A stretch of DNA of 64,000 nucleotides, from assembly GCF_003590145.2 (NCBI RefSeq), contig NZ_CP060436.1, positions 840,001 through 904,000 of the forward strand. The letters run 5' to 3'. Under the pieces are notes generated by a model. The model was given only the letters and a program-made list of their open reading frames with translations, ran no database searches and had not been told where the DNA came from. Positions 1 through 64,000 of the stretch are shown one piece after another (the stretch's first letter is position 1; each line of letters starts with the position of its first letter). Origin of the DNA: Pseudooceanicola algae (GTDB taxonomy: Bacteria > Pseudomonadota > Alphaproteobacteria > Rhodobacterales > Rhodobacteraceae). A program made the translations under genes and the position numbers.

Positions 1-350
1 GACGAGATGTCCGGCGGGATCTGCAGATCGTCTTCGGTGATGGCGACAATATCGGACACAGCATCGACAAGCAGCCCGGTTAGCGTGCCCTGAAGCTTGA
101 CCACGATGATGACATTGCGGTCGTTGGTTTCCTGCGAAGCCAGGTTGAGGCGGCGTGCCAGATCCATGACCGGTAGGACCGTACCGCGCAGGTTGATGAC
201 GCCACGCATGAAGTCCGGAGCGTGAGGCATGGGTGTGGTCCGGGTCCAGCCGCGGATTTCGCGGACGGACATGATGTCGAGCGAATATTCCTGATCTGCC
301 ACTCGAAACGTAAGCAGCTCCAGGTCGTTGGTTTGTGCCTGATCACTCAT
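1..350 (-). CDS. cheW: CheW chemotaxis coupling protein (3' end cut by window edge)
   Basis: Reading from an ATG whose first base is 350, the frame stays open to the window edge, giving about 116 residues of a CheW fold. It starts MSDQAQTNDLELLTFRVADQ and continues with a beta-barrel pattern including an 'RGVINLRGTVLPVMDL' stretch typical of CheW. CheW links chemoreceptors to the CheA kinase at the cell pole. The start overlaps the cheA stop by 8 bases (ATGAGTGA), so the two are translationally coupled. It belongs to the minus-strand operon STAS-cheY-cheA-cheW, which continues out of the window, probably towards cheR, cheB or cheD. Partial; the C-terminus is not visible. Confidence 0.93.
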   Translation of the reverse strand, partial: MSDQAQTNDLELLTFRVADQEYSLDIMSVREIRGWTRTTPMPHAPDFMRGVINLRGTVLPVMDLARRLNLASQETNDRNVIIVVKLQGTLTGLLVDAVSDIVAITEDDLQIPPDIS

Positions 351-2535
351 TTGCGATCTTCCTTTCCGAGAGCATGAAATCCCCGCCGCGCGGGTTACCG
401 ACGCCTGCAATGATATCGGCCGGGTCAAGAATGAGGGCGATTTGTCCGTCACCCAGGATCGTGGCGGCGGCGATGCCGGGCGCCCGGTAGAAGCTGTCGT
501 CAAGTCCCTTGATCACGACTTGTCGCTGATCCTGGATGCCGTCGATGACAAGAGCCGCCCGATTGCCGTCTTCGAGAGAGATCAGGAGGACGATCGCCCC
601 GGCATCGGTCTTGCGCTGTGATCGGTAGCCAAGCATCACGCCGAGATCGTAGAGCGGAACGAAACCGCCACGGACACGGACGACATATGAGCCGGGGCGC
701 AACATCTGAACGTCATCGGCACCGAGTGACAGAGTTTCCACCACCACGTTGAGCGGAAGCACCAAGGTTTCACCGGCGACGTTCACCACCATGCCATCGA
801 GGACGGCGAGGGTGAGCGGGAGGGAGATGGAGAACGTCGTTCCCTTGCCCTTTTCCGACGTGATTGAGATCCGTCCGCCGAGGGACTGAATAGACGTCTT
901 GACCACATCCATGCCGACGCCGCGGCCTGAAAGGCTGGATACCTGGCTGGCTGTCGAGAAGCCGGGCAGGAAGAGCAGGTTGTCGATTTCGGTATCTGAT
1001 AGTTGAGCGTCCGGTGCGACAAGCCCCTTCTTCACCGCTACCTGAAAGACCTTTTCCCGATTGATCCCGGCGCCGTCGTCGGCGATCTCGATGATGACCC
1101 GGCCGGAACGGTGCGCCGCCGTGAGTGTGACGGTGCCGGCCTTTGGCTTGCCTGCGGCGGCTCTTTCGTCGGGGGTTTCAAGACCATGGTCGACTGAATT
1201 CCGGATCATGTGGGTCAATGGATCCGAAAGCCGTTCGATTACGGTCTTGTCGACCTCGGTGGCCTCGCCCTCTGTCAGAAGGCGGACCTCCTTCTCGACG
1301 GCGGCAGAGGATTCGCGAACGATCCGGGACATGCGCTGGAACAACGATTTCACCGGTTGGGCGCGGATCATCATCACGGAATCCTGGATGTCGCGGGTCA
1401 GCCGCTGGAATTCCTCCAACCCGTTCATCGCGTCGGAGTGTGGCGACAGGCCCGCCTCGTCGAGGCTTTGCGACAGCATGGCCTGGTTGATCACCAGTTC
1501 CCCGACAAGATTGACCAGGCGCTCGATCCGTTCGAGATCAACGCGGACAACGGATTTTGGGGCCGGCGCCGCGGCCTTCCTGGGCTCCGCATCGCCGCCG
1601 TCCTTGGAATTCTCGGCAGGGCCACGCTTCATTTCGACGACTTTGTCGGGCTTGGCGGCGGCCTCTGGTTCGGGCGCGGGAGTTGCATCGGGCGTGACGG
1701 GATCAGGCGCGGCGGTCTCGACAGGCGGGGTGTCATCGGGCGTGCCTTCGCCCTTTGGGGTCGGTCCATCGGGACCGCCGGTTACCTCCAGCATGCAGAG
1801 ACCATCGACGAACTCGAAGATGTCGCGGATCTCGGGCTCTGCGGCTTCGGTCTCGAGGTCGATCAGCCATTCGATGTAGGTGGTTTCGGGCGCCAGACCG
1901 TCGAGATCGGGCAGATCCGTCGTGACGCAGTTGACCTGTGCCTCGCCGAGAGCGCAGAGGTTCTTCAGCAGCATCTGCGGTTCATTGCCGGTGGCAAACA
2001 GCTCTTGCTCGGGTTTGAACCTGATCGTGTAGCGGCCGGTTTCCGGTCCTGCATCCATATCTGGCAAGTCGAGAGAGAAGGCGACGCCAAGCGGCTGGAA
2101 ATCGTCGGCCGAGGCTTCTTCTTCTTCCTCGATACCCTGTTCGCCCAGCAATTCGTCGAGGCGTGCAAGCAGTTCCTTGCTGGTCTCTTCGGGCAGCGGG
2201 GCTTCGTCGCGGCAGGCGCGTACCAGGTCCGAGACGTGATCAGCGGCGAGGAAGAACAGCTTCATCGCCTCGCTGTCGGGGTGCATGTTGCCGTTGCGGA
2301 CCTCGTCCATGACGGTCTCGTAGCGATGCGCAAACCGAACCAGGGCTTCCAACCCAAAGGCACCGGCCCCCCCCTTGATCGAATGGACGGCGCGGAACAC
2401 CACGTTGATCGTTTCGGGGTCTTCGGAACCATCATCCAGTTCCTGCAGGCCGTCCTGCAGCGCCTCAAGCAGTTCTTCGCATTCGATGAAGAACGAGGCG
2501 CGGATTTCTGCCATCGGGTCATTTTGATCGGACAT
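343..2535 (-). CDS. cheA: Chemotaxis histidine kinase CheA
   Basis: 730 residues, the usual CheA size. Order of domains: N-terminal Hpt (P1) with the phosphoacceptor His51 in AVHSIKGGAGAFG; a region near 160-260 that could be a P2-like CheY/CheB docking domain; a Pro/Ala/Glu-rich linker (about 260-330); a dimerisation helix pair beginning VVRVDLERIERLVNLVGELV; an ATPase domain with N box (MIRNSVDHGLE), G1 box (DDGAGI) and G2 box (GRGVGMDVV); and a C-terminal CheW-like regulatory domain. It autophosphorylates in response to receptor state and phosphorylates CheY. The cheY stop is 12 bases upstream and cheW overlaps the 3' end. Long antisense frames run opposite this gene and are composition artefacts. 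Confidence 0.97.
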   Translation of the reverse strand: MSDQNDPMAEIRASFFIECEELLEALQDGLQELDDGSEDPETINVVFRAVHSIKGGAGAFGLEALVRFAHRYETVMDEVRNGNMHPDSEAMKLFFLAADHVSDLVRACRDEAPLPEETSKELLARLDELLGEQGIEEEEEASADDFQPLGVAFSLDLPDMDAGPETGRYTIRFKPEQELFATGNEPQMLLKNLCALGEAQVNCVTTDLPDLDGLAPETTYIEWLIDLETEAAEPEIRDIFEFVDGLCMLEVTGGPDGPTPKGEGTPDDTPPVETAAPDPVTPDATPAPEPEAAAKPDKVVEMKRGPAENSKDGGDAEPRKAAAPAPKSVVRVDLERIERLVNLVGELVINQAMLSQSLDEAGLSPHSDAMNGLEEFQRLTRDIQDSVMMIRAQPVKSLFQRMSRIVRESSAAVEKEVRLLTEGEATEVDKTVIERLSDPLTHMIRNSVDHGLETPDERAAAGKPKAGTVTLTAAHRSGRVIIEIADDGAGINREKVFQVAVKKGLVAPDAQLSDTEIDNLLFLPGFSTASQVSSLSGRGVGMDVVKTSIQSLGGRISITSEKGKGTTFSISLPLTLAVLDGMVVNVAGETLVLPLNVVVETLSLGADDVQMLRPGSYVVRVRGGFVPLYDLGVMLGYRSQRKTDAGAIVLLISLEDGNRAALVIDGIQDQRQVVIKGLDDSFYRAPGIAAATILGDGQIALILDPADIIAGVGNPRGGDFMLSERKIANE

Positions 2536-2547
2536 CTGCGGCTCCTC

Positions 2548-2913
2548 CTATCCTGCAACCATCTGCAAGGCCTTGACCAGCTTTGCAGGATCGAAAGGTT
2601 TGACGATCCAGCCCGTTGCCCCGGCTTCCCGCGCCCGCATCTTGAGTTCGGGCGAACTTTCGGTGGTCAGGACAAGGATGGGTGTCGCCCGGTGATCCGC
2701 CTGATCGCGGACCGCATCAATGAAGCCGAACCCATCCATGCGCGGCATGTTGATATCGGTGATGATCGCATCCGGATCGATGCCTTCCAGCACCTCGATC
2801 CCGTGGATGCCGTCATCGGCCAGGTGGACGGTAAAGCCGGCAGGCATCAGCGCCATGCGGATCATGTCCCGCATTGTCCGGCTGTCGTCCACGGCAAGAA
2901 TTGTCAAACTCAT
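2548..2913 (-). CDS. cheY: Chemotaxis response regulator CheY
   Basis: 121 residues, a single receiver domain with no output domain. Acidic pocket at Asp9/Asp10, phosphoacceptor Asp53 in TDINMPRMDG, the switch Thr/Ser near 83-84 (VLTTESS) and the conserved Lys105 (VKPFDP) are all present. Phospho-CheY controls the flagellar motor. The ATG overlaps the stop of the upstream STAS gene (ATGA), and cheA follows after a 12-base gap, so it is expressed as part of one operon. Confidence 0.95.
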   Translation of the reverse strand: MSLTILAVDDSRTMRDMIRMALMPAGFTVHLADDGIHGIEVLEGIDPDAIITDINMPRMDGFGFIDAVRDQADHRATPILVLTTESSPELKMRAREAGATGWIVKPFDPAKLVKALQMVAG

Positions 2914-3185
2914 ACCCGGCCCTCCGACACGGTTTCGGGGGAAAAGCCCATCTGGGCCAATTGTTCGACCACCCGGTCGTTGACGTTCGTCAGACTGAGA
3001 GAATGCCCGCCTGCTTTCAGCGAGGTCGCGGCCGCCAGGATCACCTGCAGGCAGAGCGAGCCGATTTGCGTCACATCCTTGGCGTCGAGCTGGACATCGC
3101 CGGTCATGCGCGTCTTGAGCTCCTCAGCCAGAGGGGCGGCAGCCGGAAGATCCAGCTTCGGTTGAAGGACCAGCGGCTCGGTCAT
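2910..3185 (-). CDS. STAS-domain protein heading the chemotaxis operon
   Basis: 91 residues from the ATG at 3185 (MTEPLVLQPKLDLPAA). That start is preceded by AGG at a 5-base distance; an in-frame ATG at 3236 would add 17 poorly conserved-looking residues. The pattern is a small STAS fold of the anti-sigma-factor-antagonist type, with the usual beta-strand 'GDVQLDAKDVTQIGSLCLQV' where SpoIIAA relatives carry the phosphorylatable Ser/Thr (here Ser/Gly-Ser around IGSLC). Small STAS proteins sit at the head of many alphaproteobacterial che operons; their exact role is not settled. It overlaps cheY by ATGA, so coupling is likely. Confidence 0.85.
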   Translation of the reverse strand: MTEPLVLQPKLDLPAAAPLAEELKTRMTGDVQLDAKDVTQIGSLCLQVILAAATSLKAGGHSLSLTNVNDRVVEQLAQMGFSPETVSEGRV

Positions 3186-3382
3186 GTCCACCTGCCCAGG
3201 GCAAGCGAAAGGTTCGGGTGCATGCCTGACTCCCATCGTTCCATTGCGTCAAAGCGGTGATAGGGCCGTGCGTGTTAAGACGAAGTTACGGGGGGAGAGG
3301 GTTTAGATGGGTTTTGAACGACCTTGGTCGGGCGGCCCCGGTGTGGACCTGCCGACCGCCGTGCAAAACATGCCGTCAGACA

Positions 3383-3415
3383 GGAAAAAGGCGCCGGTCC
3401 GGGAACAGGCGCCTT
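3383..3415 (-). terminator. Intrinsic terminator of the one-carbon operon
   Basis: On the minus strand, AAGGCGCC (3415-3408) and GGCGCCTT (3395-3388) form a perfect 8-bp stem with a 12-base loop, followed directly by a run of T (complement of 3385-3389). It lies about 75 bases downstream of the pterin-binding methyltransferase stop, so it ends that operon before the che operon. The rest of 3186-3489 shows no gene. Confidence 0.8.
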
Positions 3416-3489
3416 GCAGAAATTCTTTTCATGCATCCGCATGGCGGGGCAGGCCGGGGCGAAATGCGACGCGTCCCGGAAGGGTCGGT

Positions 3490-4449
3490 TCAGCTCCGGC
3501 GGCGGCGTCGGCCACCACGACCGCTGCCGGCGGCGGCGGCTGCCTTTGCAGCTTCGGCGAAGGTCGCGCCCTCTTTAACGGCTTCCAGAACCCGCGAGAA
3601 GCCGATCCAGGCGGCCCCATTGGGGTCATGGTCCATCAGCATGTTCGCGGCCTTCACGGCTTCCATCTCCACCTGCCGGATCGGATTCATGATCGCCGAT
3701 GTCATGCCCGCTCCGATCGCCATGGGCAGAAAGGCGGCGTTGACCCCGTGCCGGTTCGGCAGCCCGAATGAGATATTGGAGGCTCCGCAGGTCGTGTTCA
3801 CACCGAGTTCTTCGCGCAGTTTGCGCACCAGTTCAAAGACCTGACGCCCGGCGGTGGCCATGGCCCCGACGGGCATGACCAGCGGATCGACGACAATGTC
3901 ATGTGCGGGAATGCCGAAATCCGCGGCCCGCTCGACGATTTTCTTGGCGACGAGGAAACGGACCTCGGGATCTTCGGAGATGCCGCTGTCGTCGTTGGAA
4001 ATCGCCACGACGGGGACGTTGTACTTCTTGATCAACGGCAGGACCAGTTCCAGCCGTTCCTCTTCGCCGGTCACGGAATTGACCAGCGGGCGACCTTCCG
4101 CGATCTCGAGGCCAGCTTCCAGAGCGGCGGGAACGGAACTGTCGATACAGAGCGGCACATCCACCAGCCCCTGCACCATCTCGATCACGGCGCGCATCAG
4201 CGGCGGCTCGGTCTCGTTCGGGTTGGGGTTGGAGTTGTAGACGACGCCGGCGTTCACATCCAACACGGCCGCCCCGCAGGCCACCTGCAGCAGCGCGTCC
4301 TGCTCAATGGTCGAGAAATCCCCGGCCTCGAGCTCGGCCGCCAGCTTCTTGCGCCCCGTGGGGTTGATACGTTCACCGATGACGCAGAAAGGTTCGTCGA
4401 AGCCGATGGTCACGGTCTTGGATTTGGATTCAAGAACGGTACGGGTCAT
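3490..4449 (-). CDS. Stand-alone pterin-binding (methyl-THF) methyltransferase, part of a split methionine synthase
   Basis: 319 residues from the ATG at 4449, which has AAGGATC 7-9 bases upstream; an ATG-type start at 4479 lacks this. The fold is the dihydropteroate-synthase-like TIM barrel that in MetH binds methyltetrahydrofolate, with the signatures IGERINPTGRKKL at residues 20-35, VLDVNAG, a Ser/Asp pair in CIDSSVP, and CGASNISFGLPNRH. MetH is over 1200 residues; here only this domain is present. In Phaeobacter-type roseobacters methionine synthase is split into separate pterin, cobalamin and homocysteine parts, and this matches the pterin part. The metF-like gene upstream makes its substrate. 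The C-terminus is an Arg-rich tail (GRGGRRRRRS). The 5' leader holds an inverted repeat GGCGTCA/TGACGCC (4466-4493) just before the ribosome-binding site. Confidence 0.85.
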   Translation of the reverse strand: MTRTVLESKSKTVTIGFDEPFCVIGERINPTGRKKLAAELEAGDFSTIEQDALLQVACGAAVLDVNAGVVYNSNPNPNETEPPLMRAVIEMVQGLVDVPLCIDSSVPAALEAGLEIAEGRPLVNSVTGEEERLELVLPLIKKYNVPVVAISNDDSGISEDPEVRFLVAKKIVERAADFGIPAHDIVVDPLVMPVGAMATAGRQVFELVRKLREELGVNTTCGASNISFGLPNRHGVNAAFLPMAIGAGMTSAIMNPIRQVEMEAVKAANMLMDHDPNGAAWIGFSRVLEAVKEGATFAEAAKAAAAAGSGRGGRRRRRS

Positions 4450-4618
4450 GTGAGATCCTTTGATTGGCGTCAGTTGCACGGAGGTATGACGCCCCTAACG
4501 GTGCAGCGCAACCGCGTTGCGCGGGCCGGGCCGGCAGGGCGACAGCGGCCTGCCGCGGCCCTGCGCTTTGCCGCATTGTTCATAGGCAGATGTGTCGGAC
4601 CGGATGCCGTGGGACCAT

Positions 4619-5536
4619 TCAGGCCTTGGCATGGACCGGAAGGGTGGCCGCACCGCCATGGTCGATGGCGAATTGCGCGGCCGTCTTGATGCCGCCAAGC
4701 GGGAACAGGTGGATCTGCTCGATCAGACCGTTTCCCGCGGCCGAGGCGGCGACCAGATCCGACAGGATCTCGGTCGGTTCATAGGGCAGCATCAGCTTGG
4801 TAACGTCGAGCGCGCGTTTCTGGAGAACCTTCAACGACGGTCCGACACCGCAGGCAATGGCGAACCGGATCAGGGTCTGCAATTTCGCGGGGCCGGCGAT
4901 GCCAAGGTGGATCGGCAGGGCGATGCCCTCGGCGCGCAAGCGGGCGGCCCATAGCAGCACCGGTCCGGCATCGAAGGCAAACTGGGTCGCGATGGCCATC
5001 TCGGCATCGCTGCGGGCGGCGAAATCCTGTTTCCAGCGCAGCGCCTGCATGACCATCTCGTCACCGCCATCGGCGTCGATGTCGCGGTTGCCCTCCGGGT
5101 GGCCTGCCACATGCAGCCGGCGAAAGCCCGCCTTGTCGAAAAGACCGCTTTCCATCAGCTGCATGGAATTGTCGAAATCCCCCTGCGGCGTGGCGATCCC
5201 GCCGCCCAGCAAAAGCGCCTGACGCACATCGGCTTCGCCCTGGTAGCGGGCGATCCAATCGCCCAGCATGGCGCGGTCGCGGATGATCCGGGCGGGAAAA
5301 TGCGGCATGACCTCGAAACCCTCGCCGGCGATGCGACGGGCGGTGGCAACCATGTCCTCGATCGGGGTGCCGTCGATATGGGCGATGTAGACACGCGTGC
5401 CCGCAGGCAGCAGGGCGCGGAAATCCTCGACCTTGGCGGCGGTGCGCGGCATGACCTCGATCGAATAACCCGAAAGGATGCCGCCAAGCGCCGGGATGCC
5501 GGGGGTCGGTTTGCGCCGGAAGGGAAGCAAGGACAT
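4619..5536 (-). CDS. Methylenetetrahydrofolate reductase-like protein
   Basis: 305 residues from an ATG at 5536 preceded by AAAGGAGAC. It resembles the MetF TIM barrel: EVMPRTAAKVEDF near 30-45, MPHFPARII, LLLGGGIATPQGDF, QFAFDAG and the C-terminal LFPLGGIK. MetF reduces methylene-THF to methyl-THF with FAD. It is shorter and more divergent than E. coli MetF but keeps the order of motifs. It lies between a small 'virulence factor' family gene and the pterin-binding methyltransferase, all on the minus strand. The shared operon suggests that it supplies methyl-THF directly to the split methionine synthase. Confidence 0.82.
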   Translation of the reverse strand: MSLLPFRRKPTPGIPALGGILSGYSIEVMPRTAAKVEDFRALLPAGTRVYIAHIDGTPIEDMVATARRIAGEGFEVMPHFPARIIRDRAMLGDWIARYQGEADVRQALLLGGGIATPQGDFDNSMQLMESGLFDKAGFRRLHVAGHPEGNRDIDADGGDEMVMQALRWKQDFAARSDAEMAIATQFAFDAGPVLLWAARLRAEGIALPIHLGIAGPAKLQTLIRFAIACGVGPSLKVLQKRALDVTKLMLPYEPTEILSDLVAASAAGNGLIEQIHLFPLGGIKTAAQFAIDHGGAATLPVHAKA

Positions 5537-5613
5537 GGGCGGTCTCCTTTCGGGGGATACCACCGCTGGCGGCATCCTTGACCATTGGGTATCTTTTGGC
5601 CTCCGGGCGGCGG

Positions 5614-5919
5614 TCAGGGCGTTTCGGCCCAGCCGTCATTGGCGATCAGGGTCTTCAGTCTTTCCTGATCATATTCGTTGTCGAGCCGTCGGATTTCGTC
5701 ATCAGCGACCTCTTTTGCCTCTCCTTCGACAGAATAGGGGGCGGCCTTGCGCCATTCGGCCAGATAGGCATCTGTTTCGGCGGCCCCGGTCTTCATCGCG
5801 GCGCGGTCGATGGCCTGTTCAAAGCGTTCGGGCAGAACGGCCTTTGCGGCGCGCCGGCCCTTGCCGACGATGACCTGGGCGGGAATGTCGCGCCAATAGA
5901 CGATGGTGACGTCGGGCAT
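5614..5919 (-). CDS. Small 'virulence factor' family protein (Virulence_fact, Pfam PF13769 type)
   Basis: 101 residues starting MPDVTIVYWRDIPAQVIVGK, with the ATG at 5919 after AAAGAGAC. The sequence is rich in charged residues, lacks membrane segments and ends DGWAETP. Proteins of this length and beginning are annotated 'virulence factor' in rhizobia and roseobacters and consistently precede a metF-like gene, as here (77-base gap). The family name comes from old annotation. The conserved context points to one-carbon metabolism instead, but no activity can be read from the sequence. Confidence 0.75.
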   Translation of the reverse strand: MPDVTIVYWRDIPAQVIVGKGRRAAKAVLPERFEQAIDRAAMKTGAAETDAYLAEWRKAAPYSVEGEAKEVADDEIRRLDNEYDQERLKTLIANDGWAETP

Positions 5920-6188
5920 GATGGGTCTCTTTCGTTTGGACAGAAGCGTGATCTTGGCAGCTTTGCGACCGGTCAGGGCAGGGGCCGAAGACGGCAAAGC
6001 CATTGGCCTATCCACATCAGATACGCCGGCGAAGTGCAATCGGACCCGTAGGGCGGCCCGGTGCGGCCCGGTGCGGGCCGGGGCGGCCTGTGCAAAAATG
6101 CGGTCGAATCCGACAGTTGCGTCAAGGTTCTTGCACGGGCCGGATCAAGGGACTAGTTTGGTGTCAAACATGTATGGAGGGCGCAACC

Positions 6189-7301
6189 ATGGCGCCCAAG
6201 CGTCCCAATGGTGCGGGCGCTTTCCCGAAACCGGTTGAAAACCCCGCGCCCACGATGCCCGACCCGGCCGAGCTTTATGCCGCGCTGGATCTGGGTACAA
6301 ATTCCTGTCGCATGCTGATTGCCCAGCCGAAGGGCAGCCAGTTTCATGTGGTGGACAGTTTCTCGAAATCCGTGCAGCTCGGTAGCGGGCTGGAACGGTC
6401 CGGGCGGTTGTCGCGCGCCTCGATGGCGCGCACTATCCAGGCGATGCGGATCTGTCAGCAGAAATTGAAACGTCACAAGGTGCGCAATATGCGCCTTGTT
6501 GCGACCGAAGCCTGTCGCCGGGCCACCAATGCGCGCGGTTTCGTGCAGCAGGTCCAGCGTGAAACCGGGTTGCGCCTTGAAATCATCGAGCCGGAAGAAG
6601 AAGCCCGTCTGGCGGTGATCTCTTGCGCGCCGCTGGTCTCGACCCGCACCGACCAACTGCTTGTGGTGGATATCGGCGGTGGCTCGACCGAACTGGTCTG
6701 GATCGACCTGACCAGCGTGCCGCACCGCGAACGACCGCGGGCCATCATGCGCCTGCATGCCGGGTTCCATCCGCCCGAAAGCCCGTTTCCGGCAGCCAAG
6801 GTGGTCGATTGGATTTCGGTTCCATTGGGGGTGGCGACGTTGCGCGACCAGTTCCGGGACGTGGAAGACGACGCGGCGCGGTTTGCGCTGATGTCCTGGT
6901 TTTTCGAGGAAAGCCTGTCCGAATTCGCCCCTTATGCCGATGAACAGGCCCGGGAAGGGTTCCAGATCGTCGGTACCTCGGGAACGGTGACCACCGTCGC
7001 GGCCAGCCATCTTGGCCTGAAGCGCTATGACCGCAACAAGGTCGATGGGCTGCGCATGACCTCGGACCAGATCGACAAGGTGATCCGGGGCTACCTTGAG
7101 CTTGGCCCGGACGGGCGCCGGCGCGATCCGCGCATCGGACAGGATCGGCAGACGCTGATCATGTCGGGCTCGGCGATCCTGCAGGCCTTGCTGCGTTGCT
7201 GGCCGACCGACCGGCTGAGCGTTGCGGACCGGGGTTTGCGCGAAGGTCTGCTGTATGCGCAGATGTCGGCGGACGGGGTTTTGGAGGATGGGCCTTTCTG
7301 A
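6189..7301 (+). CDS. Ppx/GppA family exopolyphosphatase / pppGpp phosphatase
   Basis: 370 residues from the ATG at 6189 with GGAGG eight bases upstream. Sugar-kinase/Hsp70-type ATPase fold: phosphate-1 loop ALDLGTNSCRM near residue 30, phosphate-2 loop VDIGGGSTEL near 160, and GTSGTVTTVA near 265. Family members remove the terminal phosphate of polyphosphate or pppGpp. It is shorter than E. coli Ppx (513 residues), having only the core two-domain unit, as is usual in alphaproteobacteria. rlmE follows 106 bases later on the same strand, a common alphaproteobacterial pairing. Confidence 0.93.
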   Translation: MAPKRPNGAGAFPKPVENPAPTMPDPAELYAALDLGTNSCRMLIAQPKGSQFHVVDSFSKSVQLGSGLERSGRLSRASMARTIQAMRICQQKLKRHKVRNMRLVATEACRRATNARGFVQQVQRETGLRLEIIEPEEEARLAVISCAPLVSTRTDQLLVVDIGGGSTELVWIDLTSVPHRERPRAIMRLHAGFHPPESPFPAAKVVDWISVPLGVATLRDQFRDVEDDAARFALMSWFFEESLSEFAPYADEQAREGFQIVGTSGTVTTVAASHLGLKRYDRNKVDGLRMTSDQIDKVIRGYLELGPDGRRRDPRIGQDRQTLIMSGSAILQALLRCWPTDRLSVADRGLREGLLYAQMSADGVLEDGPF

Positions 7302-7337
7302 GAGCGCCTTTTTGCGCTATCGGGATCGCTTCGGGTA

Positions 7338-7397
7338 GGGGCTCTGCCCCCGCCGCGCGTGCCGCGCGTCTCCCCCGGAGTATTTATGGCCAGATGA
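7338..7397 (+). repeat. Dispersed intergenic hairpin/ATATTT-type repeat, copy 1
   Basis: Downstream of the Ppx/GppA gene: a GGGGC/GCCCC hairpin (7338-7350), a CGCGCG-TGC-CGCGCG hairpin (7354-7368), then CCCCCGGAGTATTTATGG. It is the most divergent of three related elements in the window (others at 48184 and 59090). All three lie immediately 3' of a gene and in its orientation. Confidence 0.55.
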
Positions 7398-7407
7398 CGA
7401 GGGTGCC

Positions 7408-8139
7408 GTGGTGAAGAAACCAACCGGAAAGAATACCTCTGGACGGGGGCAGCGCGATCTGACCGTGAAGGTAAAGACCGCGCGGGGTCGCACGCTTTCG
7501 TCGACGCGCTGGTTGCAGCGGCAGCTGAACGATCCTTATGTGGTGCGAGCCAAGGCCGAAGGCTACCGCGGGCGGGCTGCGTTCAAGATCATGGAGCTGG
7601 ACGACAAATTCCGCTTCCTGGTGCCGGGTGCGCGGGTGCTGGACCTTGGCTGTGCGCCGGGGGGCTGGATCCAGGTGGCCGTGCCACGGATCAACGCGCT
7701 TGGCGAGAAAAGCGGCAAGGCCGTGGGACGCATCGTCGGTATAGATCTGCAAGAGGTGGACGATATTCCGGGTGCCGAGATCCATCAGCTGGATTTCATG
7801 GCCGATGACGCGGATCTGCAGGTCAAGGAATGGCTGGGTGGTCAGGCCGATGTGGTGATGAGCGACATGGCCGCGTCGTCTTCGGGGCACAAGCAGACCG
7901 ATCACTTGCGGATTATCGCGCTTTGCGAAGCGGCGGCCTATCTGTCCTTCGATGTGCTGTCGGATGGCGGCACCTTTGTCGCCAAGGTGCTGGCCGGGGG
8001 CGCCGAGGGTGAGTTGCAGAAGCTGTTGAAACAGAAATTCACCAAGGTCGCCCATGTGAAGCCGCCGTCGTCTCGGTCGGACAGTTCGGAGAAATTCGTC
8101 ATTGCGAGCGGGTTTCGCGGCAACGCCGAAGGCGAGTGA
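7408..8139 (+). CDS. rlmE: 23S rRNA 2'-O-ribose (U2552) methyltransferase RlmE/FtsJ
   Basis: 243 residues starting at a GTG (7408; a second GTG follows directly), after GAGGG. Class I SAM fold with motif [11 protein letters not shown] (residues 78-87). The catalytic K-D-K-E set is complete: Lys60 (AAFKIMELD), Asp153 (VMSDMAA), Lys193 (FVAKVLAGG) and Glu228 (SSEKFV). It methylates the ribose of U2552 in the A loop during late 50S assembly. About 30 basic N-terminal residues precede the E. coli-like core and may aid RNA contact. Confidence 0.95.
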
Positions 8140-8202
8140 AGTCGGGCTTTGCTGTGGGGAGGAATCGCTTTTCCTCGGGTGTCATGGCGCTATTGTGGCG
8201 GC

Positions 8203-9207
8203 ATGACTGACGCCCCCGACATCCCGCCCCTTGCCATGACCCTTGGCGATCCTGCCGGGATCGGGCCCGAGATTGCCGTGAAATCCGTGATTGCGCCGGA
8301 TGCGCCGCCTGTCGTTCTGTTGGGGCAACGACTGGTCGCAGAGCGGGCCATGGCGCTGGCGGCACCCGGATACGAGCTTCAGATCGTTTCGGATCCGGGC
8401 AAAGCGGCCCTGTCCCCCCGTCATCTGCGTTTGGTCGAAACGGGCGAACCGGGTCTCGTGCCCTATGGGGCGGTTGCGGCCGAGGGCGGAGCGGCGGCCT
8501 ATGCAGCGATCCGGACGGCCATCGACATGGCTATGGCGGGGCAGGTGTCGGGCATCGTCACCGCACCGATCCACAAGGAAGCGCTGAGCGCTGCCGGTGT
8601 GCCTTTTCCGGGCCATACCGAGATGCTGGCGCATCATGCCGGCGGCGTCGAGGTCGCGATGATGCTGGCCAATGACGTGATCCGGACTGTGCTGGTGACC
8701 ATTCACGTGGCGCTGTCCCGGGCGGTGCTATTGGCGGATTTCGATGCCAACATGCGGGCGATCCGCCTGGCGGATGCCGGGTGTCGGGCCTTCGGTATCG
8801 CGCGGCCTCGGGTCGCGGTGGCCGGCCTCAACCCCCATGCGGGCGAAGGCGGGCTGTTCGGACGTGAAGAGATCGAGATCATCGCCCCCGCCATTGCCGC
8901 AGCCCGCGCCGAAGGGATCGAGGCAAGCGGACCATGGCCGGGCGACACGGTCTTCATGCAGGCCCGGCAGGGTCAGTTCGACGTTGTGGTGGCACAATAT
9001 CACGATCAGGGTCTGATCCCCGTCAAGTACATGGGGCTGGAGCAAGGGGTGAACATTACCCTTGGTCTGCCCTTCGTGCGTACTTCGCCGGATCATGGAA
9101 CAGCCTTCGATATCGCGGGAACGGGTCGGGCCGATCCGGCCTCGATGATGCATGCCTTGCAGCAAGCGGCAGTGATGGCGCGGGCGAACGCGGCGTCGAA
9201 GATCTGA
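8203..9207 (+). CDS. pdxA: 4-hydroxythreonine-4-phosphate dehydrogenase PdxA
   Basis: 334 residues from ATG 8203 (MTDAPDIPPLAMTLGDPAGIGPE); the motif starts at the usual distance from this start, although the ribosome-binding site is weak. Family signatures: TLGDPAGIGPEI, TAPIHKEAL, FPGHTEMLA, the metal ligand His in HVALS, GLNPHAGEGG, PGDTVF, and YHDQGLIPVKY. PdxA oxidises and decarboxylates 4-phosphohydroxy-L-threonine for de novo pyridoxal phosphate synthesis. The gene ends in a convergent gap facing a LysR gene. Confidence 0.95.
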   Translation: MTDAPDIPPLAMTLGDPAGIGPEIAVKSVIAPDAPPVVLLGQRLVAERAMALAAPGYELQIVSDPGKAALSPRHLRLVETGEPGLVPYGAVAAEGGAAAYAAIRTAIDMAMAGQVSGIVTAPIHKEALSAAGVPFPGHTEMLAHHAGGVEVAMMLANDVIRTVLVTIHVALSRAVLLADFDANMRAIRLADAGCRAFGIARPRVAVAGLNPHAGEGGLFGREEIEIIAPAIAAARAEGIEASGPWPGDTVFMQARQGQFDVVVAQYHDQGLIPVKYMGLEQGVNITLGLPFVRTSPDHGTAFDIAGTGRADPASMMHALQQAAVMARANAASKI

Positions 9208-9270
9208 GACAATTTTTATTTGCGTCTGTCTGGTGATCAAGGGCCGGGACATTGCGAGATTTGGAAGTTT

Positions 9271-9372
9271 TTTGCAAAGTCTTGTGGTGCTGTTTGCAAA
9301 TTCACGACCCTTTTAAGCGCGATAAGATCTCAGATTTTGCAAAGTGGCGGTTTGCAAACATTGATTTGCAAC
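9271..9372. promoter_or_regulatory. Cluster of five TTTGCAAA/TTTGCAAC sites in a convergent gap
   Basis: TTTGCAAA occurs at 9271-9278, 9293-9300, 9336-9343 and 9351-9358, with TTTGCAAC at 9365-9372. The gap 9208-9453 is strikingly AT-rich against its surroundings and lies between two 3' ends. TTTGC/GCAAA elements are the recognition type of ScfR regulators (RamB, PccR). No target promoter is evident here, and the only frames are weak. Confidence 0.5.
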
Positions 9373-9453
9373 AGCCTGATTTTTTGATTTTTATGTTGCT
9401 TAACATAGGTTCGGTCTTGGAAGGCGTTTTCGAAAACCTGAGGGGCAGGCTTT

Positions 9454-10704
9454 TCACGAAACTTGCTCTCCGATGAAGGTGCCGATCATAACGTGGCCCA
9501 GTCGTTCCGAGATGGTTGCGCGCAGGCAGGTCAGGAACAAAAGATGCGCAGGGGTCGGCAGCCAGTCGTCAAGCGTCGTGATGCCAATGGAAAAGGTCGC
9601 GTCCAAATGGCTGCAGGGCAGGATTTTCAGGATACCGAGGCTGGCGTCCAGTCGCGCATCGCTCTGGGGCATCAGCGTTACCATGTCGCCACTCAATAGC
9701 AGGGCGCGTGACATTCCCGGTGAACTGCTTTCCATGCGGGGCCTTGGTCGGTTCGCCATGTCAGCGAACAGCGCCTCCATCTGCGCGCGGCTTGCTGTGC
9801 CGCGGGGTGCGAGCAGCCAATCATACCCTGGCAAGTCTTCAGGGTGGATGTTCCGGGTCGCGGCAAGCGGATGGCCCGCACGGGCGAGCAGGCAGTAACT
9901 GTCGCGATAGAGGGCCTCGGTTTCGAAGCCAGGCCTGTCCCCGGACGGGGGCAAGGCTCCGAAGATCATGTCGATCTTGCTGTCGGAAAGATCCTGTTCC
10001 GGATCGGTCGATGTAATGATGCGCACCCTTGCGATGGGACTGGCGTTGAGGAACCGGTGAACCGCCTCGGCGAGGTCGCGATTTCCTGAAGGTGTCAGGG
10101 TGCCGATAACGACTTCCGGAGCGGCCTGACCGGCGTTCCACAAGACCTCGCCGCGTCCGAATTCGATTTCCCGGATTGCACGGCGGAATTGACGGGCCAG
10201 GCTGCGGCCGGTCTGGTTGGGGGGCAGGCCATCCGCCGCGCGGTCGTACAGGGGGCAACCCAGGGTGCGTTCCAATGTCCGGGCTGCACGCAACAGGGAT
10301 GCGGCGGACAGACCGATCTGCCTGGCCGTCTCGGTCAGCTGGGCGGGGTCCGATGTCACGACAAATGCGCGAAGTTGGGTGCCTGTGATCAGGCTTTCGA
10401 CCGGCGCCGTTGAATGAGGCCGTTCGCTGCCGCTTGTCACCTGTCCTACGGCGGTCTCAAGGACATCGAAGAACCGGTCGATCCGACGCAGGAACAGTGT
10501 TCCCATTGCGGTGGGGACCGTGCCCGTGGTGCGACGTTCGAAGATCGGCGTGCCGATTTCTGCCTCGAGGTTGGCGAGGGCCTGGGTCACGGCGGGTTGC
10601 GATGTGCCAAGCGCGCGCGCGGCGCCGCTGACCCCGCCCAGCCGTCCGATGACCTGCACCATGCGCAGGTGCCGCAAGTTGGGAACCTCCGGAAATATCG
10701 TCAT
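9454..10704 (-). CDS. LysR-family regulator with two tandem HTH regions
   Basis: 416 residues, about 110 more than a standard LysR protein, from ATG 10704 with AGGGAGG upstream. The first LysR HTH spans about 10-70 (GGVSGAARALGTSQPAVTQA and linker helix). A second HTH-like unit follows at about 105-170 (LTETARQIGLSAASLLRAAR, then LGCPLYDRAADGLPPN and a linker helix), with the same spacing as the first. A LysR substrate domain occupies about 185-400. It is divergent to the ugp operon (about 490 bases between starts), which makes that operon a candidate target. No enzyme domain. The duplicated HTH suggests binding to a compound site or a degenerate second reader. Confidence 0.85.
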   Translation of the reverse strand: MTIFPEVPNLRHLRMVQVIGRLGGVSGAARALGTSQPAVTQALANLEAEIGTPIFERRTTGTVPTAMGTLFLRRIDRFFDVLETAVGQVTSGSERPHSTAPVESLITGTQLRAFVVTSDPAQLTETARQIGLSAASLLRAARTLERTLGCPLYDRAADGLPPNQTGRSLARQFRRAIREIEFGRGEVLWNAGQAAPEVVIGTLTPSGNRDLAEAVHRFLNASPIARVRIITSTDPEQDLSDSKIDMIFGALPPSGDRPGFETEALYRDSYCLLARAGHPLAATRNIHPEDLPGYDWLLAPRGTASRAQMEALFADMANRPRPRMESSSPGMSRALLLSGDMVTLMPQSDARLDASLGILKILPCSHLDATFSIGITTLDDWLPTPAHLLFLTCLRATISERLGHVMIGTFIGEQVS

Positions 10705-11198
10705 GCAAACCTCCCTTTGCAGGACCGAAAACCGCAAGCGAACGCCGCGCGGGACCACCCGGCGGCCACGGCCACAGGGTTCCCGACGCCGCGCGTCCTC
10801 GCATTTACCGGAAACCTCCCCCCGGTCTTTCGCTCCTCGGACCAAGCTTAGGCGCTATGGGCTGGGCTGCCAACATCCAGACGCTGCAAGGACATAAGTT
10901 TTTTCCCTCAGGAGGTGCGCTGTGATCAGGGAAAGCAGGTTGGGCAGGAAGAATGCGCCCGGACCCGAGGTCCAACCCTCTGAAAAAATTTGCACCCTGC
11001 CAAAGCCCCAAAGGAGCGCCGCCGGACGAAGCCATTGGAAAACGCCCGCGCCCAGTCACACGCCAATCCACCCCGAAGCGGCGGATTTTGCAATTTCTTC
11101 GCAAGGGTCATGAAACTGTGCAGATTTCGTCACGATCCTGTTGCCGCCGATCTCTAGCGCATCCCTTCATCTGCAATCCATATTTTTGGAGAGATTAT
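10705..11198. other. Divergent gap between the LysR gene and ugpB
   Basis: About 490 bases without a convincing gene; the short frames present have no ribosome-binding site or recognisable protein. It must hold the promoters for both flanking genes. The last 30 bases carry the GGAGAG ribosome-binding site of ugpB. A weak Pho-box-like element is listed separately. Confidence 0.6.
11105..11122 (+). promoter_or_regulatory. Weak Pho-box-like element upstream of ugpB
   Basis: GGGTCAT, four bases, then CTGTGCA give 9 of 14 matches to two CTGTCAT direct repeats with 11-base period, 77 bases before the ugpB start. PhoB controls ugp in other proteobacteria. The match is imperfect and could be chance. 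Confidence 0.3.
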
Positions 11199-12509
11199 AT
11201 GAAACGGATTCTGATCGCCGGTCTCCTGGCGAGCGCGGCAACCTCTGCCTATGCCCAGACCGAAGTCACCTGGTGGCATGCCATGGGCGGCGAGCTTGGC
11301 GCGAAACTGGAAGAGATCGTCGAGGGCTACAATGCCTCGCAGGACCAGTATCACGTGACGCCCGTCTACAAGGGCAGCTACACTGATACGATGACCTCGG
11401 CCATTGCCGCCTTCCGCGCCGGCGAACAGCCCGATGTCGTTCAGGTCTTCGAAGTCGGCACCGGCACGATGATGGCCGCCGAAGGCGCGATCTATCCCGT
11501 CTACAAGCTGATGGAAGACCATGGCGCGGACTTCGATCCCGCGGCCTTCCTGCCCGCCGTCGTCGGCTATTACACCGACACCAACGGCAACATGCTGTCG
11601 ATGCCGTTCAATTCCTCGACGCCGATCCTGTATTACAACAAGGACGCCTTCGCCGCTGCCGGTCTTGACCCCGAAACCGCGCCGACGACCTGGGAAGACG
11701 TCGAAGCCTATTCGCGCAAGATCATGGAAACCGGCGCGGCCGAATGCGGCTTTACCACCGGCTGGGTTTCCTGGGTGCAGCTTGAGAACTTCTCGGCCTG
11801 GCACAACCTTGAGATCGGGACCAACGAGAACGGTTTCGGCTCGATGGACAGCGAGTTGACCGTGAACGGTGCCCAGCAGGTCCGTCACTGGGACAACCTG
11901 GCGACCTGGCAGAAGGATGGCCTGTTCAAGTACGGCGGCCCGGGCGGCGGTGCTGACGCGGCCCCGGCCTTCTATGCCGGTGAATGTGCCATGTACATGA
12001 ACTCCTCGGCCTCGCGCGCGGGCGTGGTCGCCAATACCGATTTCGACCTCGGCATCGGCATGCTGCCCTATTACGACGATGTCGAAGGGGCGCCGCAGAA
12101 CTCGATCATCGGCGGCGCGACGCTCTGGGTGCTGGAAGGGCAGTCGGACGCGGAATACGACGGCGTTGCTGATTTCTTCTCCTACCTTTCCTCGGCAGAA
12201 GTGCAGGCTGACTGGCACCAGTTCTCGGGCTACCTGCCGATCACCGAAGCGGCTTACGAACTGGGTCAGGAACAGGGCTACTACGAAGCCAACCCCGGCA
12301 CCGACGTGGCGATCAAGCAGATCACGCTGAACGCGCCGACGCCGAATTCCAAGGGCCTGCGCTTTGGCAACTATGTCCAGACCCGCGCCGTGATCGACGA
12401 GGAATTCCAGGCGCTGCTGGCAGGTGACAAGACCGCCCAGGAGGCACTGGATGCCGTGGTCGAGCGTGGCAACGCGCTGATCAAGGATTTCGTTGACGCC
12501 AACGGCTGA
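11199..12509 (+). CDS. ugpB: sn-glycerol-3-phosphate ABC transporter, periplasmic binding protein
   Basis: 436 residues from ATG 11199 with GGAGAG upstream. Signal peptide 1-20 ([20 protein letters not shown]) with a likely cleavage after AYA. The mature part begins [20 protein letters not shown] as in UgpB, and contains [38 protein letters not shown] and [10 protein letters not shown], consistent with a cluster B binding protein. It delivers glycerol-3-phosphate or glycerophosphodiesters to UgpAE. First gene of ugpBAEC; a strong stem-loop separates it from ugpA, which would favour excess of the binding protein. Confidence 0.93.
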
Positions 12510-12550
12510 ACCGGCTGAACCGGGGGGCCATCAAGGCCGCCCAGACGACG

Positions 12551-12571
12551 GGCCCGCGCCCCGCGCGGGCC
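12551..12571 (+). promoter_or_regulatory. GC stem-loop between ugpB and ugpA
   Basis: GGCCCGCGC and GCGCGGGCC form a perfect 9-bp stem with a 3-base loop, about 40 bases after ugpB, followed by TGTTCCTTTCTC without a true T run. It fits an mRNA-stabilising or attenuating structure that raises binding protein over permease. Confidence 0.65.
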
Positions 12572-12598
12572 TGTTCCTTTCTCATGGCGGCCCAATTG

Positions 12599-13483
12599 AT
12601 GCAGACCAAACGCATGACCTTCCGCAGCCGCTGGCTGCCCTTCCTGCTGATCGCCCCGCAGCTTGCGATCACGCTGATCTTCTTCATCTGGCCCGCCGCG
12701 CAGGCCATCCGGCAAAGCTTTCTGCGCGAAGACCCATTTGGTCTGTCGACGCGATTTGTCGGGCTCGACAACTACACCCGGCTGCTCGATAGCCCGGAAT
12801 ACCTGGAAAGCTTCCGCGTCACGGTGATCTTCTCGATCTCGACGGCGGCGCTGTCCATGGGGCTGGCGCTGTTGCTGGCCGTGGCCGTGGACCGGGTGAT
12901 CCGGGGCAACCGGATCTATACCACGCTGACGATCTGGCCTTATGCAGTGGCACCTGCCGTGGCCGGGGTCCTGTGGTGGTTCATGTTCAACCCGACCATC
13001 GGCATCCTGACCTATGCGCTCAAGGTGATGGGGATCGACTGGAACGACCGGCTGGACGGCACCCATGCGATGATCCTCGTCGTCATCGCGGCCAGCTGGA
13101 AGCAGATCTCCTACAACTTCCTGTTCTTCCTGGCGGGTCTGCAAAGCATTCCCCAAAGTCTGCGCGAAGCGGCCGCGATCGACGGGGCAGGGCCGGTCAA
13201 ACGTTTCTTCACCGTGGTCTTCCCGCTTCTGTCGCCCACGACCTTCTTTTTGCTGGTGGTCAATATCACCTACACGATGTTCGACACCTTCGCCGTGGTC
13301 GATGCGACCACCGCCGGCGGGCCGAACCGGGCGACCAACATCCTTGTCTTCAAGGTCTACCAGGACGGCTTTATCGGGCTGAACCTTGGCTCGTCCGCCG
13401 CGCAATCAGTGATCCTGATGGGGATCGTCATGCTGCTGACCTTCGTCCAGTTCCGCTGGATCGAACGTCGCGTGCAATATTGA
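12599..13483 (+). CDS. ugpA: sn-glycerol-3-phosphate ABC transporter permease UgpA
   Basis: 294 residues from ATG 12599. This start gives an N-terminus (14 residues ending FRSRWLP) collinear with E. coli UgpA; an ATG at 12584 would add five residues, and neither has a strong ribosome-binding site. Six predicted membrane helices, and the EAA cytoplasmic loop ([24 protein letters not shown]) that contacts the ATPase. Pairs with UgpE to form the inner-membrane channel. ugpE starts 10 bases after its stop. Confidence 0.93.
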
Positions 13484-13493
13484 GGCCCCTGAA

Positions 13494-14342
13494 ATGGTAG
13501 AAAACCGCCCCCTTCTGACCTTCCTGTCCCATCTGGTGATGGTGCTCGGGGTCCTTTTCGTCGCCTTCCCGGTGTGGATCGCCTTTGTTGCCTCGACCCA
13601 TGAACCGGGCGTCTTTCTGTCGGGCGTGGTCCCGCTGCTGCCCGGCAAGGCGGGATGGGAGACCTATCGCCAGATCCTGTTTTCCGGCGTCGATGCCTCT
13701 GGCGCGCCGCCGATCGGGCTGATGATGAAGAATTCGCTGATCATGGCGCTGTCGATTGCCATCGGCAAGATCGTCATCTCGATCCTGTCGGCCTTTGCCA
13801 TCGTCTATTTCCGCTTTCCCTTCCGGGTCGCGGCCTTCTGGCTGATCTTCATCACGCTGATGCTGCCGGTCGAGGTGCGCATCGTGCCGACCTTCAAGGT
13901 GGTCGCGGATCTGGGGATGCTGAACAGCTATGCCGGCCTGTCGGTGCCGCTGATCGCCAGCGCCACGGCGACCTTCCTGTTCCGGCAGTTCTTCCTGACC
14001 ATCCCCGACGAACTGGCCGAAGCCGCACGCATCGACGGCGCCGGACCGATGAAGTTCTTCCGCGACATGGTCCTGCCGCTGAGCCGCACCAATATCGCGG
14101 CCCTTTTCGTGATCCTCTTCATCTACGGCTGGAACCAATACGTCTGGCCGCTGATCATTACCACCGATCCGGATCACTACACGCTGGTCATGGGGATCAA
14201 GCGCATGGTCGATGTCGCCGACAGCGACCCGCAATGGAATTATGTCATGGCCTCGGTCGTGCTGGCGATGATCCCGCCGGTACTGGTGGTGGTCGTGATG
14301 CAACGGCTTTTCGTCAAGGGCCTCGTGGAGCAGGAGAAATAA
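13494..14342 (+). CDS. ugpE: sn-glycerol-3-phosphate ABC transporter permease UgpE
   Basis: 282 residues, matching E. coli UgpE in length. Six membrane helices starting [20 protein letters not shown]; the EAA loop is [21 protein letters not shown]-terminus ends [10 protein letters not shown], one of the UgpE hallmarks. ugpC begins one base after its stop codon, so the permease and ATPase genes are tightly coupled. Confidence 0.93.
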
Positions 14343-14343
14343 C

Positions 14344-15384
14344 ATGGCACAGATCACCCTGTCCGGCGTGAAGAAGGTCTATGCAGGTGGCGTCGAGGCC
14401 GTGAAGGGCGTCGACCTGGAAATCGGAGACGGCGAATTCGTCGTCTTCGTCGGCCCCTCGGGCTGCGGCAAGTCCACCTTGTTGCGCATGATCGCAGGTC
14501 TCGAAACCATATCCGAAGGCGAGATCCGCATCGGCGACCGCGTCGTGAACGAGGTCGAACCGGCGGATCGCGACATTGCCATGGTATTCCAGAACTATGC
14601 GCTATATCCGCATATGTCGGTGCGCCAGAACCTGGCCTACGGCTTGCGCAACCGTCGCATGGCGCGGGCCGAGATCGACCGCCGCATTGCCGACACCGCC
14701 GCGATCCTGCAGATCACCGATTTCCTGGAGCGCAAGCCGCGCGCCCTGTCGGGGGGCCAACGTCAGAGGGTCGCCATGGGCCGCGCCATCGTGCGGGATC
14801 CGGCGGCCTTCCTGTTCGATGAACCGCTCAGCAACCTCGATGCCAAGCTGCGGCTGCATATGCGCGCTGAAATCAAGCAATTGCACCGCCGTCTGTCCAC
14901 CACGTCGGTCTATGTCACCCATGATCAGCTCGAGGCGATGACCCTTGCGGATCGCCTTGTGGTGCTGAACGGCGGGCGGATCGAACAGGTGGGCAAGCCG
15001 CTTGATCTGTATCGGCGCCCGGCCTCGATCTTTGTGGCCGGCTTCCTTGGCGCGCCGGCGATGAACCTCTTTGACGCCCATGTCGATGGCGGTGTGCTGC
15101 GCATCGGTGGCGCGCGTCTGGCCGAAGGAGTCGCGGCCGCGGGTCACGTCACCGCCGGTCTGCGCCCCGAGGATATCACCACCACGGTGCGTCAGGGGGG
15201 TAACTTCCGCCTCGATTTCGTCGAAGAGCTGGGCGCGCTGCGCCTGTTGCACGGGGTTCTGCAAGGCCAGCGCACGGTGATTCAGACCGGCCTGCAGGGC
15301 GACCTTGGCCCCGAGATGGACCTCTCCATGCGCGCGCAGGACCTGCACCTGTTCTCGAAATCCGACGGGCAGCGCCTGCTTTAA
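14344..15384 (+). CDS. ugpC: sn-glycerol-3-phosphate ABC transporter ATPase UgpC
   Basis: 346 residues. ATPase core: Walker [10 protein letters not shown] (38-46), Q loop [12 protein letters not shown], signature LSGGQRQRV, Walker [14 protein letters not shown], and H loop [11 protein letters not shown]-terminal TOBE-type regulatory domain follows (GLRPEDI near 275). MalK/UgpC subfamily. Energises UgpAE import of glycerol-3-phosphate. Last gene of the operon; the next coding start is 84 bases on. Confidence 0.93.
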
Positions 15385-15467
15385 TGCAGGCCGCCTATCG
15401 GTGGTGGAAAGACCGGGCCCCGGACGCTATCCTTCGTCCCGAACGGGCTGGGCAAGGGGTCGGACAG

Positions 15468-16151
15468 ATGGATGCAAGCGGCGAGGCCAGCTGGATCGAG
15501 CGGTTCGAGGGGCTGTCTCGCCTGCCGCAGGATCTGCGGGACGAATTGGAAAATGGCAGCCGGATCGTCTCGATCCCGGCGGGTACCCAGATCTTTGCGC
15601 CCGGCCAGTCGCCCGAGCATCTGTTGATGCTGCTGGAAGGCACGGTGCGGGTGCAGCAACGCTCTGACACCGGGCGCGATGTTTTTCTGTACCGGGTCCA
15701 TGCGGGGGACAGCTGCGTGTTGTCCACCGCCTGCATGCTGGCCTTCGAGGAGAATACCGCGGACGGCACGGCCGAGACCGACATTCGCGCCGTTGCCATA
15801 CCGCGCGCGACCTTCGACAGCCTTGTCGCGCATTCCGCCATGTTCCGCGAATTTGTCTTTCGTGCCTATTCGCGCCGCATCACCGATCTGCTGACGCTGG
15901 TCGATGACCTCGTGTCGCGGCGCGTCGATGTGCGCCTGGCGGGGCGGTTGCTGGAACTGGCCGATGCGCGGGGCAGGGTTCACGCCACGCATCAGGTGCT
16001 TGGCACCGAACTTGGCACTGCGCGCGAAGTGATCTCACGCACCCTGGCGGAATTTCAGCGCCGCGGCTGGATCGAACAGGCGCGCGGAGAGATCCGTCTG
16101 GTCGAAGCGGACCGCATTTCCGCCTTTCTACGCGGGCCGGATGCGGCCTGA
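15468..16151 (+). CDS. Crp/Fnr-family regulator with exactly two cysteines, heading a sulfur module
   Basis: 227 residues from ATG 15468 with AAGGGG upstream; a longer frame reaching back to the ugpC stop lacks support. Cyclic-nucleotide-type beta barrel at about 35-130 and a winged HTH at about 165-215 (VLGTELGTAREVISRTLAEF). The protein has only two cysteines, Cys83 and Cys89 (DSCVLSTACML), both in the effector barrel, and none of the N-terminal Fe-S ligands of FNR. This arrangement, with persulfide-processing genes immediately downstream, suggests a thiol-based sulfur or redox sensor. A TGTGA-type palindrome lies 53 bases after its stop. Sensor role is inference. Confidence 0.85.
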   Translation: MDASGEASWIERFEGLSRLPQDLRDELENGSRIVSIPAGTQIFAPGQSPEHLLMLLEGTVRVQQRSDTGRDVFLYRVHAGDSCVLSTACMLAFEENTADGTAETDIRAVAIPRATFDSLVAHSAMFREFVFRAYSRRITDLLTLVDDLVSRRVDVRLAGRLLELADARGRVHATHQVLGTELGTAREVISRTLAEFQRRGWIEQARGEIRLVEADRISAFLRGPDAA

Positions 16152-16203
16152 TCGCGGCGCGCGTCACCAATCCTATGTGCTTTTTCGAATTTATTTCCGG
16201 GCC

Positions 16204-16218
16204 TGTGACTAAGTCACC
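16204..16218. promoter_or_regulatory. TGTGA-N5-TCACC palindrome, candidate Crp/Fnr operator
   Basis: TGTGACTAAGTCACC contains a perfect 13-base palindrome GTGACT-A-AGTCAC, located 139 bases before pmpA and just after the Crp/Fnr regulator gene. Half-sites match the CRP/FNR recognition type, with a spacer of five instead of six. Confidence 0.5.
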
Positions 16219-16356
16219 GTCGCCTATGGGCCCCCCGTGCCAAACAGGATGCAACAGACGGATCGGCTGCGTTGTCGGCGCCGGTCGGGGAAGGCCCCGA
16301 CCCGGTGCCGAAGCCTGCGCTGCGTCGAAGAGGCCTGAGAGCCAAGGAGAATATCG

Positions 16357-16791
16357 ATGACCGAAACTGCATTCACACCGCTGGTTTCCGCAGCGGGCGG
16401 CGCGCTGATCGGGTTGGCGGCCGTGGCGCTGCTGGCCCTGTTCGGACGGATCATGGGGGCGACAGGCATCCTGGCCGGCGCCGTGATCGAGCGCCCGAAG
16501 GGCGACACGAGCTGGCGATGGGCGTTGCTGGCCGGCATGGTCACCGCGCCGCTGCTTTACCTGATCACGACAGGCGGATTGCCGGTGGTGACTGTCACCG
16601 CCAGCACGCCGATGCTGGTGATCGGGGGGCTGCTGGTCGGGCTTGGCGTCACCTTCGGGGGCGGGTGTACCTCCGGTCATGGGATCTGCGGGATGGCGCG
16701 GCTGTCGCCCCGGTCCCTGGTCGCCACGGTCAGTTTCATGATCGCGACGCTGATCACCGTCTATCTTGTCCGCCATGTGTTCGGAGGCTGA
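16357..16791 (+). CDS. YeeE/YedE-type sulfur transport half, PmpA-like
   Basis: 144 residues from ATG 16357 with AAGGAGA upstream. Four hydrophobic segments. The motif GGGCTSGHGICGMARLSPRS is the cysteine-bearing signature of YeeE/YedE proteins, which pass thiosulfate or other sulfur species through the membrane via conserved cysteines. This is the 'A' half of the two-gene form (PmpA/PmpB of plant pathogens, next to Blh). pmpB starts one base after the stop. Confidence 0.85.
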   Translation: MTETAFTPLVSAAGGALIGLAAVALLALFGRIMGATGILAGAVIERPKGDTSWRWALLAGMVTAPLLYLITTGGLPVVTVTASTPMLVIGGLLVGLGVTFGGGCTSGHGICGMARLSPRSLVATVSFMIATLITVYLVRHVFGG

Positions 16792-16792
16792 A

Positions 16793-17233
16793 ATGCGTAT
16801 CGTTCTCTACTATTTCGTCGGCTTGCTCTTCGGTCTCGGGATCTCGGTCTCGGGCATGATCAACCCGGCCAAGGTGTTTAATTTCTTCGATGTTGCCGGA
16901 TCCTGGGATCCGTCGCTGGCCTTCGTGATGGGCGGGGGGCTGGCCGTGGCCCTGCCGGGCTTCGCGATCGTGCAACGAGGCGCCCGCCCACTGTTCGGGT
17001 CCGGGTTCCTGATGCCGCAAACCTCGGTCATCGACCTGCGCCTGATCGGCGGCTCGGCCGTCTTCGGCATCGGCTGGGGCCTCGCGGGCTTCTGTCCCGG
17101 TGCGGCCATCCCGGCTCTTGGCACCGGACAACCGCAGGTCTTCCTGTTCGTTGCGGCCCTTTTGGGCGGCATGTGGCTGGCCCGCCAGCCCTGGCGCCGG
17201 ATCGGGTCCGGCACCTTGCGCGCCAAAAGCTGA
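16793..17233 (+). CDS. YeeE/YedE-type sulfur transport half, PmpB-like
   Basis: 146 residues from ATG 16793 with GGAGG upstream. Four hydrophobic segments; the second half-signature is GWGLAGFCPGAAIPALGTG with the conserved cysteine. It complements the PmpA-like half to build a complete YeeE-like unit. Basic C-terminal end. The downstream MBL hydrolase start lies 42 bases after the stop. Confidence 0.85.
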   Translation: MRIVLYYFVGLLFGLGISVSGMINPAKVFNFFDVAGSWDPSLAFVMGGGLAVALPGFAIVQRGARPLFGSGFLMPQTSVIDLRLIGGSAVFGIGWGLAGFCPGAAIPALGTGQPQVFLFVAALLGGMWLARQPWRRIGSGTLRAKS

Positions 17234-17274
17234 TACTGTCCCATCAGATCATCCCAATGCCCAAGGAGGGTAAC

Positions 17275-18162
17275 ATGCAAGACTATGCCACCGATCTCGG
17301 CCTGAAGCCCGAAGTCACCGGGTTCTTCGACGAGGCCACCAACACGATTTCCTATGTCGTCAAGGATCCCGCAAGCACGGCCTGCGCGATCATCGATTCC
17401 GTCATGGACATCGATTATGCCGCCGGGCGCATCAGCTATGACCACGCCGACCGGATGATCGCCTTTCTGCGCGACAACGGCCTGACGCTGGACTGGTTGA
17501 TCGAGACCCATGTCCATGCCGACCACCTGTCCGCCGCGCCCTATATCCAGGGCAAGCTTGGCGGCAAGCTGGGGATCGGCGCCGGGATCACCGAGGTGCA
17601 GGAAACCTTCGGCAAGGTCTTCAACGAAGGCACGGAATTCCAGCGCGACGGCAGCCAGTTCGACCGGCTGTTCCGGGACGGGGACCGTTATACGGTCGGT
17701 GGAATGGAATGTGTCGCGCTCCATACACCCGGCCATACCCCGGCCTGCATGACCCATGTGATGGGCGATGCGGCCTTCGTCGGCGACACGCTGTTCATGC
17801 CCGACGGCGGCTCGGCCCGGGCCGATTTCCCTGGTGGGGATGCCGCAGAGCTTTACGATTCGATCCAGAAGGTCCTGAGCCTGCCGGACGAAACCCGCCT
17901 GTTCATGTGCCACGATTACGGGCCCGGCGGGCGCGAAATCCGCTGGGAAACCTCGGTCGCAGAGCAGAAGGCGCACAACATCCACGTCGGAAATGGCACC
18001 ACGAAGGAAGACTTCGTCCGCTTCCGCACCGAACGGGATGCAAAGCTGTCGATGCCCAAGCTGATCATCCCGTCCTTGCAGGTGAACATGCGGGGCGGCA
18101 ACCTTCCCCCCGAAGACGAGGACGGCAAGCGCTATATCAAGGTGCCGCTCAACGGCCTCTGA
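17275..18162 (+). CDS. MBL-fold persulfide dioxygenase-like protein (Blh/ETHE1 type)
   Basis: 295 residues from ATG 17275, with a strong AAGGAGGG. Metallo-beta-lactamase fold: THVHADHLSA (HxHxDH), HTPGHTPAC, GDTLF and CHDYGPGG, i.e. the mononuclear-iron ligand set of ETHE1-type persulfide dioxygenases. Such enzymes oxidise glutathione persulfide to sulfite; Blh of Agrobacterium/Xylella (BigR operon) is the closest context match, also next to PmpAB-type genes. Sulfite or sulfate produced here could be handled by the SulP protein that follows. Cytoplasmic; no signal peptide. Confidence 0.88.
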   Translation: MQDYATDLGLKPEVTGFFDEATNTISYVVKDPASTACAIIDSVMDIDYAAGRISYDHADRMIAFLRDNGLTLDWLIETHVHADHLSAAPYIQGKLGGKLGIGAGITEVQETFGKVFNEGTEFQRDGSQFDRLFRDGDRYTVGGMECVALHTPGHTPACMTHVMGDAAFVGDTLFMPDGGSARADFPGGDAAELYDSIQKVLSLPDETRLFMCHDYGPGGREIRWETSVAEQKAHNIHVGNGTTKEDFVRFRTERDAKLSMPKLIIPSLQVNMRGGNLPPEDEDGKRYIKVPLNGL

Positions 18163-18217
18163 ACCGGGTCTGCACGGGACCTTAACCCGGACCTGATCAG
18201 GCTTGTGTCTGCACCCC

Positions 18218-18312
18218 GGACAGCCTTTAGCTGACCCTTCCATGGGCGCCGGCCCGTTCGGCGTCCCAATTCCCCGACCAGCCTTCGGGCTGACGTTAGC
18301 CAAAGGCTGTCC
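18218..18312 (+). ncRNA. Structured leader of the SulP gene, resembles the sul1 RNA motif
   Basis: A long stem pairs 18218-18235 with 18295-18312 (16 of 18 positions complementary, the two others G-U or A-C type). It encloses two hairpins: GGGCGCCG/CGGCGTCC (7 pairs plus one G-U) and CAGCC-TTCG-GGCTG with a stable UUCG tetraloop. The 3' arm contains AAAGG (18302-18306), the ribosome-binding site for the ATG at 18314, so pairing would block translation. The sul1 RNA motif is described upstream of sulfate-transporter genes in alphaproteobacteria and often has stable tetraloops; assignment to it is inference. Confidence 0.65.
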
Positions 18313-18313
18313 G

Positions 18314-20059
18314 ATGACCCCGCTTGCCACCCTGCGCCGCTACCTGCCGATCCTCGACTGGGGGCGGCGGTATGACCGCGCGAGCCTGCGCAACGATCTG
18401 GTGGCCGCGGTGATCGTGACGATCATGCTGATCCCTCAATCGCTGGCCTATGCAATGCTGGCGGGGCTGCCGCCCGAAGCGGGGCTTTATGCCTCGATCG
18501 TGCCGATCCTGCTCTATGCGATCTTCGGCACCTCGCGCGCGCTTGCTGTCGGGCCGGTGGCGGTGGTGTCCCTGCTGACCGCCTCGGCATTGGGAGAGGT
18601 CGCAGCCCCCGGCAGCGGCGCCTATGCCGCCGCCGCGCTGACGCTTGCCTTCCTGTCGGGGGCGGTGCTGCTGGCGCTTGGCCTGTTGCGGCTTGGTTTT
18701 CTGGCGAATTTCCTCAGTCACCCGGTGATTTCGGGCTTCATCACCGCCTCCGGGCTGCTGATCGCGGCGGGGCAGTTGAAACATGTGCTGGGGGTTCCGG
18801 CAGGGGGCGAGACGCTGATCGGGATCGGGCTGTCGCTGGCGGGCCATCTTGGCGATGTGCAGGGGGCGACCCTGGCCATCGGCGGCGGCGGGATCGTCTT
18901 TCTGCTTTGGGTACGTCGGGGGCTTGGACCCTTCCTGCGCCGGCTCGGCCTGGGGGCCGGAGCGGCGGACATGGCGGTCAAGGGCGGGCCGGTCGTGGCC
19001 GTCATCGCCTCGACCCTGGCTGTGCGGGCCTTCGGGCTGGCCGATCAGGGCGTTGCGGTGGTCGGTATCGTACCGCAAAGCCTGCCGCCCCTGACGCTGC
19101 CGGCGTTTTCGCCGCAATTGCTGCGCGATCTCGCGGTGCCTGCGCTGATGATTTCCGTGATCGGCTTTGTCGAATCCGTTTCGGTGGCCAAGACGCTGGC
19201 GGCCCGCAAACGCCAGCGCATCGACCCGGATCAGGAACTGATCGGTCTGGGCGCGGCGAATATCGGCGCGGCCTTCACCGGCGGCTTTCCGGTGACGGGG
19301 GGCTTTTCACGTTCGGTCGTCAATGCAGATGCGGGGGCGGAAACACCGGCGGCCGGGGCCTTTACCGCCGTCGGGCTGGGCATTGCGGCCATGTCGCTGA
19401 CCCCGCTGCTGCATGATCTGCCGAAGGCGACCCTTGCGGCGACGATCATCGTGGCGGTGCTGAGCCTGGTGGATCTGTCGATCCTGCGCCGCACCTGGCG
19501 CAACGCGCGCCCCGATTTCGCGGTGGTGGCGACGACCATCCTGCTGACCCTGCTGATGGGCGTCGAGATCGGCGTCGGGGCGGGCGTGATCCTGTCGCTG
19601 GCGCTGCATCTTTACAAGACCTCTCGCCCTCATGTGGCCGAGGTCGGCCTGATCCCCGGCACTCAGCATTTCCGAAATGTCCTGCGTCATGACGTCGAAA
19701 CCGCGCCGGGTCTGCTGATGCTGCGCGTCGATGAAAGCCTGTTTTTCGTCAATGCCCACATGCTGGAAGACCTGCTGCGCCTGCGTCTGGCCGCGGATCG
19801 CGGGATTCGCGACGTGGTTCTGATGTGCTCGGCGGTGAATGTGGTCGATTTCTCGGCCGAGGAAGGGCTTGAGGCGCTGAACCACATGCTGCGCGATGCC
19901 GGGATCGGTTTGCACCTGGCCGAGGTCAAGGGCCCGGTGATGGACCGGCTGCGCGACACCCATTTTCTGCACGACCTGAACGGCAAGGTCTTTCAGTCGC
20001 AATTTGACGCCTGGGTGGAACTGACCGGCACCGCAGGCCCGCAGCGGGCTGCCGAATAG
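18314..20059 (+). CDS. SulP-family anion (sulfate) transporter with STAS domain
   Basis: 581 residues from ATG 18314; AAAGG is 7 bases upstream, inside the leader stem. Ten or more hydrophobic segments; SulP signatures MLIPQSLAYAMLAGLPPEAGLYAS near residues 40-65, FLSHPVISGFITASGLLI and GGFPVTGGFSRSVVN. Cytoplasmic C-terminal STAS domain from about 450 (LMLRVDESLFFVN ... DFSAEEGLEALNHML). SulP proteins move sulfate, bicarbonate or related anions; the persulfide genes upstream and the sul1-like leader favour sulfate or sulfite. Confidence 0.9.
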   Translation: MTPLATLRRYLPILDWGRRYDRASLRNDLVAAVIVTIMLIPQSLAYAMLAGLPPEAGLYASIVPILLYAIFGTSRALAVGPVAVVSLLTASALGEVAAPGSGAYAAAALTLAFLSGAVLLALGLLRLGFLANFLSHPVISGFITASGLLIAAGQLKHVLGVPAGGETLIGIGLSLAGHLGDVQGATLAIGGGGIVFLLWVRRGLGPFLRRLGLGAGAADMAVKGGPVVAVIASTLAVRAFGLADQGVAVVGIVPQSLPPLTLPAFSPQLLRDLAVPALMISVIGFVESVSVAKTLAARKRQRIDPDQELIGLGAANIGAAFTGGFPVTGGFSRSVVNADAGAETPAAGAFTAVGLGIAAMSLTPLLHDLPKATLAATIIVAVLSLVDLSILRRTWRNARPDFAVVATTILLTLLMGVEIGVGAGVILSLALHLYKTSRPHVAEVGLIPGTQHFRNVLRHDVETAPGLLMLRVDESLFFVNAHMLEDLLRLRLAADRGIRDVVLMCSAVNVVDFSAEEGLEALNHMLRDAGIGLHLAEVKGPVMDRLRDTHFLHDLNGKVFQSQFDAWVELTGTAGPQRAAE

Positions 20060-20351
20060 CGCGCCAGGGGACGGTCGGTGGACAAGGTGCGACGACCATT
20101 GCGCTCCGGCTGCACCAGATGGCACGGCAGGGCAGGCGCTTAGGACGGCCCGAGAGGGGCCATGTCCGGTCTTTGGTCGTGCTTTGTCATCTTGGGGGGA
20201 TCTTGTGGATCATCGCCGAATTTCTTCCGGGTGATCCTGCGGCCCGGTTCGGGCCCTCCGGCACCAAGTGGTCCGGATCGCGAAACCTTCAGGGGCGCGG
20301 AGGAGAGTGGGGGCGGGTGCCGCCGGTCTCTCCGCTGCGCATCCCGAAGGG

Positions 20352-20552
20352 TCAGGCTTTCTTCAGGACTTCGGCAACACGGGCCGGGATGTCTTGACGG
20401 GTCATGCCGATATCGGCCAGTTCGCGGTCGGTCAGCGAATTCAGGGCAGTGAAGGCACGTTGGGCTTGCATGGCGCTGGTCACGGAACGAAGGACTTTGC
20501 CGATCGCGCTGAAGATGCCGGTGGACGGGATGTTGGTACTGAGGGCAGTCAT
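20352..20552 (-). CDS. DUF1127 small protein
   Basis: 66 residues from ATG 20552 with GGAG upstream. The C-terminal half carries the DUF1127 pattern with the arginine-rich/Leu-Arg-Asp-Leu-like helix, here QRAFTALNSLTDRELADIGMTRQDIPARV. Small DUF1127 proteins in alphaproteobacteria influence RNA turnover, phosphate balance and stress responses. It stands alone, convergent with sulP, with about 290 bases between stops in which I see nothing. Confidence 0.88.
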   Translation of the reverse strand: MTALSTNIPSTGIFSAIGKVLRSVTSAMQAQRAFTALNSLTDRELADIGMTRQDIPARVAEVLKKA

Positions 20553-20928
20553 TGCTGTTTCTCCGGTTTGAATTGTCTTGACGCCTAGATAGGATACCCG
20601 ATCCGTCTGCACTACTGACGTTTCCGGAAGGCCGTCATGCACAGGATGCAAGGTGGGAAAACCGCTCAAGACCCTGGTAAGGATGTCCTGCCATGCGCCC
20701 TTCGCGCCGAAGATGGCCGTGTGAAGGTTTGCGCTAACAGGGTGAGCCCCGGGCTGGCATGGCGCAGGACGCAGACAGGTGTGCCGCCTTCGCGCGCCGC
20801 GCTGTCCAAATCGTGAAGCAGAGGTGAGGGGGGCCGTTGATCCCGGACCAACCGCGCCGCAATGGGCCGCAGGCGCCGATCGACGGACCCGGTCTGGTCC
20901 GACGCAAAATGCCATTCCTGAAGGAAAA
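20553..20928. other. Gap between DUF1127 gene and tRNA-Ser
   Basis: About 375 bases with no credible coding frame on either strand; overlapping short frames lack ribosome-binding sites and family character. It should contain the DUF1127 promoter. Confidence 0.55.
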
Positions 20929-21018
20929 TGGCGGAGAGACAGGGATTCGAACCCTGGGAACGCTTGCACGCTCAACGGTTTTCGAGACCGCCCCGTTCGA
21001 CCACTCCGGCACCTCTCC
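20929..21018 (-). tRNA. tRNA-Ser (anticodon CGA)
   Basis: A 90-base class II tRNA on the minus strand. Acceptor GGAGAGG pairs with TCTCTCC; the anticodon loop CTCGAAA carries CGA; a long variable arm follows; T loop GTTCGAATC; the 3' CCA is encoded. It reads UCG serine codons, frequent in this high-GC genome. Confidence 0.95.
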
Positions 21019-21266
21019 GCGGGGATCGTGGGGGGCGTTTAAACACGATTGTGAGGCGGTGCAAGAGGCGTTTTGCATTGCGAGGGCAAGGAAATGCCCT
21101 AATCTTTCCTTCAATCGGACCGGGCCGGCCCAAGGCAGGGCGCAGACCCTGTGTCGTCGGGGCCGGAACCGGGCAGACGATCTGGCGCGCGCATGCGGCC
21201 AAGGCGAAAAACCGCGGCCGGATGGGACAGGATGCCTCCGGGACCGCCGGCAGACAGGAGCAGCAG

Positions 21267-22196
21267 ATGATGATTGACAGACCCTTGCAGACAGAGGCGC
21301 AGTTGCAGGCGCCCCGGAAGGCCGTCGCCACCCCCCTGAGCGCGGCGCGCGACAGGGCCAGGGGCATGCTGGCCTCGGCGGTGATGGCTTTGGCGGCGGC
21401 TGTCCTGCTGGTGGCAAACGCCTTTCCGGCCCGCGCGGCCAGCGAAACCGAGGTGCGGGATTTCTTGCAGGTGACAGGCTTTGACGTGGCCCTTGCGGGG
21501 ATCACCGACAGCGCGGCCAGCGGGCCGGCGATGCTGGGGATGGAGGAGTCCGATTTCGTCACCACCTGGCGCGTCCTGACGCGGGAGGTCTTTGATGAAG
21601 AGGTGATCAAGGACATGGGCGTCGAGATGATCCGAGACACAATTACCGATTCCGATCTGGCGATGGCCAGCGGCTTTTACGGTGGCGAGCTTGGCAAGCG
21701 GCTGGTGGAGGCCGAGAACAGCGCGCAGACGATGGATGGCGAAGACAGCATGACCCAATCCGCCGCTGCGCTGGAAGATCTGCTGGACGAAGGCGCAGAC
21801 GACCGGATCGCGCTACTGGACCGCCTGAACCGCGCCGTCAGTACAACGACCGATGGCGACAGCGCCGTGGTCGAGGTGCAGTATCGCTTTCTCAGCGCCG
21901 CGCGGGATGCCGGGGTGATCACCTTCCAGGTCAGCGATGACCAGATGCGCCAGATGCTGCTGGAGCAAAGCCGCCAGATCCGCGAGGCCAATCAATCCTA
22001 CGCTCTGGCCAATGCGGCCTTTACCTATCGCGATTTCACCAATGACGAGATAGAGACCTATGCCGAGGCCCTGGAAGACCCGGCGATGCAGCGTGTCTAT
22101 GAACTGATGAACGCCGTGCAGTCCGAGATCACCGCAAACCGGTTCGAACTGGTTGCCGCCAAGCTTGAAGGTGTCGCGCCTTCGACCGATCTGTAA
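21267..22196 (+). CDS. DUF2059 domain protein, exported
   Basis: 309 residues from ATG 21267 with AGGAG upstream. A basic N-terminal stretch precedes a hydrophobic segment (about 35-57, LASAVMALAAAVLLVANAF) with a possible signal-peptidase site AARA-AS. The mature protein is largely helical and acidic, with a C-terminal DUF2059-type part (FTYRDFTNDEIETYAEALEDP). Such proteins are periplasmic with no assigned function. The neighbouring rplU has its own promoter, so it is probably monocistronic. Confidence 0.75.
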   Translation: MMIDRPLQTEAQLQAPRKAVATPLSAARDRARGMLASAVMALAAAVLLVANAFPARAASETEVRDFLQVTGFDVALAGITDSAASGPAMLGMEESDFVTTWRVLTREVFDEEVIKDMGVEMIRDTITDSDLAMASGFYGGELGKRLVEAENSAQTMDGEDSMTQSAAALEDLLDEGADDRIALLDRLNRAVSTTTDGDSAVVEVQYRFLSAARDAGVITFQVSDDQMRQMLLEQSRQIREANQSYALANAAFTYRDFTNDEIETYAEALEDPAMQRVYELMNAVQSEITANRFELVAAKLEGVAPSTDL

Positions 22197-22257
22197 GGGG
22201 CAGTTGGGCCGGGCAGGGCGCGCGCGTCACGGCCCGGCAGGCTCCGGGGATCGGGTC

Positions 22258-22286
22258 TTGACAACAATTGCCTGAACCTCGATAAG
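22258..22286 (+). promoter_or_regulatory. Predicted sigma-70-type promoter of rplU-rpmA
   Basis: TTGACA (22258-22263), 17-base spacer, GATAAG (22281-22286). A perfect -35 box and 4 of 6 matches at -10, 142 bases before the L21 start, fit a strong ribosomal-protein promoter. Confidence 0.7.
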
Positions 22287-22294
22287 CCCGCCAT

Positions 22295-22318
22295 CCCGGC
22301 AAGCCTCGCTTTGCCGGG
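22295..22318 (+). promoter_or_regulatory. Stem-loop in the rplU leader
   Basis: CCCGGCAA (22295-22302) pairs perfectly with TTGCCGGG (22311-22318), 8-base loop, within the transcribed leader. A second palindrome CCCGAAGCTTCGGG lies at 22381-22394. Both could form a leader used for autoregulation by a ribosomal protein. Confidence 0.55.
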
Positions 22319-22427
22319 AATTTCAATTTCGCCCGGTTGGGGCGCGCTGTTCACCGGCGATCGCACGGCGGTCACGAACACCCGAAGCTTCGGGGGCCAC
22401 AGGACGCGACAGAAAAGGAAGATCACT

Positions 22428-23033
22428 ATGTTTGCGGTTCTCAAGACCGGCGGCAAGCAATACAAGGTCCAGTCCGGCGACCTTCTGCGTGTCGAAAAGC
22501 TGGCGGCTGATGCCGGCGAAACCATCCAGTTCAACGACATCCTGATGCTGGGCGGCGACTCCGTCGTTGTCGGCGCGCCCTTCGTGGCCGGCGCCGCAGT
22601 CCAGGCCGAGGTTGTCGACCAGATCAAGGGTGACAAGGTCATCCACTTCGTCAAGCGTCGTCGTAAGCATTCGTCCAAGCGGACCAAGGGTCATCGTCAA
22701 TCCCTGACCCTGCTGAAAGTGACCGACATCCTGGCCGATGGCGGCGACAAGACCGGCGTCAAGGCTGCTCTGGGTGCCGGTTCGGCCCCAGCTTCGGCTT
22801 CGGCCGCTGGCAAGGGTGCCGCAGCCGCCGTGGACGGCGCTGACGACCTGAAGAAGCTTTCCGGCGTAGGCCCGGCGATGGAGAAGAAACTGGTCGCCGC
22901 AGGCGTCACCAGCTACGCTCAGGTCGCTGCCTGGACCGAAGCTGACGTGGCCCGCATCGACGAAGAACTTTCGTTGAAGGGCAAGATCGAAAAAGAAGGC
23001 TGGGTCGCACAAGCGGCTGAGCTTCAAGGCTAA
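22428..23033 (+). CDS. rplU: 50S ribosomal protein L21 with helix-hairpin-helix extension
   Basis: 201 residues from ATG 22428. Residues 1-105 are a standard L21 ([18 protein letters not shown] ... [19 protein letters not shown]), which binds 23S rRNA. Then an Ala/Gly-rich linker and, from about 135, a helix-hairpin-helix unit of the DUF4332/TfoX-C type ([22 protein letters not shown]). E. coli L21 ends at 103, so the tail doubles the length; rhodobacteral relatives share it. The HhH may contact nucleic acid. rpmA is 21 bases downstream. Confidence 0.95.
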
Positions 23034-23054
23034 CGCAGGACAGGAGACAGCAAG

Positions 23055-23324
23055 ATGGCACACAAGAAAGCTGGCGGTTCCTCCCGCAACGGTCGCGACT
23101 CAGCAGGTCGCCGCCTCGGCATCAAGAAGTTCGGTGGCGAAGTCGTCATTCCCGGCAACATCATTGCACGCCAGCGGGGCACCAAATGGTACCCCGGGCA
23201 GGGCGTCGGCATGGGCAAGGATCACACGATCTTCGCCACGGTCGAGGGCAACGTCGAGTTCCGCAAGGGGCTGAAGGGTCGTACCTTCATCTCGGTCGCT
23301 CCAGTGGCCGAGGCCGCCGAGTAA
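23055..23324 (+). CDS. rpmA: 50S ribosomal protein L27
   Basis: 89 residues, typical length. Starts [20 protein letters not shown], the invariant L27 N-terminus that reaches the peptidyl-transferase centre, and continues [20 protein letters not shown]. It shows no N-terminal cleavage extension of the firmicute type. Forms a two-gene operon with rplU and is followed by a terminator. Confidence 0.98.
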
Positions 23325-23352
23325 GCCGATCTTCATCATTGTGGTGAAAAGC

Positions 23353-23387
23353 AGGGGATCGGTCGAAACGCCGGTCCCCTTTGCTGT
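23353..23387 (+). terminator. Terminator after rplU-rpmA
   Basis: AGGGGATCGG (23353-23362) pairs with CCGGTCCCCT (23371-23380), ten pairs including one G-U, 8-base loop, then TTTGCTGTT. Confidence 0.7.
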
Positions 23388-23437
23388 TCCAGCAAGCGAA
23401 CGGGGCCCCTATATAACCCTCACCAGGAGGTTTCCCC

Positions 23438-23977
23438 ATGAACGACGACATCGCAATCGATCAATCCGTGATCACGGTCGACAGTCTTGACCTGCGGCCC
23501 CTGCGTCCCTCGGATGCCGGGCTGATCGGTCTCTATGCCGCCGATGAACGGGTCGCGCGCATGACCACGTCGATCCCGCATCCCCTGGCACCCGGCACGA
23601 CAGAGGCCTATATCGCCCGTGCCATGGTGCCGGACCGTCGCGAAATCATCTGGGCCATCGATTCCAGCCGTTTCGGCGGGGCAGAGCTGAAGGGCGTCAT
23701 CAGCCTGAAGCGGATCGACGAGGCGCAGTCGGAAATCGGCTATTGGGTCGCGCCTGCCTGGTGGAACGCCAATGTCGCCTCCGAAGCGGTGACGGCCCTG
23801 GTCGCGGCAAACCCGTTGCAGGATCGGTCGATCTTCGCCAGCGTGTTTCAGGATAACCCCGCCTCGGCGCGGGTGCTCACGAAAAATGGCTTTGAATATG
23901 TCGGCGACGCCGAAACATTCTCGGTCGCCCGGGCCGCCAAGGTGGCGACCTGGACGTATATTCGCAAACTCGATTGA
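23438..23977 (+). CDS. GNAT acetyltransferase, RimJ/RimL type
   Basis: 179 residues from ATG 23438 after AGGAGG. It follows the RimJ/L layout: LRPLRPSDAGLIGLY at the start, AEIGYWVAPAWWNANVASEAVTAL for the acetyl-CoA site and FQDNPASARVLTKNGFEYVG near the end. Substrate unknown; a protein N-terminus or small amine is usual. Lies between rpmA and obgE on the same strand. Confidence 0.85.
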   Translation: MNDDIAIDQSVITVDSLDLRPLRPSDAGLIGLYAADERVARMTTSIPHPLAPGTTEAYIARAMVPDRREIIWAIDSSRFGGAELKGVISLKRIDEAQSEIGYWVAPAWWNANVASEAVTALVAANPLQDRSIFASVFQDNPASARVLTKNGFEYVGDAETFSVARAAKVATWTYIRKLD

Positions 23978-24022
23978 GCCGCCGGGCTGCCTGACAGGCA
24001 CCTTTGCGGCCGGGACATCAGA

Positions 24023-25066
24023 ATGAAGTTTCTCGATCTCGCAAAGGTCTATATCCGCTCCGGTGCCGGGGGGAACGGGGCCGTTTCCTTCCGCCGTGAG
24101 AAGTTCATTGAATACGGCGGGCCCAATGGCGGCAACGGCGGGCGTGGTGGCGACGTGGTGGTCGAGGCCGTCGACGGCCTGAACACGCTGATCGATTTCC
24201 GCTACCAGCAGCACTTTTTCGCCCGCAACGGGCAGGGTGGCATGGGCAATCTGCGCACCGGCGCGGATGGCGAAGACATCATCCTGCGCGTCCCCGTCGG
24301 GACCGAGATCCTGGATGAAGACGAGGAAACCATCATCGCCGACATGACCGAGGTCGGGCAGCGCGTGCTGCTGGCCAAGGGCGGCAACGGTGGTTTCGGC
24401 AACGCCCACTTCAAGACCTCGACCAACCAGGCGCCGCGCCGGGCCAATCCGGGGCAGGAGGCGATCGAACGCACCGTCTGGCTGCGCCTGAAGCTGATCG
24501 CCGATGTCGGTCTGCTGGGGCTGCCCAATGCGGGCAAGTCGACCTTCTTGGCCGCGACCTCCAACGCGCGGCCCAAGGTGGCTGATTACCCCTTTACCAC
24601 GCTGCATCCGAACCTTGGCGTCGTCGGTGTCGACGGTGTCGAATTCGTCGTGGCAGATATTCCGGGCCTGATCGAAGGCGCTTCCGAAGGGCGCGGGCTG
24701 GGGGATATGTTCCTGGGCCACGTGGAGCGCTGCGCGGTGCTGTTGCACCTGATCGACGGCACCGTGGACGAGATCGCCGAGGATTACGAGACCATCATCG
24801 GAGAACTGGAAGCCTATGGCGAAGGCCTGGCCGACAAGCCCCGCATCACGGTGATGAACAAGATCGACGCCCTGGATGACGAGCTGCGCGAGATGCAGCG
24901 CGAATTCCTCGAAGAGGTCACCGGCGGGCCGGTAATGTTCATGTCCGGGGCTTCTCGCGAAGGCGTGACCGAGGTGCTGCGCGCCCTGCGGGCCCAGATC
25001 GACGACGACCGTCTGCGCCGCAACGCGCCTGAGATCGACGAGGAGGACGATGCATGGCGTCCCTGA
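24023..25066 (+). CDS. obgE: Obg-family GTPase (ObgE/CgtA)
   Basis: 347 residues. Glycine-rich Obg fold at 1-158 ([30 protein letters not shown]), then a G domain: G1 [11 protein letters not shown]2 [12 protein letters not shown]3 [10 protein letters not shown]4 NKID, G5 SGAS. Needed for 50S maturation and linked to the stringent response. It lacks the long C-terminal extension and ends with an acidic tail. The 3' end overlaps proB by 13 bases. Confidence 0.97.
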
Positions 25067-26190
25067 TCGGTGCGCGCCGGGTGGTCGTCAAGATCGGCTC
25101 GGCGCTTCTGGTCGACAAGGAGACCGGCCAGCTGCGGGCGGAATGGTTGCAGGCGCTGGCCCAGGACGTGGCCGAGATGCGCGCCCGTGGGGTCGAGATC
25201 GTCCTAGTGTCCTCCGGCTCCATCGCGCTTGGGCGCGGGGTGCTGGGCCTCGGGCTGGGTGTGCTGGCGCTGGAGCAGGCGCAAGCGGCGGCGGCGGTCG
25301 GTCAGATCGGACTTGCGGCAGCCTATAACGACGCGCTCGGGCGCTACGGCATTCAGGTGGGTCAGGTGCTGATGACGCTGGAAGACAGCGAGGACCGGCG
25401 CCGTTACCTGAATTCCCGCAACACGCTGGACCATCTTCTGGGGCTTGGCGTGGTGCCGATCGTCAACGAAAACGACACCATCGCCACGGACGAGATCCGC
25501 TATGGGGACAACGACCGTCTTGCCGCGCGCATTGCCGTCACCGTGGGCGCCGACCGGCTGGTGCTGCTGTCGGATGTCGACGGGCTGTATACCGCCAACC
25601 CCACGCTGGATCCGACCGCCCGGCGTTTCGACGTCATCGACCATATCACGCCCGAGATCGAGGGCATGGCCGGCGACGCCGGGTCCGGCCTGTCCAAGGG
25701 CGGAATGAAGACCAAGGTCATGGCCGCCAAGATGGCCGTCGCTGCCGGTTGTGCCATGGTGATCACTTTAGGAACTCACCAGAACCCGTTGAAAAAGCTT
25801 AAGGACGGTGCGCCATCCACCTGGTTTCTGGCAGAAGGCGATCCGCAGGCCGCCCGCAAGGGCTGGATCGGGGCGATGAAGCCGCGGGGCCGCCTGCAAC
25901 TGGATGCCGGCGCGGTGCGCGCGCTGGAACAGGGGCGGTCGCTGCTGCCTGCAGGGGTCACGCAAGTCACCGGGCGTTTCGAGCGCGGCGACCCGGTCGA
26001 GATCCTCGGGCCGGAGGGGCTGCTTCTGGGGATCGGCCTCACGCGCTATACCAGCCCCGAGGCCGAGGCGATCCGGGGCCACAAGAGCCACGACATCGAG
26101 GCGCTTCTGGGCTATCCGGGACGCGCGGCGCTGATCCACCGGGACGACATGGCGCTGAGCCTGCGGGTCAGCGAACCGACGGCGAAGTAG
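25054..26190 (+). CDS. proB: Glutamate 5-kinase
   Basis: 378 residues. Amino-acid-kinase domain: [13 protein letters not shown] at the start, [38 protein letters not shown], and [14 protein letters not shown]-terminal PUA domain from about 280. Catalyses the first proline-synthesis step and is usually feedback-inhibited by proline. It starts inside the obgE 3' end (13-base overlap) and is followed 7-10 bases later by proA. Confidence 0.97.
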
Positions 26191-26200
26191 GGAGACGATG

Positions 26201-27466
26201 ATGAAGGACACCAACGATATCGCCGCCACCATGCGCGGCATCGGCGAAGCGGCGCGGGCTGCGGCGGCCGAGCTGGCCTTTGCCAGCCAGGAGCGCAAGT
26301 ACGCCGCCCTTGTCGGCGCGGCGGAAACGCTTTGGGCGCGGCGCGAGGCGATCATCGACGCGAATTGCGAAGACATGGCCTATGCCGAGGAAAAGGGGAT
26401 CTCTGCGGCGATGCTCGACCGGCTGATGCTGGACGAACGCCGGGTGCAGGCGATGGTCGATGGCCTGCGCGCCGTGGCCGAACAGAAGGACCCGGTCGGC
26501 GATGTGATGGCGGACTGGGACATGCCTTCGGGGCTGAACATCCGCCGGGTGCGCACGCCGCTTGGCGTTGTCGGTGTCATCTACGAAAGCCGGCCCAACG
26601 TGACGGCGGATGCCGGGGCGCTGTGCCTGAAGTCCGGCAATGCGGTGATCCTGCGTGGCGGCTCTGAAAGCTTTAACAGCGCGCGCCTGATCCACGAATG
26701 TCTCGTCGAAGGTCTGCGCCAGGCTGGTCTGCCCGATGCCGCGATCCAGCTTGTGCCCACCCGTGATCGGGCGGCCGTGTCGGAAATGCTCGGCATGGTC
26801 GAATACATCGACGTGATCGTGCCGCGCGGCGGCAAGGGCCTTGTCGGCCTTGTTCAGCGCGAGGCCCGCGTGCCGGTCTTTGCGCATCTGGAAGGCATCT
26901 GCCACACCTATGTCGGCGCCACGGCCGATCCCGCCATGGCGGTCGAAATCGTGCTGAACGCCAAGACCCGGCGCACCGGGATCTGCGGGTCGATGGAATG
27001 CCTGCTGCTTGACTGGCGCTTCTATACCCAACACGGTCCGCTGATCATCGACGCGCTGCTGAAGGCGGGTGTCGAGGTGCGCGGCGCGGGCGATCTGCAG
27101 AAAATCCCCGGTGTCACGCCTGCCAGCCCGGAGGATTTCGGCAAGGAATTCCTCGACATGATCTGCGCGGCCAAGCTGGTCGACGGTGTCGACGAAGCCA
27201 TCGACCACATTCGCGCTTATGGCTCGCAACATACCGAGGCGATCATTACCGAAGATCAGGCCGCGGCGGACTACTTCTTCCAGCGGCTCGACAGCGCGAT
27301 CCTGATGCACAATGCCTCGACCCAGTTCGCCGACGGCGGGGAATTCGGCATGGGTGCGGAAATCGGCATCGCCACGGGCAAGATGCATGCGCGCGGACCC
27401 GTGGGGGCCGAGCAGCTGACCAGCTTCAAGTACCTGGTCGAAGGCAAGGGTGCCGTCAGGGGCTGA
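26201..27466 (+). CDS. proA: Gamma-glutamyl phosphate reductase
   Basis: 421 residues. Two ATGs in a row (26198 and 26201); the second has GGAG at a better distance. Aldehyde-dehydrogenase-type fold: [30 protein letters not shown], the catalytic cysteine in [15 protein letters not shown], and the C-terminal [21 protein letters not shown]. Reduces glutamyl-5-phosphate to the semialdehyde for proline. Cotranscribed with proB; convergent to chpT. Confidence 0.97.
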
Positions 27467-27497
27467 CCCGGACAGGCACCAAAAACCGGGGCCGCCG

Positions 27498-28106
27498 TCA
27501 GAAGCTGACGGTGACGCCCTGGTCAGTCTCGGTAATGCTGATGGTGCCGAAACGTTCGCTGATCAATGCGGGCAGCAAGGCGAATTGCACATGCGCGGGC
27601 ATGACGGTTTCCGTGCCTTCGCCGGTCTTCAGCGTTTCCCAGACCGAGGCCGCAGGGCGCGACAGTTGTGCCGGGCCCGAGACCTCCCAGCCATGGCCGT
27701 CATCTGCGCGGGTGACTGAAATCGTACCGCCCTGGGGCATCGCGCTTTCGAGGCAGAGCAGGGCCAGAAAGACCTCCTGGATATCCGAGCGGTCGAAACT
27801 GCCCTGGGGGGTCCAGTCATAGGTGATCCGGCCATTCTGGCTAAGGTCATCAAGAATCGAACAGACCTCGGGCGGGCCGATCTTCTGACCGTGGCCGGCA
27901 AGGCCGAAGGCAACCCGCAGAAAGCGGATCTTGGCGGAAGCGGCAGAAACGGAATCCGAGATCAGCAGCATTTCCGGGCCGCGGACGGCCCCTTCCAGCG
28001 ACAACAGTTCGATACCGTTTTGAATGGCTCCCACCGGCGAAATAAGGTCGTGGCAGATACGGGACCCTATCAGCGAGGCGAGTAAATGGCTATTCTGCAA
28101 GATCAT
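27498..28106 (-). CDS. chpT: ChpT histidine phosphotransferase of the CtrA phosphorelay
   Basis: 202 residues. The phosphoacceptor His19 lies in GSRICHDLISPVGAIQNGIELL, the ChpT hallmark; a C-terminal pseudo-ATPase-like half follows. ChpT relays phosphate from CckA to CtrA and CpdR, linking cell cycle, motility and gene-transfer-agent control in alphaproteobacteria. Divergent to a DUF3553 gene with only 36 bases between the starts, as found in other Rhodobacteraceae. Confidence 0.93.
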   Translation of the reverse strand: MILQNSHLLASLIGSRICHDLISPVGAIQNGIELLSLEGAVRGPEMLLISDSVSAASAKIRFLRVAFGLAGHGQKIGPPEVCSILDDLSQNGRITYDWTPQGSFDRSDIQEVFLALLCLESAMPQGGTISVTRADDGHGWEVSGPAQLSRPAASVWETLKTGEGTETVMPAHVQFALLPALISERFGTISITETDQGVTVSF

Positions 28107-28142
28107 TGACCTTCAAACCTGTCAGTTGAGTTGGAGTCTATC

Positions 28143-28325
28143 ATGGACGACCTGAATGAACTTTTGGAACCCGGCATGCTTGTCCGGCATCAGTCACATT
28201 TTGATTGGGGGGTGGGCCAGGTACAATCGAACATCAGGGGACGCATTACTGTGAACTTTCCGGAAATGGGCAAGGTTGTCATAGAAGGGTCCCAGGTCGC
28301 ATTGATACCTGTCTTTAACCAATGA
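28143..28325 (+). CDS. DUF3553 small protein
   Basis: 60 residues from ATG 28143 with GGAG upstream; a TTG at 28131 is in frame. Pattern PGMLVRHQSHFDWGVGQVQSNIRGRITVNFPEMGK is that of DUF3553, small beta-rich proteins resembling the end of UvrD/PcrA (Tudor-like) that may contact nucleic acid or protein. Divergent to chpT. Confidence 0.85.
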   Translation: MDDLNELLEPGMLVRHQSHFDWGVGQVQSNIRGRITVNFPEMGKVVIEGSQVALIPVFNQ

Positions 28326-28365
28326 AGCCTGGAATTGGTTTATGAAGAGTTAACACAACCATTGC

Positions 28366-28375
28366 TTGTATACAA
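28366..28375. promoter_or_regulatory. TTGTATACAA palindrome before olsB
   Basis: A perfect 10-base palindrome 142 bases upstream of olsB, in the only sizeable gap (28326-28516) here. GntR-family regulators often bind such sites. No regulator gene is adjacent. Confidence 0.35.
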
Positions 28376-28516
28376 CTTGCCCTTGGGTCAACCATCTCGT
28401 CGCCCATGCTTGCGTCACGGCCGGGCCTCTCTTACAAGGCCCCCAGATTTGGCCAACATGACCCGGGCCCCCCGGTTTGCGATGTTTGTCGTCCCGACAG
28501 GACCGAAATTCTTGCG

Positions 28517-29290
28517 ATGACCCTGCCAATGCCGAAGTTCGAAACACGCATCGCCAAGACCGAAGAAGACCTGCAGGCGGCGCAGCATCTGCGCTATGAA
28601 GTTTTCATCCGTGAATTGGGCGGCACCGGCGAGATGGTCGATCACGCCGCCGGGCTTGAGCGGGATCGTTTCGATCCGCATTTCGACCATCTGCTGCTGC
28701 TCGACAATGCCCGGCCCGGCGCCCTGCGGGACCGGGTTGTGGGCGTCTATCGCCTGCTGCCGGACAGCCGGGCGGCGGCCCTCGGACAGTATTACAGCGA
28801 AGATGAATATGATCTGAGCGTGCTGAAATCCTCAGGCCGGCGGTTGCTGGAACTGGGACGGTCCTGCCTGCATGCCGATTATCGCGGTGGCGAGGCGATG
28901 GTGGTCATGTGGCAGGCGCTGTCGGCCTATATCGAAGAACGCGGGATCGAGGTGCTGTTCGGCGTGGCCTCGTTCCATGGTACGGATATCGACGCGCTGG
29001 CCGGGCCGCTGTCGCTGCTGCACGCCCGCCACCTCGCACCCGAGGACATCCGCACCCGGGCCCAACCGGCAGCCTTTCAGCCGATGGACCTGATTGCCGA
29101 GGATCAAATCGACCGGGTCGCGGCCATGCGGGCGGTGCCGGCCCTGATCAAGGGCTACCTCAAGCTGGGCGGTTTCGTGGGCGAGGGGGCCTTTGTCGAC
29201 CATGCTTTCAATACGATCGACATCTGCCTTGTCCTCGACCTCTCCCGACTGAACGAAAAGCAAAGCCGGCTTTACACGCGCGGAGGGTGA
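28517..29290 (+). CDS. olsB: Ornithine-acyl-ACP N-acyltransferase OlsB
   Basis: 257 residues from ATG 28517 (MTLPMPKFETRIAKTEEDLQ). GNAT-like OlsB pattern: LRYEVFIRELGG, LLELGRSCLHADYRGG, and LIKGYLKLGGFVGEGAFVDHAFNTIDICLVLD. OlsB adds a 3-hydroxyacyl chain to ornithine to make lyso-ornithine lipid, a phosphorus-free membrane lipid that rises under phosphate limitation. olsA begins 8 bases after the stop. No Pho box was recognised in the leader. Confidence 0.93.
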   Translation: MTLPMPKFETRIAKTEEDLQAAQHLRYEVFIRELGGTGEMVDHAAGLERDRFDPHFDHLLLLDNARPGALRDRVVGVYRLLPDSRAAALGQYYSEDEYDLSVLKSSGRRLLELGRSCLHADYRGGEAMVVMWQALSAYIEERGIEVLFGVASFHGTDIDALAGPLSLLHARHLAPEDIRTRAQPAAFQPMDLIAEDQIDRVAAMRAVPALIKGYLKLGGFVGEGAFVDHAFNTIDICLVLDLSRLNEKQSRLYTRGG

Positions 29291-29298
29291 GCGGTCGT

Positions 29299-30135
29299 AT
29301 GAGCGATACCTGGCATTCCGAACAGACCCCGCCCGAACCACGGCTCGGCCCCGGCCACTGGGTCCGGTTTGCATTCCGCGCGCTGTTGCTGGTGATCTTC
29401 ATCCTGCCGGGGTTGGCGCTGATCCTGGTGATCCGCCTCTTTGAAAAGCCGCTTTGCGGGCTGCGCCGGCCGGTTTCGGGCCGCGTGCAGCAGCTGTTCG
29501 GCCGCTATGCGCTATGGGTGGCGCGAATCCCGCTGCGGGTCACGGGCCGCCCGATGACCGGACCGGGGGCCTTTGTCGCCAACCATTCCACCTGGCTTGA
29601 TATTTTCAGCCTTGCCGCGCCGGTCCGCCTGATTTTCGTTGCGAAATCCGAGGTCGCCGCCTGGCCCGGAGTCGGCCCGCTGGCGCGGATCTGCGGCACG
29701 ATCTTCATCCGCCGCCACCGGCGCGAGGCGCGGGTCCAGCAAGGCGTGCTGACGGCCCGTTTCAAGGCCGGGCAGAGGCTGCTGTTCTTTCCCGAGGGTA
29801 CCTCGACCGACGGGCGCCGGGTGTTGGCGTTCAAATCGACGCTCTTTGCCTCGTTCCTGACGCAGGACCTGCGGGACCTTCTGCATATCCAGCCGGTCAC
29901 GGTAATCTACCGCGCCCCGGCCGGGCAGGATCGGTTGTTCTACGGCTGGTGGGGCGACATGAGTTTCGCCGGCAACCTGGTCAAGGTCTTCGGTGCGCGC
30001 CGCCAGGGCAGTGTCGAGGTGATCTATCACGACCCGCTGAAGGTTGCCGATTTCAACGACCGCAAATCCCTGGCGCTGGCCTGCGAACAGGCCGTGCGCG
30101 GCGGGATGCCCTGGGACTGGCAGCGCAGTGACTAG
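29299..30135 (+). CDS. olsA: Lyso-ornithine lipid O-acyltransferase OlsA
   Basis: 278 residues from ATG 29299. One N-terminal membrane segment (LLLVIFILPGLALILVIRL), then the PlsC acyltransferase motifs NHSTWLD (HX4D), FIRRHRREARVQ, and FFPEGTSTDG. It acylates the 3-hydroxy group of lyso-ornithine lipid, finishing ornithine lipid synthesis started by OlsB. Convergent with the ThiE-like gene; only 3 bases between the stops. Confidence 0.92.
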   Translation: MSDTWHSEQTPPEPRLGPGHWVRFAFRALLLVIFILPGLALILVIRLFEKPLCGLRRPVSGRVQQLFGRYALWVARIPLRVTGRPMTGPGAFVANHSTWLDIFSLAAPVRLIFVAKSEVAAWPGVGPLARICGTIFIRRHRREARVQQGVLTARFKAGQRLLFFPEGTSTDGRRVLAFKSTLFASFLTQDLRDLLHIQPVTVIYRAPAGQDRLFYGWWGDMSFAGNLVKVFGARRQGSVEVIYHDPLKVADFNDRKSLALACEQAVRGGMPWDWQRSD

Positions 30136-30138
30136 GCG

Positions 30139-30759
30139 TCAGCGAAGTGCAGCCGTCAGTGCGGTAAAGGCTGCGATGGCGTCGTCCTGCGACCAGATCT
30201 CTTCTCCGATGCCGAAGAAATCGGTGAGCGGGGCAAGTCGGGTCACGGTTTCAGCGTCCAGACCACCTTCGGCGACCACCGGAAGCTCGATCATCTGGGA
30301 CCACCATTCAAACAATTCGTCCTCGGCGATGCCGCCATCGGCCAGGGCGGTTTCGGTGACCGGACCAAAGCTGATGTAATCGCAGCCCGCTTCGCCGGCG
30401 CTCATGCCTTCGTGGCTGGAATTGCCGCAGAAGGCCCCGACGATCGCGTCGGCGCCAAGCGCCTTGCGTGCCTTGCGGACCGAACGTGCGCCGTCTTCCA
30501 GATGCACCCCGTCCAGGCCAAGACGTTCGGCCAGCAGGATATGCCGGTCGATCACCAGCGCCACGTCGCGGGCATGGGTCACCTCGCGCAGGGCATCGGC
30601 GGCCCGGCACAGGCGGTCTTCGTCATGGGTGGCCAGGGCCAGGCGCACGCAGGCGACCTCGTGCTGGTCCAGAACGGCTGCCAGCCGGTCGGGAAAGACC
30701 ATCAGGTCAAACTCGGGCGGAGAAATCAGGTAGATCTGCGGCTGCTCGTCCTGGGACAT
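30139..30759 (-). CDS. ThiE/TenI-like thiamine phosphate synthase family protein
   Basis: 206 residues from ATG 30759 with GAGG upstream. TIM-barrel ThiE fold: LDGVHLEDGARSVRKARKALG, AFCGNSSHEGMSAGEAGCDYISFGPV, and VVAEGGL. The canonical ThiE residues are only partly recognisable, so it could be a true ThiE, a TenI-type thiazole tautomerase, or a divergent relative. No thi neighbours. Confidence 0.8.
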   Translation of the reverse strand: MSQDEQPQIYLISPPEFDLMVFPDRLAAVLDQHEVACVRLALATHDEDRLCRAADALREVTHARDVALVIDRHILLAERLGLDGVHLEDGARSVRKARKALGADAIVGAFCGNSSHEGMSAGEAGCDYISFGPVTETALADGGIAEDELFEWWSQMIELPVVAEGGLDAETVTRLAPLTDFFGIGEEIWSQDDAIAAFTALTAALR

Positions 30760-30902
30760 CGGGAACCTCTTGAATTTGGGCCGCTATAGCGTGGAACGGG
30801 CGCGGTGGCAAAGGGATTGCGGCATGGCGCGCAAGGGGCGGCCGGGGCAGGCGGCTGCGCCCGCCCCTCGACTATTGCGCCGCGCTTGGCTAAGGGAGCC
30901 TC

Positions 30903-31667
30903 ATGCAAAATGAGGTCCCCATGTCGCAGCCCGCGTCGCAACCCGCCTTCGTCCTGATCCGCCCCCAGATGGGTGAAAACATCGGTGGCGCAGCCCGTGC
31001 CATGTGGAATTTCGGTCTGGACCGGATGCGCATCGTCGCGCCGCGCGACGGCTGGCCGAACCCCAAGGCCGTTGCGATGGCCTCGGGCGCAGGGCGGCTG
31101 TTGGATGAGGCGGGGCTGTACGAGGATACCCGTGCCGCCCTAGGCGATTGCACCTATGTCTTTGCCACCACCGCCCGGTCGCGCGGGCTGACCAAGCCGG
31201 TGGTCACCCCGGAACGCGCGATGGAGATCGCGCGCGAAAAGATCGCCGCCGGGGAAAAGGTGGCCGTGCTGTTCGGCCCCGAACGCGCAGGCCTTGAAAA
31301 CGACGACATCGCGCGGGCCAATGCCATCATCAACGTGCCGGTGAACCCGGAGTTCGCCTCGCTCAACCTGGCGCAATGCGTGTTGCTGACCGCCTATGAA
31401 TGGCGCCGCCAAACGGTCGACGTCGCGCCAGAGCGCGTCGAACTGGCCGGCTCCGACTGGGCCAGCCAGATCGAGATCGAGAAGCTGGCCGATCACTACG
31501 AGGAACGGCTGGATACCGCGGGCTTCTTCTTTCCCGAGATCAAGGCGCCGGGGATGAAGCTGAACCTGCGCAACCTCTGGTCCCGGATGCCCCTGACCCG
31601 CTCGGACGTGCAGATGCTGCATGGCGTCCTGCGTCAGATGGTCCGGTGGAAAGAACGCGGCGACTGA
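30903..31667 (+). CDS. SpoU/TrmJ-type RNA 2'-O-methyltransferase
   Basis: 254 residues from ATG 30903 (GGGAG upstream); an ATG at 30921 has its own GAGG and is equally plausible. SPOUT motifs: RPQMGENIGGAARAMWNFGL, VLFGPERAGLEND, and NVPVNPEFASLNLAQCVLLTAYEWRR. TrmJ methylates the ribose of tRNA position 32; the alphaproteobacterial form has a C-terminal helical dimerisation tail, as here. ctaA follows 54 bases later. Confidence 0.88.
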   Translation: MQNEVPMSQPASQPAFVLIRPQMGENIGGAARAMWNFGLDRMRIVAPRDGWPNPKAVAMASGAGRLLDEAGLYEDTRAALGDCTYVFATTARSRGLTKPVVTPERAMEIAREKIAAGEKVAVLFGPERAGLENDDIARANAIINVPVNPEFASLNLAQCVLLTAYEWRRQTVDVAPERVELAGSDWASQIEIEKLADHYEERLDTAGFFFPEIKAPGMKLNLRNLWSRMPLTRSDVQMLHGVLRQMVRWKERGD

Positions 31668-31721
31668 CTTGCCCCTGACAGCGGCGGGGCCTAGTGTCCG
31701 CCTGCTATCAGGAGACCGGAC

Positions 31722-32855
31722 ATGAGCCAGAAACGCAGCATCTTCGAAGAGGTCGATGCCACGCAGAAACCCGAGATCCGCACAGGCGTGATCGACGGCA
31801 GTCGTCGGGGCGCGCGCGGCGCGGTGCGGATCTGGCTGATCCTGCTGTTCGTCATGGTCGTGGCCATGATCACCGTCGGCGGTCTGACCCGGCTGACGGA
31901 TTCCGGCCTGTCGATCACCGAATGGAAACCGATCGAGGGCGCCTTGCCACCGATGAACGCCGCCGACTGGCAGGCGGAGTTCGACGCCTATCAGCAGATC
32001 CCGGAATTCACCGAACAGAACGCCTGGATGGCGCTTGGCGATTTCAAGCAGATCTACTGGTGGGAATGGAGCCATCGCAACCTTGGCCGCGCCATCGGGC
32101 TGGTCTGGGCGCTTGGCTTCTTCGGGTTCCTCGTCGCCGGTAAGATCCCGCCCGGCTGGAAGGGACGCCTGTTCGGCATCGGAGTTCTTGGCGGGGCACA
32201 GGGGGCCATCGGGTGGTGGATGGTGTCTTCGGGACTTGGGGCCGGGATGCTGGACGTTGCCTCCTACAGGCTGGCGGTACACCTCGGGCTTGCCTTCGTG
32301 ATCCTCGGCTATATTGCCTGGTACACCTTTCTGCTGGGGCGCAACGAACGCGACCTGTTGCAGGCGCGCCGGTCGCGCGAGCGCAAGCAATTCGGCCTGG
32401 CCACCGGCTGGATGCACTTTGCCTTTCTGCAGATCCTGATCGGCGCGCTTGTCGCCGGGATTGACGCGGGGCGCAGCTTTACCGATTGGCCCACCATGGG
32501 GGGGCAGTTCCTGCCGCCCTATGCCTTCGACATCACGCCGGTCTGGCGTAATTTTCTGGAAAATCCGGGCCTTGTGCAATTCATCCACCGCATGACCGGT
32601 TATCTGCTGTTCGCCTTCGGCACCGTTGCCTTCCTTCGGGGGCGCAAGTCGGCCAATGTCACGACCCGACGGGCCTTTACCGTCGCCTGGCTGGTGCTGA
32701 TCTGTCAGGTTGTCCTGGGGATCTTTACCGTGTTGACCGCGGCCTTCTGGCATGTCGCCATCACGCATCAGCTGGTGGCCGTGCTGCTTTGGGTGCTGAT
32801 CCTGCGGGCCCGTTTCGCCGCCGCCTATCCAACTGTCACCAGCGTCAGGGGCTGA
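31722..32855 (+). CDS. ctaA: Heme A synthase CtaA (COX15 family)
   Basis: 377 residues; eight hydrophobic helices. Start MSQKRSIFEEVD with AGGAGA before it. Motifs: GGLTRLTDSGLSITEWKP, the EWSHR histidine, LAVHLGLAF, and the second-half histidines IHRMTGYLL and HQLVA. It oxidises heme O to heme A for the aa3 oxidase. No cox genes adjoin. It is 4 bases from the carboxypeptidase gene downstream. Confidence 0.94.
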   Translation: MSQKRSIFEEVDATQKPEIRTGVIDGSRRGARGAVRIWLILLFVMVVAMITVGGLTRLTDSGLSITEWKPIEGALPPMNAADWQAEFDAYQQIPEFTEQNAWMALGDFKQIYWWEWSHRNLGRAIGLVWALGFFGFLVAGKIPPGWKGRLFGIGVLGGAQGAIGWWMVSSGLGAGMLDVASYRLAVHLGLAFVILGYIAWYTFLLGRNERDLLQARRSRERKQFGLATGWMHFAFLQILIGALVAGIDAGRSFTDWPTMGGQFLPPYAFDITPVWRNFLENPGLVQFIHRMTGYLLFAFGTVAFLRGRKSANVTTRRAFTVAWLVLICQVVLGIFTVLTAAFWHVAITHQLVAVLLWVLILRARFAAAYPTVTSVRG

Positions 32856-32858
32856 CAC

Positions 32859-34334
32859 ATGACCGCTTTGCAAGACCTTCTCGCCTTCCAGACCGAAACC
32901 GAGGCGCTTGGCCAGATCGCCGGGCGGCTTGGCTGGGATCAGGAAACCATGATGCCGCGCGGTGCCGCCGCACAGCGGGGCGATGAAATGGCGGCCATTG
33001 AATCCGTCCTGCATGCGCGCCGCACCGATCCGCGGATCGGGGACTGGCTGGCGGCCTGTGACGGTGAAACCCTGTCGCAGGTGGATGCCGCCAAGCTGCG
33101 TCATATTCGCCGCAGCTATGACCGGTCCTGCAAGGTGCCGGGCGATCTGGCCGCCGAATTGGCCCGCGTCACCTCGGTCAGTCAGGGCGCCTGGGCCGAG
33201 GCACGGGAGCGCGACGATTTCGCCGCCTTCGCGCCGGTTCTGGCCCGTGTCGTGGCCCTGCGTCAGCAGGAAGGTCAGGCGCTGGCAGATGGCGGGTCGA
33301 CCTATGACGCGCTGTTGCAGGACTACGAACCTGGCGCCAGCGCGGCGCAACTGGAGGCAATGTTTGGCGAAATGCGGCCCCGGCTGGTGGACCTGCGCGG
33401 CAAGGTTCTGGAAAAACCGACGCCGAAAGGGCTGGCGGGCACCTTTGGTGAGGCCGAGCAACTGGCGCTGGCCAGCAAGCTGGCGCTGACCTTCGGCTAT
33501 GACCTGAGCCGGGGACGCATCGACAAGGCCGTGCACCCGTTTTCCAGCGGCTCGGGCAGTGATGTGCGCATCACCACCCGGACCAGCCCGACCGATCCGT
33601 TCAACTGTTTCTATTCGACGATCCATGAGGTCGGCCATGCCTGCTACGAACAGAACATCGACGCGGGCTTTGCGCTGACGCCGCTGGGGCAGGGTGTCTC
33701 GATGGGGGTGCACGAAAGCCAGAGCCGGATCTACGAGAACCAGCTTGGCCGTTCAAGGGCCTTTACCGGCTGGCTTTCTGCCCGGATGCAGGAGGTCTTC
33801 GGCGACCTTGGCCTGCCGGATGCAGAGGCCTTCTATGCCGCCGTGAACCGCGTCCAGAAGGATTTCATCCGCACCGAAGCGGACGAACTGCAATACAATC
33901 TGCACATCATGCTGCGTTTCGATCTGGAACGGGCGCTGATCTCGGGCGATCTGCCGGTGGCTGATCTGGAGGGCGCCTGGAACGACCGTTTCCGTGCCGA
34001 CTTCGGCTATGAGGTGCCAAAGCCGTCGCTTGGTTGTCTGCAGGACGTGCATTGGTCCATCGGGCTGTTCGGCTATTTCGCGACCTATTCGTTAGGCAAC
34101 GTCTATGCCGGCTGTCTGGCCGAAGCGCTGCGCCGCGACGTGCCCGACCTCGACGCCGCCCTGGCCGAGGGCAATACCGTCCCCGCGACCGCCTGGCTGG
34201 GCGAAAAGGTGCAGCGCCACGGTGGGCTTTACGAGCCGCGCGAAACCATCACCCTGGCCTGTGGTCAGGCGCCGAACGCGGGTCCGCTGCTGGACTACAT
34301 CGAAACGAAGTTCTCGGATCTCTACGACCTGTGA
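32859..34334 (+). CDS. M32 family carboxypeptidase Taq
   Basis: 491 residues, usual for family M32. Zinc site TIHEVGHACYEQN (HEVGH) near 260, with the third ligand Glu in GVHESQSRIYENQLGRS. WDQETMMPRGAAAQRG is present near the start. Cytoplasmic metallocarboxypeptidase removing C-terminal residues, broad specificity. Starts 4 bases after ctaA, so likely cotranscribed. Confidence 0.93.
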   Translation: MTALQDLLAFQTETEALGQIAGRLGWDQETMMPRGAAAQRGDEMAAIESVLHARRTDPRIGDWLAACDGETLSQVDAAKLRHIRRSYDRSCKVPGDLAAELARVTSVSQGAWAEARERDDFAAFAPVLARVVALRQQEGQALADGGSTYDALLQDYEPGASAAQLEAMFGEMRPRLVDLRGKVLEKPTPKGLAGTFGEAEQLALASKLALTFGYDLSRGRIDKAVHPFSSGSGSDVRITTRTSPTDPFNCFYSTIHEVGHACYEQNIDAGFALTPLGQGVSMGVHESQSRIYENQLGRSRAFTGWLSARMQEVFGDLGLPDAEAFYAAVNRVQKDFIRTEADELQYNLHIMLRFDLERALISGDLPVADLEGAWNDRFRADFGYEVPKPSLGCLQDVHWSIGLFGYFATYSLGNVYAGCLAEALRRDVPDLDAALAEGNTVPATAWLGEKVQRHGGLYEPRETITLACGQAPNAGPLLDYIETKFSDLYDL

Positions 34335-34340
34335 TATCCC

Positions 34341-34371
34341 GCCCCGCATCTGTTGCGGGGCCGGCGCTTTC
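34341..34371. terminator. Stem-loop terminator between M32 gene and barrel-like gene
   Basis: GCCCCGCA (34341-34348) and TGCGGGGC (34354-34361), an 8-bp perfect stem with 5-base loop, then CGGCGCTTTCC. It sits in the 52-base convergent gap and could serve both directions, although the T run is short. Confidence 0.5.
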
Positions 34372-34386
34372 CAGTCAAACGAAGAT

Positions 34387-35097
34387 CTAGTAGCCGGGAT
34401 AGCGGGCAAAGGTCTCGCGCCGCCCGAAGGGCACGCCGCGTCCGAAGGTGATGCTGGCCGCTACGCCAAAGATCGTTTCGTTCTGATCCGTCTGACCGAT
34501 GGAACCGCTGATTGCGATGCCATCTGCCACCTCGATCCGGGTGCCGATGTAGGCATAGCTGCGCTCAAGCGGCGCGCCGCTGTCATAGGTTCCCCCGGCC
34601 TGCATTTGCAGGACGGATGACAAGGGTACGGTCAGATCGCCGCCGATACGAAAGCCCGTGGACGAGGCGCTGATGTCGTCCCGCATTGCCACGAACCCTT
34701 CCAGATTGAGGCCGGGCGTCGCAAAGGCCATCTCAGCGCCGTAGAAGTAGGAATTTCCCGGTCGCCGGTCTTCGGAGGTCAGGAAAAGACCATAGGCCAG
34801 GTCGCCCGCGGGTTCGACATAGGCATGCAAGGTGCCCGCGGCCGAGGTGGACTCGAAATCCTCGTGCTTGCCGACACCAAGGTCGAACTGCAGACCGAAA
34901 TCGTTCCAGACGTGACCCGCGAAGGCCGATTCAAACTGCTTGGTGTTGATCCCGGTGTCGAAGTCATGACTTATCTCAAGTTTCAGGACCGCATTGGCCA
35001 CCGGCTCTGCCAGGGACGGAAGAGGGCTGAAAGCGAGCACTGCGGTAAGGGCCAGGGCGACACGAGAAAAAGTATTTATAAACAGGGATTTGATCAT
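34387..35097 (-). CDS. Exported outer-membrane-barrel-like protein, unknown function
   Basis: 236 residues from ATG 35097; an in-frame GTG at 35118 is less likely. Signal peptide with hydrophobic core RVALALTAVLAFSPLPSLA, cleavage after SLA. The mature part is rich in alternating polar/hydrophobic strands with aromatic girdles (FGLQFDLGVG, LAYGLFLTSEDR, TGFRIGGDLTVP) and ends in Tyr. This resembles small outer-membrane beta barrels. I do not recognise a named family. The LysR gene upstream on the same strand is a possible regulator. Confidence 0.7.
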   Translation of the reverse strand: MIKSLFINTFSRVALALTAVLAFSPLPSLAEPVANAVLKLEISHDFDTGINTKQFESAFAGHVWNDFGLQFDLGVGKHEDFESTSAAGTLHAYVEPAGDLAYGLFLTSEDRRPGNSYFYGAEMAFATPGLNLEGFVAMRDDISASSTGFRIGGDLTVPLSSVLQMQAGGTYDSGAPLERSYAYIGTRIEVADGIAISGSIGQTDQNETIFGVAASITFGRGVPFGRRETFARYPGY

Positions 35098-35339
35098 TCG
35101 GGGATCCAGAATTGGCACGCCCGAAATGGGGCATGCCCAGCCGGGGTATTGCTGATGTAGACATCCCCTTGGTATCTCAGTTCGGCGGATTTTCGCCAGA
35201 CATTTGTTAACTCAACAGCGAGGACGCGCTTAAAGTTCTGGATTTGTGGCAAAATGGCTCATTTCAATGGGCCTTTTCCCGCAGCGCGAAGAGCCGAAGC
35301 GCCGGGCACAAGTATGGCGACAGTCCGACTGGCGCGGCC

Positions 35340-36194
35340 TCAGCCCCGGTCGGAATTCGCTTCGGTAAAGGTGGTGAAACGATCCGCGATCCAGTCGGCC
35401 ACGAGTTGCAACAGCGGATCCTTGCGCCGCGTCTCGTGGAAACACAGGTAGAGCGGCGTCAGGAAGGGAGGGCTGTCGGGATCATAGGGCTGAAGCTCTG
35501 GGTCCGATGTGGCCGCAATGCTGGGCACCAGACCGGGCAGGCGAGTTGCCTGCACGGTATTGACCACCTCGTACATGGTTTCGACGCGGATGATCGGATC
35601 GCGCCCGCCCAGAACTGCACGGGCATGTTGGGCGGGGGGGAATCGGTCGTGGCGCGCATGCAGTCCCACCCAATGACCGTCGCGCGGGCTGTCTGGATAG
35701 GCATAGACGTTCGTCGCATACTTTCCGACGAAACGGACGATCAGACGGCCCTGTTGCGGGCGCAGGGTCGAGACGAAAAGATCATTGTCCCCAAGGGCTT
35801 CTTGATAGAACTGACCGGTAAACGTGATCTCGAGGCCGGGGTTACAGGCCAGGAAATCCTTCAGCCCCGGAAACAGCACATAGGCGGCGATCGAGGGAGG
35901 GCACCCGATGTTGATTTTGCCGATCAGGGAATCGACACGGGTTTCGCGCGCGTTCAGATAGCTTTCTATCTCGTTCTCGAAGCCGGTGATGCTGTCGATC
36001 AGGTCGTCGATGGCGGAATTCGCCGTCCAGCCCTGCGGCGTCTTCAGGAACAGGTCAAAGCCAAGCGTTTCCGACAGTCGCGCAAGTCGGCGCGACACCG
36101 TTGCCGGGTTTGTTTCAAGCAGCCGTGCTGCCGCGCTCATTGATCCGGTCTTGTGGACTGCCACAAGATAACGCAGGTCATCCCAGTTCTTCAC
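35340..36194 (-). CDS. LysR-family transcriptional regulator
   Basis: 284 residues, starting with GTG at 36194 after AAGGAC. N-terminal HTH (about 3-62: WDDLRYLVAVHKTGSMSAAA, NPATVSRRLARLSETLG), then a substrate domain with the two-lobe pattern. Target and inducer unknown. It lies 50 bases upstream (in transcription from the other side) of gyrA's 3' end and reads toward the barrel-like gene. Confidence 0.9.
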   Translation of the reverse strand: MKNWDDLRYLVAVHKTGSMSAAARLLETNPATVSRRLARLSETLGFDLFLKTPQGWTANSAIDDLIDSITGFENEIESYLNARETRVDSLIGKINIGCPPSIAAYVLFPGLKDFLACNPGLEITFTGQFYQEALGDNDLFVSTLRPQQGRLIVRFVGKYATNVYAYPDSPRDGHWVGLHARHDRFPPAQHARAVLGGRDPIIRVETMYEVVNTVQATRLPGLVPSIAATSDPELQPYDPDSPPFLTPLYLCFHETRRKDPLLQLVADWIADRFTTFTEANSDRG

Positions 36195-36244
36195 GTGTCT
36201 TGGTCCTTGCTTGGAGCCTGCCGGATCTGCCCCGGCGGCCCGCC

Positions 36245-38986
36245 TCAGGCGACCTCGTCAGGCTCTCCTGGCTCGTCTTCATCACCCTGTTCGACGATCC
36301 GCGCGACGGAAACAACCTGTTCCCCGGTGCCAGTGTTGAACACCTTGACGCCCCCGGCCGACCGCGAACGGAAGGAGATCCCTTCGACCGGCACCCGGAT
36401 CGACTGACCTCGCGAGGTGGCCAGCATGATCTGGTCGTCCATCTCGACCGGGAAGGAGGCGATGATCGTGCCGCCCCGCATCGCCTTGTCCATGGCCGTC
36501 ACGCCCATGCCGCCACGTCCGCGCACCGGGTAGTCATGGCTGGAGGACAGCTTGCCTGACCCGCCGGCTGTGATCGTCAGGATCAGGTTTTCCGCCGCCG
36601 ACATCTCGGCATAGCGTTCCTGGGTGAAATCGGTGGCTTCGGATACGGCTTCGTCATCCTCGACCTCGGCATCATCGGCCAGACCCGCCATCGCACGGCG
36701 CATCTTGAGATAGGCGGCACGTTCCGAGGCCTCGGCCTCGAAATGCCGGATGATCGACATCGACACGACCTGGTCATCGCCGTTCAGCCGGATGCCGCGG
36801 ACACCGGTCGATTTACGGCCCTTGAAGACGCGCACGTCTGTCGTCGGGAAGCGGATCGCGCGCCCCGAATCCGTCACCAGCATCACGTCGTCATCTTCCG
36901 ACGCGATCCGGGCATTCACCATTTCCACGCCCTCGGGCAGATCCATGGCGATCTTGCCGTTGCGCATCACGTTGGTGAAATCCGACAGCGCGTTGCGGCG
37001 CACGTCGCCCGCCGTGGTGGCAAAGACGATCTGCAGGTCGGCCCATTCTTCCTCGGGGCGGTCGACGGGCATGATGGCCGCGATGGAGACGCCGGTCGGG
37101 ATCGGCAGGATATTGACGATCGCCTTGCCTTTCGAGGTCCGCCCACCCAGTGGCAGACGCCAGGTCTTGAGCTTGTAGACCATGCCGTCGGTGGTGAAGA
37201 ACAGCAGCTGCGTATGGGTATTGGCGACGAACAGAGAAGTGACCGCGTCGTCTTCCTTCATCGAACCACCCGACAGGCCCTTGCCGCCGCGTTTCTGGCT
37301 GCGGAAATCGGCCAGCCGCGTGCGCTTGATATAGCCGCCGGCGGTGACCGTGACGACCATGTCCTCGCGCTCGATCAGGTCCTCGTCTTCCATGTCGCCG
37401 GCCCAGTCGACGATCTCGGTCCGGCGCGGCACGGCGAAGTTGTCCTTCACCTCGCGCAGCTCGTTGCTGATGATTTCCATGATCCGGTCGCGGGATCCGA
37501 GGATCTCGAGGTATTCGCGGATCTTGGCGGCCAGTTCCTGCAGTTCGTCGGTGACTTCCTTGACGCCGATCTGGGTCAGGCGCTGCAGACGCAGTTCCAG
37601 GATGGCACGGGCCTGGGTTTCGGACAGGTTATAGGTGCCGTCGTCGTTCATCTTGTGCGTCGGATCGTCGATCAGCTGGATGTATTCGGCGATGGCACCG
37701 GCGGGCCAGCGACGGGTCATCAGCTTTTCGCGCGCCTCGGCGGCATCGGCAGAGGACCGGATCGTCGCGACGATCTCGTCGACATTGGCGACGGCCACGG
37801 CCAGGCCGCACAGGATATGGCTGCGTTCGCGCGCCTTGCGCAGCAGGAAGGCCGTGCGGCGGGCGACGGCGTCTTCGCGGAAGTCGATGAAGGCCGACAG
37901 GAAACCGTAAAGCGTCAGGGTCTCGGGGCGGCCACCGTTCAGCGCCAGCATGTTGCAGCCGAAGTAGGTTTGCATCGGGGTGAAGCGGAACAGCTGGTTC
38001 AGCACCACCTCGGGCGTCGCATCGCGCTTCAGCTCGACCACGACGCGCACGCCGTTGCGGTCGCTTTCATCCTGTACGTGGGCGATGCCCTCGACCCGCT
38101 TTTCACGGACCAGTTCGGCGATCTTCTCGATCATCACCGACTTGTTCACCTGGTAGGGGATCTCGTCGATGACGATGGCGTAGCGGTCCTTGCGCAGTTC
38201 CTCGACGTGGGTCTTGGAACGGATGATGCAGGAGCCGCGGCCCTCGAGGTAGGCCTTGCGCGCGCCGGAGCGGCCCAGAAGGATGCCGCCGGTGGGGAAG
38301 TCGGGACCGGGCACGTACTGGATCAGTTCCTCGATCGACATGTCGGGGTTCTCGATCAGCGCCAGGGTCGCGTCGCAGACCTCGCCCAGGTTGTGGGGCG
38401 GGATGTTGGTTGCCATGCCGACGGCGATACCGCCCGCGCCATTGACCAGCATGTTCGGGAATTTCGCAGGCAGGACCGACGGTTCGCGGTCCTTGCCGTC
38501 GTAGTTGTCCTGGAAATCGACCGTATCCTTGTCGATGTCGTCCAGAAGGTACTGGGCCACCTTGGCCATCCGCACCTCGGTATACCGGAAGGCCGCGGCC
38601 TTGTCCCCGTCCATGGAGCCGAAGTTGCCCTGACCATCGAGCAGCGGCAGCGACATCGAGAAGTTCTGCGCCATCCGCACAAGGGCGTCATAGATCGCGG
38701 AATCACCATGTGGGTGGTACTTGCCCATCGTGTCGGCCACGGGACGCGAGGATTTCCGATAGGGCTTGTCGTGGCTGTTGCCGACCTCGTTCATCGCGAA
38801 AAGGATGCGTCGATGCACAGGTTTCAACCCGTCGCGCAGATCCGGGATCGCGCGGGACACGATCACGGACATGGCGTAATCGAGGTAGGAAGACTTCATT
38901 TCCTCGGCGATCGAAATCGTCGGGCCGCTGCTTGGAGCGAGCGGGTTTTTATCTTCGTTCTCAGGGGGTTCCGGTGTATCGGTCAC
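36245..38986 (-). CDS. gyrA: DNA gyrase subunit A
   Basis: 913 residues. Breakage-reunion domain with the catalytic Tyr135 ([10 protein letters not shown]) and winged helix. The quinolone-determining region retains Ser96 and Asp100 ([13 protein letters not shown]), i.e. the sensitive form. The C-terminal beta-pinwheel carries the GyrA box QKRGGKG near 580. Ends with a short acidic tail. The predicted promoter lies at 39032-39061. Antisense frames of nearly 800 codons opposite the gene are artefacts. Confidence 0.98.
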
Positions 38987-39031
38987 TTGGTCTGCCTGTT
39001 CGGAGGTCTATATCTATATCTTGTTGAAGAC

Positions 39032-39061
39032 AGTATAACACCGCGCTTATCTGGGGTGCAA
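39032..39061 (-). promoter_or_regulatory. Predicted gyrA promoter
   Basis: On the minus strand: TTGCAC (-35, 39061-39056), 18-base spacer, TATACT (-10, 39037-39032). The start codon of gyrA follows about 45 bases on. The -35 box abuts the TGGCAG half-site cluster. Confidence 0.65.
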
Positions 39062-39107
39062 TGGCAGGGGCCTCTGCCATTTGGCAGCCCCCGCATGAGA
39101 CTGCCAA
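39061..39107. promoter_or_regulatory. Four alternating TGGCAG/CTGCCA half-sites in the gyrA-usg gap
   Basis: ATGGCAG (39061-39067), CTGCCAT (39074-39080), TTGGCAG (39081-39087) and CTGCCAA (39101-39107) form two nested perfect inverted repeats in 47 bases, touching the gyrA -35 element. Regulator unknown. Confidence 0.6.
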
Positions 39108-39179
39108 CATATTGTTTTCATTGAAAATCAATTTCCCTTCTGCATGCTTTTAAAGGGCGGGCAAGGAAAGGGAAACCGA

Positions 39180-39449
39180 ATGGCACCGACCGAAACCGAA
39201 CTGATGCTGAAGGGCTATGGACTGACCACGGCGGAATTCTGTTACCGCATGCCCGATCATACCCACGTCCTGAACACCTTCGTCTGGCAGGACTACGACA
39301 TCGCGCCGGATCATCCGCGCCTGTTTCGCTTCATCGAATATTGGCAGGCAGAGATCGAAGGCGCGCTGCATTCGGTCCGCTTTGCGCATCGCAAGATGCT
39401 GTCCAGTGGCGAATGGCGTAGCGTGGTCGGAGAGCTTCGGTACCACTAG
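39180..39449 (+). CDS. usg: Usg family protein
   Basis: 89 residues from ATG 39180 with AAGGAAAGG before it. Pattern GYGLTTAEFCYRMPDHTHVLNTFVWQDYDIAPDHPRL is that of Usg, a short alphaproteobacterial protein found near trpF or amino-acid genes; its function is not known. No signal or membrane segment. Divergent from gyrA. Confidence 0.85.
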   Translation: MAPTETELMLKGYGLTTAEFCYRMPDHTHVLNTFVWQDYDIAPDHPRLFRFIEYWQAEIEGALHSVRFAHRKMLSSGEWRSVVGELRYH

Positions 39450-39504
39450 ACTTGGGTCGGCGGGCAAACCGGGGCGGGCGGAACGCCCCGGCAGTCGTGC
39501 GGCC

Positions 39505-40065
39505 TCAGGGCAGGATGCGGGTGTACTTGGTGCCTTCCATCGTGGCTCCGACCCGCAAACCAGCCTGATTGAAGACAATGGCGATGACCGGCGACAGCGA
39601 TGTCGTGGTTTCCGCCCGCAGCGTGTCGCCTTCGCTTGAAAAGGCGTATTCCACGTCGCCCCCGGCGGCCCAGCCGTCTGAACGCCGGAAATCGGACAAC
39701 GCCTCGGGGGTCATGAAGAACAGCACATGGGTATATTGCTGCGCGCCGATCTGAAGGCCGAAATTGGCCAGGGTCGCGGAATAGTAATCCACCGTCACCC
39801 CGCCAACCCGAAGCGCACCACGGCCATAGCCGCCGCCGACGGTAAAGCCGGCTTCGGTCATCAGCGGCATGACCAGCATGCCGGAGGCCTTGTTGGCCAA
39901 CTCCCGCGTCTGGGGGAATTCCGAATAAAGCTGTGCAACGGTCGCATCGACCCTTGCGTCGATTTCGGCGGGGGCCGAACTGCCGATGCCCTGGCTGCAA
40001 GCTGCCAGCGCCGGAAGCGCCACGATGCCGGTCAGGACCATGGTCCGTCGTGTCATATCTGTCAT
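39505..40065 (-). CDS. SYLF (YSC84) domain lipoprotein
   Basis: 186 residues from ATG 40065. Signal with lipobox LAAC at about 19-22 (IVALPALAAC), so the mature protein starts at a lipidated cysteine. The rest fits the SYLF fold: ASGMLVMPLMTEAGFTVGGGYGRGALRVGG, YYSATLANFGLQIGAQQYTHVLFFM. Bacterial SYLF proteins are envelope lipoproteins of unclear function. Standalone. Confidence 0.85.
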   Translation of the reverse strand: MTDMTRRTMVLTGIVALPALAACSQGIGSSAPAEIDARVDATVAQLYSEFPQTRELANKASGMLVMPLMTEAGFTVGGGYGRGALRVGGVTVDYYSATLANFGLQIGAQQYTHVLFFMTPEALSDFRRSDGWAAGGDVEYAFSSEGDTLRAETTTSLSPVIAIVFNQAGLRVGATMEGTKYTRILP

Positions 40066-40140
40066 GTCTGTCGCCTGTCCCTTTGCCCGTCTGCGCCGCC
40101 GGTTCTTTCGGCCGCGTATGCGGTCTACTGCTGCCTCGAT

Positions 40141-40160
40141 GACCCTTCTGGGTCGTTTTT
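40141..40160 (+). terminator. Orphan plus-strand terminator-like hairpin
   Basis: GACCC-TTCT-GGGTC (40141-40154), G, TTTTT (40156-40160). No plus-strand gene is close upstream; the neighbours on both sides are minus. It may end a short unannotated transcript starting near 40070, or be a hairpin in the SYLF 5' leader read the other way. Confidence 0.45.
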
Positions 40161-40280
40161 ACCGGGTCTCCGGCTGGATTGTCGTTCCGCGCTCTTTTTA
40201 GCCCTTTGCGCCGGGACTGTCACCGCTTTTGGACCCGAACCCGGGTTTTGCCCCATCGCGGCGGAAACGTGCCGAAAAGC

Positions 40281-41336
<1,056 letters not shown>

Positions 41337-41465
41337 TCAAGGCCCTTGCCGTGGGTCGCAACCCCGTTACCCGTTTCGGGCCGGGGGTAGGCTTTTGCCC
41401 GCAGCGGCGCTATATCGCGGGAAAGCGCCGGCAAACCCGGCAAATTGCGGAAGGATTGCGCGGCC

Positions 41466-41993
41466 TTGTACCCGTGGGACTCGATACTCGAACTGCTCGA
41501 TCTGCGCAGCTTTTCCAACCTCTGGTTCTGGATGGTGCTCGGGGGGCTCTGGATCGTGGTCAGCCATTGGGTTCTGGGTGTGCCCTATGGGCTGGTGCTG
41601 ACCGCACAGCGCGACGGGGGCGAGGCCGAGGACGATCTGCGCGATCTGCTTGGCCTGCGCGTGAAGGCGCTGCTGCGCATGGGGGAGACCGCGGGCGTGC
41701 TTTCGGTCGGCATGATCAGTTTCTTCCTGACGATGCTGGCGCTTTTGGGCTTTGTTTATTGGGTGGAATTTGCGCAGGCTGTCTTCCTGTTGTTGCTGCC
41801 GCTGGTTCCGGTCCTGCTTCTCAGCCTGCGCACCGCGCGCAAACTGGCACATGAGCAGCCGGAGGCCGAAACAATCTACCTGCGTCTGCGCCGCCTGCGC
41901 ACCGCCGTGCAGGCGATCGGCCTGATTGCGGTGCTGATCACGACAACCTGGGGCATGTATGTAAACGCCTCTCTCGGGGTGATGGGGCACTAG
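41466..41993 (+). CDS. Conserved roseobacter membrane protein ('component of SufBCD' annotation)
   Basis: 175 residues if begun at the TTG at 41466, with AAGGA ten bases upstream; no ATG is available near the N-terminus. About four hydrophobic segments (LWFWMVLGGLWIVVSHWVLG, GVLSVGMISFFLTMLALLG, AVFLLLLPLVPVLLL, AIGLIAVLITTTW). Close relatives in roseobacters are annotated as a SufBCD component, but it lies next to mfd and nothing in the sequence shows Fe-S work. Stop touches the mfd start. Confidence 0.65.
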   Translation: MYPWDSILELLDLRSFSNLWFWMVLGGLWIVVSHWVLGVPYGLVLTAQRDGGEAEDDLRDLLGLRVKALLRMGETAGVLSVGMISFFLTMLALLGFVYWVEFAQAVFLLLLPLVPVLLLSLRTARKLAHEQPEAETIYLRLRRLRTAVQAIGLIAVLITTTWGMYVNASLGVMGH

Positions 41994-44900
41994 ATGGCTG
42001 ATATGACACATTTTCTGCTGGGCGGCGCGCCCGAAGGCTATGACGCGGCGCTGATCTTGGCCGAGGTGGCCAAATCCGGCGATCCCGTGCTGCACGTGGC
42101 GCGCGATGACAAGCGGATGGCGGCCATGGCCGATGCGCTGCGCTTTTTCGCGCCGCAGATGCCGGTGGTGATCTTTCCGGCCTGGGATTGCCTTCCCTAT
42201 GACCGCGTGTCGCCCAATGCCGATATTTCCGCGGCCCGCATGGCGGCGCTGGCGGGGCTGACCCATGGGATGCCGTCGCAGTTCATCCTGCTGACGACGC
42301 TCAGCGCGGCCACGCAAAAGATCCCCGCCCGCACGGTGTTGCAACAGGCCGCATTCACCGCCCGCGTCGGTGATCGTATCGACGAAGCCGCGCTGCGTAA
42401 CTTTCTGGTCCGCATGGGGTTTGTGCAGAACACCTCTGTCACCGAACCGGGCGACTATGCGCTGCGCGGCGGGATCATCGACATCTTTCCGCCCGGCGAA
42501 GGCGGCCCGGTGCGGCTCGACCTGTTTGGCGATGTGCTTGATGGGGTGCGCGGCTTTGACCCGGCCACGCAGCGTACCACCGACAAGCGCGACGGGGTCG
42601 AATTGTCGCCGGTCTCCGAGGTTATTCTGGACGAGCCCTCGATCACCCGTTTCCGGCAGAACTACCGGATCGAATTCGGCGCGGCAGGCACCGATGATCC
42701 GCTTTACGAAGCGGTAAGCGCCGGACGCAAGCATCAGGGCGTTGAACATTGGCTGCCTTTCTTTCACGATCGGCTGGAAACCCTGTTCGATTACTTGCCG
42801 CGCGCCACGATCACGCTGGATGATCAGGTCACCCCGGCACGACTGGCCCGGTGGGACACGATCGCGGATCAATACGAAACCCGCCGGATCGCGCTTGGCC
42901 AGAAGGGGCGGATGGACACGGTCTATAAACCCGTGCCACCGGCGCTGCTTTACCTCGACGATGCTGGCTGGGAGGCTCAGGTTGATGGCCGCCGGGTTTT
43001 GCAATTGTCGCCCATGGCGCAAAGCCCCGGACCCGGTGTCCTGGATGCCGGAGGCCGACCCGGGCGCAATTTTTCACCTGAACGTCAGCTTGAAAATGTA
43101 AATCTTTTCAAGTCATTGTCGGATCATATCAAGGTAAAGCTTCAAGATGGCCCGGTGGTCATTGCCTCCTATTCCGAAGGCGCGCGGGACCGTCTGGATG
43201 GCTTGATCGAGGACGAAGGGCTGACCGGTGCCGTCTCCCTGCGCGATGCAGGTGGGATCGGCAAGACCGGGCTCCACCTCGCGGTCTGGCCCCTTGAAGG
43301 CGGGTTCACCGGGCGCTGGCAAGATCGCCCCCTGACGGTGATTTCCGAACAGGATGTGCTGGGCGACCGGCTGATCCGTTCGGCACGGCGCAGGAAACGT
43401 GCCGAGAATTTCCTGACCGAAGCGCAAAGCCTGAGCGCCGGTGATCTGGTGGTCCATGTCGATCACGGAATCGGCAGATTTCACGGGATGGAGGTCATCA
43501 CCGCCGCAGGGGCTGCACATGAATGCCTGCTTCTGGAATATGCAGAAAATGCAAGGCTTTACATCCCGGTCGAGAATATCGAACTGCTGTCGAGATATGG
43601 CCATGACGAAGGCATGCTCGACAAACTCGGCGGCGGTGCCTGGCAGGCCAAGAAGGCCCGGCTGAAGGAACGCATCCGCGAGATGGCCGACCGGTTGATC
43701 CGCGTCGCCGCCGAGCGTGCCCTGCGTCGCGCGCCGATGCTGGATGCGCCGGACGGGGAATGGGATGCCTTCCAGGCGCGTTTCCCCTATGAAGAGACCG
43801 ACGATCAACTGCACGCCATCGAGGACGTGCTGACCGATCTCGGTTCCGGCCACCCGATGGATCGGCTGATCTGTGGCGATGTTGGGTTCGGCAAGACCGA
43901 GGTGGCCTTGCGGGCGGCTTTCGTGGCGGCCATGTCCGGGGTGCAGGTTGCGGTGATCGCGCCGACCACGCTTTTGGCGCGGCAGCACGCTCAGGGGTTT
44001 GCCGAGAGATTTAGGGGTTTTCCTATTCAGGTCAGCCCCTTGTCGCGCTTTGTTAATTCTGCGGATGCCGCGCGGACCCGCGCCGGGATCACTGATGGCA
44101 CGGTTGATATCGCCGTCGGTACCCATGCGCTGCTGGCCAAGAACATTCGCTTCAAGAACCTCGGCTTGCTGATCATCGACGAAGAACAGCGCTTTGGCGT
44201 TTCTCACAAGGAGCGGCTGAAGCAGATGCGCACGGACGTCCATGTGCTGACCCTGACCGCTACGCCGATCCCGCGGACCCTTCAGCTAAGCCTGTCGGGC
44301 GTCCGCGACCTGTCCATCATCGGCACGCCCCCCGTCGACCGGCTGGCTGTGCGCACCTACGTCAGTGAATTCGACGCCGTGACGATCCGCGAAGCCCTGC
44401 TGCGTGAGCATTATCGCGGCGGTCAAAGCTTCTTCGTGGTGCCCCGTGTCAGCGATCTAGCGGAGATCGAGGATTTCCTCAAAAATCATGTGCCCGAGGT
44501 CACTTACGTCACCGCGCATGGGCAGATGGCGGCCGGGGAACTCGACAGCCGAATGAACGCCTTTTACGATGCGAAATACGATGTGCTGCTGGCCACGACC
44601 ATCGTGGAAAGCGGCCTGGACATTCCGCGCGCCAATACGATGGTGATCCACCGCGCCGACATGTTCGGCCTTGCGCAGCTATATCAGATCCGGGGGCGCG
44701 TCGGTCGTGCCAAGACCCGTGCCTATGCTTTCCTGACCACGAAGCCGCGGGCGGTCCTGACCGATGCGGCGCAGAAACGGCTGCGGGTTCTCAGTTCTCT
44801 CGACACGCTCGGGGCCGGATTTACACTTGCATCCCAAGACCTTGATATCCGAGGTGCAGGGAACTTGCTGGGCGAGGAGCAGTCCGGCAACATGCGCGAT

Positions 44901-45476
44901 GTGGGCTATGAGCTGTACCAATCGATGCTGGAAGAGGCGATTGCCAAGATCCGCTCGGGCGAGTTGGAAGGCCTGACCGAAAGTGACGACCAATGGGCGC
45001 CGCAGATCAACCTTGGTGTGCCGGTGCTGATCCCCGAAGACTATGTGCCGGACTTGGACCTGCGGCTTGGTCTCTACCGACGCCTGTCAGGTCTTTCGAA
45101 GAAGGTCGAACTGGAAGGATTTGCCGCGGAACTGATCGACCGCTTTGGTAAATTGCCGAAAGAGGTCAATACCTTGCTCCTGATAGTTCGTATCAAGGCG
45201 ATGTGCAAACGCGCCGGAATCGCCAAGTTGGACGGAGGGCCCAAGGGGGCGACGATCCGCTTCCACAACGACAAGTTCGCCTCGCCCGAAGGTCTGGTTT
45301 CCTTCATCAGGGATCAGAACGGATCGGCCAAGGTAAGCGATAACAAGATCGTCGTCATGCGGGATTGGAAGTCCGAGGCGGACCGGATCAAGGGCAGCTT
45401 TTCCATCGCGCGCGACCTCGCCGAAAAAGTCGTTGCCAAGGAAAAGGCCAAGGCACAGTCAAAATCGAAACCCTGA
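41994..45476 (+). CDS. mfd: Transcription-repair coupling factor Mfd
   Basis: 1160 residues, typical. Order: UvrB-homology modules (1-about 350), RNA-polymerase interaction domain (about 470-550, LSAGDLVVHVDHGIGRFHGME), RecG-like translocase with Walker A GDVGFGKTE, DEEQ box (IIDEEQRFGV), TATPIPRTLQL, and GRVGRAK, then the TRCF C-terminal regulatory domain. Removes stalled RNA polymerase and recruits UvrA. Starts directly after the upstream TAG; an ATG at 42003 could also be used. Confidence 0.97.
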   Translation: MADMTHFLLGGAPEGYDAALILAEVAKSGDPVLHVARDDKRMAAMADALRFFAPQMPVVIFPAWDCLPYDRVSPNADISAARMAALAGLTHGMPSQFILLTTLSAATQKIPARTVLQQAAFTARVGDRIDEAALRNFLVRMGFVQNTSVTEPGDYALRGGIIDIFPPGEGGPVRLDLFGDVLDGVRGFDPATQRTTDKRDGVELSPVSEVILDEPSITRFRQNYRIEFGAAGTDDPLYEAVSAGRKHQGVEHWLPFFHDRLETLFDYLPRATITLDDQVTPARLARWDTIADQYETRRIALGQKGRMDTVYKPVPPALLYLDDAGWEAQVDGRRVLQLSPMAQSPGPGVLDAGGRPGRNFSPERQLENVNLFKSLSDHIKVKLQDGPVVIASYSEGARDRLDGLIEDEGLTGAVSLRDAGGIGKTGLHLAVWPLEGGFTGRWQDRPLTVISEQDVLGDRLIRSARRRKRAENFLTEAQSLSAGDLVVHVDHGIGRFHGMEVITAAGAAHECLLLEYAENARLYIPVENIELLSRYGHDEGMLDKLGGGAWQAKKARLKERIREMADRLIRVAAERALRRAPMLDAPDGEWDAFQARFPYEETDDQLHAIEDVLTDLGSGHPMDRLICGDVGFGKTEVALRAAFVAAMSGVQVAVIAPTTLLARQHAQGFAERFRGFPIQVSPLSRFVNSADAARTRAGITDGTVDIAVGTHALLAKNIRFKNLGLLIIDEEQRFGVSHKERLKQMRTDVHVLTLTATPIPRTLQLSLSGVRDLSIIGTPPVDRLAVRTYVSEFDAVTIREALLREHYRGGQSFFVVPRVSDLAEIEDFLKNHVPEVTYVTAHGQMAAGELDSRMNAFYDAKYDVLLATTIVESGLDIPRANTMVIHRADMFGLAQLYQIRGRVGRAKTRAYAFLTTKPRAVLTDAAQKRLRVLSSLDTLGAGFTLASQDLDIRGAGNLLGEEQSGNMRDVGYELYQSMLEEAIAKIRSGELEGLTESDDQWAPQINLGVPVLIPEDYVPDLDLRLGLYRRLSGLSKKVELEGFAAELIDRFGKLPKEVNTLLLIVRIKAMCKRAGIAKLDGGPKGATIRFHNDKFASPEGLVSFIRDQNGSAKVSDNKIVVMRDWKSEADRIKGSFSIARDLAEKVVAKEKAKAQSKSKP

Positions 45477-45491
45477 TCGACCGCACAGATC

Positions 45492-46370
45492 TCAGGTCAG
45501 GATTTTTTCAAAGAAATAATCGGGATAGGGGTCGTCGTTAAAGCGTTCAATCGCTGTCCAGCCGGTCCGCTGATACAGCGCAACCGCCTCTGGAAGCGCC
45601 GAGTTGGTATCGAGCCGCAATTTATCGTATCCAAGATCGCGTGCCGCGTCCTCGACAGCCGTCATCAGTCGACGTGCCAGGCCCAGACCCCGTGCCGCAG
45701 GGGCTACCCAAAGTCGCTTGACCTCGCCATAGCCCTTTTCGGTGCCCTTCAGGGCCACGCAGCCCAAGGGCGCGCCATCCGACGTGGCCAACAAAAAGAT
45801 GCCGCGCGGCGGGCTCAGATCGCCAGCCTCCGGGTCGCGGCTCAGATGTTGATCATAGCCCTGTTCAAAGCGCGCCGCGAGTTCCGCGAAATAGCGTTGC
45901 AGGCAGGACAACGCATCCTTGTCGCCGGGGTCGGTTGGCAGGATGTCGATGCGATCCCGGTTCAGCGCATTGGCAACGATCTCCATCGCCTCAAGAACCC
46001 GGTCGGGGGTGCCGTGGCCGTCCAGCAGCGCCAAGGCATGGGTGTTCGACAATTGCTCATAGGCCTGGAATTCGGTTTTGCCCGCGTCGGTCAGGCGGGC
46101 CTTGCGGCGTCTTCCGTCGGTCTCCCCGGCTTCTGTGGTCAACAATCCTTCGTCTTCCAAGCCGCGCAGGGTTCGGCTTAACTGGCCTGAATCGAGGCCC
46201 AGATAATCCCGCAATTGCGCGACCTCACCATGGCCATGGCCAATCGCGTTCAAGACCCGCGCTGTCCCAAGCGGACGGCCAAGGCCCAGAAAGCTGTGGT
46301 CCAGCGCGCCAAGCGCCGTGGTGACGGCGCGGCTGAACCGACGGATGCGGGGGGTGGGATCATCACTCAT
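45492..46370 (-). CDS. MarR-GNAT fusion: HTH regulator with acetyltransferase domain
   Basis: 292 residues from ATG 46370. Residues 1-140 form a MarR winged helix (EVAQLRDYLGLDSGQLSRTLRGLEDEGLL, then the wing DGRRRKARLTDAGK). Residues 150-292 form a GNAT domain (LWVAPAARGLGLARRLM, LYQRTGWTAI). A perfect palindrome stands 2 bases upstream of the start, covering its ribosome-binding site, so autorepression is likely. Acetyl substrate unknown. Its stop faces the mfd stop. Confidence 0.9.
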   Translation of the reverse strand: MSDDPTPRIRRFSRAVTTALGALDHSFLGLGRPLGTARVLNAIGHGHGEVAQLRDYLGLDSGQLSRTLRGLEDEGLLTTEAGETDGRRRKARLTDAGKTEFQAYEQLSNTHALALLDGHGTPDRVLEAMEIVANALNRDRIDILPTDPGDKDALSCLQRYFAELAARFEQGYDQHLSRDPEAGDLSPPRGIFLLATSDGAPLGCVALKGTEKGYGEVKRLWVAPAARGLGLARRLMTAVEDAARDLGYDKLRLDTNSALPEAVALYQRTGWTAIERFNDDPYPDYFFEKILT

Positions 46371-46371
46371 C

Positions 46372-46430
46372 TACCTGACCTATGTCAGGTATGCGCTTCG
46401 GTCAAGGTGGTACCAGACCTGTGTCAGCTA
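46372..46430. promoter_or_regulatory. MarR-type operator pair
   Basis: TACCTGACCTATGTCAGGTA (46372-46391) is a perfect inverted repeat with 8-base arms, 2 bases from the MarR-GNAT start. A related copy GACCTGTGTCAGCTA at 46416-46430 shares 13 of 15 bases with GACCTATGTCAGGTA. The second copy overlaps the last codons of the TPR gene. Confidence 0.75.
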
Positions 46431-48100
46431 TTTCCGCAGCAGGTTACTTCCATGGCGGCTTGCGCGCAGAAACAGGAGGCTGCAACCGATACATCCGCTC
46501 GCGCCAAGGCGAGGCCGAGCCGCTGGCGGATGAGGGGAAGATCGGCGCATTCTGAAGTCTCCTTGGCATCAAGACAATCATGCAAGCCCTTGAGAGCCCA
46601 TACGTTATCCGGGTGGATGGCAGCCCGCGGCAGGGCGCCGGCCAGACCAAGATCTTCTCGGAATACCTGTTCGGCCTCGTCGGTCCGGCCCTGTTCGAGG
46701 AGCAGCGCACCCAGGGCGTGGCGCGGCGGCTGCATCCATCCCCAAGGCTCGTCATAGGGCAGCGTATCGGCCAGATGAACCGCCTCACGCAGCGCCGAAA
46801 AGGCCGCCTCGTAGTCCGCTTGGCGATACAGGATCTCGCCACGCAACATCGCGCGGGCAATGTCCAGCAGGTCGATGACGCGGTTGTTTCCCAGCAGACG
46901 GCTTTCAGGGAAGGTCGCGAGGCAGTCAAGAAACTGCGCTTCGGCCAGCAAGGCTTCGGGGACCTCGCCAAGGGCGGCATGGGCAAGAGCGCGCCCGTAA
47001 AGCGTGAATGCAGTACGTGTCACGTAAAGCTGGCGATCATCCGGCAGATCCAAGGCGATCAGCTCCCGCCACCTGCCAAAACGGATCAGGATATGCGGCT
47101 CGAACGCCAGATAGCTCTCGAAGAAATCCGCCATTGGGGGGGAGGTGATCTGCAGTAGCCCCTCCGGTGTCGTATCGCTGATGCCCTTCAGTGCGTCCAT
47201 GGCCGGAGCAATCTGGCCCAGGAACAGCGCCCCGAAAATGATGAAATGGTAATTGTGAAGCCTGTAGCCGGTGTAGAAATCTGCATCTTTCGACCGCGCC
47301 ACCCACTTCAGATCGGCCTTCACCGCTTGCTGGTTCCAGACCACGGCGTCCTGATAGGCCCCGCAAAGCATGTCGATATGGGTCGGCATGTGCACAAGGT
47401 GCCCCGCATCGGGACAAAGCTGTCGCAGCGCGTCGCCGATGGGCAGCGCGGCTTCCGGTTCAGGCGACATTTCCATCAGATGGATGAACAGATGCAGCAA
47501 GCCCGGATGCTTCATCCCGTCCGGACGCGCCAGCGTCGCCTCCAGCACCGCGCGGCACTCCAGCGTATCGGCACCCTCGGCTGGCCGGCCGGTCGCAAGG
47601 TCCCACATCTGCCAGGGCGTGCGGTTCATCATTGCCTCGACGAAAAAGGTCGTGATTTCCGGACTGTCGGGATGGCGGGCATAGGCGCGCCGCATCGCTT
47701 CGGCAAAGGCCGTATCCCAGGGCGCCATGTCATCGGCCGGCGCGCGGTCTGGATAGCGCGCGGGCAGGGCACGGATCAGCGCAGCCTCGACGGGTGTTAC
47801 ATGGGCAACCAGCGCCAGGGCCGCCAGCATCGCGTCATATGCCTCGGACAGGCTGGTTTCGCGCACCGATTGGTCGCGCAGCGCCCAGGGAAAGTTGTAA
47901 TTGGGCCCCGCCGCATAGGCGATCCCCCAATAGGCCATGGCGCACCCGGGATCAGCTTCGGTCGCGCGCCGAAAACAACGCAAGGCCTCTTCGTGGTGAA
48001 ACCCGTAGGTCCAGACCAGTCCCCGGTCGAACCAGATCTGCGCCTCGTTCGAACGCGTGGTCACGGGAAAACTATGATTTCCCAGGTCGAAATAGGTCAT
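46424..48100 (-). CDS. Tetratricopeptide-repeat protein, unknown function
   Basis: 558 residues from ATG 48100 with AGGAG. Helical repeats throughout; recognisable TPRs at about 20-60 (AQIWFDRGLVWTYGFHHEEALRCFRRATEADPG) and 430-500. A histidine- and methionine-rich middle (HPGLLHLFIHLMEM, MPTHIDMLCGAYQDAV) is conserved in a family of about 550 residues with no clear enzyme role. No signal peptide. Its last codons hold the second MarR-type half operator. Confidence 0.85.
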   Translation of the reverse strand: MTYFDLGNHSFPVTTRSNEAQIWFDRGLVWTYGFHHEEALRCFRRATEADPGCAMAYWGIAYAAGPNYNFPWALRDQSVRETSLSEAYDAMLAALALVAHVTPVEAALIRALPARYPDRAPADDMAPWDTAFAEAMRRAYARHPDSPEITTFFVEAMMNRTPWQMWDLATGRPAEGADTLECRAVLEATLARPDGMKHPGLLHLFIHLMEMSPEPEAALPIGDALRQLCPDAGHLVHMPTHIDMLCGAYQDAVVWNQQAVKADLKWVARSKDADFYTGYRLHNYHFIIFGALFLGQIAPAMDALKGISDTTPEGLLQITSPPMADFFESYLAFEPHILIRFGRWRELIALDLPDDRQLYVTRTAFTLYGRALAHAALGEVPEALLAEAQFLDCLATFPESRLLGNNRVIDLLDIARAMLRGEILYRQADYEAAFSALREAVHLADTLPYDEPWGWMQPPRHALGALLLEQGRTDEAEQVFREDLGLAGALPRAAIHPDNVWALKGLHDCLDAKETSECADLPLIRQRLGLALARADVSVAASCFCAQAAMEVTCCGNS

Positions 48101-48183
48101 CCCGTTCTCCTGCTGGCCGCGTGATCATGACCGAGGTAACATCCCCTGACCAGTCCCACCAAAACGCCCCTTGTCCAGGTGGG

Positions 48184-48241
48184 CTCCCCTGCATGTTTCC
48201 CTGTTTCAAATATCCCCGCCGGAGGCCCGCCCGCAGGGCGG
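48184..48241 (-). repeat. Dispersed intergenic hairpin/ATATTT-type repeat, copy 2
   Basis: Read on the minus strand, downstream of the tandem-HD gene: a CCGCCC-TGC-GGGCGG hairpin, then CGGCGGGGATATTTG and AACAGGGAAAC. About 35 of 41 bases match copy 3 at 59108-59148. Confidence 0.7.
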
Positions 48242-48261
48242 AAAATATACGTCCGGTTGCA

Positions 48262-49431
48262 CTAGATACCGGTCACTGCCCGGATGCGCGGGGCGATATG
48301 CTGCCACAGGAGCGGGACCGAGCGCCTGATCGTTGCGCCGACGCGGGCTTCTATCATGTCGAACCCTACGCCATTGCGCTTCCAGGACAGGCCTCCCGAG
48401 GCAAGGTTCTGGATGGGGGGCTGGAACCGGTCCAGAGCCTTTGCAAACCTTGCATCGGCGGTCTCTGCCGCCTCAAATTCATCCCAGAGCGCACGCAGTG
48501 CAGCACCCTCGGACGCTGGCAGGATCCCGAAGATCCTGTCCGCCGCCGCCAGTTCCGCCTGGGCGATCTCCTTCTGGCTGGCTTCGGTCTGGGCATAGAT
48601 GGGGGCATCCCCGGCATCGATTTCCACCAGATCATGCAGCAACAGCATGCGGATCACCCGGAAAATCGACACATCAATCGGCGCGTGATCCGCCAGGGCC
48701 AACGCATATAGCGCCAGGTGCCAGCTGTGCTCCGCAGAATTTTCCTGCCGCGATCCGTCGCAAAGGGTCGTCGCCCGATCGATCCGCTTCAACTGGTCCG
48801 CCTCGGCCAGAAAGGCGCAGCGGGCCGTGATTGCCTCGGCCCCCAGCGTCAACCCGGACAGCAGGTGCTCATGTAACTCTGGCAGGGTCTCGGCCAAAAG
48901 GCGCGCGCGACCTTGCCGCAGGTTTTGCTGGCCCACGGCCACATGATCGGGGCGCAGCGGATTGGCGGCAAAGCTCTGCAAGACCGGCAGGGCGTAATCG
49001 ACGCTCTTGGCCAGCCGTGCGGGGCGGCTCTGCCTGGCCTCGAATTCATCCCAGATCCCACGCAATTGCGCGCCCTGGGGGGCGGGCAGCAGCCCATAGA
49101 TACGGTCGGCGGCCGACCGTTCGGCGCGCTCCAGCGCGACCGCATCATGGGGTTCGTTGATCGGTTGATCCCCGGCGTCGATCTCGACCAGGTCATGCAG
49201 GATCAGCATGGCGAGGATCCGGTCAAGCTCGTCGGGCGGCAGATCACCCAGCCAGACCAAGGCGGCAAGCGCAGCTTGCCAGCAATGTTCGGCCACGTTT
49301 TCCTGTCGCGACTGGTCTAGCAGGGTCGAGGCGCGGATGACGCCTTTCAGGCGATCGGCCTCGGTCAGGAAGGTGATCCGCGCCTCGAGGGCTGCCGGAT
49401 CATCCACCGGCCATCGCGGTTCGGCGTCCAT
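48262..49431 (-). CDS. Tandem HD-domain phosphohydrolase
   Basis: 389 residues from ATG 49431 with AAGGA. Two similar HD_3-type domains in a row: first His49/His79-Asp80 (RQENVAEHCW ... LILHDLVEIDAGD), second His235/His266-Asp267 (RQENSAEHSW ... LLLHDLVEIDAGD). Each matches the YfbR/5'-deoxynucleotidase group, which normally has one such domain. Both keep the metal ligands, so both may be active. Substrate not readable. Internal duplication is clear. Confidence 0.9.
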   Translation of the reverse strand: MDAEPRWPVDDPAALEARITFLTEADRLKGVIRASTLLDQSRQENVAEHCWQAALAALVWLGDLPPDELDRILAMLILHDLVEIDAGDQPINEPHDAVALERAERSAADRIYGLLPAPQGAQLRGIWDEFEARQSRPARLAKSVDYALPVLQSFAANPLRPDHVAVGQQNLRQGRARLLAETLPELHEHLLSGLTLGAEAITARCAFLAEADQLKRIDRATTLCDGSRQENSAEHSWHLALYALALADHAPIDVSIFRVIRMLLLHDLVEIDAGDAPIYAQTEASQKEIAQAELAAADRIFGILPASEGAALRALWDEFEAAETADARFAKALDRFQPPIQNLASGGLSWKRNGVGFDMIEARVGATIRRSVPLLWQHIAPRIRAVTGI

Positions 49432-49537
49432 GGCGGTTCCTTCGCTTACAGATATGGGACAATCCCAGATCAGGGATCGCCGGGCGAAAACGGATGGCCG
49501 GTCCCGGCCCCCGTCCCGCCCGGCAGGGCCGGGCCGT

Positions 49538-50194
49538 TCAGCGCGACGATTCGGTCAGGCGGCGCTTCACATAGTCGGAAACGGACCCGATCATATGGGT
49601 CATCTGCGCCTCTTCCGAGAAGAAGTGCCCGGCGCCATCGACCTGCTCGTGCGTGATGGTAATGCCCTTCTGCTCCTGCAGCTTGGACACCAGGCCGGTG
49701 GTATCTTCCGGCGGCGCGACACGGTCGGCGGCCCCGTTGATGATCAGGCCGGAACTGGGGCAGGGCGCGAGGAAGCTGAAGTCGTACATGTTCGCCGGCG
49801 GGCTGACCGAGATGAATCCGGTGATCTCGGGGCGACGCATCAGCAACTGCATGCCGATCCAGGCCCCGAAGGAAAAGCCCGCAACCCAGCAATGCTTGGA
49901 GTTCGAGTTCATGGATTGCAGGTAATCCAGAGCAGAGGCTGCATCGGAAAGCTCGCCGATACCCTGATCGTATTCCCCCTGGCTGCGCCCGACACCGCGG
50001 AAATTGAACCGCAGCACGGTGAAGCCCATGTTGTAGAAGGCGTAATGAAGGTTGTAGACGACCTTGTTGTTCATCGTGCCGCCGAATTGCGGATGCGGAT
50101 GCAGGACGATGGCGATCGGGGCGTCACGATCCTTCTGGGGGTGGTATCGACCTTCCAGACGACCTTCCGGTCCGGGAAAGATAACCTCGGGCAT
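49538..50194 (-). CDS. Alpha/beta hydrolase
   Basis: 218 residues from ATG 50194 after AAGGACAGG. Nucleophile elbow GFSFGAW (Ser in GxSxG), preceding HPHPQFGGTMNNKVV oxyanion region, acid near ADRVAPPEDT, and His in GAGHFF. Resembles the YqiA/DLH-like small hydrolases found upstream of roseobacter iscR-suf operons. Divergent from iscR; substrate unknown. Confidence 0.88.
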   Translation of the reverse strand: MPEVIFPGPEGRLEGRYHPQKDRDAPIAIVLHPHPQFGGTMNNKVVYNLHYAFYNMGFTVLRFNFRGVGRSQGEYDQGIGELSDAASALDYLQSMNSNSKHCWVAGFSFGAWIGMQLLMRRPEITGFISVSPPANMYDFSFLAPCPSSGLIINGAADRVAPPEDTTGLVSKLQEQKGITITHEQVDGAGHFFSEEAQMTHMIGSVSDYVKRRLTESSR

Positions 50195-50226
50195 ACAAGA
50201 CCTGTCCTTACGTGGGGTGCTTATTC

Positions 50227-50263
50227 TTGACGAATTTGCTGGGGCACCTTAGAAATATTCTAA
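50227..50263 (+). promoter_or_regulatory. iscR-suf promoter with overlapping ICE (Irr) box
   Basis: TTGACG (-35, 50227-50232), 17-base spacer, TAGAAA (-10, 50250-50255). The perfect palindrome TTAGAA-ATA-TTCTAA (50249-50263) covers the -10 element and fits the iron-control element bound by Irr. Binding would block the promoter of the suf operon. Confidence 0.7.
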
Positions 50264-50358
50264 ACGACCGAGCAAGGCCCGGTGCGGGCTTCAAAGCGAG
50301 ATAGTCCGCGTTTGCCCAGAGGTCAATGAATTCAACCCGAACCGCAAGGAGTTCCAGG

Positions 50359-50817
50359 GTGAAACTGAGTACCAAGGGGCGTTATGCCATGGTTGCCCTG
50401 GCGGATATCGCGTTGCAGCCGGCAGATTCGCTGGTCGCGCTTGGCGACATTTCGCGCCGGCAGTCGATTTCGCTGCCCTACCTGGAACAACTCTTCGTCA
50501 AGCTGCGTCGCGCCGGCGTGGTCGTAAGCGTCCGGGGGCCGGGTGGCGGTTACAGGCTTGCCCGCGACCCGATGGAACTCCGGGTGGTCGATGTGCTGGC
50601 GGCGGTGGATGAAACCGTGAGCGCCATGCACAAGGGAGCCGGCGCCAGCGGCGGTCTTTCCGGGTCACGCGCGCAATCGGTCACCAACCGGCTCTGGGAA
50701 GGGCTGTCCGCACAGGTCTACGTGTTCCTGCACCAGACGACGCTGGGGGATGTGGTGCGAAATGAACTGGCCCCATGCCCTGCGGTGCCGAACCTGTTCG
50801 AAGTGGTGGACGAGTGA
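50359..50817 (+). CDS. iscR: Rrf2-family regulator IscR, single-cysteine type
   Basis: 152 residues from the GTG at 50359 with AAGGAG upstream; earlier in-frame starts lack this. KLSTKGRYAMVALADIAL and ISRRQSISLPYLEQLFVKLR form the Rrf2 HTH. The three cysteines that hold the 2Fe-2S cluster in E. coli IscR are absent: that stretch reads MHKGAGASGGLSGS. Only Cys140 remains, as reported for Rhodobacter sphaeroides IscR. First gene of the suf operon. Confidence 0.92.
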   Translation: MKLSTKGRYAMVALADIALQPADSLVALGDISRRQSISLPYLEQLFVKLRRAGVVVSVRGPGGGYRLARDPMELRVVDVLAAVDETVSAMHKGAGASGGLSGSRAQSVTNRLWEGLSAQVYVFLHQTTLGDVVRNELAPCPAVPNLFEVVDE

Positions 50818-50901
50818 CTTGATGCTGACCGCCGCAACATATCGTGACCGGGAAAGGGGGCACCACCCCCCCTTTGGGACTGCCTTGACGGAGGGGCGGG
50901 C

Positions 50902-51945
50902 ATGATGCGCGCCTATCTTGACCACAATGCAACGACACCACTGCGCGCAGAAGCGCGGGAGGGGATGATCGCGGCCATGGACGTTGCCGGCAATCCGTCT
51001 TCGGTGCATGCCGAAGGTCGCGGAGCCAAGGCTCTGGTCGAAAAGGCGCGAGGTCAGATCGCGGCAGCGCTTGGCGCGGAGGGGGCCGATATCGTCTTCG
51101 TCTCCAGTGCGACAGAAGGTGCAGCGCTGGCTTTGGCGGGGCGCGGGCTTCATGGCGCTGATATCGAACATGATGCGGTGCTGGCCTGGGTCGATGCTGA
51201 CCTCAAGGTGGATCAGGGCGGGCTTGTTGAGGTCTCCGATCCGCAGGCCAGCACGTTGCAGATCGCCAATAGCGAAACGGGCGTGGTTCAATCGCTTCCC
51301 GATGGGTTGGCTGTCAGCGATCTGACACAGGGCTTCGGCAAGCTGCCCCTTGCGTTCAACTGGCTCGGTAGCCAGATGGGTATCGTGTCGGCGCACAAGC
51401 TGGGCGGGCCGAAGGGCATCGGCGCGATCGTCATGCGGCGGGGTACAGAATTGCCTGCGCAATTGCGGGGCGGTGGTCAGGAAATGGGCCGTCGTGCCGG
51501 CACCGAGAATGTCATCGGCATCGCCGGCTTTGGTGCTGCGGCCGAGGCGGCGGCCAGGGATCTTGCGGCGGGTCTTTGGGAAGACGTTGCTGCGCGGCGG
51601 GATCGGATGGAAGCCATCCTGCTGGACGGCGAACCGGGGTTGGAGATCGCCGGGGCAGGCGCTAAACGCTTGCCGAACACCTCCTGCCTGGTGACGCCCG
51701 GCTGGAAAGGGGAAACCCAGGTGATGCAGATGGACCTTGCCGGTTTCGCGGTCAGCGCCGGGTCGGCCTGTTCCAGCGGCAAGTTGCGCGCCAGCAATGT
51801 GCTGCGCGCAATGGGATATGACGAGGCCGCCGCAGCCGGAGCGTTGCGGGTCAGCCTTGGTCCGTTGACGACGGATGACGAGACAGAGCGTTTTGCCATG
51901 AAATGGCTCGCGCAGAGACGGAAACATCAGGCCCGCGCGGCATGA
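50902..51945 (+). CDS. Cysteine desulfurase, IscS/NifS-like
   Basis: 347 residues from ATG 50902 with GGAGG. Shorter than E. coli IscS (404). PLP lysine Lys166 ([10 protein letters not shown]), His90, Asp140/Gln143 pair (DLTQ), and catalytic Cys290 in SAGSACSSG, so all key residues remain although the middle is compact. Delivers sulfur for Fe-S assembly; a second desulfurase, SufS, lies at the end of the operon. Confidence 0.9.
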
Positions 51946-52084
51946 TCAGCGACAGACAGGACGTGACGTAATGACACGGATGGATATACCGGCCGTCGGG
52001 CCGGAGGCAGAGACTTCCGCGGCTGACGCCCGGAAGCAGGATGCCACTGATCAGCCCGCAGTTGCGCCGGAAGGGAACAACGAC

Positions 52085-53608
52085 ATGAAAGCCGACCTCA
52101 ACGCCGAAGTAAAAGAGGGTGTCGACCAGGATACGGTGGACGCGGTTCGCCACCTTGGCACTTACAAATACGGTTGGGAAACCGAGATCGAGATGGACTA
52201 TGCGCCGCTCGGCCTGAGCGAGGACATCGTCCGCCTGATTTCGGACAAGAACGGCGAGCCCGAGTGGATGCTGGAATGGCGTTTGCAGGCCTATCGCCGC
52301 TGGCTGGAAAAGGAAGAGCCCAACTGGGCCATGGTCGACTACCCCGCGATCGATTTCCAGAGCCAGTACTACTATGCCCGCCCCAAGAGCATGGAAGAAA
52401 AGCCCAAATCCCTCGACGAGGTCGACCCCAAGCTGCTTGCCACCTATGAAAAGCTCGGCATTCCGCTGAAGGAACAGATGCTGCTGGCCGGCGTCCAGCC
52501 CGAAGATGGCGAAGAACCCAAGGCCGACCGCAAGGTCGCCGTGGATGCGGTTTTCGACTCCGTCTCCGTCGGCACGACCTTCCAGAAGGAGCTGCGCGAA
52601 GCCGGCGTGATCTTCTGCTCGATCTCCGAGGCAATCCGCGAGCATCCCGAGCTGGTCAAGAAGTACCTCGGTTCGGTGGTTCCGGTCAGCGACAACTTCT
52701 ATGCCACGCTCAACAGCGCCGTGTTCAGCGACGGCTCTTTCGTCTACGTGCCGCCGGGCGTGCGCTGCCCGATGGAGCTGTCGACCTATTTCCGCATCAA
52801 CGCGGAGAACACGGGCCAGTTCGAACGCACGCTGATCATTGCGGACAAGGGCAGCTATGTCAGCTACCTCGAAGGCTGCACCGCGCCGCAACGCGACGTT
52901 GCCCAGCTGCACGCGGCCGTGGTCGAGATCATCCTCGAGGAAGACGCCGAGGTGAAGTATTCCACCGTTCAGAACTGGTTCCCCGGTGACGAGAACGGCA
53001 AGGGCGGGATCTACAACTTCGTGACCAAGCGGGCCGATTGCCGCGGCGATCGCTCCAAGGTGATGTGGACCCAGGTCGAAACCGGCTCGGCCGTGACCTG
53101 GAAATACCCGTCCTGCATCCTGCGCGGCGACGACAGCCAGGGCGAGTTCTATTCCATCGCCATCGCCAACAACTACCAGCAGGCCGATACCGGCACCAAG
53201 ATGGTTCACCTGGGCAAGAACACCAAATCGCGCATCGTCTCCAAGGGGATCAGTGCGGGCAAGGCCCAGAACACCTATCGCGGTCTGGTGTCCATGCACC
53301 CGAAGGCCAAGAACAGCCGCAATTACACCCAGTGCGACAGCTTGCTGATCGGCTCGGGCTGCGGCGCGCATACGGTGCCTTATATCGAGGTCAAGAACAA
53401 TTCGAGCCGTGCGGAGCACGAGGCGACGACGTCGAAGGTGGATGACAACCAGCTGTTCTATTGCCGCTCGCGCGGGATGGACGAAGAGGCCGCCGTTGCA
53501 CTGGTCGTGAACGGGTTCTGCAAGGACGTGCTTCAGGCGCTGCCGATGGAATTCGCCATGGAAGCACAGCAGCTTGTCGCGATCTCGCTGGAAGGGTCGG
53601 TGGGCTGA
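52085..53608 (+). CDS. sufB: Fe-S cluster scaffold subunit SufB
   Basis: 507 residues from ATG 52085 with GGAAGGG upstream; an earlier ATG at 51971 would add 38 weakly conserved residues. Carries the SufB hallmark [17 protein letters not shown] and C-terminal RGMDEEAA(V)ALVVNGFC. Forms the SufBC2D scaffold with SufC and SufD. Next gene starts 36 bases after the stop. Confidence 0.96.
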
Positions 53609-53644
53609 GGCCCCGCAAGGGCACGTGTCCAAAGGAGATCTGAC

Positions 53645-53962
53645 GTGATTGTAACAACGACAAACGGCGTCGACGGGCGCCGCATCAGCGATTATCGCGG
53701 CATTGTCGTGGGCGAAGCGATCATGGGCGCCAACGTGGTGCGTGATTTCTTCGCCTCGATCACCGATGTGATCGGTGGCCGGTCGGGCGCCTATGAAAGC
53801 AAGCTACAGGATGCCCGCAACGTGGCCATGGCCGAGTTGGAACAGCGCGCCGCGGCGCTTGGGGCGACGGCCGTGGTGGGCGTGGATATCGACTACGAAG
53901 TCGTGGGTGACAGCATGCTGATGGTTTCGGTCTCGGGGACCGCGGTGGTGCTGGGCGAATGA
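53645..53962 (+). CDS. YbjQ/UPF0145 family protein
   Basis: 105 residues starting with GTG at 53645. Pattern [40 protein letters not shown] and [17 protein letters not shown] is the UPF0145/YbjQ fold (PF01906). Often labelled heavy-metal-binding, but few cysteines are present and the function is not known. Lies between sufB and sufC with a 4-base overlap to the next gene. Confidence 0.9.
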
Positions 53963-54588
53963 CCTTGCCGGTGTCCGATACCGTGCCTTTGACAGGGACT
54001 TTGACCGGGCCAGGGCCGGAGCTTGTCTTCCCGCCGCAGGAAGCCGAGGCCGTGCGCCTGGCCTATGCGGAAGCGGAGGCGATCCTGGAATATGGCGCAG
54101 GCGGGTCGACCATGCTTGCCGTGGCAGCGGGTACGCCGATCGTTTCCGTGGAAAGCGATGCGGGTTGGGTCTACCAGATGCGCGGCTGGATCCGCGACAG
54201 CGCTCCCACGGTCCTGGCCGAGGTGATCCATGCCGATATCGGGCCGACCGGCGACTGGGGCTATCCGCGCGATGCCTCGGGCTGGAAAGATTACGCGGCC
54301 TATCCGCTGAAGGTCTGGGACCGTCTGGGTCAGGATCTGCCGCTGCCCGACGTGGTGCTGGTCGATGGGCGCTTCCGCACCGGCTGTGCCCTGGCCACCG
54401 CCTTTCGCAGCCCGCGTCCCGTGACGCTGCTGTTCGATGATTACAAGGACCGGCCCCGCTACCACGAGATCGAAGGATTTCTGGGTGCGCCGACGCTTAT
54501 CGGTCGGCTGGCGGTCTTTGACGTGACGCCGATGGCGATCCCCGCGGATCGTCTTCTCGACATTCAATTGATGCTGACACACCCCTGA
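53959..54588 (+). CDS. Suf-operon protein of unknown function, methyltransferase-like
   Basis: 209 residues. The block [15 protein letters not shown] followed by a Val-Glu-Ser-Asp segment ([12 protein letters not shown]) and a later [12 protein letters not shown] looks like a Rossmann SAM-dependent methyltransferase with a glycine-rich motif I, an acidic motif II and a motif IV. No catalytic assignment is possible. It overlaps the YbjQ-like gene by 4 bases and stands directly before sufC. Confidence 0.7.
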
Positions 54589-54647
54589 AAACAGGGATCG
54601 GCCGACCGGGGCACGGCCCCGCGTGCGGCTAGAAGAAGGAAATGAAA

Positions 54648-55402
<755 letters not shown>

Positions 55403-55403
<1 letters not shown>

Positions 55404-56719
55404 TGGCTGCCCAGACCAATGCACAAAAGGCGCGCGAGCGCCTGGCCGAACAGAAATCCGTCGCGACCGAAGCCCGGCTTGCGGCCCTTGCTCCGCGCCC
55501 GAGCGCGGGGTGGAGCGATCCTGCCCGCGCCGATGCGCTGGCCCGGCTGCGCGCCGAAGGCCTGCCGCATCCGCGTGACGAATACTGGAAATACACCCGC
55601 CCCGAAAGCCTGACCGCAGCGAAACCGCCCAAGGCCGCGCTGTTCGCCACGGAAGAGCCGCAGATGTTTTCCGACCTCGACCGGCTGAAGCTGGTCTTCG
55701 TCGATGGTGTCTTTGATGCCGGGGAAAGCGATGATCTGGCGCTGGAAGGCATCAGCATCGAACGCATGGCCGAGGTCGGCAGCGATATCCACTGGGCCAA
55801 GGGGCTCTACGGCAAACTCGAAGCTGCCGGTCAGGATCCCGTGGCGCGCCCGTTGGCGGCGCTGAACACCTATGCCGCGACCGACGGTCTGTTGATCCGG
55901 GTGACCCGCACGCCCAGCAAGCCGCTGTCGGTGGTCTATCATCACCGCTCCGAAACCTCGGACGCGATGTTGCATCACGTGATCAAGCTGGAACCGGGGA
56001 CCGAGCTGACCCTGTTGGAAAACGGCCCTGCCGCCGCGCGTTTCAACAAGGTGATGGAAGTGGACGTCGGTGACGGCGCGAAATTCCATCATGTCCGCGC
56101 CCAGGGCCGGGATCACGAACGCCGTGCCGTGACCCATATCTTTGGCCGGCTGGGGCGCGAAAGCCTGTTCAAGACCTTCACCCTGACCGCCAATGGCGTT
56201 CTGACCCGCAACGAAGTCGTGCTGGAACTGCTTGGCGACGATGCGATTGCCCATGTCGCCGGTGCCTCGCTCGGGGATGGGGACTTCCTGCACGACGACA
56301 CGGTCTTCGTGACGCATGTCGCGGAAAATTGCGAAAGCCGCCAGGTCTTCAAGAAGGTGCTGCGCAACGGGGCGCAGGGGGTCTTCCAGGGCAAGATCCT
56401 GGTCAAGGAAGGCGCGCAGCGGACCGATGGGTATCAGCTGAGCCAATCGCTTTTGCTGGATGGTGACAGCCAGTTCCTGGCCAAGCCCGAGCTTGAGATC
56501 TATGCCGATGATGTGGCCTGTTCGCATGGCTCCACTTCTGGCGCGATCGACGAAGAGGCGCTGTTCTATCTGCGCGCGCGCGGTGTCAGCCATGCGCAAT
56601 CGGTGAACCTTCTGACGCTGGCCTTCCTGGCACAGGCGCTGGAAGAGATCGAATCCGAGGCCCTGCGCGAGATCCTGCTGGAGCGTCTGACCGCCTGGCT
56701 GGACCGACGTCAAAACTGA
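55403..56719 (+). CDS. sufD: Suf complex subunit SufD
   Basis: 438 residues from ATG 55403, within the sufC stop TGATG, after GGAGG. SufB-like beta-helix core; C-terminal conserved CSHGSTSGAIDEEALFYLRARGV with the His/Cys used for cluster assembly with SufB. Overlaps the next gene by one base (TGATG). Confidence 0.95.
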
Positions 56720-57222
56720 TGTCGCTGGTGCTGAACATCGCTGCGACCTATCGCAGCCCGCGCCGGGTCGTGGCCCGGATCCTGGCCGATGGCCCGCGCG
56801 AAGATCGTGCGCTGGCCATGGTCATGGGCGGCTGTGTGGCGATGTTTCTGGCGCAATGGCCGCGGCTGGCGCGCGAAGCCTTCGAAACCGGGGCCGAGCT
56901 TCAGATGCTGATGGGGGGCGCGCTTCTGGGCGTGGTCTTCATCCTGCCGCTGGCGCTTTATGTGCTGGCCGGGTTGTCGCATCTGGTGGCGCGGCTCGTG
57001 GGCGGGCAGGGTGCGCCCTTTGGCGCGCGCGTCGCGCTGTTCTGGGCGTTGGTGGCGGCGACGCCGCTGCTGCTCCTGCATGGATTGGTGGCGGGGCTGA
57101 TCGGCCCCGGCGCCGCGCTGAGCCTGGTCGGACTGGTCTGGCTGGGAGTTTTCCTGTGGTTCTGGATCGCCGGAATGATCGAAGCGGAACGCAACTTCAC
57201 TGACCGGAGCCTTGCTGCATGA
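56719..57222 (+). CDS. Yip1-like integral membrane protein, first of two
   Basis: 167 residues; four or five hydrophobic segments (VMGGCVAMFLAQ, GALLGVVFILPLALYVLAG, VALFWALVAATPLLLLHGLVAG, SLVGLVWLGVFLWFWIAGMI). Overall layout of Yip1-type four-helix proteins. Starts on the last base of the sufD stop and overlaps its successor by 4 bases, so it is tightly coupled to suf; function unknown. Confidence 0.8.
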   Translation: MSLVLNIAATYRSPRRVVARILADGPREDRALAMVMGGCVAMFLAQWPRLAREAFETGAELQMLMGGALLGVVFILPLALYVLAGLSHLVARLVGGQGAPFGARVALFWALVAATPLLLLHGLVAGLIGPGAALSLVGLVWLGVFLWFWIAGMIEAERNFTDRSLAA

Positions 57223-57785
57223 CCTCCTATAGCTGGCGCGCGCTTGCCCGGCAAAGCATTCTGGACCCGCGCGCCGCGGCTCCGATTCTGACCGGGCGGC
57301 CGCTGCCGCGCGGTGTCCTGCCGCTGGCGCTGGCGCTGGTGGCGACGCTGAACGGGATCTTCTTCGGCCTCGTGCTGCCGGCGGATCTTTATCCCGGCGG
57401 GCTGGCCTCTCCGATCCCGCTGGCCATCATGGTGGGGGGGCTGGTGTGGACCAGCGCCGCGATCCTGGCCTTTGTCGGCCAGTTGTTCGGCGGACAGGGG
57501 CGGACCGAGGACCTGCTGCGGATCGGGATCTGGATGCAGTTCCTGCGCCTTGGCGCACAGATCCTGCTCACCTTTGCCGAACTATTGCTGCCGGGGCTGG
57601 CCTGGATGCTGGCCGTGGTGGCCTGGATCTGGGGGCTTTACATGACCATCTGCTTTACTGCCGCGGCGCATCGTTTCGATACCTTGCTGAAGGCGGCGGC
57701 CGTGCTGGGCGTGACCTTCTTTACCGCCGTGCTGGCGCTGTCGGTGGTGCTGGCGGTATTTGGCCTTGCGCCGGTCGCGGTCTGA
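57219..57785 (+). CDS. Yip1-like integral membrane protein, second of two
   Basis: 188 residues, overlapping its neighbour by 4 bases (ATGA). Five hydrophobic segments (GVLPLALALVATLNGIFFGL, IPLAIMVGGLVWTSAAILAFVG, LLLPGLAWMLAVVAWIWGLYM, VLGVTFFTAVLALSVVLAVFG). The motif of the first Yip1-like protein is echoed, so they may work as a pair. Placed between sufD and sufS; no assigned activity. Confidence 0.8.
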   Translation: MTSYSWRALARQSILDPRAAAPILTGRPLPRGVLPLALALVATLNGIFFGLVLPADLYPGGLASPIPLAIMVGGLVWTSAAILAFVGQLFGGQGRTEDLLRIGIWMQFLRLGAQILLTFAELLLPGLAWMLAVVAWIWGLYMTICFTAAAHRFDTLLKAAAVLGVTFFTAVLALSVVLAVFGLAPVAV

Positions 57786-57840
57786 TCGCGGCCCTATCTG
57801 ACTATTTCCGAGCCTGCCGAATTCTGAACCGGAGAAACCC

Positions 57841-59061
57841 ATGTTCGACGTCAATGCCATAAGGGCCGATTTTCCGATCCTGTCCCGTCAGGTGAACGGT
57901 GTGCCGCTGGTCTATCTGGACAATGGCGCCTCGGCGCAGAAACCCCGGGCGGTGATCGACGCGGTGACCCGCGCCTATGCCGAAGAATATGCCAACGTTC
58001 ATCGGGGACTGCATTTCCTGTCGAATCTGGCAACCGACAAGTATGAAGGCGTGCGCCCCATCGTGCAGCGGTTCCTGAACGCGGGCTCGGAAGACGAGAT
58101 CGTGTTCAATTCCGGCACCACCGAGGGCATCAACATGGTGGCCTATAGCTGGGCCATGCCCCGGTTGCAGCCGGGGGACGAGATCCTGCTGTCGGTGATG
58201 GAGCATCATGCCAATATCGTGCCCTGGCATTTCCTGCGCGAGCGTCACGGTGTGGTGCTGAAGTGGGTCGATGTCGAAGCGGACGGCAGCCTTGATCCTG
58301 AAAAGGTCATTGCCGCCATGGGGCCGAAGACCAGGCTGGTCGCCGTGACCCATATGTCCAACGTGCTTGGGACCGTGGTCGATGTGGCCGCGATCTGTGC
58401 CGCGGCGCGGGAGCGCGGCATTGCCTCGCTCGTCGACGGGTCGCAGGCCGCGGTGCATTTGCCGGTCGATGTTCAGGCCATCGGCAGCGATTTCTACGCG
58501 ATCACGGGGCACAAGCTCTATGGTCCCAGCGGATCGGGCGCGATCCATATCCGCAAGGAACGGTTGGACGAGATGCAGCCCTTCCTGGGGGGCGGTGACA
58601 TGATCCGCGAAGTCAGCCGGGAGGCGGTGACCTATGCCGATGCGCCGATGAAGTTCGAGGCCGGGACCCCCGGCATCGTCCAGACCATCGGGCTGGGCGT
58701 GGCGCTGGACTACATGATGGGGATCGGTATGGAGAACATCCATGCCCATGAGACTGCGCTGACCGCCTATGCAACGCAGAAGCTGCACGGTCTGAACTGG
58801 CTCAACATCCAAGGCAACGCGCCGGGCAAGGGCGGGATATTCTCCTTCACGATGGAGGGGGCGGCCCATGCGCATGACATTTCGACCATCCTCGACAAGA
58901 AGGGGGTCGCGGTGCGTGCCGGGCATCATTGTGCGGGCCCGCTGATGGAGAGCCTCGGGATCACGGCGAGTTGCCGGGCGAGCTTTGCCATGTACAACAC
59001 CGAGGCCGAGGTCGACAAACTGATCGAGGCGTTGGAACTGGCGCATGATCTTTTTGCCTGA
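57841..59061 (+). CDS. sufS: Cysteine desulfurase SufS
   Basis: 406 residues, standard SufS length. PLP lysine Lys225 (ITGHKLYGPSG), His122/His123, catalytic Cys364 in RAGHHCAGPLM, and substrate Arg379. Releases persulfide sulfur for SufBCD. Last gene of the operon in this window; sufT and sufA, which often follow it in relatives, are not present here. A repeat element lies just downstream. Confidence 0.96.
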   Translation: MFDVNAIRADFPILSRQVNGVPLVYLDNGASAQKPRAVIDAVTRAYAEEYANVHRGLHFLSNLATDKYEGVRPIVQRFLNAGSEDEIVFNSGTTEGINMVAYSWAMPRLQPGDEILLSVMEHHANIVPWHFLRERHGVVLKWVDVEADGSLDPEKVIAAMGPKTRLVAVTHMSNVLGTVVDVAAICAAARERGIASLVDGSQAAVHLPVDVQAIGSDFYAITGHKLYGPSGSGAIHIRKERLDEMQPFLGGGDMIREVSREAVTYADAPMKFEAGTPGIVQTIGLGVALDYMMGIGMENIHAHETALTAYATQKLHGLNWLNIQGNAPGKGGIFSFTMEGAAHAHDISTILDKKGVAVRAGHHCAGPLMESLGITASCRASFAMYNTEAEVDKLIEALELAHDLFA

Positions 59062-59089
59062 GCGGCGGGGCCAGGTCGCTGCATGAAAT

Positions 59090-59147
59090 ATCGCGCCGGG
59101 GCGCGATGCCTTCGGCGAGGATATTTGGGACAGGGAAACGGGCAGGG
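59090..59147 (+). repeat. Dispersed intergenic hairpin/ATATTT-type repeat, copy 3
   Basis: ATCGCGCC-GG-GGCGCGAT hairpin (59090-59107), then GCCTTCGGCGAGGATATTTG and GGACAGGGAAAC, 28 bases after the sufS stop. Strong match to copy 2. Placement suggests a role in 3'-end formation or mRNA stability. Confidence 0.7.
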
Positions 59148-59311
59148 GCACGAGATTGCCATCGGCCCGGGCGATCAGGGGCCTTTTCCGGCGGGAGAGG
59201 CCCTTCTGTTGTGCAGAGGCGACATAAATGATGTCGTTTTCGGGCCGGGAGGTTTTCATCTGACAGGGGGCCGTTAGGCTTGGGTCAGTGAAACAATCCT
59301 AGGAGACCCTC

Positions 59312-60325
59312 ATGGCCCTGCTGACCGAAGCCGACGAAATTTCGCAAATTGCTTTCGGATTCATGGGGTCGAAGGCGCTTTTTGCCGCCCTTGAACTTAA
59401 GGTTTTTTCGCTTTTGGCCGAGGCGCCGATGAGCGCCGCGGAGTTGTCGGTCAAAGCGGGCATTCACGAGGATCGTGCAATGACCTTGCTGACCGCGCTG
59501 GCCGGGCTCGGGCTGGTGTCGGTCAAGGAAGGTGTCTTTGCGAATGCGCCCGCTTCCGAAGCATTTCTGGTTGCCGGGGCAAAGTATGATTTCGGCGACT
59601 ATATCCGTTTGCAGGTGGGAAAGCAGATGTATCCGCTGCTCGACCAGATCGAGGGGGCGCTGAAGGGCGAGATGGGCGAAGGGGCGACGGAATCCTATGC
59701 CGACTGGTTTTCGGATCCCGAAGAGGCGCGGCTTTATTCCGAAAGCCAACATGCGGGATCGCTTGGTCCGGCGCGTCAGCTGGCAAGGGTGCTCGATCTG
59801 AGCGGCGGCAAGAAGTTGCTGGATGTGGGCGGTGGCACGGCGGCTTTCGATATCACGCTGTGTCAGAAGTTCCCGGATCTGACGGCCACGGTGCTGGAAT
59901 TTCCCAACGTGGCGGCCCTTGGGCGCAGCTATGTGGAGGATGCCGGGCTGAGCGAGCGGATCACCTACCTTGACGGGAACGCCCTGGAGGCCGAGTGGCC
60001 GATGGGTCAGGATATCGTTTTGATGTCCTATCTGTTTTCCGGCGTGCCGGGCGAAACCCATGACGGGTTGATTGCCAAGGCGATGGAGGTGTTGAACCCC
60101 GGTGGCATCATTTTGGTGCATGATTTCATTGTCGAGGCGGACCGGACCGGCCCGTCGCTGGCCGCACTTTGGCAGTTGCAGCATACGGCCTTTACCCCCG
60201 AGGCGCGATCGCTGGATGCCGGCTGGCTGACCGGGGCCCTGACGCAGGCCGGGTTCGAGGGCAGCGGAATCCGGGTCATGATCCCCGAGATGACAATGCT
60301 GGCGCAGGGTCGGAAACCGGGCTGA
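59312..60325 (+). CDS. SAM-dependent methyltransferase with N-terminal dimerisation HTH (DsyB-like candidate)
   Basis: 337 residues from ATG 59312 with AGGAGA upstream. N-terminal winged-helix dimerisation domain (about 10-85: FGFMGSKALFAALELKVFSLL), C-terminal Rossmann domain with motif I KLLDVGGGTAAFDITL (near 170) and LMSYLFSGVPGETHDG. This is the Methyltransf_2/acetylserotonin O-methyltransferase superfamily. DsyB, the 4-methylthio-2-hydroxybutyrate S-methyltransferase of DMSP synthesis in Rhodobacterales, has this length and architecture. Other members methylate phenols or other acceptors, so the assignment is open. It stands alone after the suf operon. Confidence 0.8.
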   Translation: MALLTEADEISQIAFGFMGSKALFAALELKVFSLLAEAPMSAAELSVKAGIHEDRAMTLLTALAGLGLVSVKEGVFANAPASEAFLVAGAKYDFGDYIRLQVGKQMYPLLDQIEGALKGEMGEGATESYADWFSDPEEARLYSESQHAGSLGPARQLARVLDLSGGKKLLDVGGGTAAFDITLCQKFPDLTATVLEFPNVAALGRSYVEDAGLSERITYLDGNALEAEWPMGQDIVLMSYLFSGVPGETHDGLIAKAMEVLNPGGIILVHDFIVEADRTGPSLAALWQLQHTAFTPEARSLDAGWLTGALTQAGFEGSGIRVMIPEMTMLAQGRKPG

Positions 60326-60441
60326 GCCACCCGCGGCCCGGGAATTTTCGAACGGGCGTTCAAGGCGCAAAATTTTTTGTGCGGGGCGGGACTAGGCTCT
60401 TGCCCTCCGAGGGTCCCGGCGTCATAAGCGGGGTCCAGCGG

Positions 60442-60517
60442 CACCCATAGCTCAGCTGGATAGAGCGCTGCCCTCCGAAGGCAGAGGCCATAGGTTCGAA
60501 TCCTATTGGGTGCACCA
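60442..60517 (+). tRNA. tRNA-Arg (anticodon CCG)
   Basis: 76 bases. Acceptor GCACCCA pairs with TGGGTGC; D arm GCTCAGCTGGATAGAGC; anticodon stem CTGCC/GGCAG around CTCCGAA gives CCG; T loop GTTCGAATC; CCA encoded. Reads CGG arginine codons. Confidence 0.95.
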
Positions 60518-61541
60518 TTTTCCAAAATCGGCGTTCCAGTGCCTTTGCTTCTCGGGCGGATCTTACAGATAGTTGGATTTGCGTCTGAAGGTTGGAGCTT
60601 TTCCGGGCCCGATATGATGCTTTTGAGATCCGCGCTCTTCGAATAATTCTGCGCTTCTGCTTCGGTCTCATGCTGCAGAATTGCAATGCGGTGGTCTGTG
60701 CAAGATTCGTTCTTCGGGAACCAGTCAGGCTATGTCTCTATCTGGGGTCGTATTGTCGTGCTGTCAGATTATCGAGCGAGCCGCCCTGAAGTCTACGGCC
60801 AACAAGCCCGCGCATGTCCCTGAGCGAGGCGCAGGTTTGGTGCATTGGTCCACCTGCAACACGCACCGGTACAGCGATTGGCCAATTGCCGCGAGACCTG
60901 GTGAAGTCCTGATGCGATCGGGACGCCTCGAAGCCTTCGCCGGATTGCTGTCGAAAAGGCCGACGCTGATCTACCAATGCCGTAAACCCTGCGATGGTTT
61001 CAGCCGGCTCTGCCGAATATGCCGCCAGATGTGTTTGGGCGTTTGGCTTGCCGCCGTGCCCTTGCCGCCCTTGCGGCGGATCCCGCCGGGAAATTGACGC
61101 CTTATTTCGATGATGCACGGGGCATGGCAAAGAAAGTTGTCGGATCGCATGCAGGCGATGACCTCGGCCTTTGTGGTGCCGCTTGTGGAAACGTTCTGCG
61201 GTTCGACAGTCTGTTCACCCAGCGTAGCACGGGCCGTGACATACGCGGGATCTTCCCGGGGTCAGATCGCTTCGGATATCGCGGCCCTGGGAAAGGGGGC
61301 GTTCGACTGTCATCGGATCTGCGTGATTGATCAGCTCGGATCTTTCGGACTTGGCACGATGCAATGTCCTGGATCGGTTTTAACAATTTCAGAACGAAGG
61401 AATTTTTTTTCGGCCAGACGCCTATCCGGCCAGGTTTGTCGTGAATTTTTGCGGTTTTGACACCACCAACCCTTGGCGACTAAACGGATACTTTACGCTT
61501 TGCGGTCAGTTCTGCTGCGAACCGATCAAGGAGCGTATCGC
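60518..61541. other. About 1 kb without a credible gene after tRNA-Arg
   Basis: Several frames of 70-140 codons overlap on both strands, but none has a good ribosome-binding site, normal codon use for this genome or a recognisable family. Base composition is less GC-rich than the flanks. The last part contains the chemoreceptor's ribosome-binding site. This could be a decayed insertion behind the tRNA or a long regulatory gap. Confidence 0.5.
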
Positions 61542-63392
61542 ATGGCAGCTAGGTTTGGACTTCGGATCGCGCCGAGGATCTTTTCGATCATTCTGGTGTC
61601 GATCATCGCAAGTGGGACGCTTGCTTTTTCCATCTATGAAATTGCGGTCCGCAACATCTACACCATGCGCGAAGCACACTTGCGCGATATCGTAGAATCG
61701 GCAAACAGCTTGCTGATATCCTTGCAGGAACGGGTCGATAATGGCGCAATGGAGCGATCCGATGCCCAGGCAGAGGCAGTTCGGCTATTGGAAGCCATTT
61801 CCTATGATGGGACGAATTACATCTTTGCCTTCGACAAGAACCTGGATGTGGTTGCCCATGGTGGAAACCCGGCCTTGAATGGGACCAATCAGCGGGGGCA
61901 TCAGGACCCCGATGGGATCATGGTGTTTCAGGAGCTCGGCCGCGTGGGCCAACAAGCCGGCGGCGGATTTGTCTTCTACTCCTTCCTGATGGATGGAAAG
62001 GTCCAGCCCAAGGTCAGCTACGCGTTGGAGTTCCAGCCCTGGGAATGGGTGGTCGGCACCGGTACCACCATTTCCGACATTGATGCCCAGATCGGCCAGA
62101 TTCGAAATCGCGGCCTGATGGTCCTTCTGCTTGGTATCGTCGTCATGTCGCTGGTCAGCTGGGGGATCGCGCGCAGTGTGACCGGACCAATTCTTCGACT
62201 GAACGATCGTATGCGGGGCCTCTCGGCCGGCAATCTGAGGGATGCAATCCCTGGGACCGGGAACAGCGATGAAATCGGCGAAATGGCGCGGTCAGTGCAG
62301 GCGTTCCAGAAAGATCTGCAGAGCGGCGAAGCGATGAAGATGGAAGCCATCAAGGCGAAAAACGAGCAGGAAGCCGCTGTGTCCGCCCTGGCCGACGGTT
62401 TGAAAGCTCTTTCAGAAGGTGATCTGAGTACGCAGATCGCAGGGCCATTCCCGCCAAGTTACGAAGATCTGCGGACCGATTTCAATGAAACGGCAAGTAA
62501 TCTTGCGACCCTGATCGGTACCATATCGGACACAGCGGGCATGTTGCAGCAAAAGGGCGAGGCGATCAGCCAATCGGCCGAAGTGGTCGCCAAAAGATCC
62601 ATTGAATCTGCGGCATCGCTTGAAGAAGCTGCAGCCGCCATCGAAGAACTGACGTCCTCCACCATTCTCGCTGCCAAGGGTGCGACCGAGGCCAACAAGA
62701 TCGCCAGTGAGGCGACCTCCAATGCCGAGCGCAGTGGGGATGTCGTTGGCCGTGCGGTGACTGCGATGGGCTCGATCGAAGGGTCTTCAGGCAAGATTTC
62801 GCGGATCATGGACGTGATCGACGACATTGCCTTCCAGACCAATCTGCTGGCGCTGAATGCCGGGGTCGAAGCAGCAAGGGCCGGCGAGGCCGGCCGCGGG
62901 TTCGCGGTGGTGGCGTCGGAGGTGCGCGCACTTGCGCAACGGTCTTCCGAAGCGGCGCGGGAAATCAACGCGCTGATTACCGAAAGTGGCAATCAGGTCA
63001 CGGAGGGTGTCTCGCTCGTGGGGGCGGCTGGCAAGACGCTGGAGGAAATTGCCGGCTCGGTTCAGAAGATCGCAGCGCATATCTCGGACATCTCGACTTC
63101 GGCGAACGAGCAATCGGCCGGGGTCAGTGAAATCAACACCTCGGTTTCCTCCCTGGACCGCGCGACCCAGGAAAACTCGGCGATGTTCCAGGAAACTCTG
63201 GATGCAAGCCGGTCGATGACTGAGGAGGCGATAAACCTTCGCCACGCGGTCGGACGGTTCAAGCTGACAAAATCGGGAAACAGCATGGCCGCACGGTCGC
63301 CACAGCGCGCTGCAGCGGCGCCGACTGCCCGAGCCGTGGTGAACGGTCCTTTGGCCGGGAGCGGCGGAAGCGATGATTGGGAAGATTTCTGA
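61542..63392 (+). CDS. Methyl-accepting chemotaxis protein with Cache sensor and CheR/CheB tether
   Basis: 616 residues from ATG 61542 with AAGGAG eight bases upstream; a longer in-frame start at 61473 has no such site. First membrane helix near 13-35 ([20 protein letters not shown]), a periplasmic Cache-type sensor ([16 protein letters not shown] ... [17 protein letters not shown]), second helix near 195-218, HAMP, and a cytoplasmic hairpin with [32 protein letters not shown]. The C-terminus DDWEDF matches the xWxxF-type tether for CheR/CheB. Works with the che operon at the left edge. Ligand unknown. Confidence 0.93.
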
Positions 63393-63688
63393 AACCAGGG
63401 AGAGGATCAAATTACGTCAGCAATCGAGTTCGGGGTCGTGGGGGTGTGAAGAAGCCAGCGCTTGAGTTGGTAAAATACACCTAGGAGACTGACGGCCTCT
63501 TGGAAGAGGGCGCAGGAGATCGTGGCGCCCAGTCATAGGCACTGAATAGGATGCCGGAAGTCTCCTGCCCGAGATTACTCGCTCTATTGCGACCATCCGC
63601 AGGGTCCAAGACAAATACTTGGATCTATTCCGAAGGGAACAACCTAAGCCTGCTCCCTTTCCCGAACATGCTTATTTTAAATGGAAGG
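63393..63688. other. Gap after the chemoreceptor
   Basis: No convincing gene. A short minus-strand frame at 63417-63614 looks faintly like the end of a transposase in another frame but shows no usable motif. No inverted repeats at its ends were found. Confidence 0.4.
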
Positions 63689-64000
63689 TCAGGAGCTTGG
63701 TTGGAAACAGGACTCTTCCATCTCTGCCTGTGGGTACAAGAAGCTCTTCAATTTGCTGATGTGTCGAGGCAGATCGCGGACCTTCGGACGGGCTTCGTCA
63801 GGCACATGCGGCGGCCATTGGGCAAGTGCATTTTGTTCGGTATGACTGATCAGCCAGTCGGCCTCCGCCAGGCAATTGTCCACCATGTAATCCATACCGC
63901 CGATCCGCGCTTTCAAGGCATCAGACATGCCCCCCGCGGCGCGGCCATCCAGGCGACAGGAGGCCTGGACCGTGACGTCGCTGGCATGTCTGACCTTGCG
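63689..64000 (-). CDS. C-terminal part of an unidentified protein (cut by window edge)
   Basis: The frame is open from the window edge to a TGA at 63689-63691, giving at least 103 residues with no in-window start needed (an internal ATG lies at 63928). The sequence is mixed, with GGMDYMVDNCLAEADWLISH and a proline-rich PPHVPDEARPKVRDLP stretch, and it ends CFQPSS. I do not recognise a family, and codon use does not contradict coding. Could be real or chance. Confidence 0.45.
   Translation of the reverse strand, partial: RKVRHASDVTVQASCRLDGRAAGGMSDALKARIGGMDYMVDNCLAEADWLISHTEQNALAQWPPHVPDEARPKVRDLPRHISKLKSFLYPQAEMEESCFQPSS

Follow-up and report, generated by a model that had tools for sequence, protein, structure and literature searches.

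A predicted leader stem that buries the ribosome-binding site of a SulP transporter gene in one lineage of Pseudooceanicola

In the window analysed here (a stretch of 64,000 nt of the Pseudooceanicola algae genome), the gene for a SulP transporter is preceded by a structured leader: a long closing stem around two hairpins, the 3' arm of which contains the Shine-Dalgarno sequence (SD) of the gene. What computation yields directly is that this leader folds, and does so better than chance would have it, that its SD is buried and that relatives lack the element. Among the genomes searched, sequence comparison indicates a lineage-specific stem, confined to this lineage. RBS-occluding leader stems are familiar from translational attenuators, RNA thermometers and translational riboswitches; the element is thus of a known kind and is a new, lineage-restricted example of it. 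Whether, for as long as it stays closed, it depresses SulP translation in comparison with the upstream genes is, in our estimation, an evenly balanced question. The features concerned, all on the plus strand, are as follows.

16357 to 16791, plus strand: YeeE/YedE-like half, with a weak Sulf_transp match just below the Pfam cut-off
16766 to 17233, plus strand: second YeeE/YedE-like half (DUF6691)
17173 to 18162, plus strand: metallo-beta-lactamase-fold gene upstream of SulP, its GTG start set mechanically by the ORF tool
18217 to 18235, plus strand: 5' arm of the closing stem, holding CCUUU (18224-18228), the partner of the SD
18243 to 18268, plus strand: nested hairpin A, 10 bp with one bulged U and the loop CCCGU
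18279 to 18292, plus strand: nested hairpin B, 5 bp with a C(UUCG)G tetraloop
18295 to 18313, plus strand: 3' arm of the closing stem, its last base adjoining the SulP start codon
18302 to 18306, plus strand: SulP SD, AAAGG, read from the sequence, 7 nt before the AUG and inside the stem
18314 to 20059, plus strand: SulP transporter, 581 aa, with a C-terminal STAS domain

The identification of the gene as a SulP transporter in the initial annotation is borne out by Pfam (Sulfate_transp and STAS), and its start (ATG, 18314-18316, immediately 3' of the stem) is backed by ortholog alignments that begin near residues 1-10. The neighbourhood is also as first described, with SulP downstream of the two YeeE/YedE-like halves and of the metallo-beta-lactamase-fold protein, which is probably a persulfide dioxygenase. 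Between the stop of the latter gene (18162) and SulP lies a gap of 151 nt. A Crp/FNR-type regulator gene (15384-16151) stands directly before the YeeE/YedE-dioxygenase-SulP genes and may control transcription of the cluster. Near the SulP leader, no sigma-70-like promoter turned up. An intrinsic terminator was considered and rejected, no stem followed by a T run being found in 16000-18700. The candidates for a leader peptide, the ORF from GTG 18205 to TGA 18234 and the in-frame starts TTG 18203 and ATG 18242, have, by eye, no well-placed SD.

The closing stem pairs 19 positions on each side, with 17 Watson-Crick pairs, one G-U (18233/18297) and a single 1x1 mismatch (18229/18301); 12 perfect pairs come first, then the mismatch, then six pairs including the G-U. 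The initial annotation had put the arms at 18218-18235 and 18295-18312, which is correct to within a base, but each side of the real stem is one base longer. Its other structural statements survive intact. The fold of 18200-18330 has a minimum free energy (MFE) of -63.5 kcal/mol (z -5.49) and none of 200 shuffles was as good; both of the expected hairpins, including the one with the UUCG tetraloop, are present; and in this most stable fold the AAAGG of the ribosome-binding site is paired with the CCUUU of the 5' arm. The segment CAGCCUU of hairpin B (18279-18285) is an alternative partner for the SD-bearing 3' arm. The sequence CAGCC-TT-(G)GCTGAC occurs, with variations, three times within 18221-18309 (at 18221-18235, at 18279-18294 and, on the minus strand, at 18295-18309), which gives the element several competing pairings.

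How unusual this is within the genome was gauged on a 464 kb sample of it. If arms of 19 nt, 17 or more matches and a gap of 30-90 nt are required, the 464 kb contain just 3 distinct inverted-repeat sites, as against 0-1 in second-order Markov copies. The raw MFE is less extreme: 124 of 19,263 windows of 97 nt fold at least as well (top 0.7%), a rank that reflects the GC-richness of the genome. The cost of opening the region from SD to AUG at the SulP start is, at 20.9 kcal/mol, the highest among 385 sampled starts (mean 7.9, sd 3.3; the starts come from our own simple ORF caller and a few will be wrong). By our own estimate, a Gumbel fit to the tail of these 385 starts predicts about a dozen genes at such a cost in a genome of some 4000 genes, so the burial of the ribosome-binding site is extreme rather than unique. 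An inverted repeat elsewhere, with 29 perfect bp around a 5-nt loop (L144:3007-3069, equivalent to C1:423007-423069 of the same genome), makes the strongest hairpin of the 464 kb sample. We rejected an origin of the leader in a mobile element or a MITE bounded by terminal inverted repeats, since the genome shows a single copy and lacks a second pair of such arms.

The proposed mechanism is as follows. In the 151-nt gap, CCUUU would fold onto the SD in a stem reaching the base before the AUG, and with the SD paired to this upstream anti-SD-like sequence, as in other RBS-occluding stems, the closed form should block initiation. If it forms in the cell, such a stem would lower SulP output and may have been selected for doing so; on a transcript shared with the upstream genes, it should hold SulP initiation low relative to theirs. 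Wherever between 18100 and 18217 the transcript begins, opening the SD-to-AUG region is predicted to cost 20-23 kcal/mol, a figure that drops to 6-14 kcal/mol without the 5' arm. The stem might be opened, or this arm removed, by a passing ribosome, by RNA processing, by a helicase or other protein, or by transcription that starts internally. With the 5' arm gone, a weaker hairpin (18279-18285 with 18303-18309) would still cover the SD, the CAGCCUU of hairpin B pairing with AAGGCUG. Ordinary translational coupling would presumably leave the stem closed, as about 55 nt separate it from the stop of the upstream gene. The window's leader differs from RBS-occluding leaders in general in having neither thermometer-like melting nor a conserved aptamer. 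An RNA thermometer was rejected since the stem is too stable, the SD being paired with a probability of 0.97 at 37 C and still 0.90 at 65 C. The most economical reading would be that the stem constitutively holds SulP back in comparison with the upstream genes. Should the stem indeed work as a lock, then one lineage has turned down a sulfate/sulfite transporter in a sulfur-oxidation cluster by gaining a single stem, with no need for a dedicated riboswitch; otherwise, this is ordinary mRNA structure.

The leader has no counterpart in the relatives that we searched. Neither 22 genomes of the genus nor 395 of the family yielded a homologous leader, two other matches in the family set being short and borderline; there is consequently no conservation or covariation that would show selection. 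The closest SulP ortholog, from Pseudooceanicola sp. HF7 (76% identical), has an SD segment, ACAAAGGCGCTTCCCATG, that includes AAAGG like that of the window, but the opposing arm is absent. When the leaders of 103 orthologous loci (98 of them distinct) were folded, the mean opening cost of the distinct ones was 5.7 kcal/mol and the window's leader had the maximum, which suggests that SulP genes generally need no such lock; in most of them the ribosome-binding site is open, often behind a GC-rich hairpin. The test for covariation in orthologous leaders, the lack of which the initial annotation had named as a refutation, went against a conserved element, as the stem does not persist in the orthologs. 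On eight aligned leaders the pairs of the window's structure occupy 56.8% of cells, compared with a shuffled mean of 52.6% (35 of 500 shuffles were as high), and those of the closing stem 52%. Being unrelated in sequence, the leaders align poorly, and the pair count is therefore to be read as an absence of support rather than as strong counter-evidence.

The main rival to the RBS lock is that the stem is incidental or purely structural, an intercistronic element that protects or divides the mRNA, its overlap with the ribosome-binding site being an unselected accident of the lineage. We give this reading an appreciable, if clearly less than even, chance. It draws on the fact that the window's version of the stem is not conserved, and on the structures that occupy the equivalent gap in other Rhodobacteraceae. 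A strong GC hairpin ends 15-35 nt before SulP in 25 of 43 orthologous leaders, with the ribosome-binding site open, as against 9 of 81 other co-directional gaps at the same loci (the p-value of 7e-8 is overstated because the sequences are related), and SulP leaders are on average more structured than these control gaps (mean z -2.21 versus -1.36). This hairpin covaries, with two-sided changes in 7 of its 11 pairs, in a set of 15 leaders that were selected for having it (L006, L008, L011, L014, L020, L023, L024, L029, L030, L036, L038, L042, L047, L076 and L081). A covariance model built from the ortholog hairpins, R1, gave 27 matches in 149 family genomes (E<=0.01), of which only 2 (L174 and L177) are at SulP; a distinct RNA family was accordingly dropped as not SulP-specific, and we read the ortholog hairpin as an intercistronic stem-loop common at the SulP position rather than as a new RNA class. 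The likeness to the window's leader is nevertheless limited to strong structure in the same gap. The Rhodobacteraceae stem-loops end about 20 nt before the AUG and leave the ribosome-binding site free, whereas the window has no such hairpin there, R1 finds no match in its leader, and its stem runs exactly to the base before the AUG and buries the whole SD. Moreover, arms as good as these are rare in the genome (the 3 sites per 464 kb mentioned above), which also sits awkwardly with an accident.

The competing pairings invite readings in which the leader responds to a signal. One is a young, lineage-restricted cis-regulatory RNA, in which the 5' arm (18217-18235) and hairpin B (18279-18292) would take turns as partner of the SD arm, so that SulP translation would follow a sulfur or stress signal; we think this very unlikely. 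A ligand-sensing riboswitch for a sulfur compound is likewise very unlikely. Its position directly before a sulfur-related transporter would suit it, as would the several mutually exclusive pairings of the SD arm and the 5' arm, but orthologous leaders contain no conserved core or aptamer, even within the genus, both of the main alternative folds hide the SD, and Rfam gives no match.

Equally slight is the probability that the arms act as DNA, each being a copy of the imperfect palindrome GGACAGC-CTTTA-GCTGACC to which a regulator would bind. The stretch 18218-18236 is itself a near-palindrome; 18294-18312 repeats it in inverted and weaker form, and 18276-18294 is a third stretch related to it. 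However, the copy at 18294-18312 sits on the SD, a placement for which the RNA reading accounts directly, and with up to 2 mismatches the motif is no commoner in the genome than its reversed control (59 versus 77 sites), a frequency that led us to reject a regulon-wide operator.

Membership of the sul1 RNA family (RF03058; a 56-position model with a gathering threshold of 36.2 bits), to which the initial annotation had likened the leader, can for practical purposes be dismissed. The resemblance is one of general position: in both cases a cis element with hairpins precedes an alphaproteobacterial SulP gene. Against membership, the covariance-model search that had been proposed as a check returned no score: at gathering thresholds, Rfam finds two tRNAs in the whole window and no match to RF03058, and a local scan of 18100-18400 at E<=10 gives nothing. 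The anatomy and sequence differ as well. The sul1 RNA has 56 nt, two tandem hairpins and the conserved sequence GGACCCGG..CCGGGUGGCU..CCGGCCGCC..CCGCCGG, with no closing stem over the SD, whereas in the leader of the window, set beside the sul1 loci L002 and L003, one long stem closes over two dissimilar hairpins in place of a tandem conserved pair. The SulPs behind true sul1 RNAs are only 25-27% identical to that of the window and belong to a different subfamily. With strict filters, sul1 was found in two of 60 mixed relatives, both outside the window's family, and six of 289 genomes of the class passed the cut-off under equally strict filters, none from this family (of which the sample holds few genomes); with such filters it was not found in the Rhodobacteraceae genomes searched. 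The leader is thus cleanly set apart from sul1, and a ligand hunt built on that likeness would mislead.

The SulP leaders of several relatives of the same genus (L121 and L128-L136) carry an AT-rich palindrome, ACATATTC...TATATGT, that does not occur in the leader of the window. It may resemble the operators of SqrR/BigR-type persulfide-sensing repressors.
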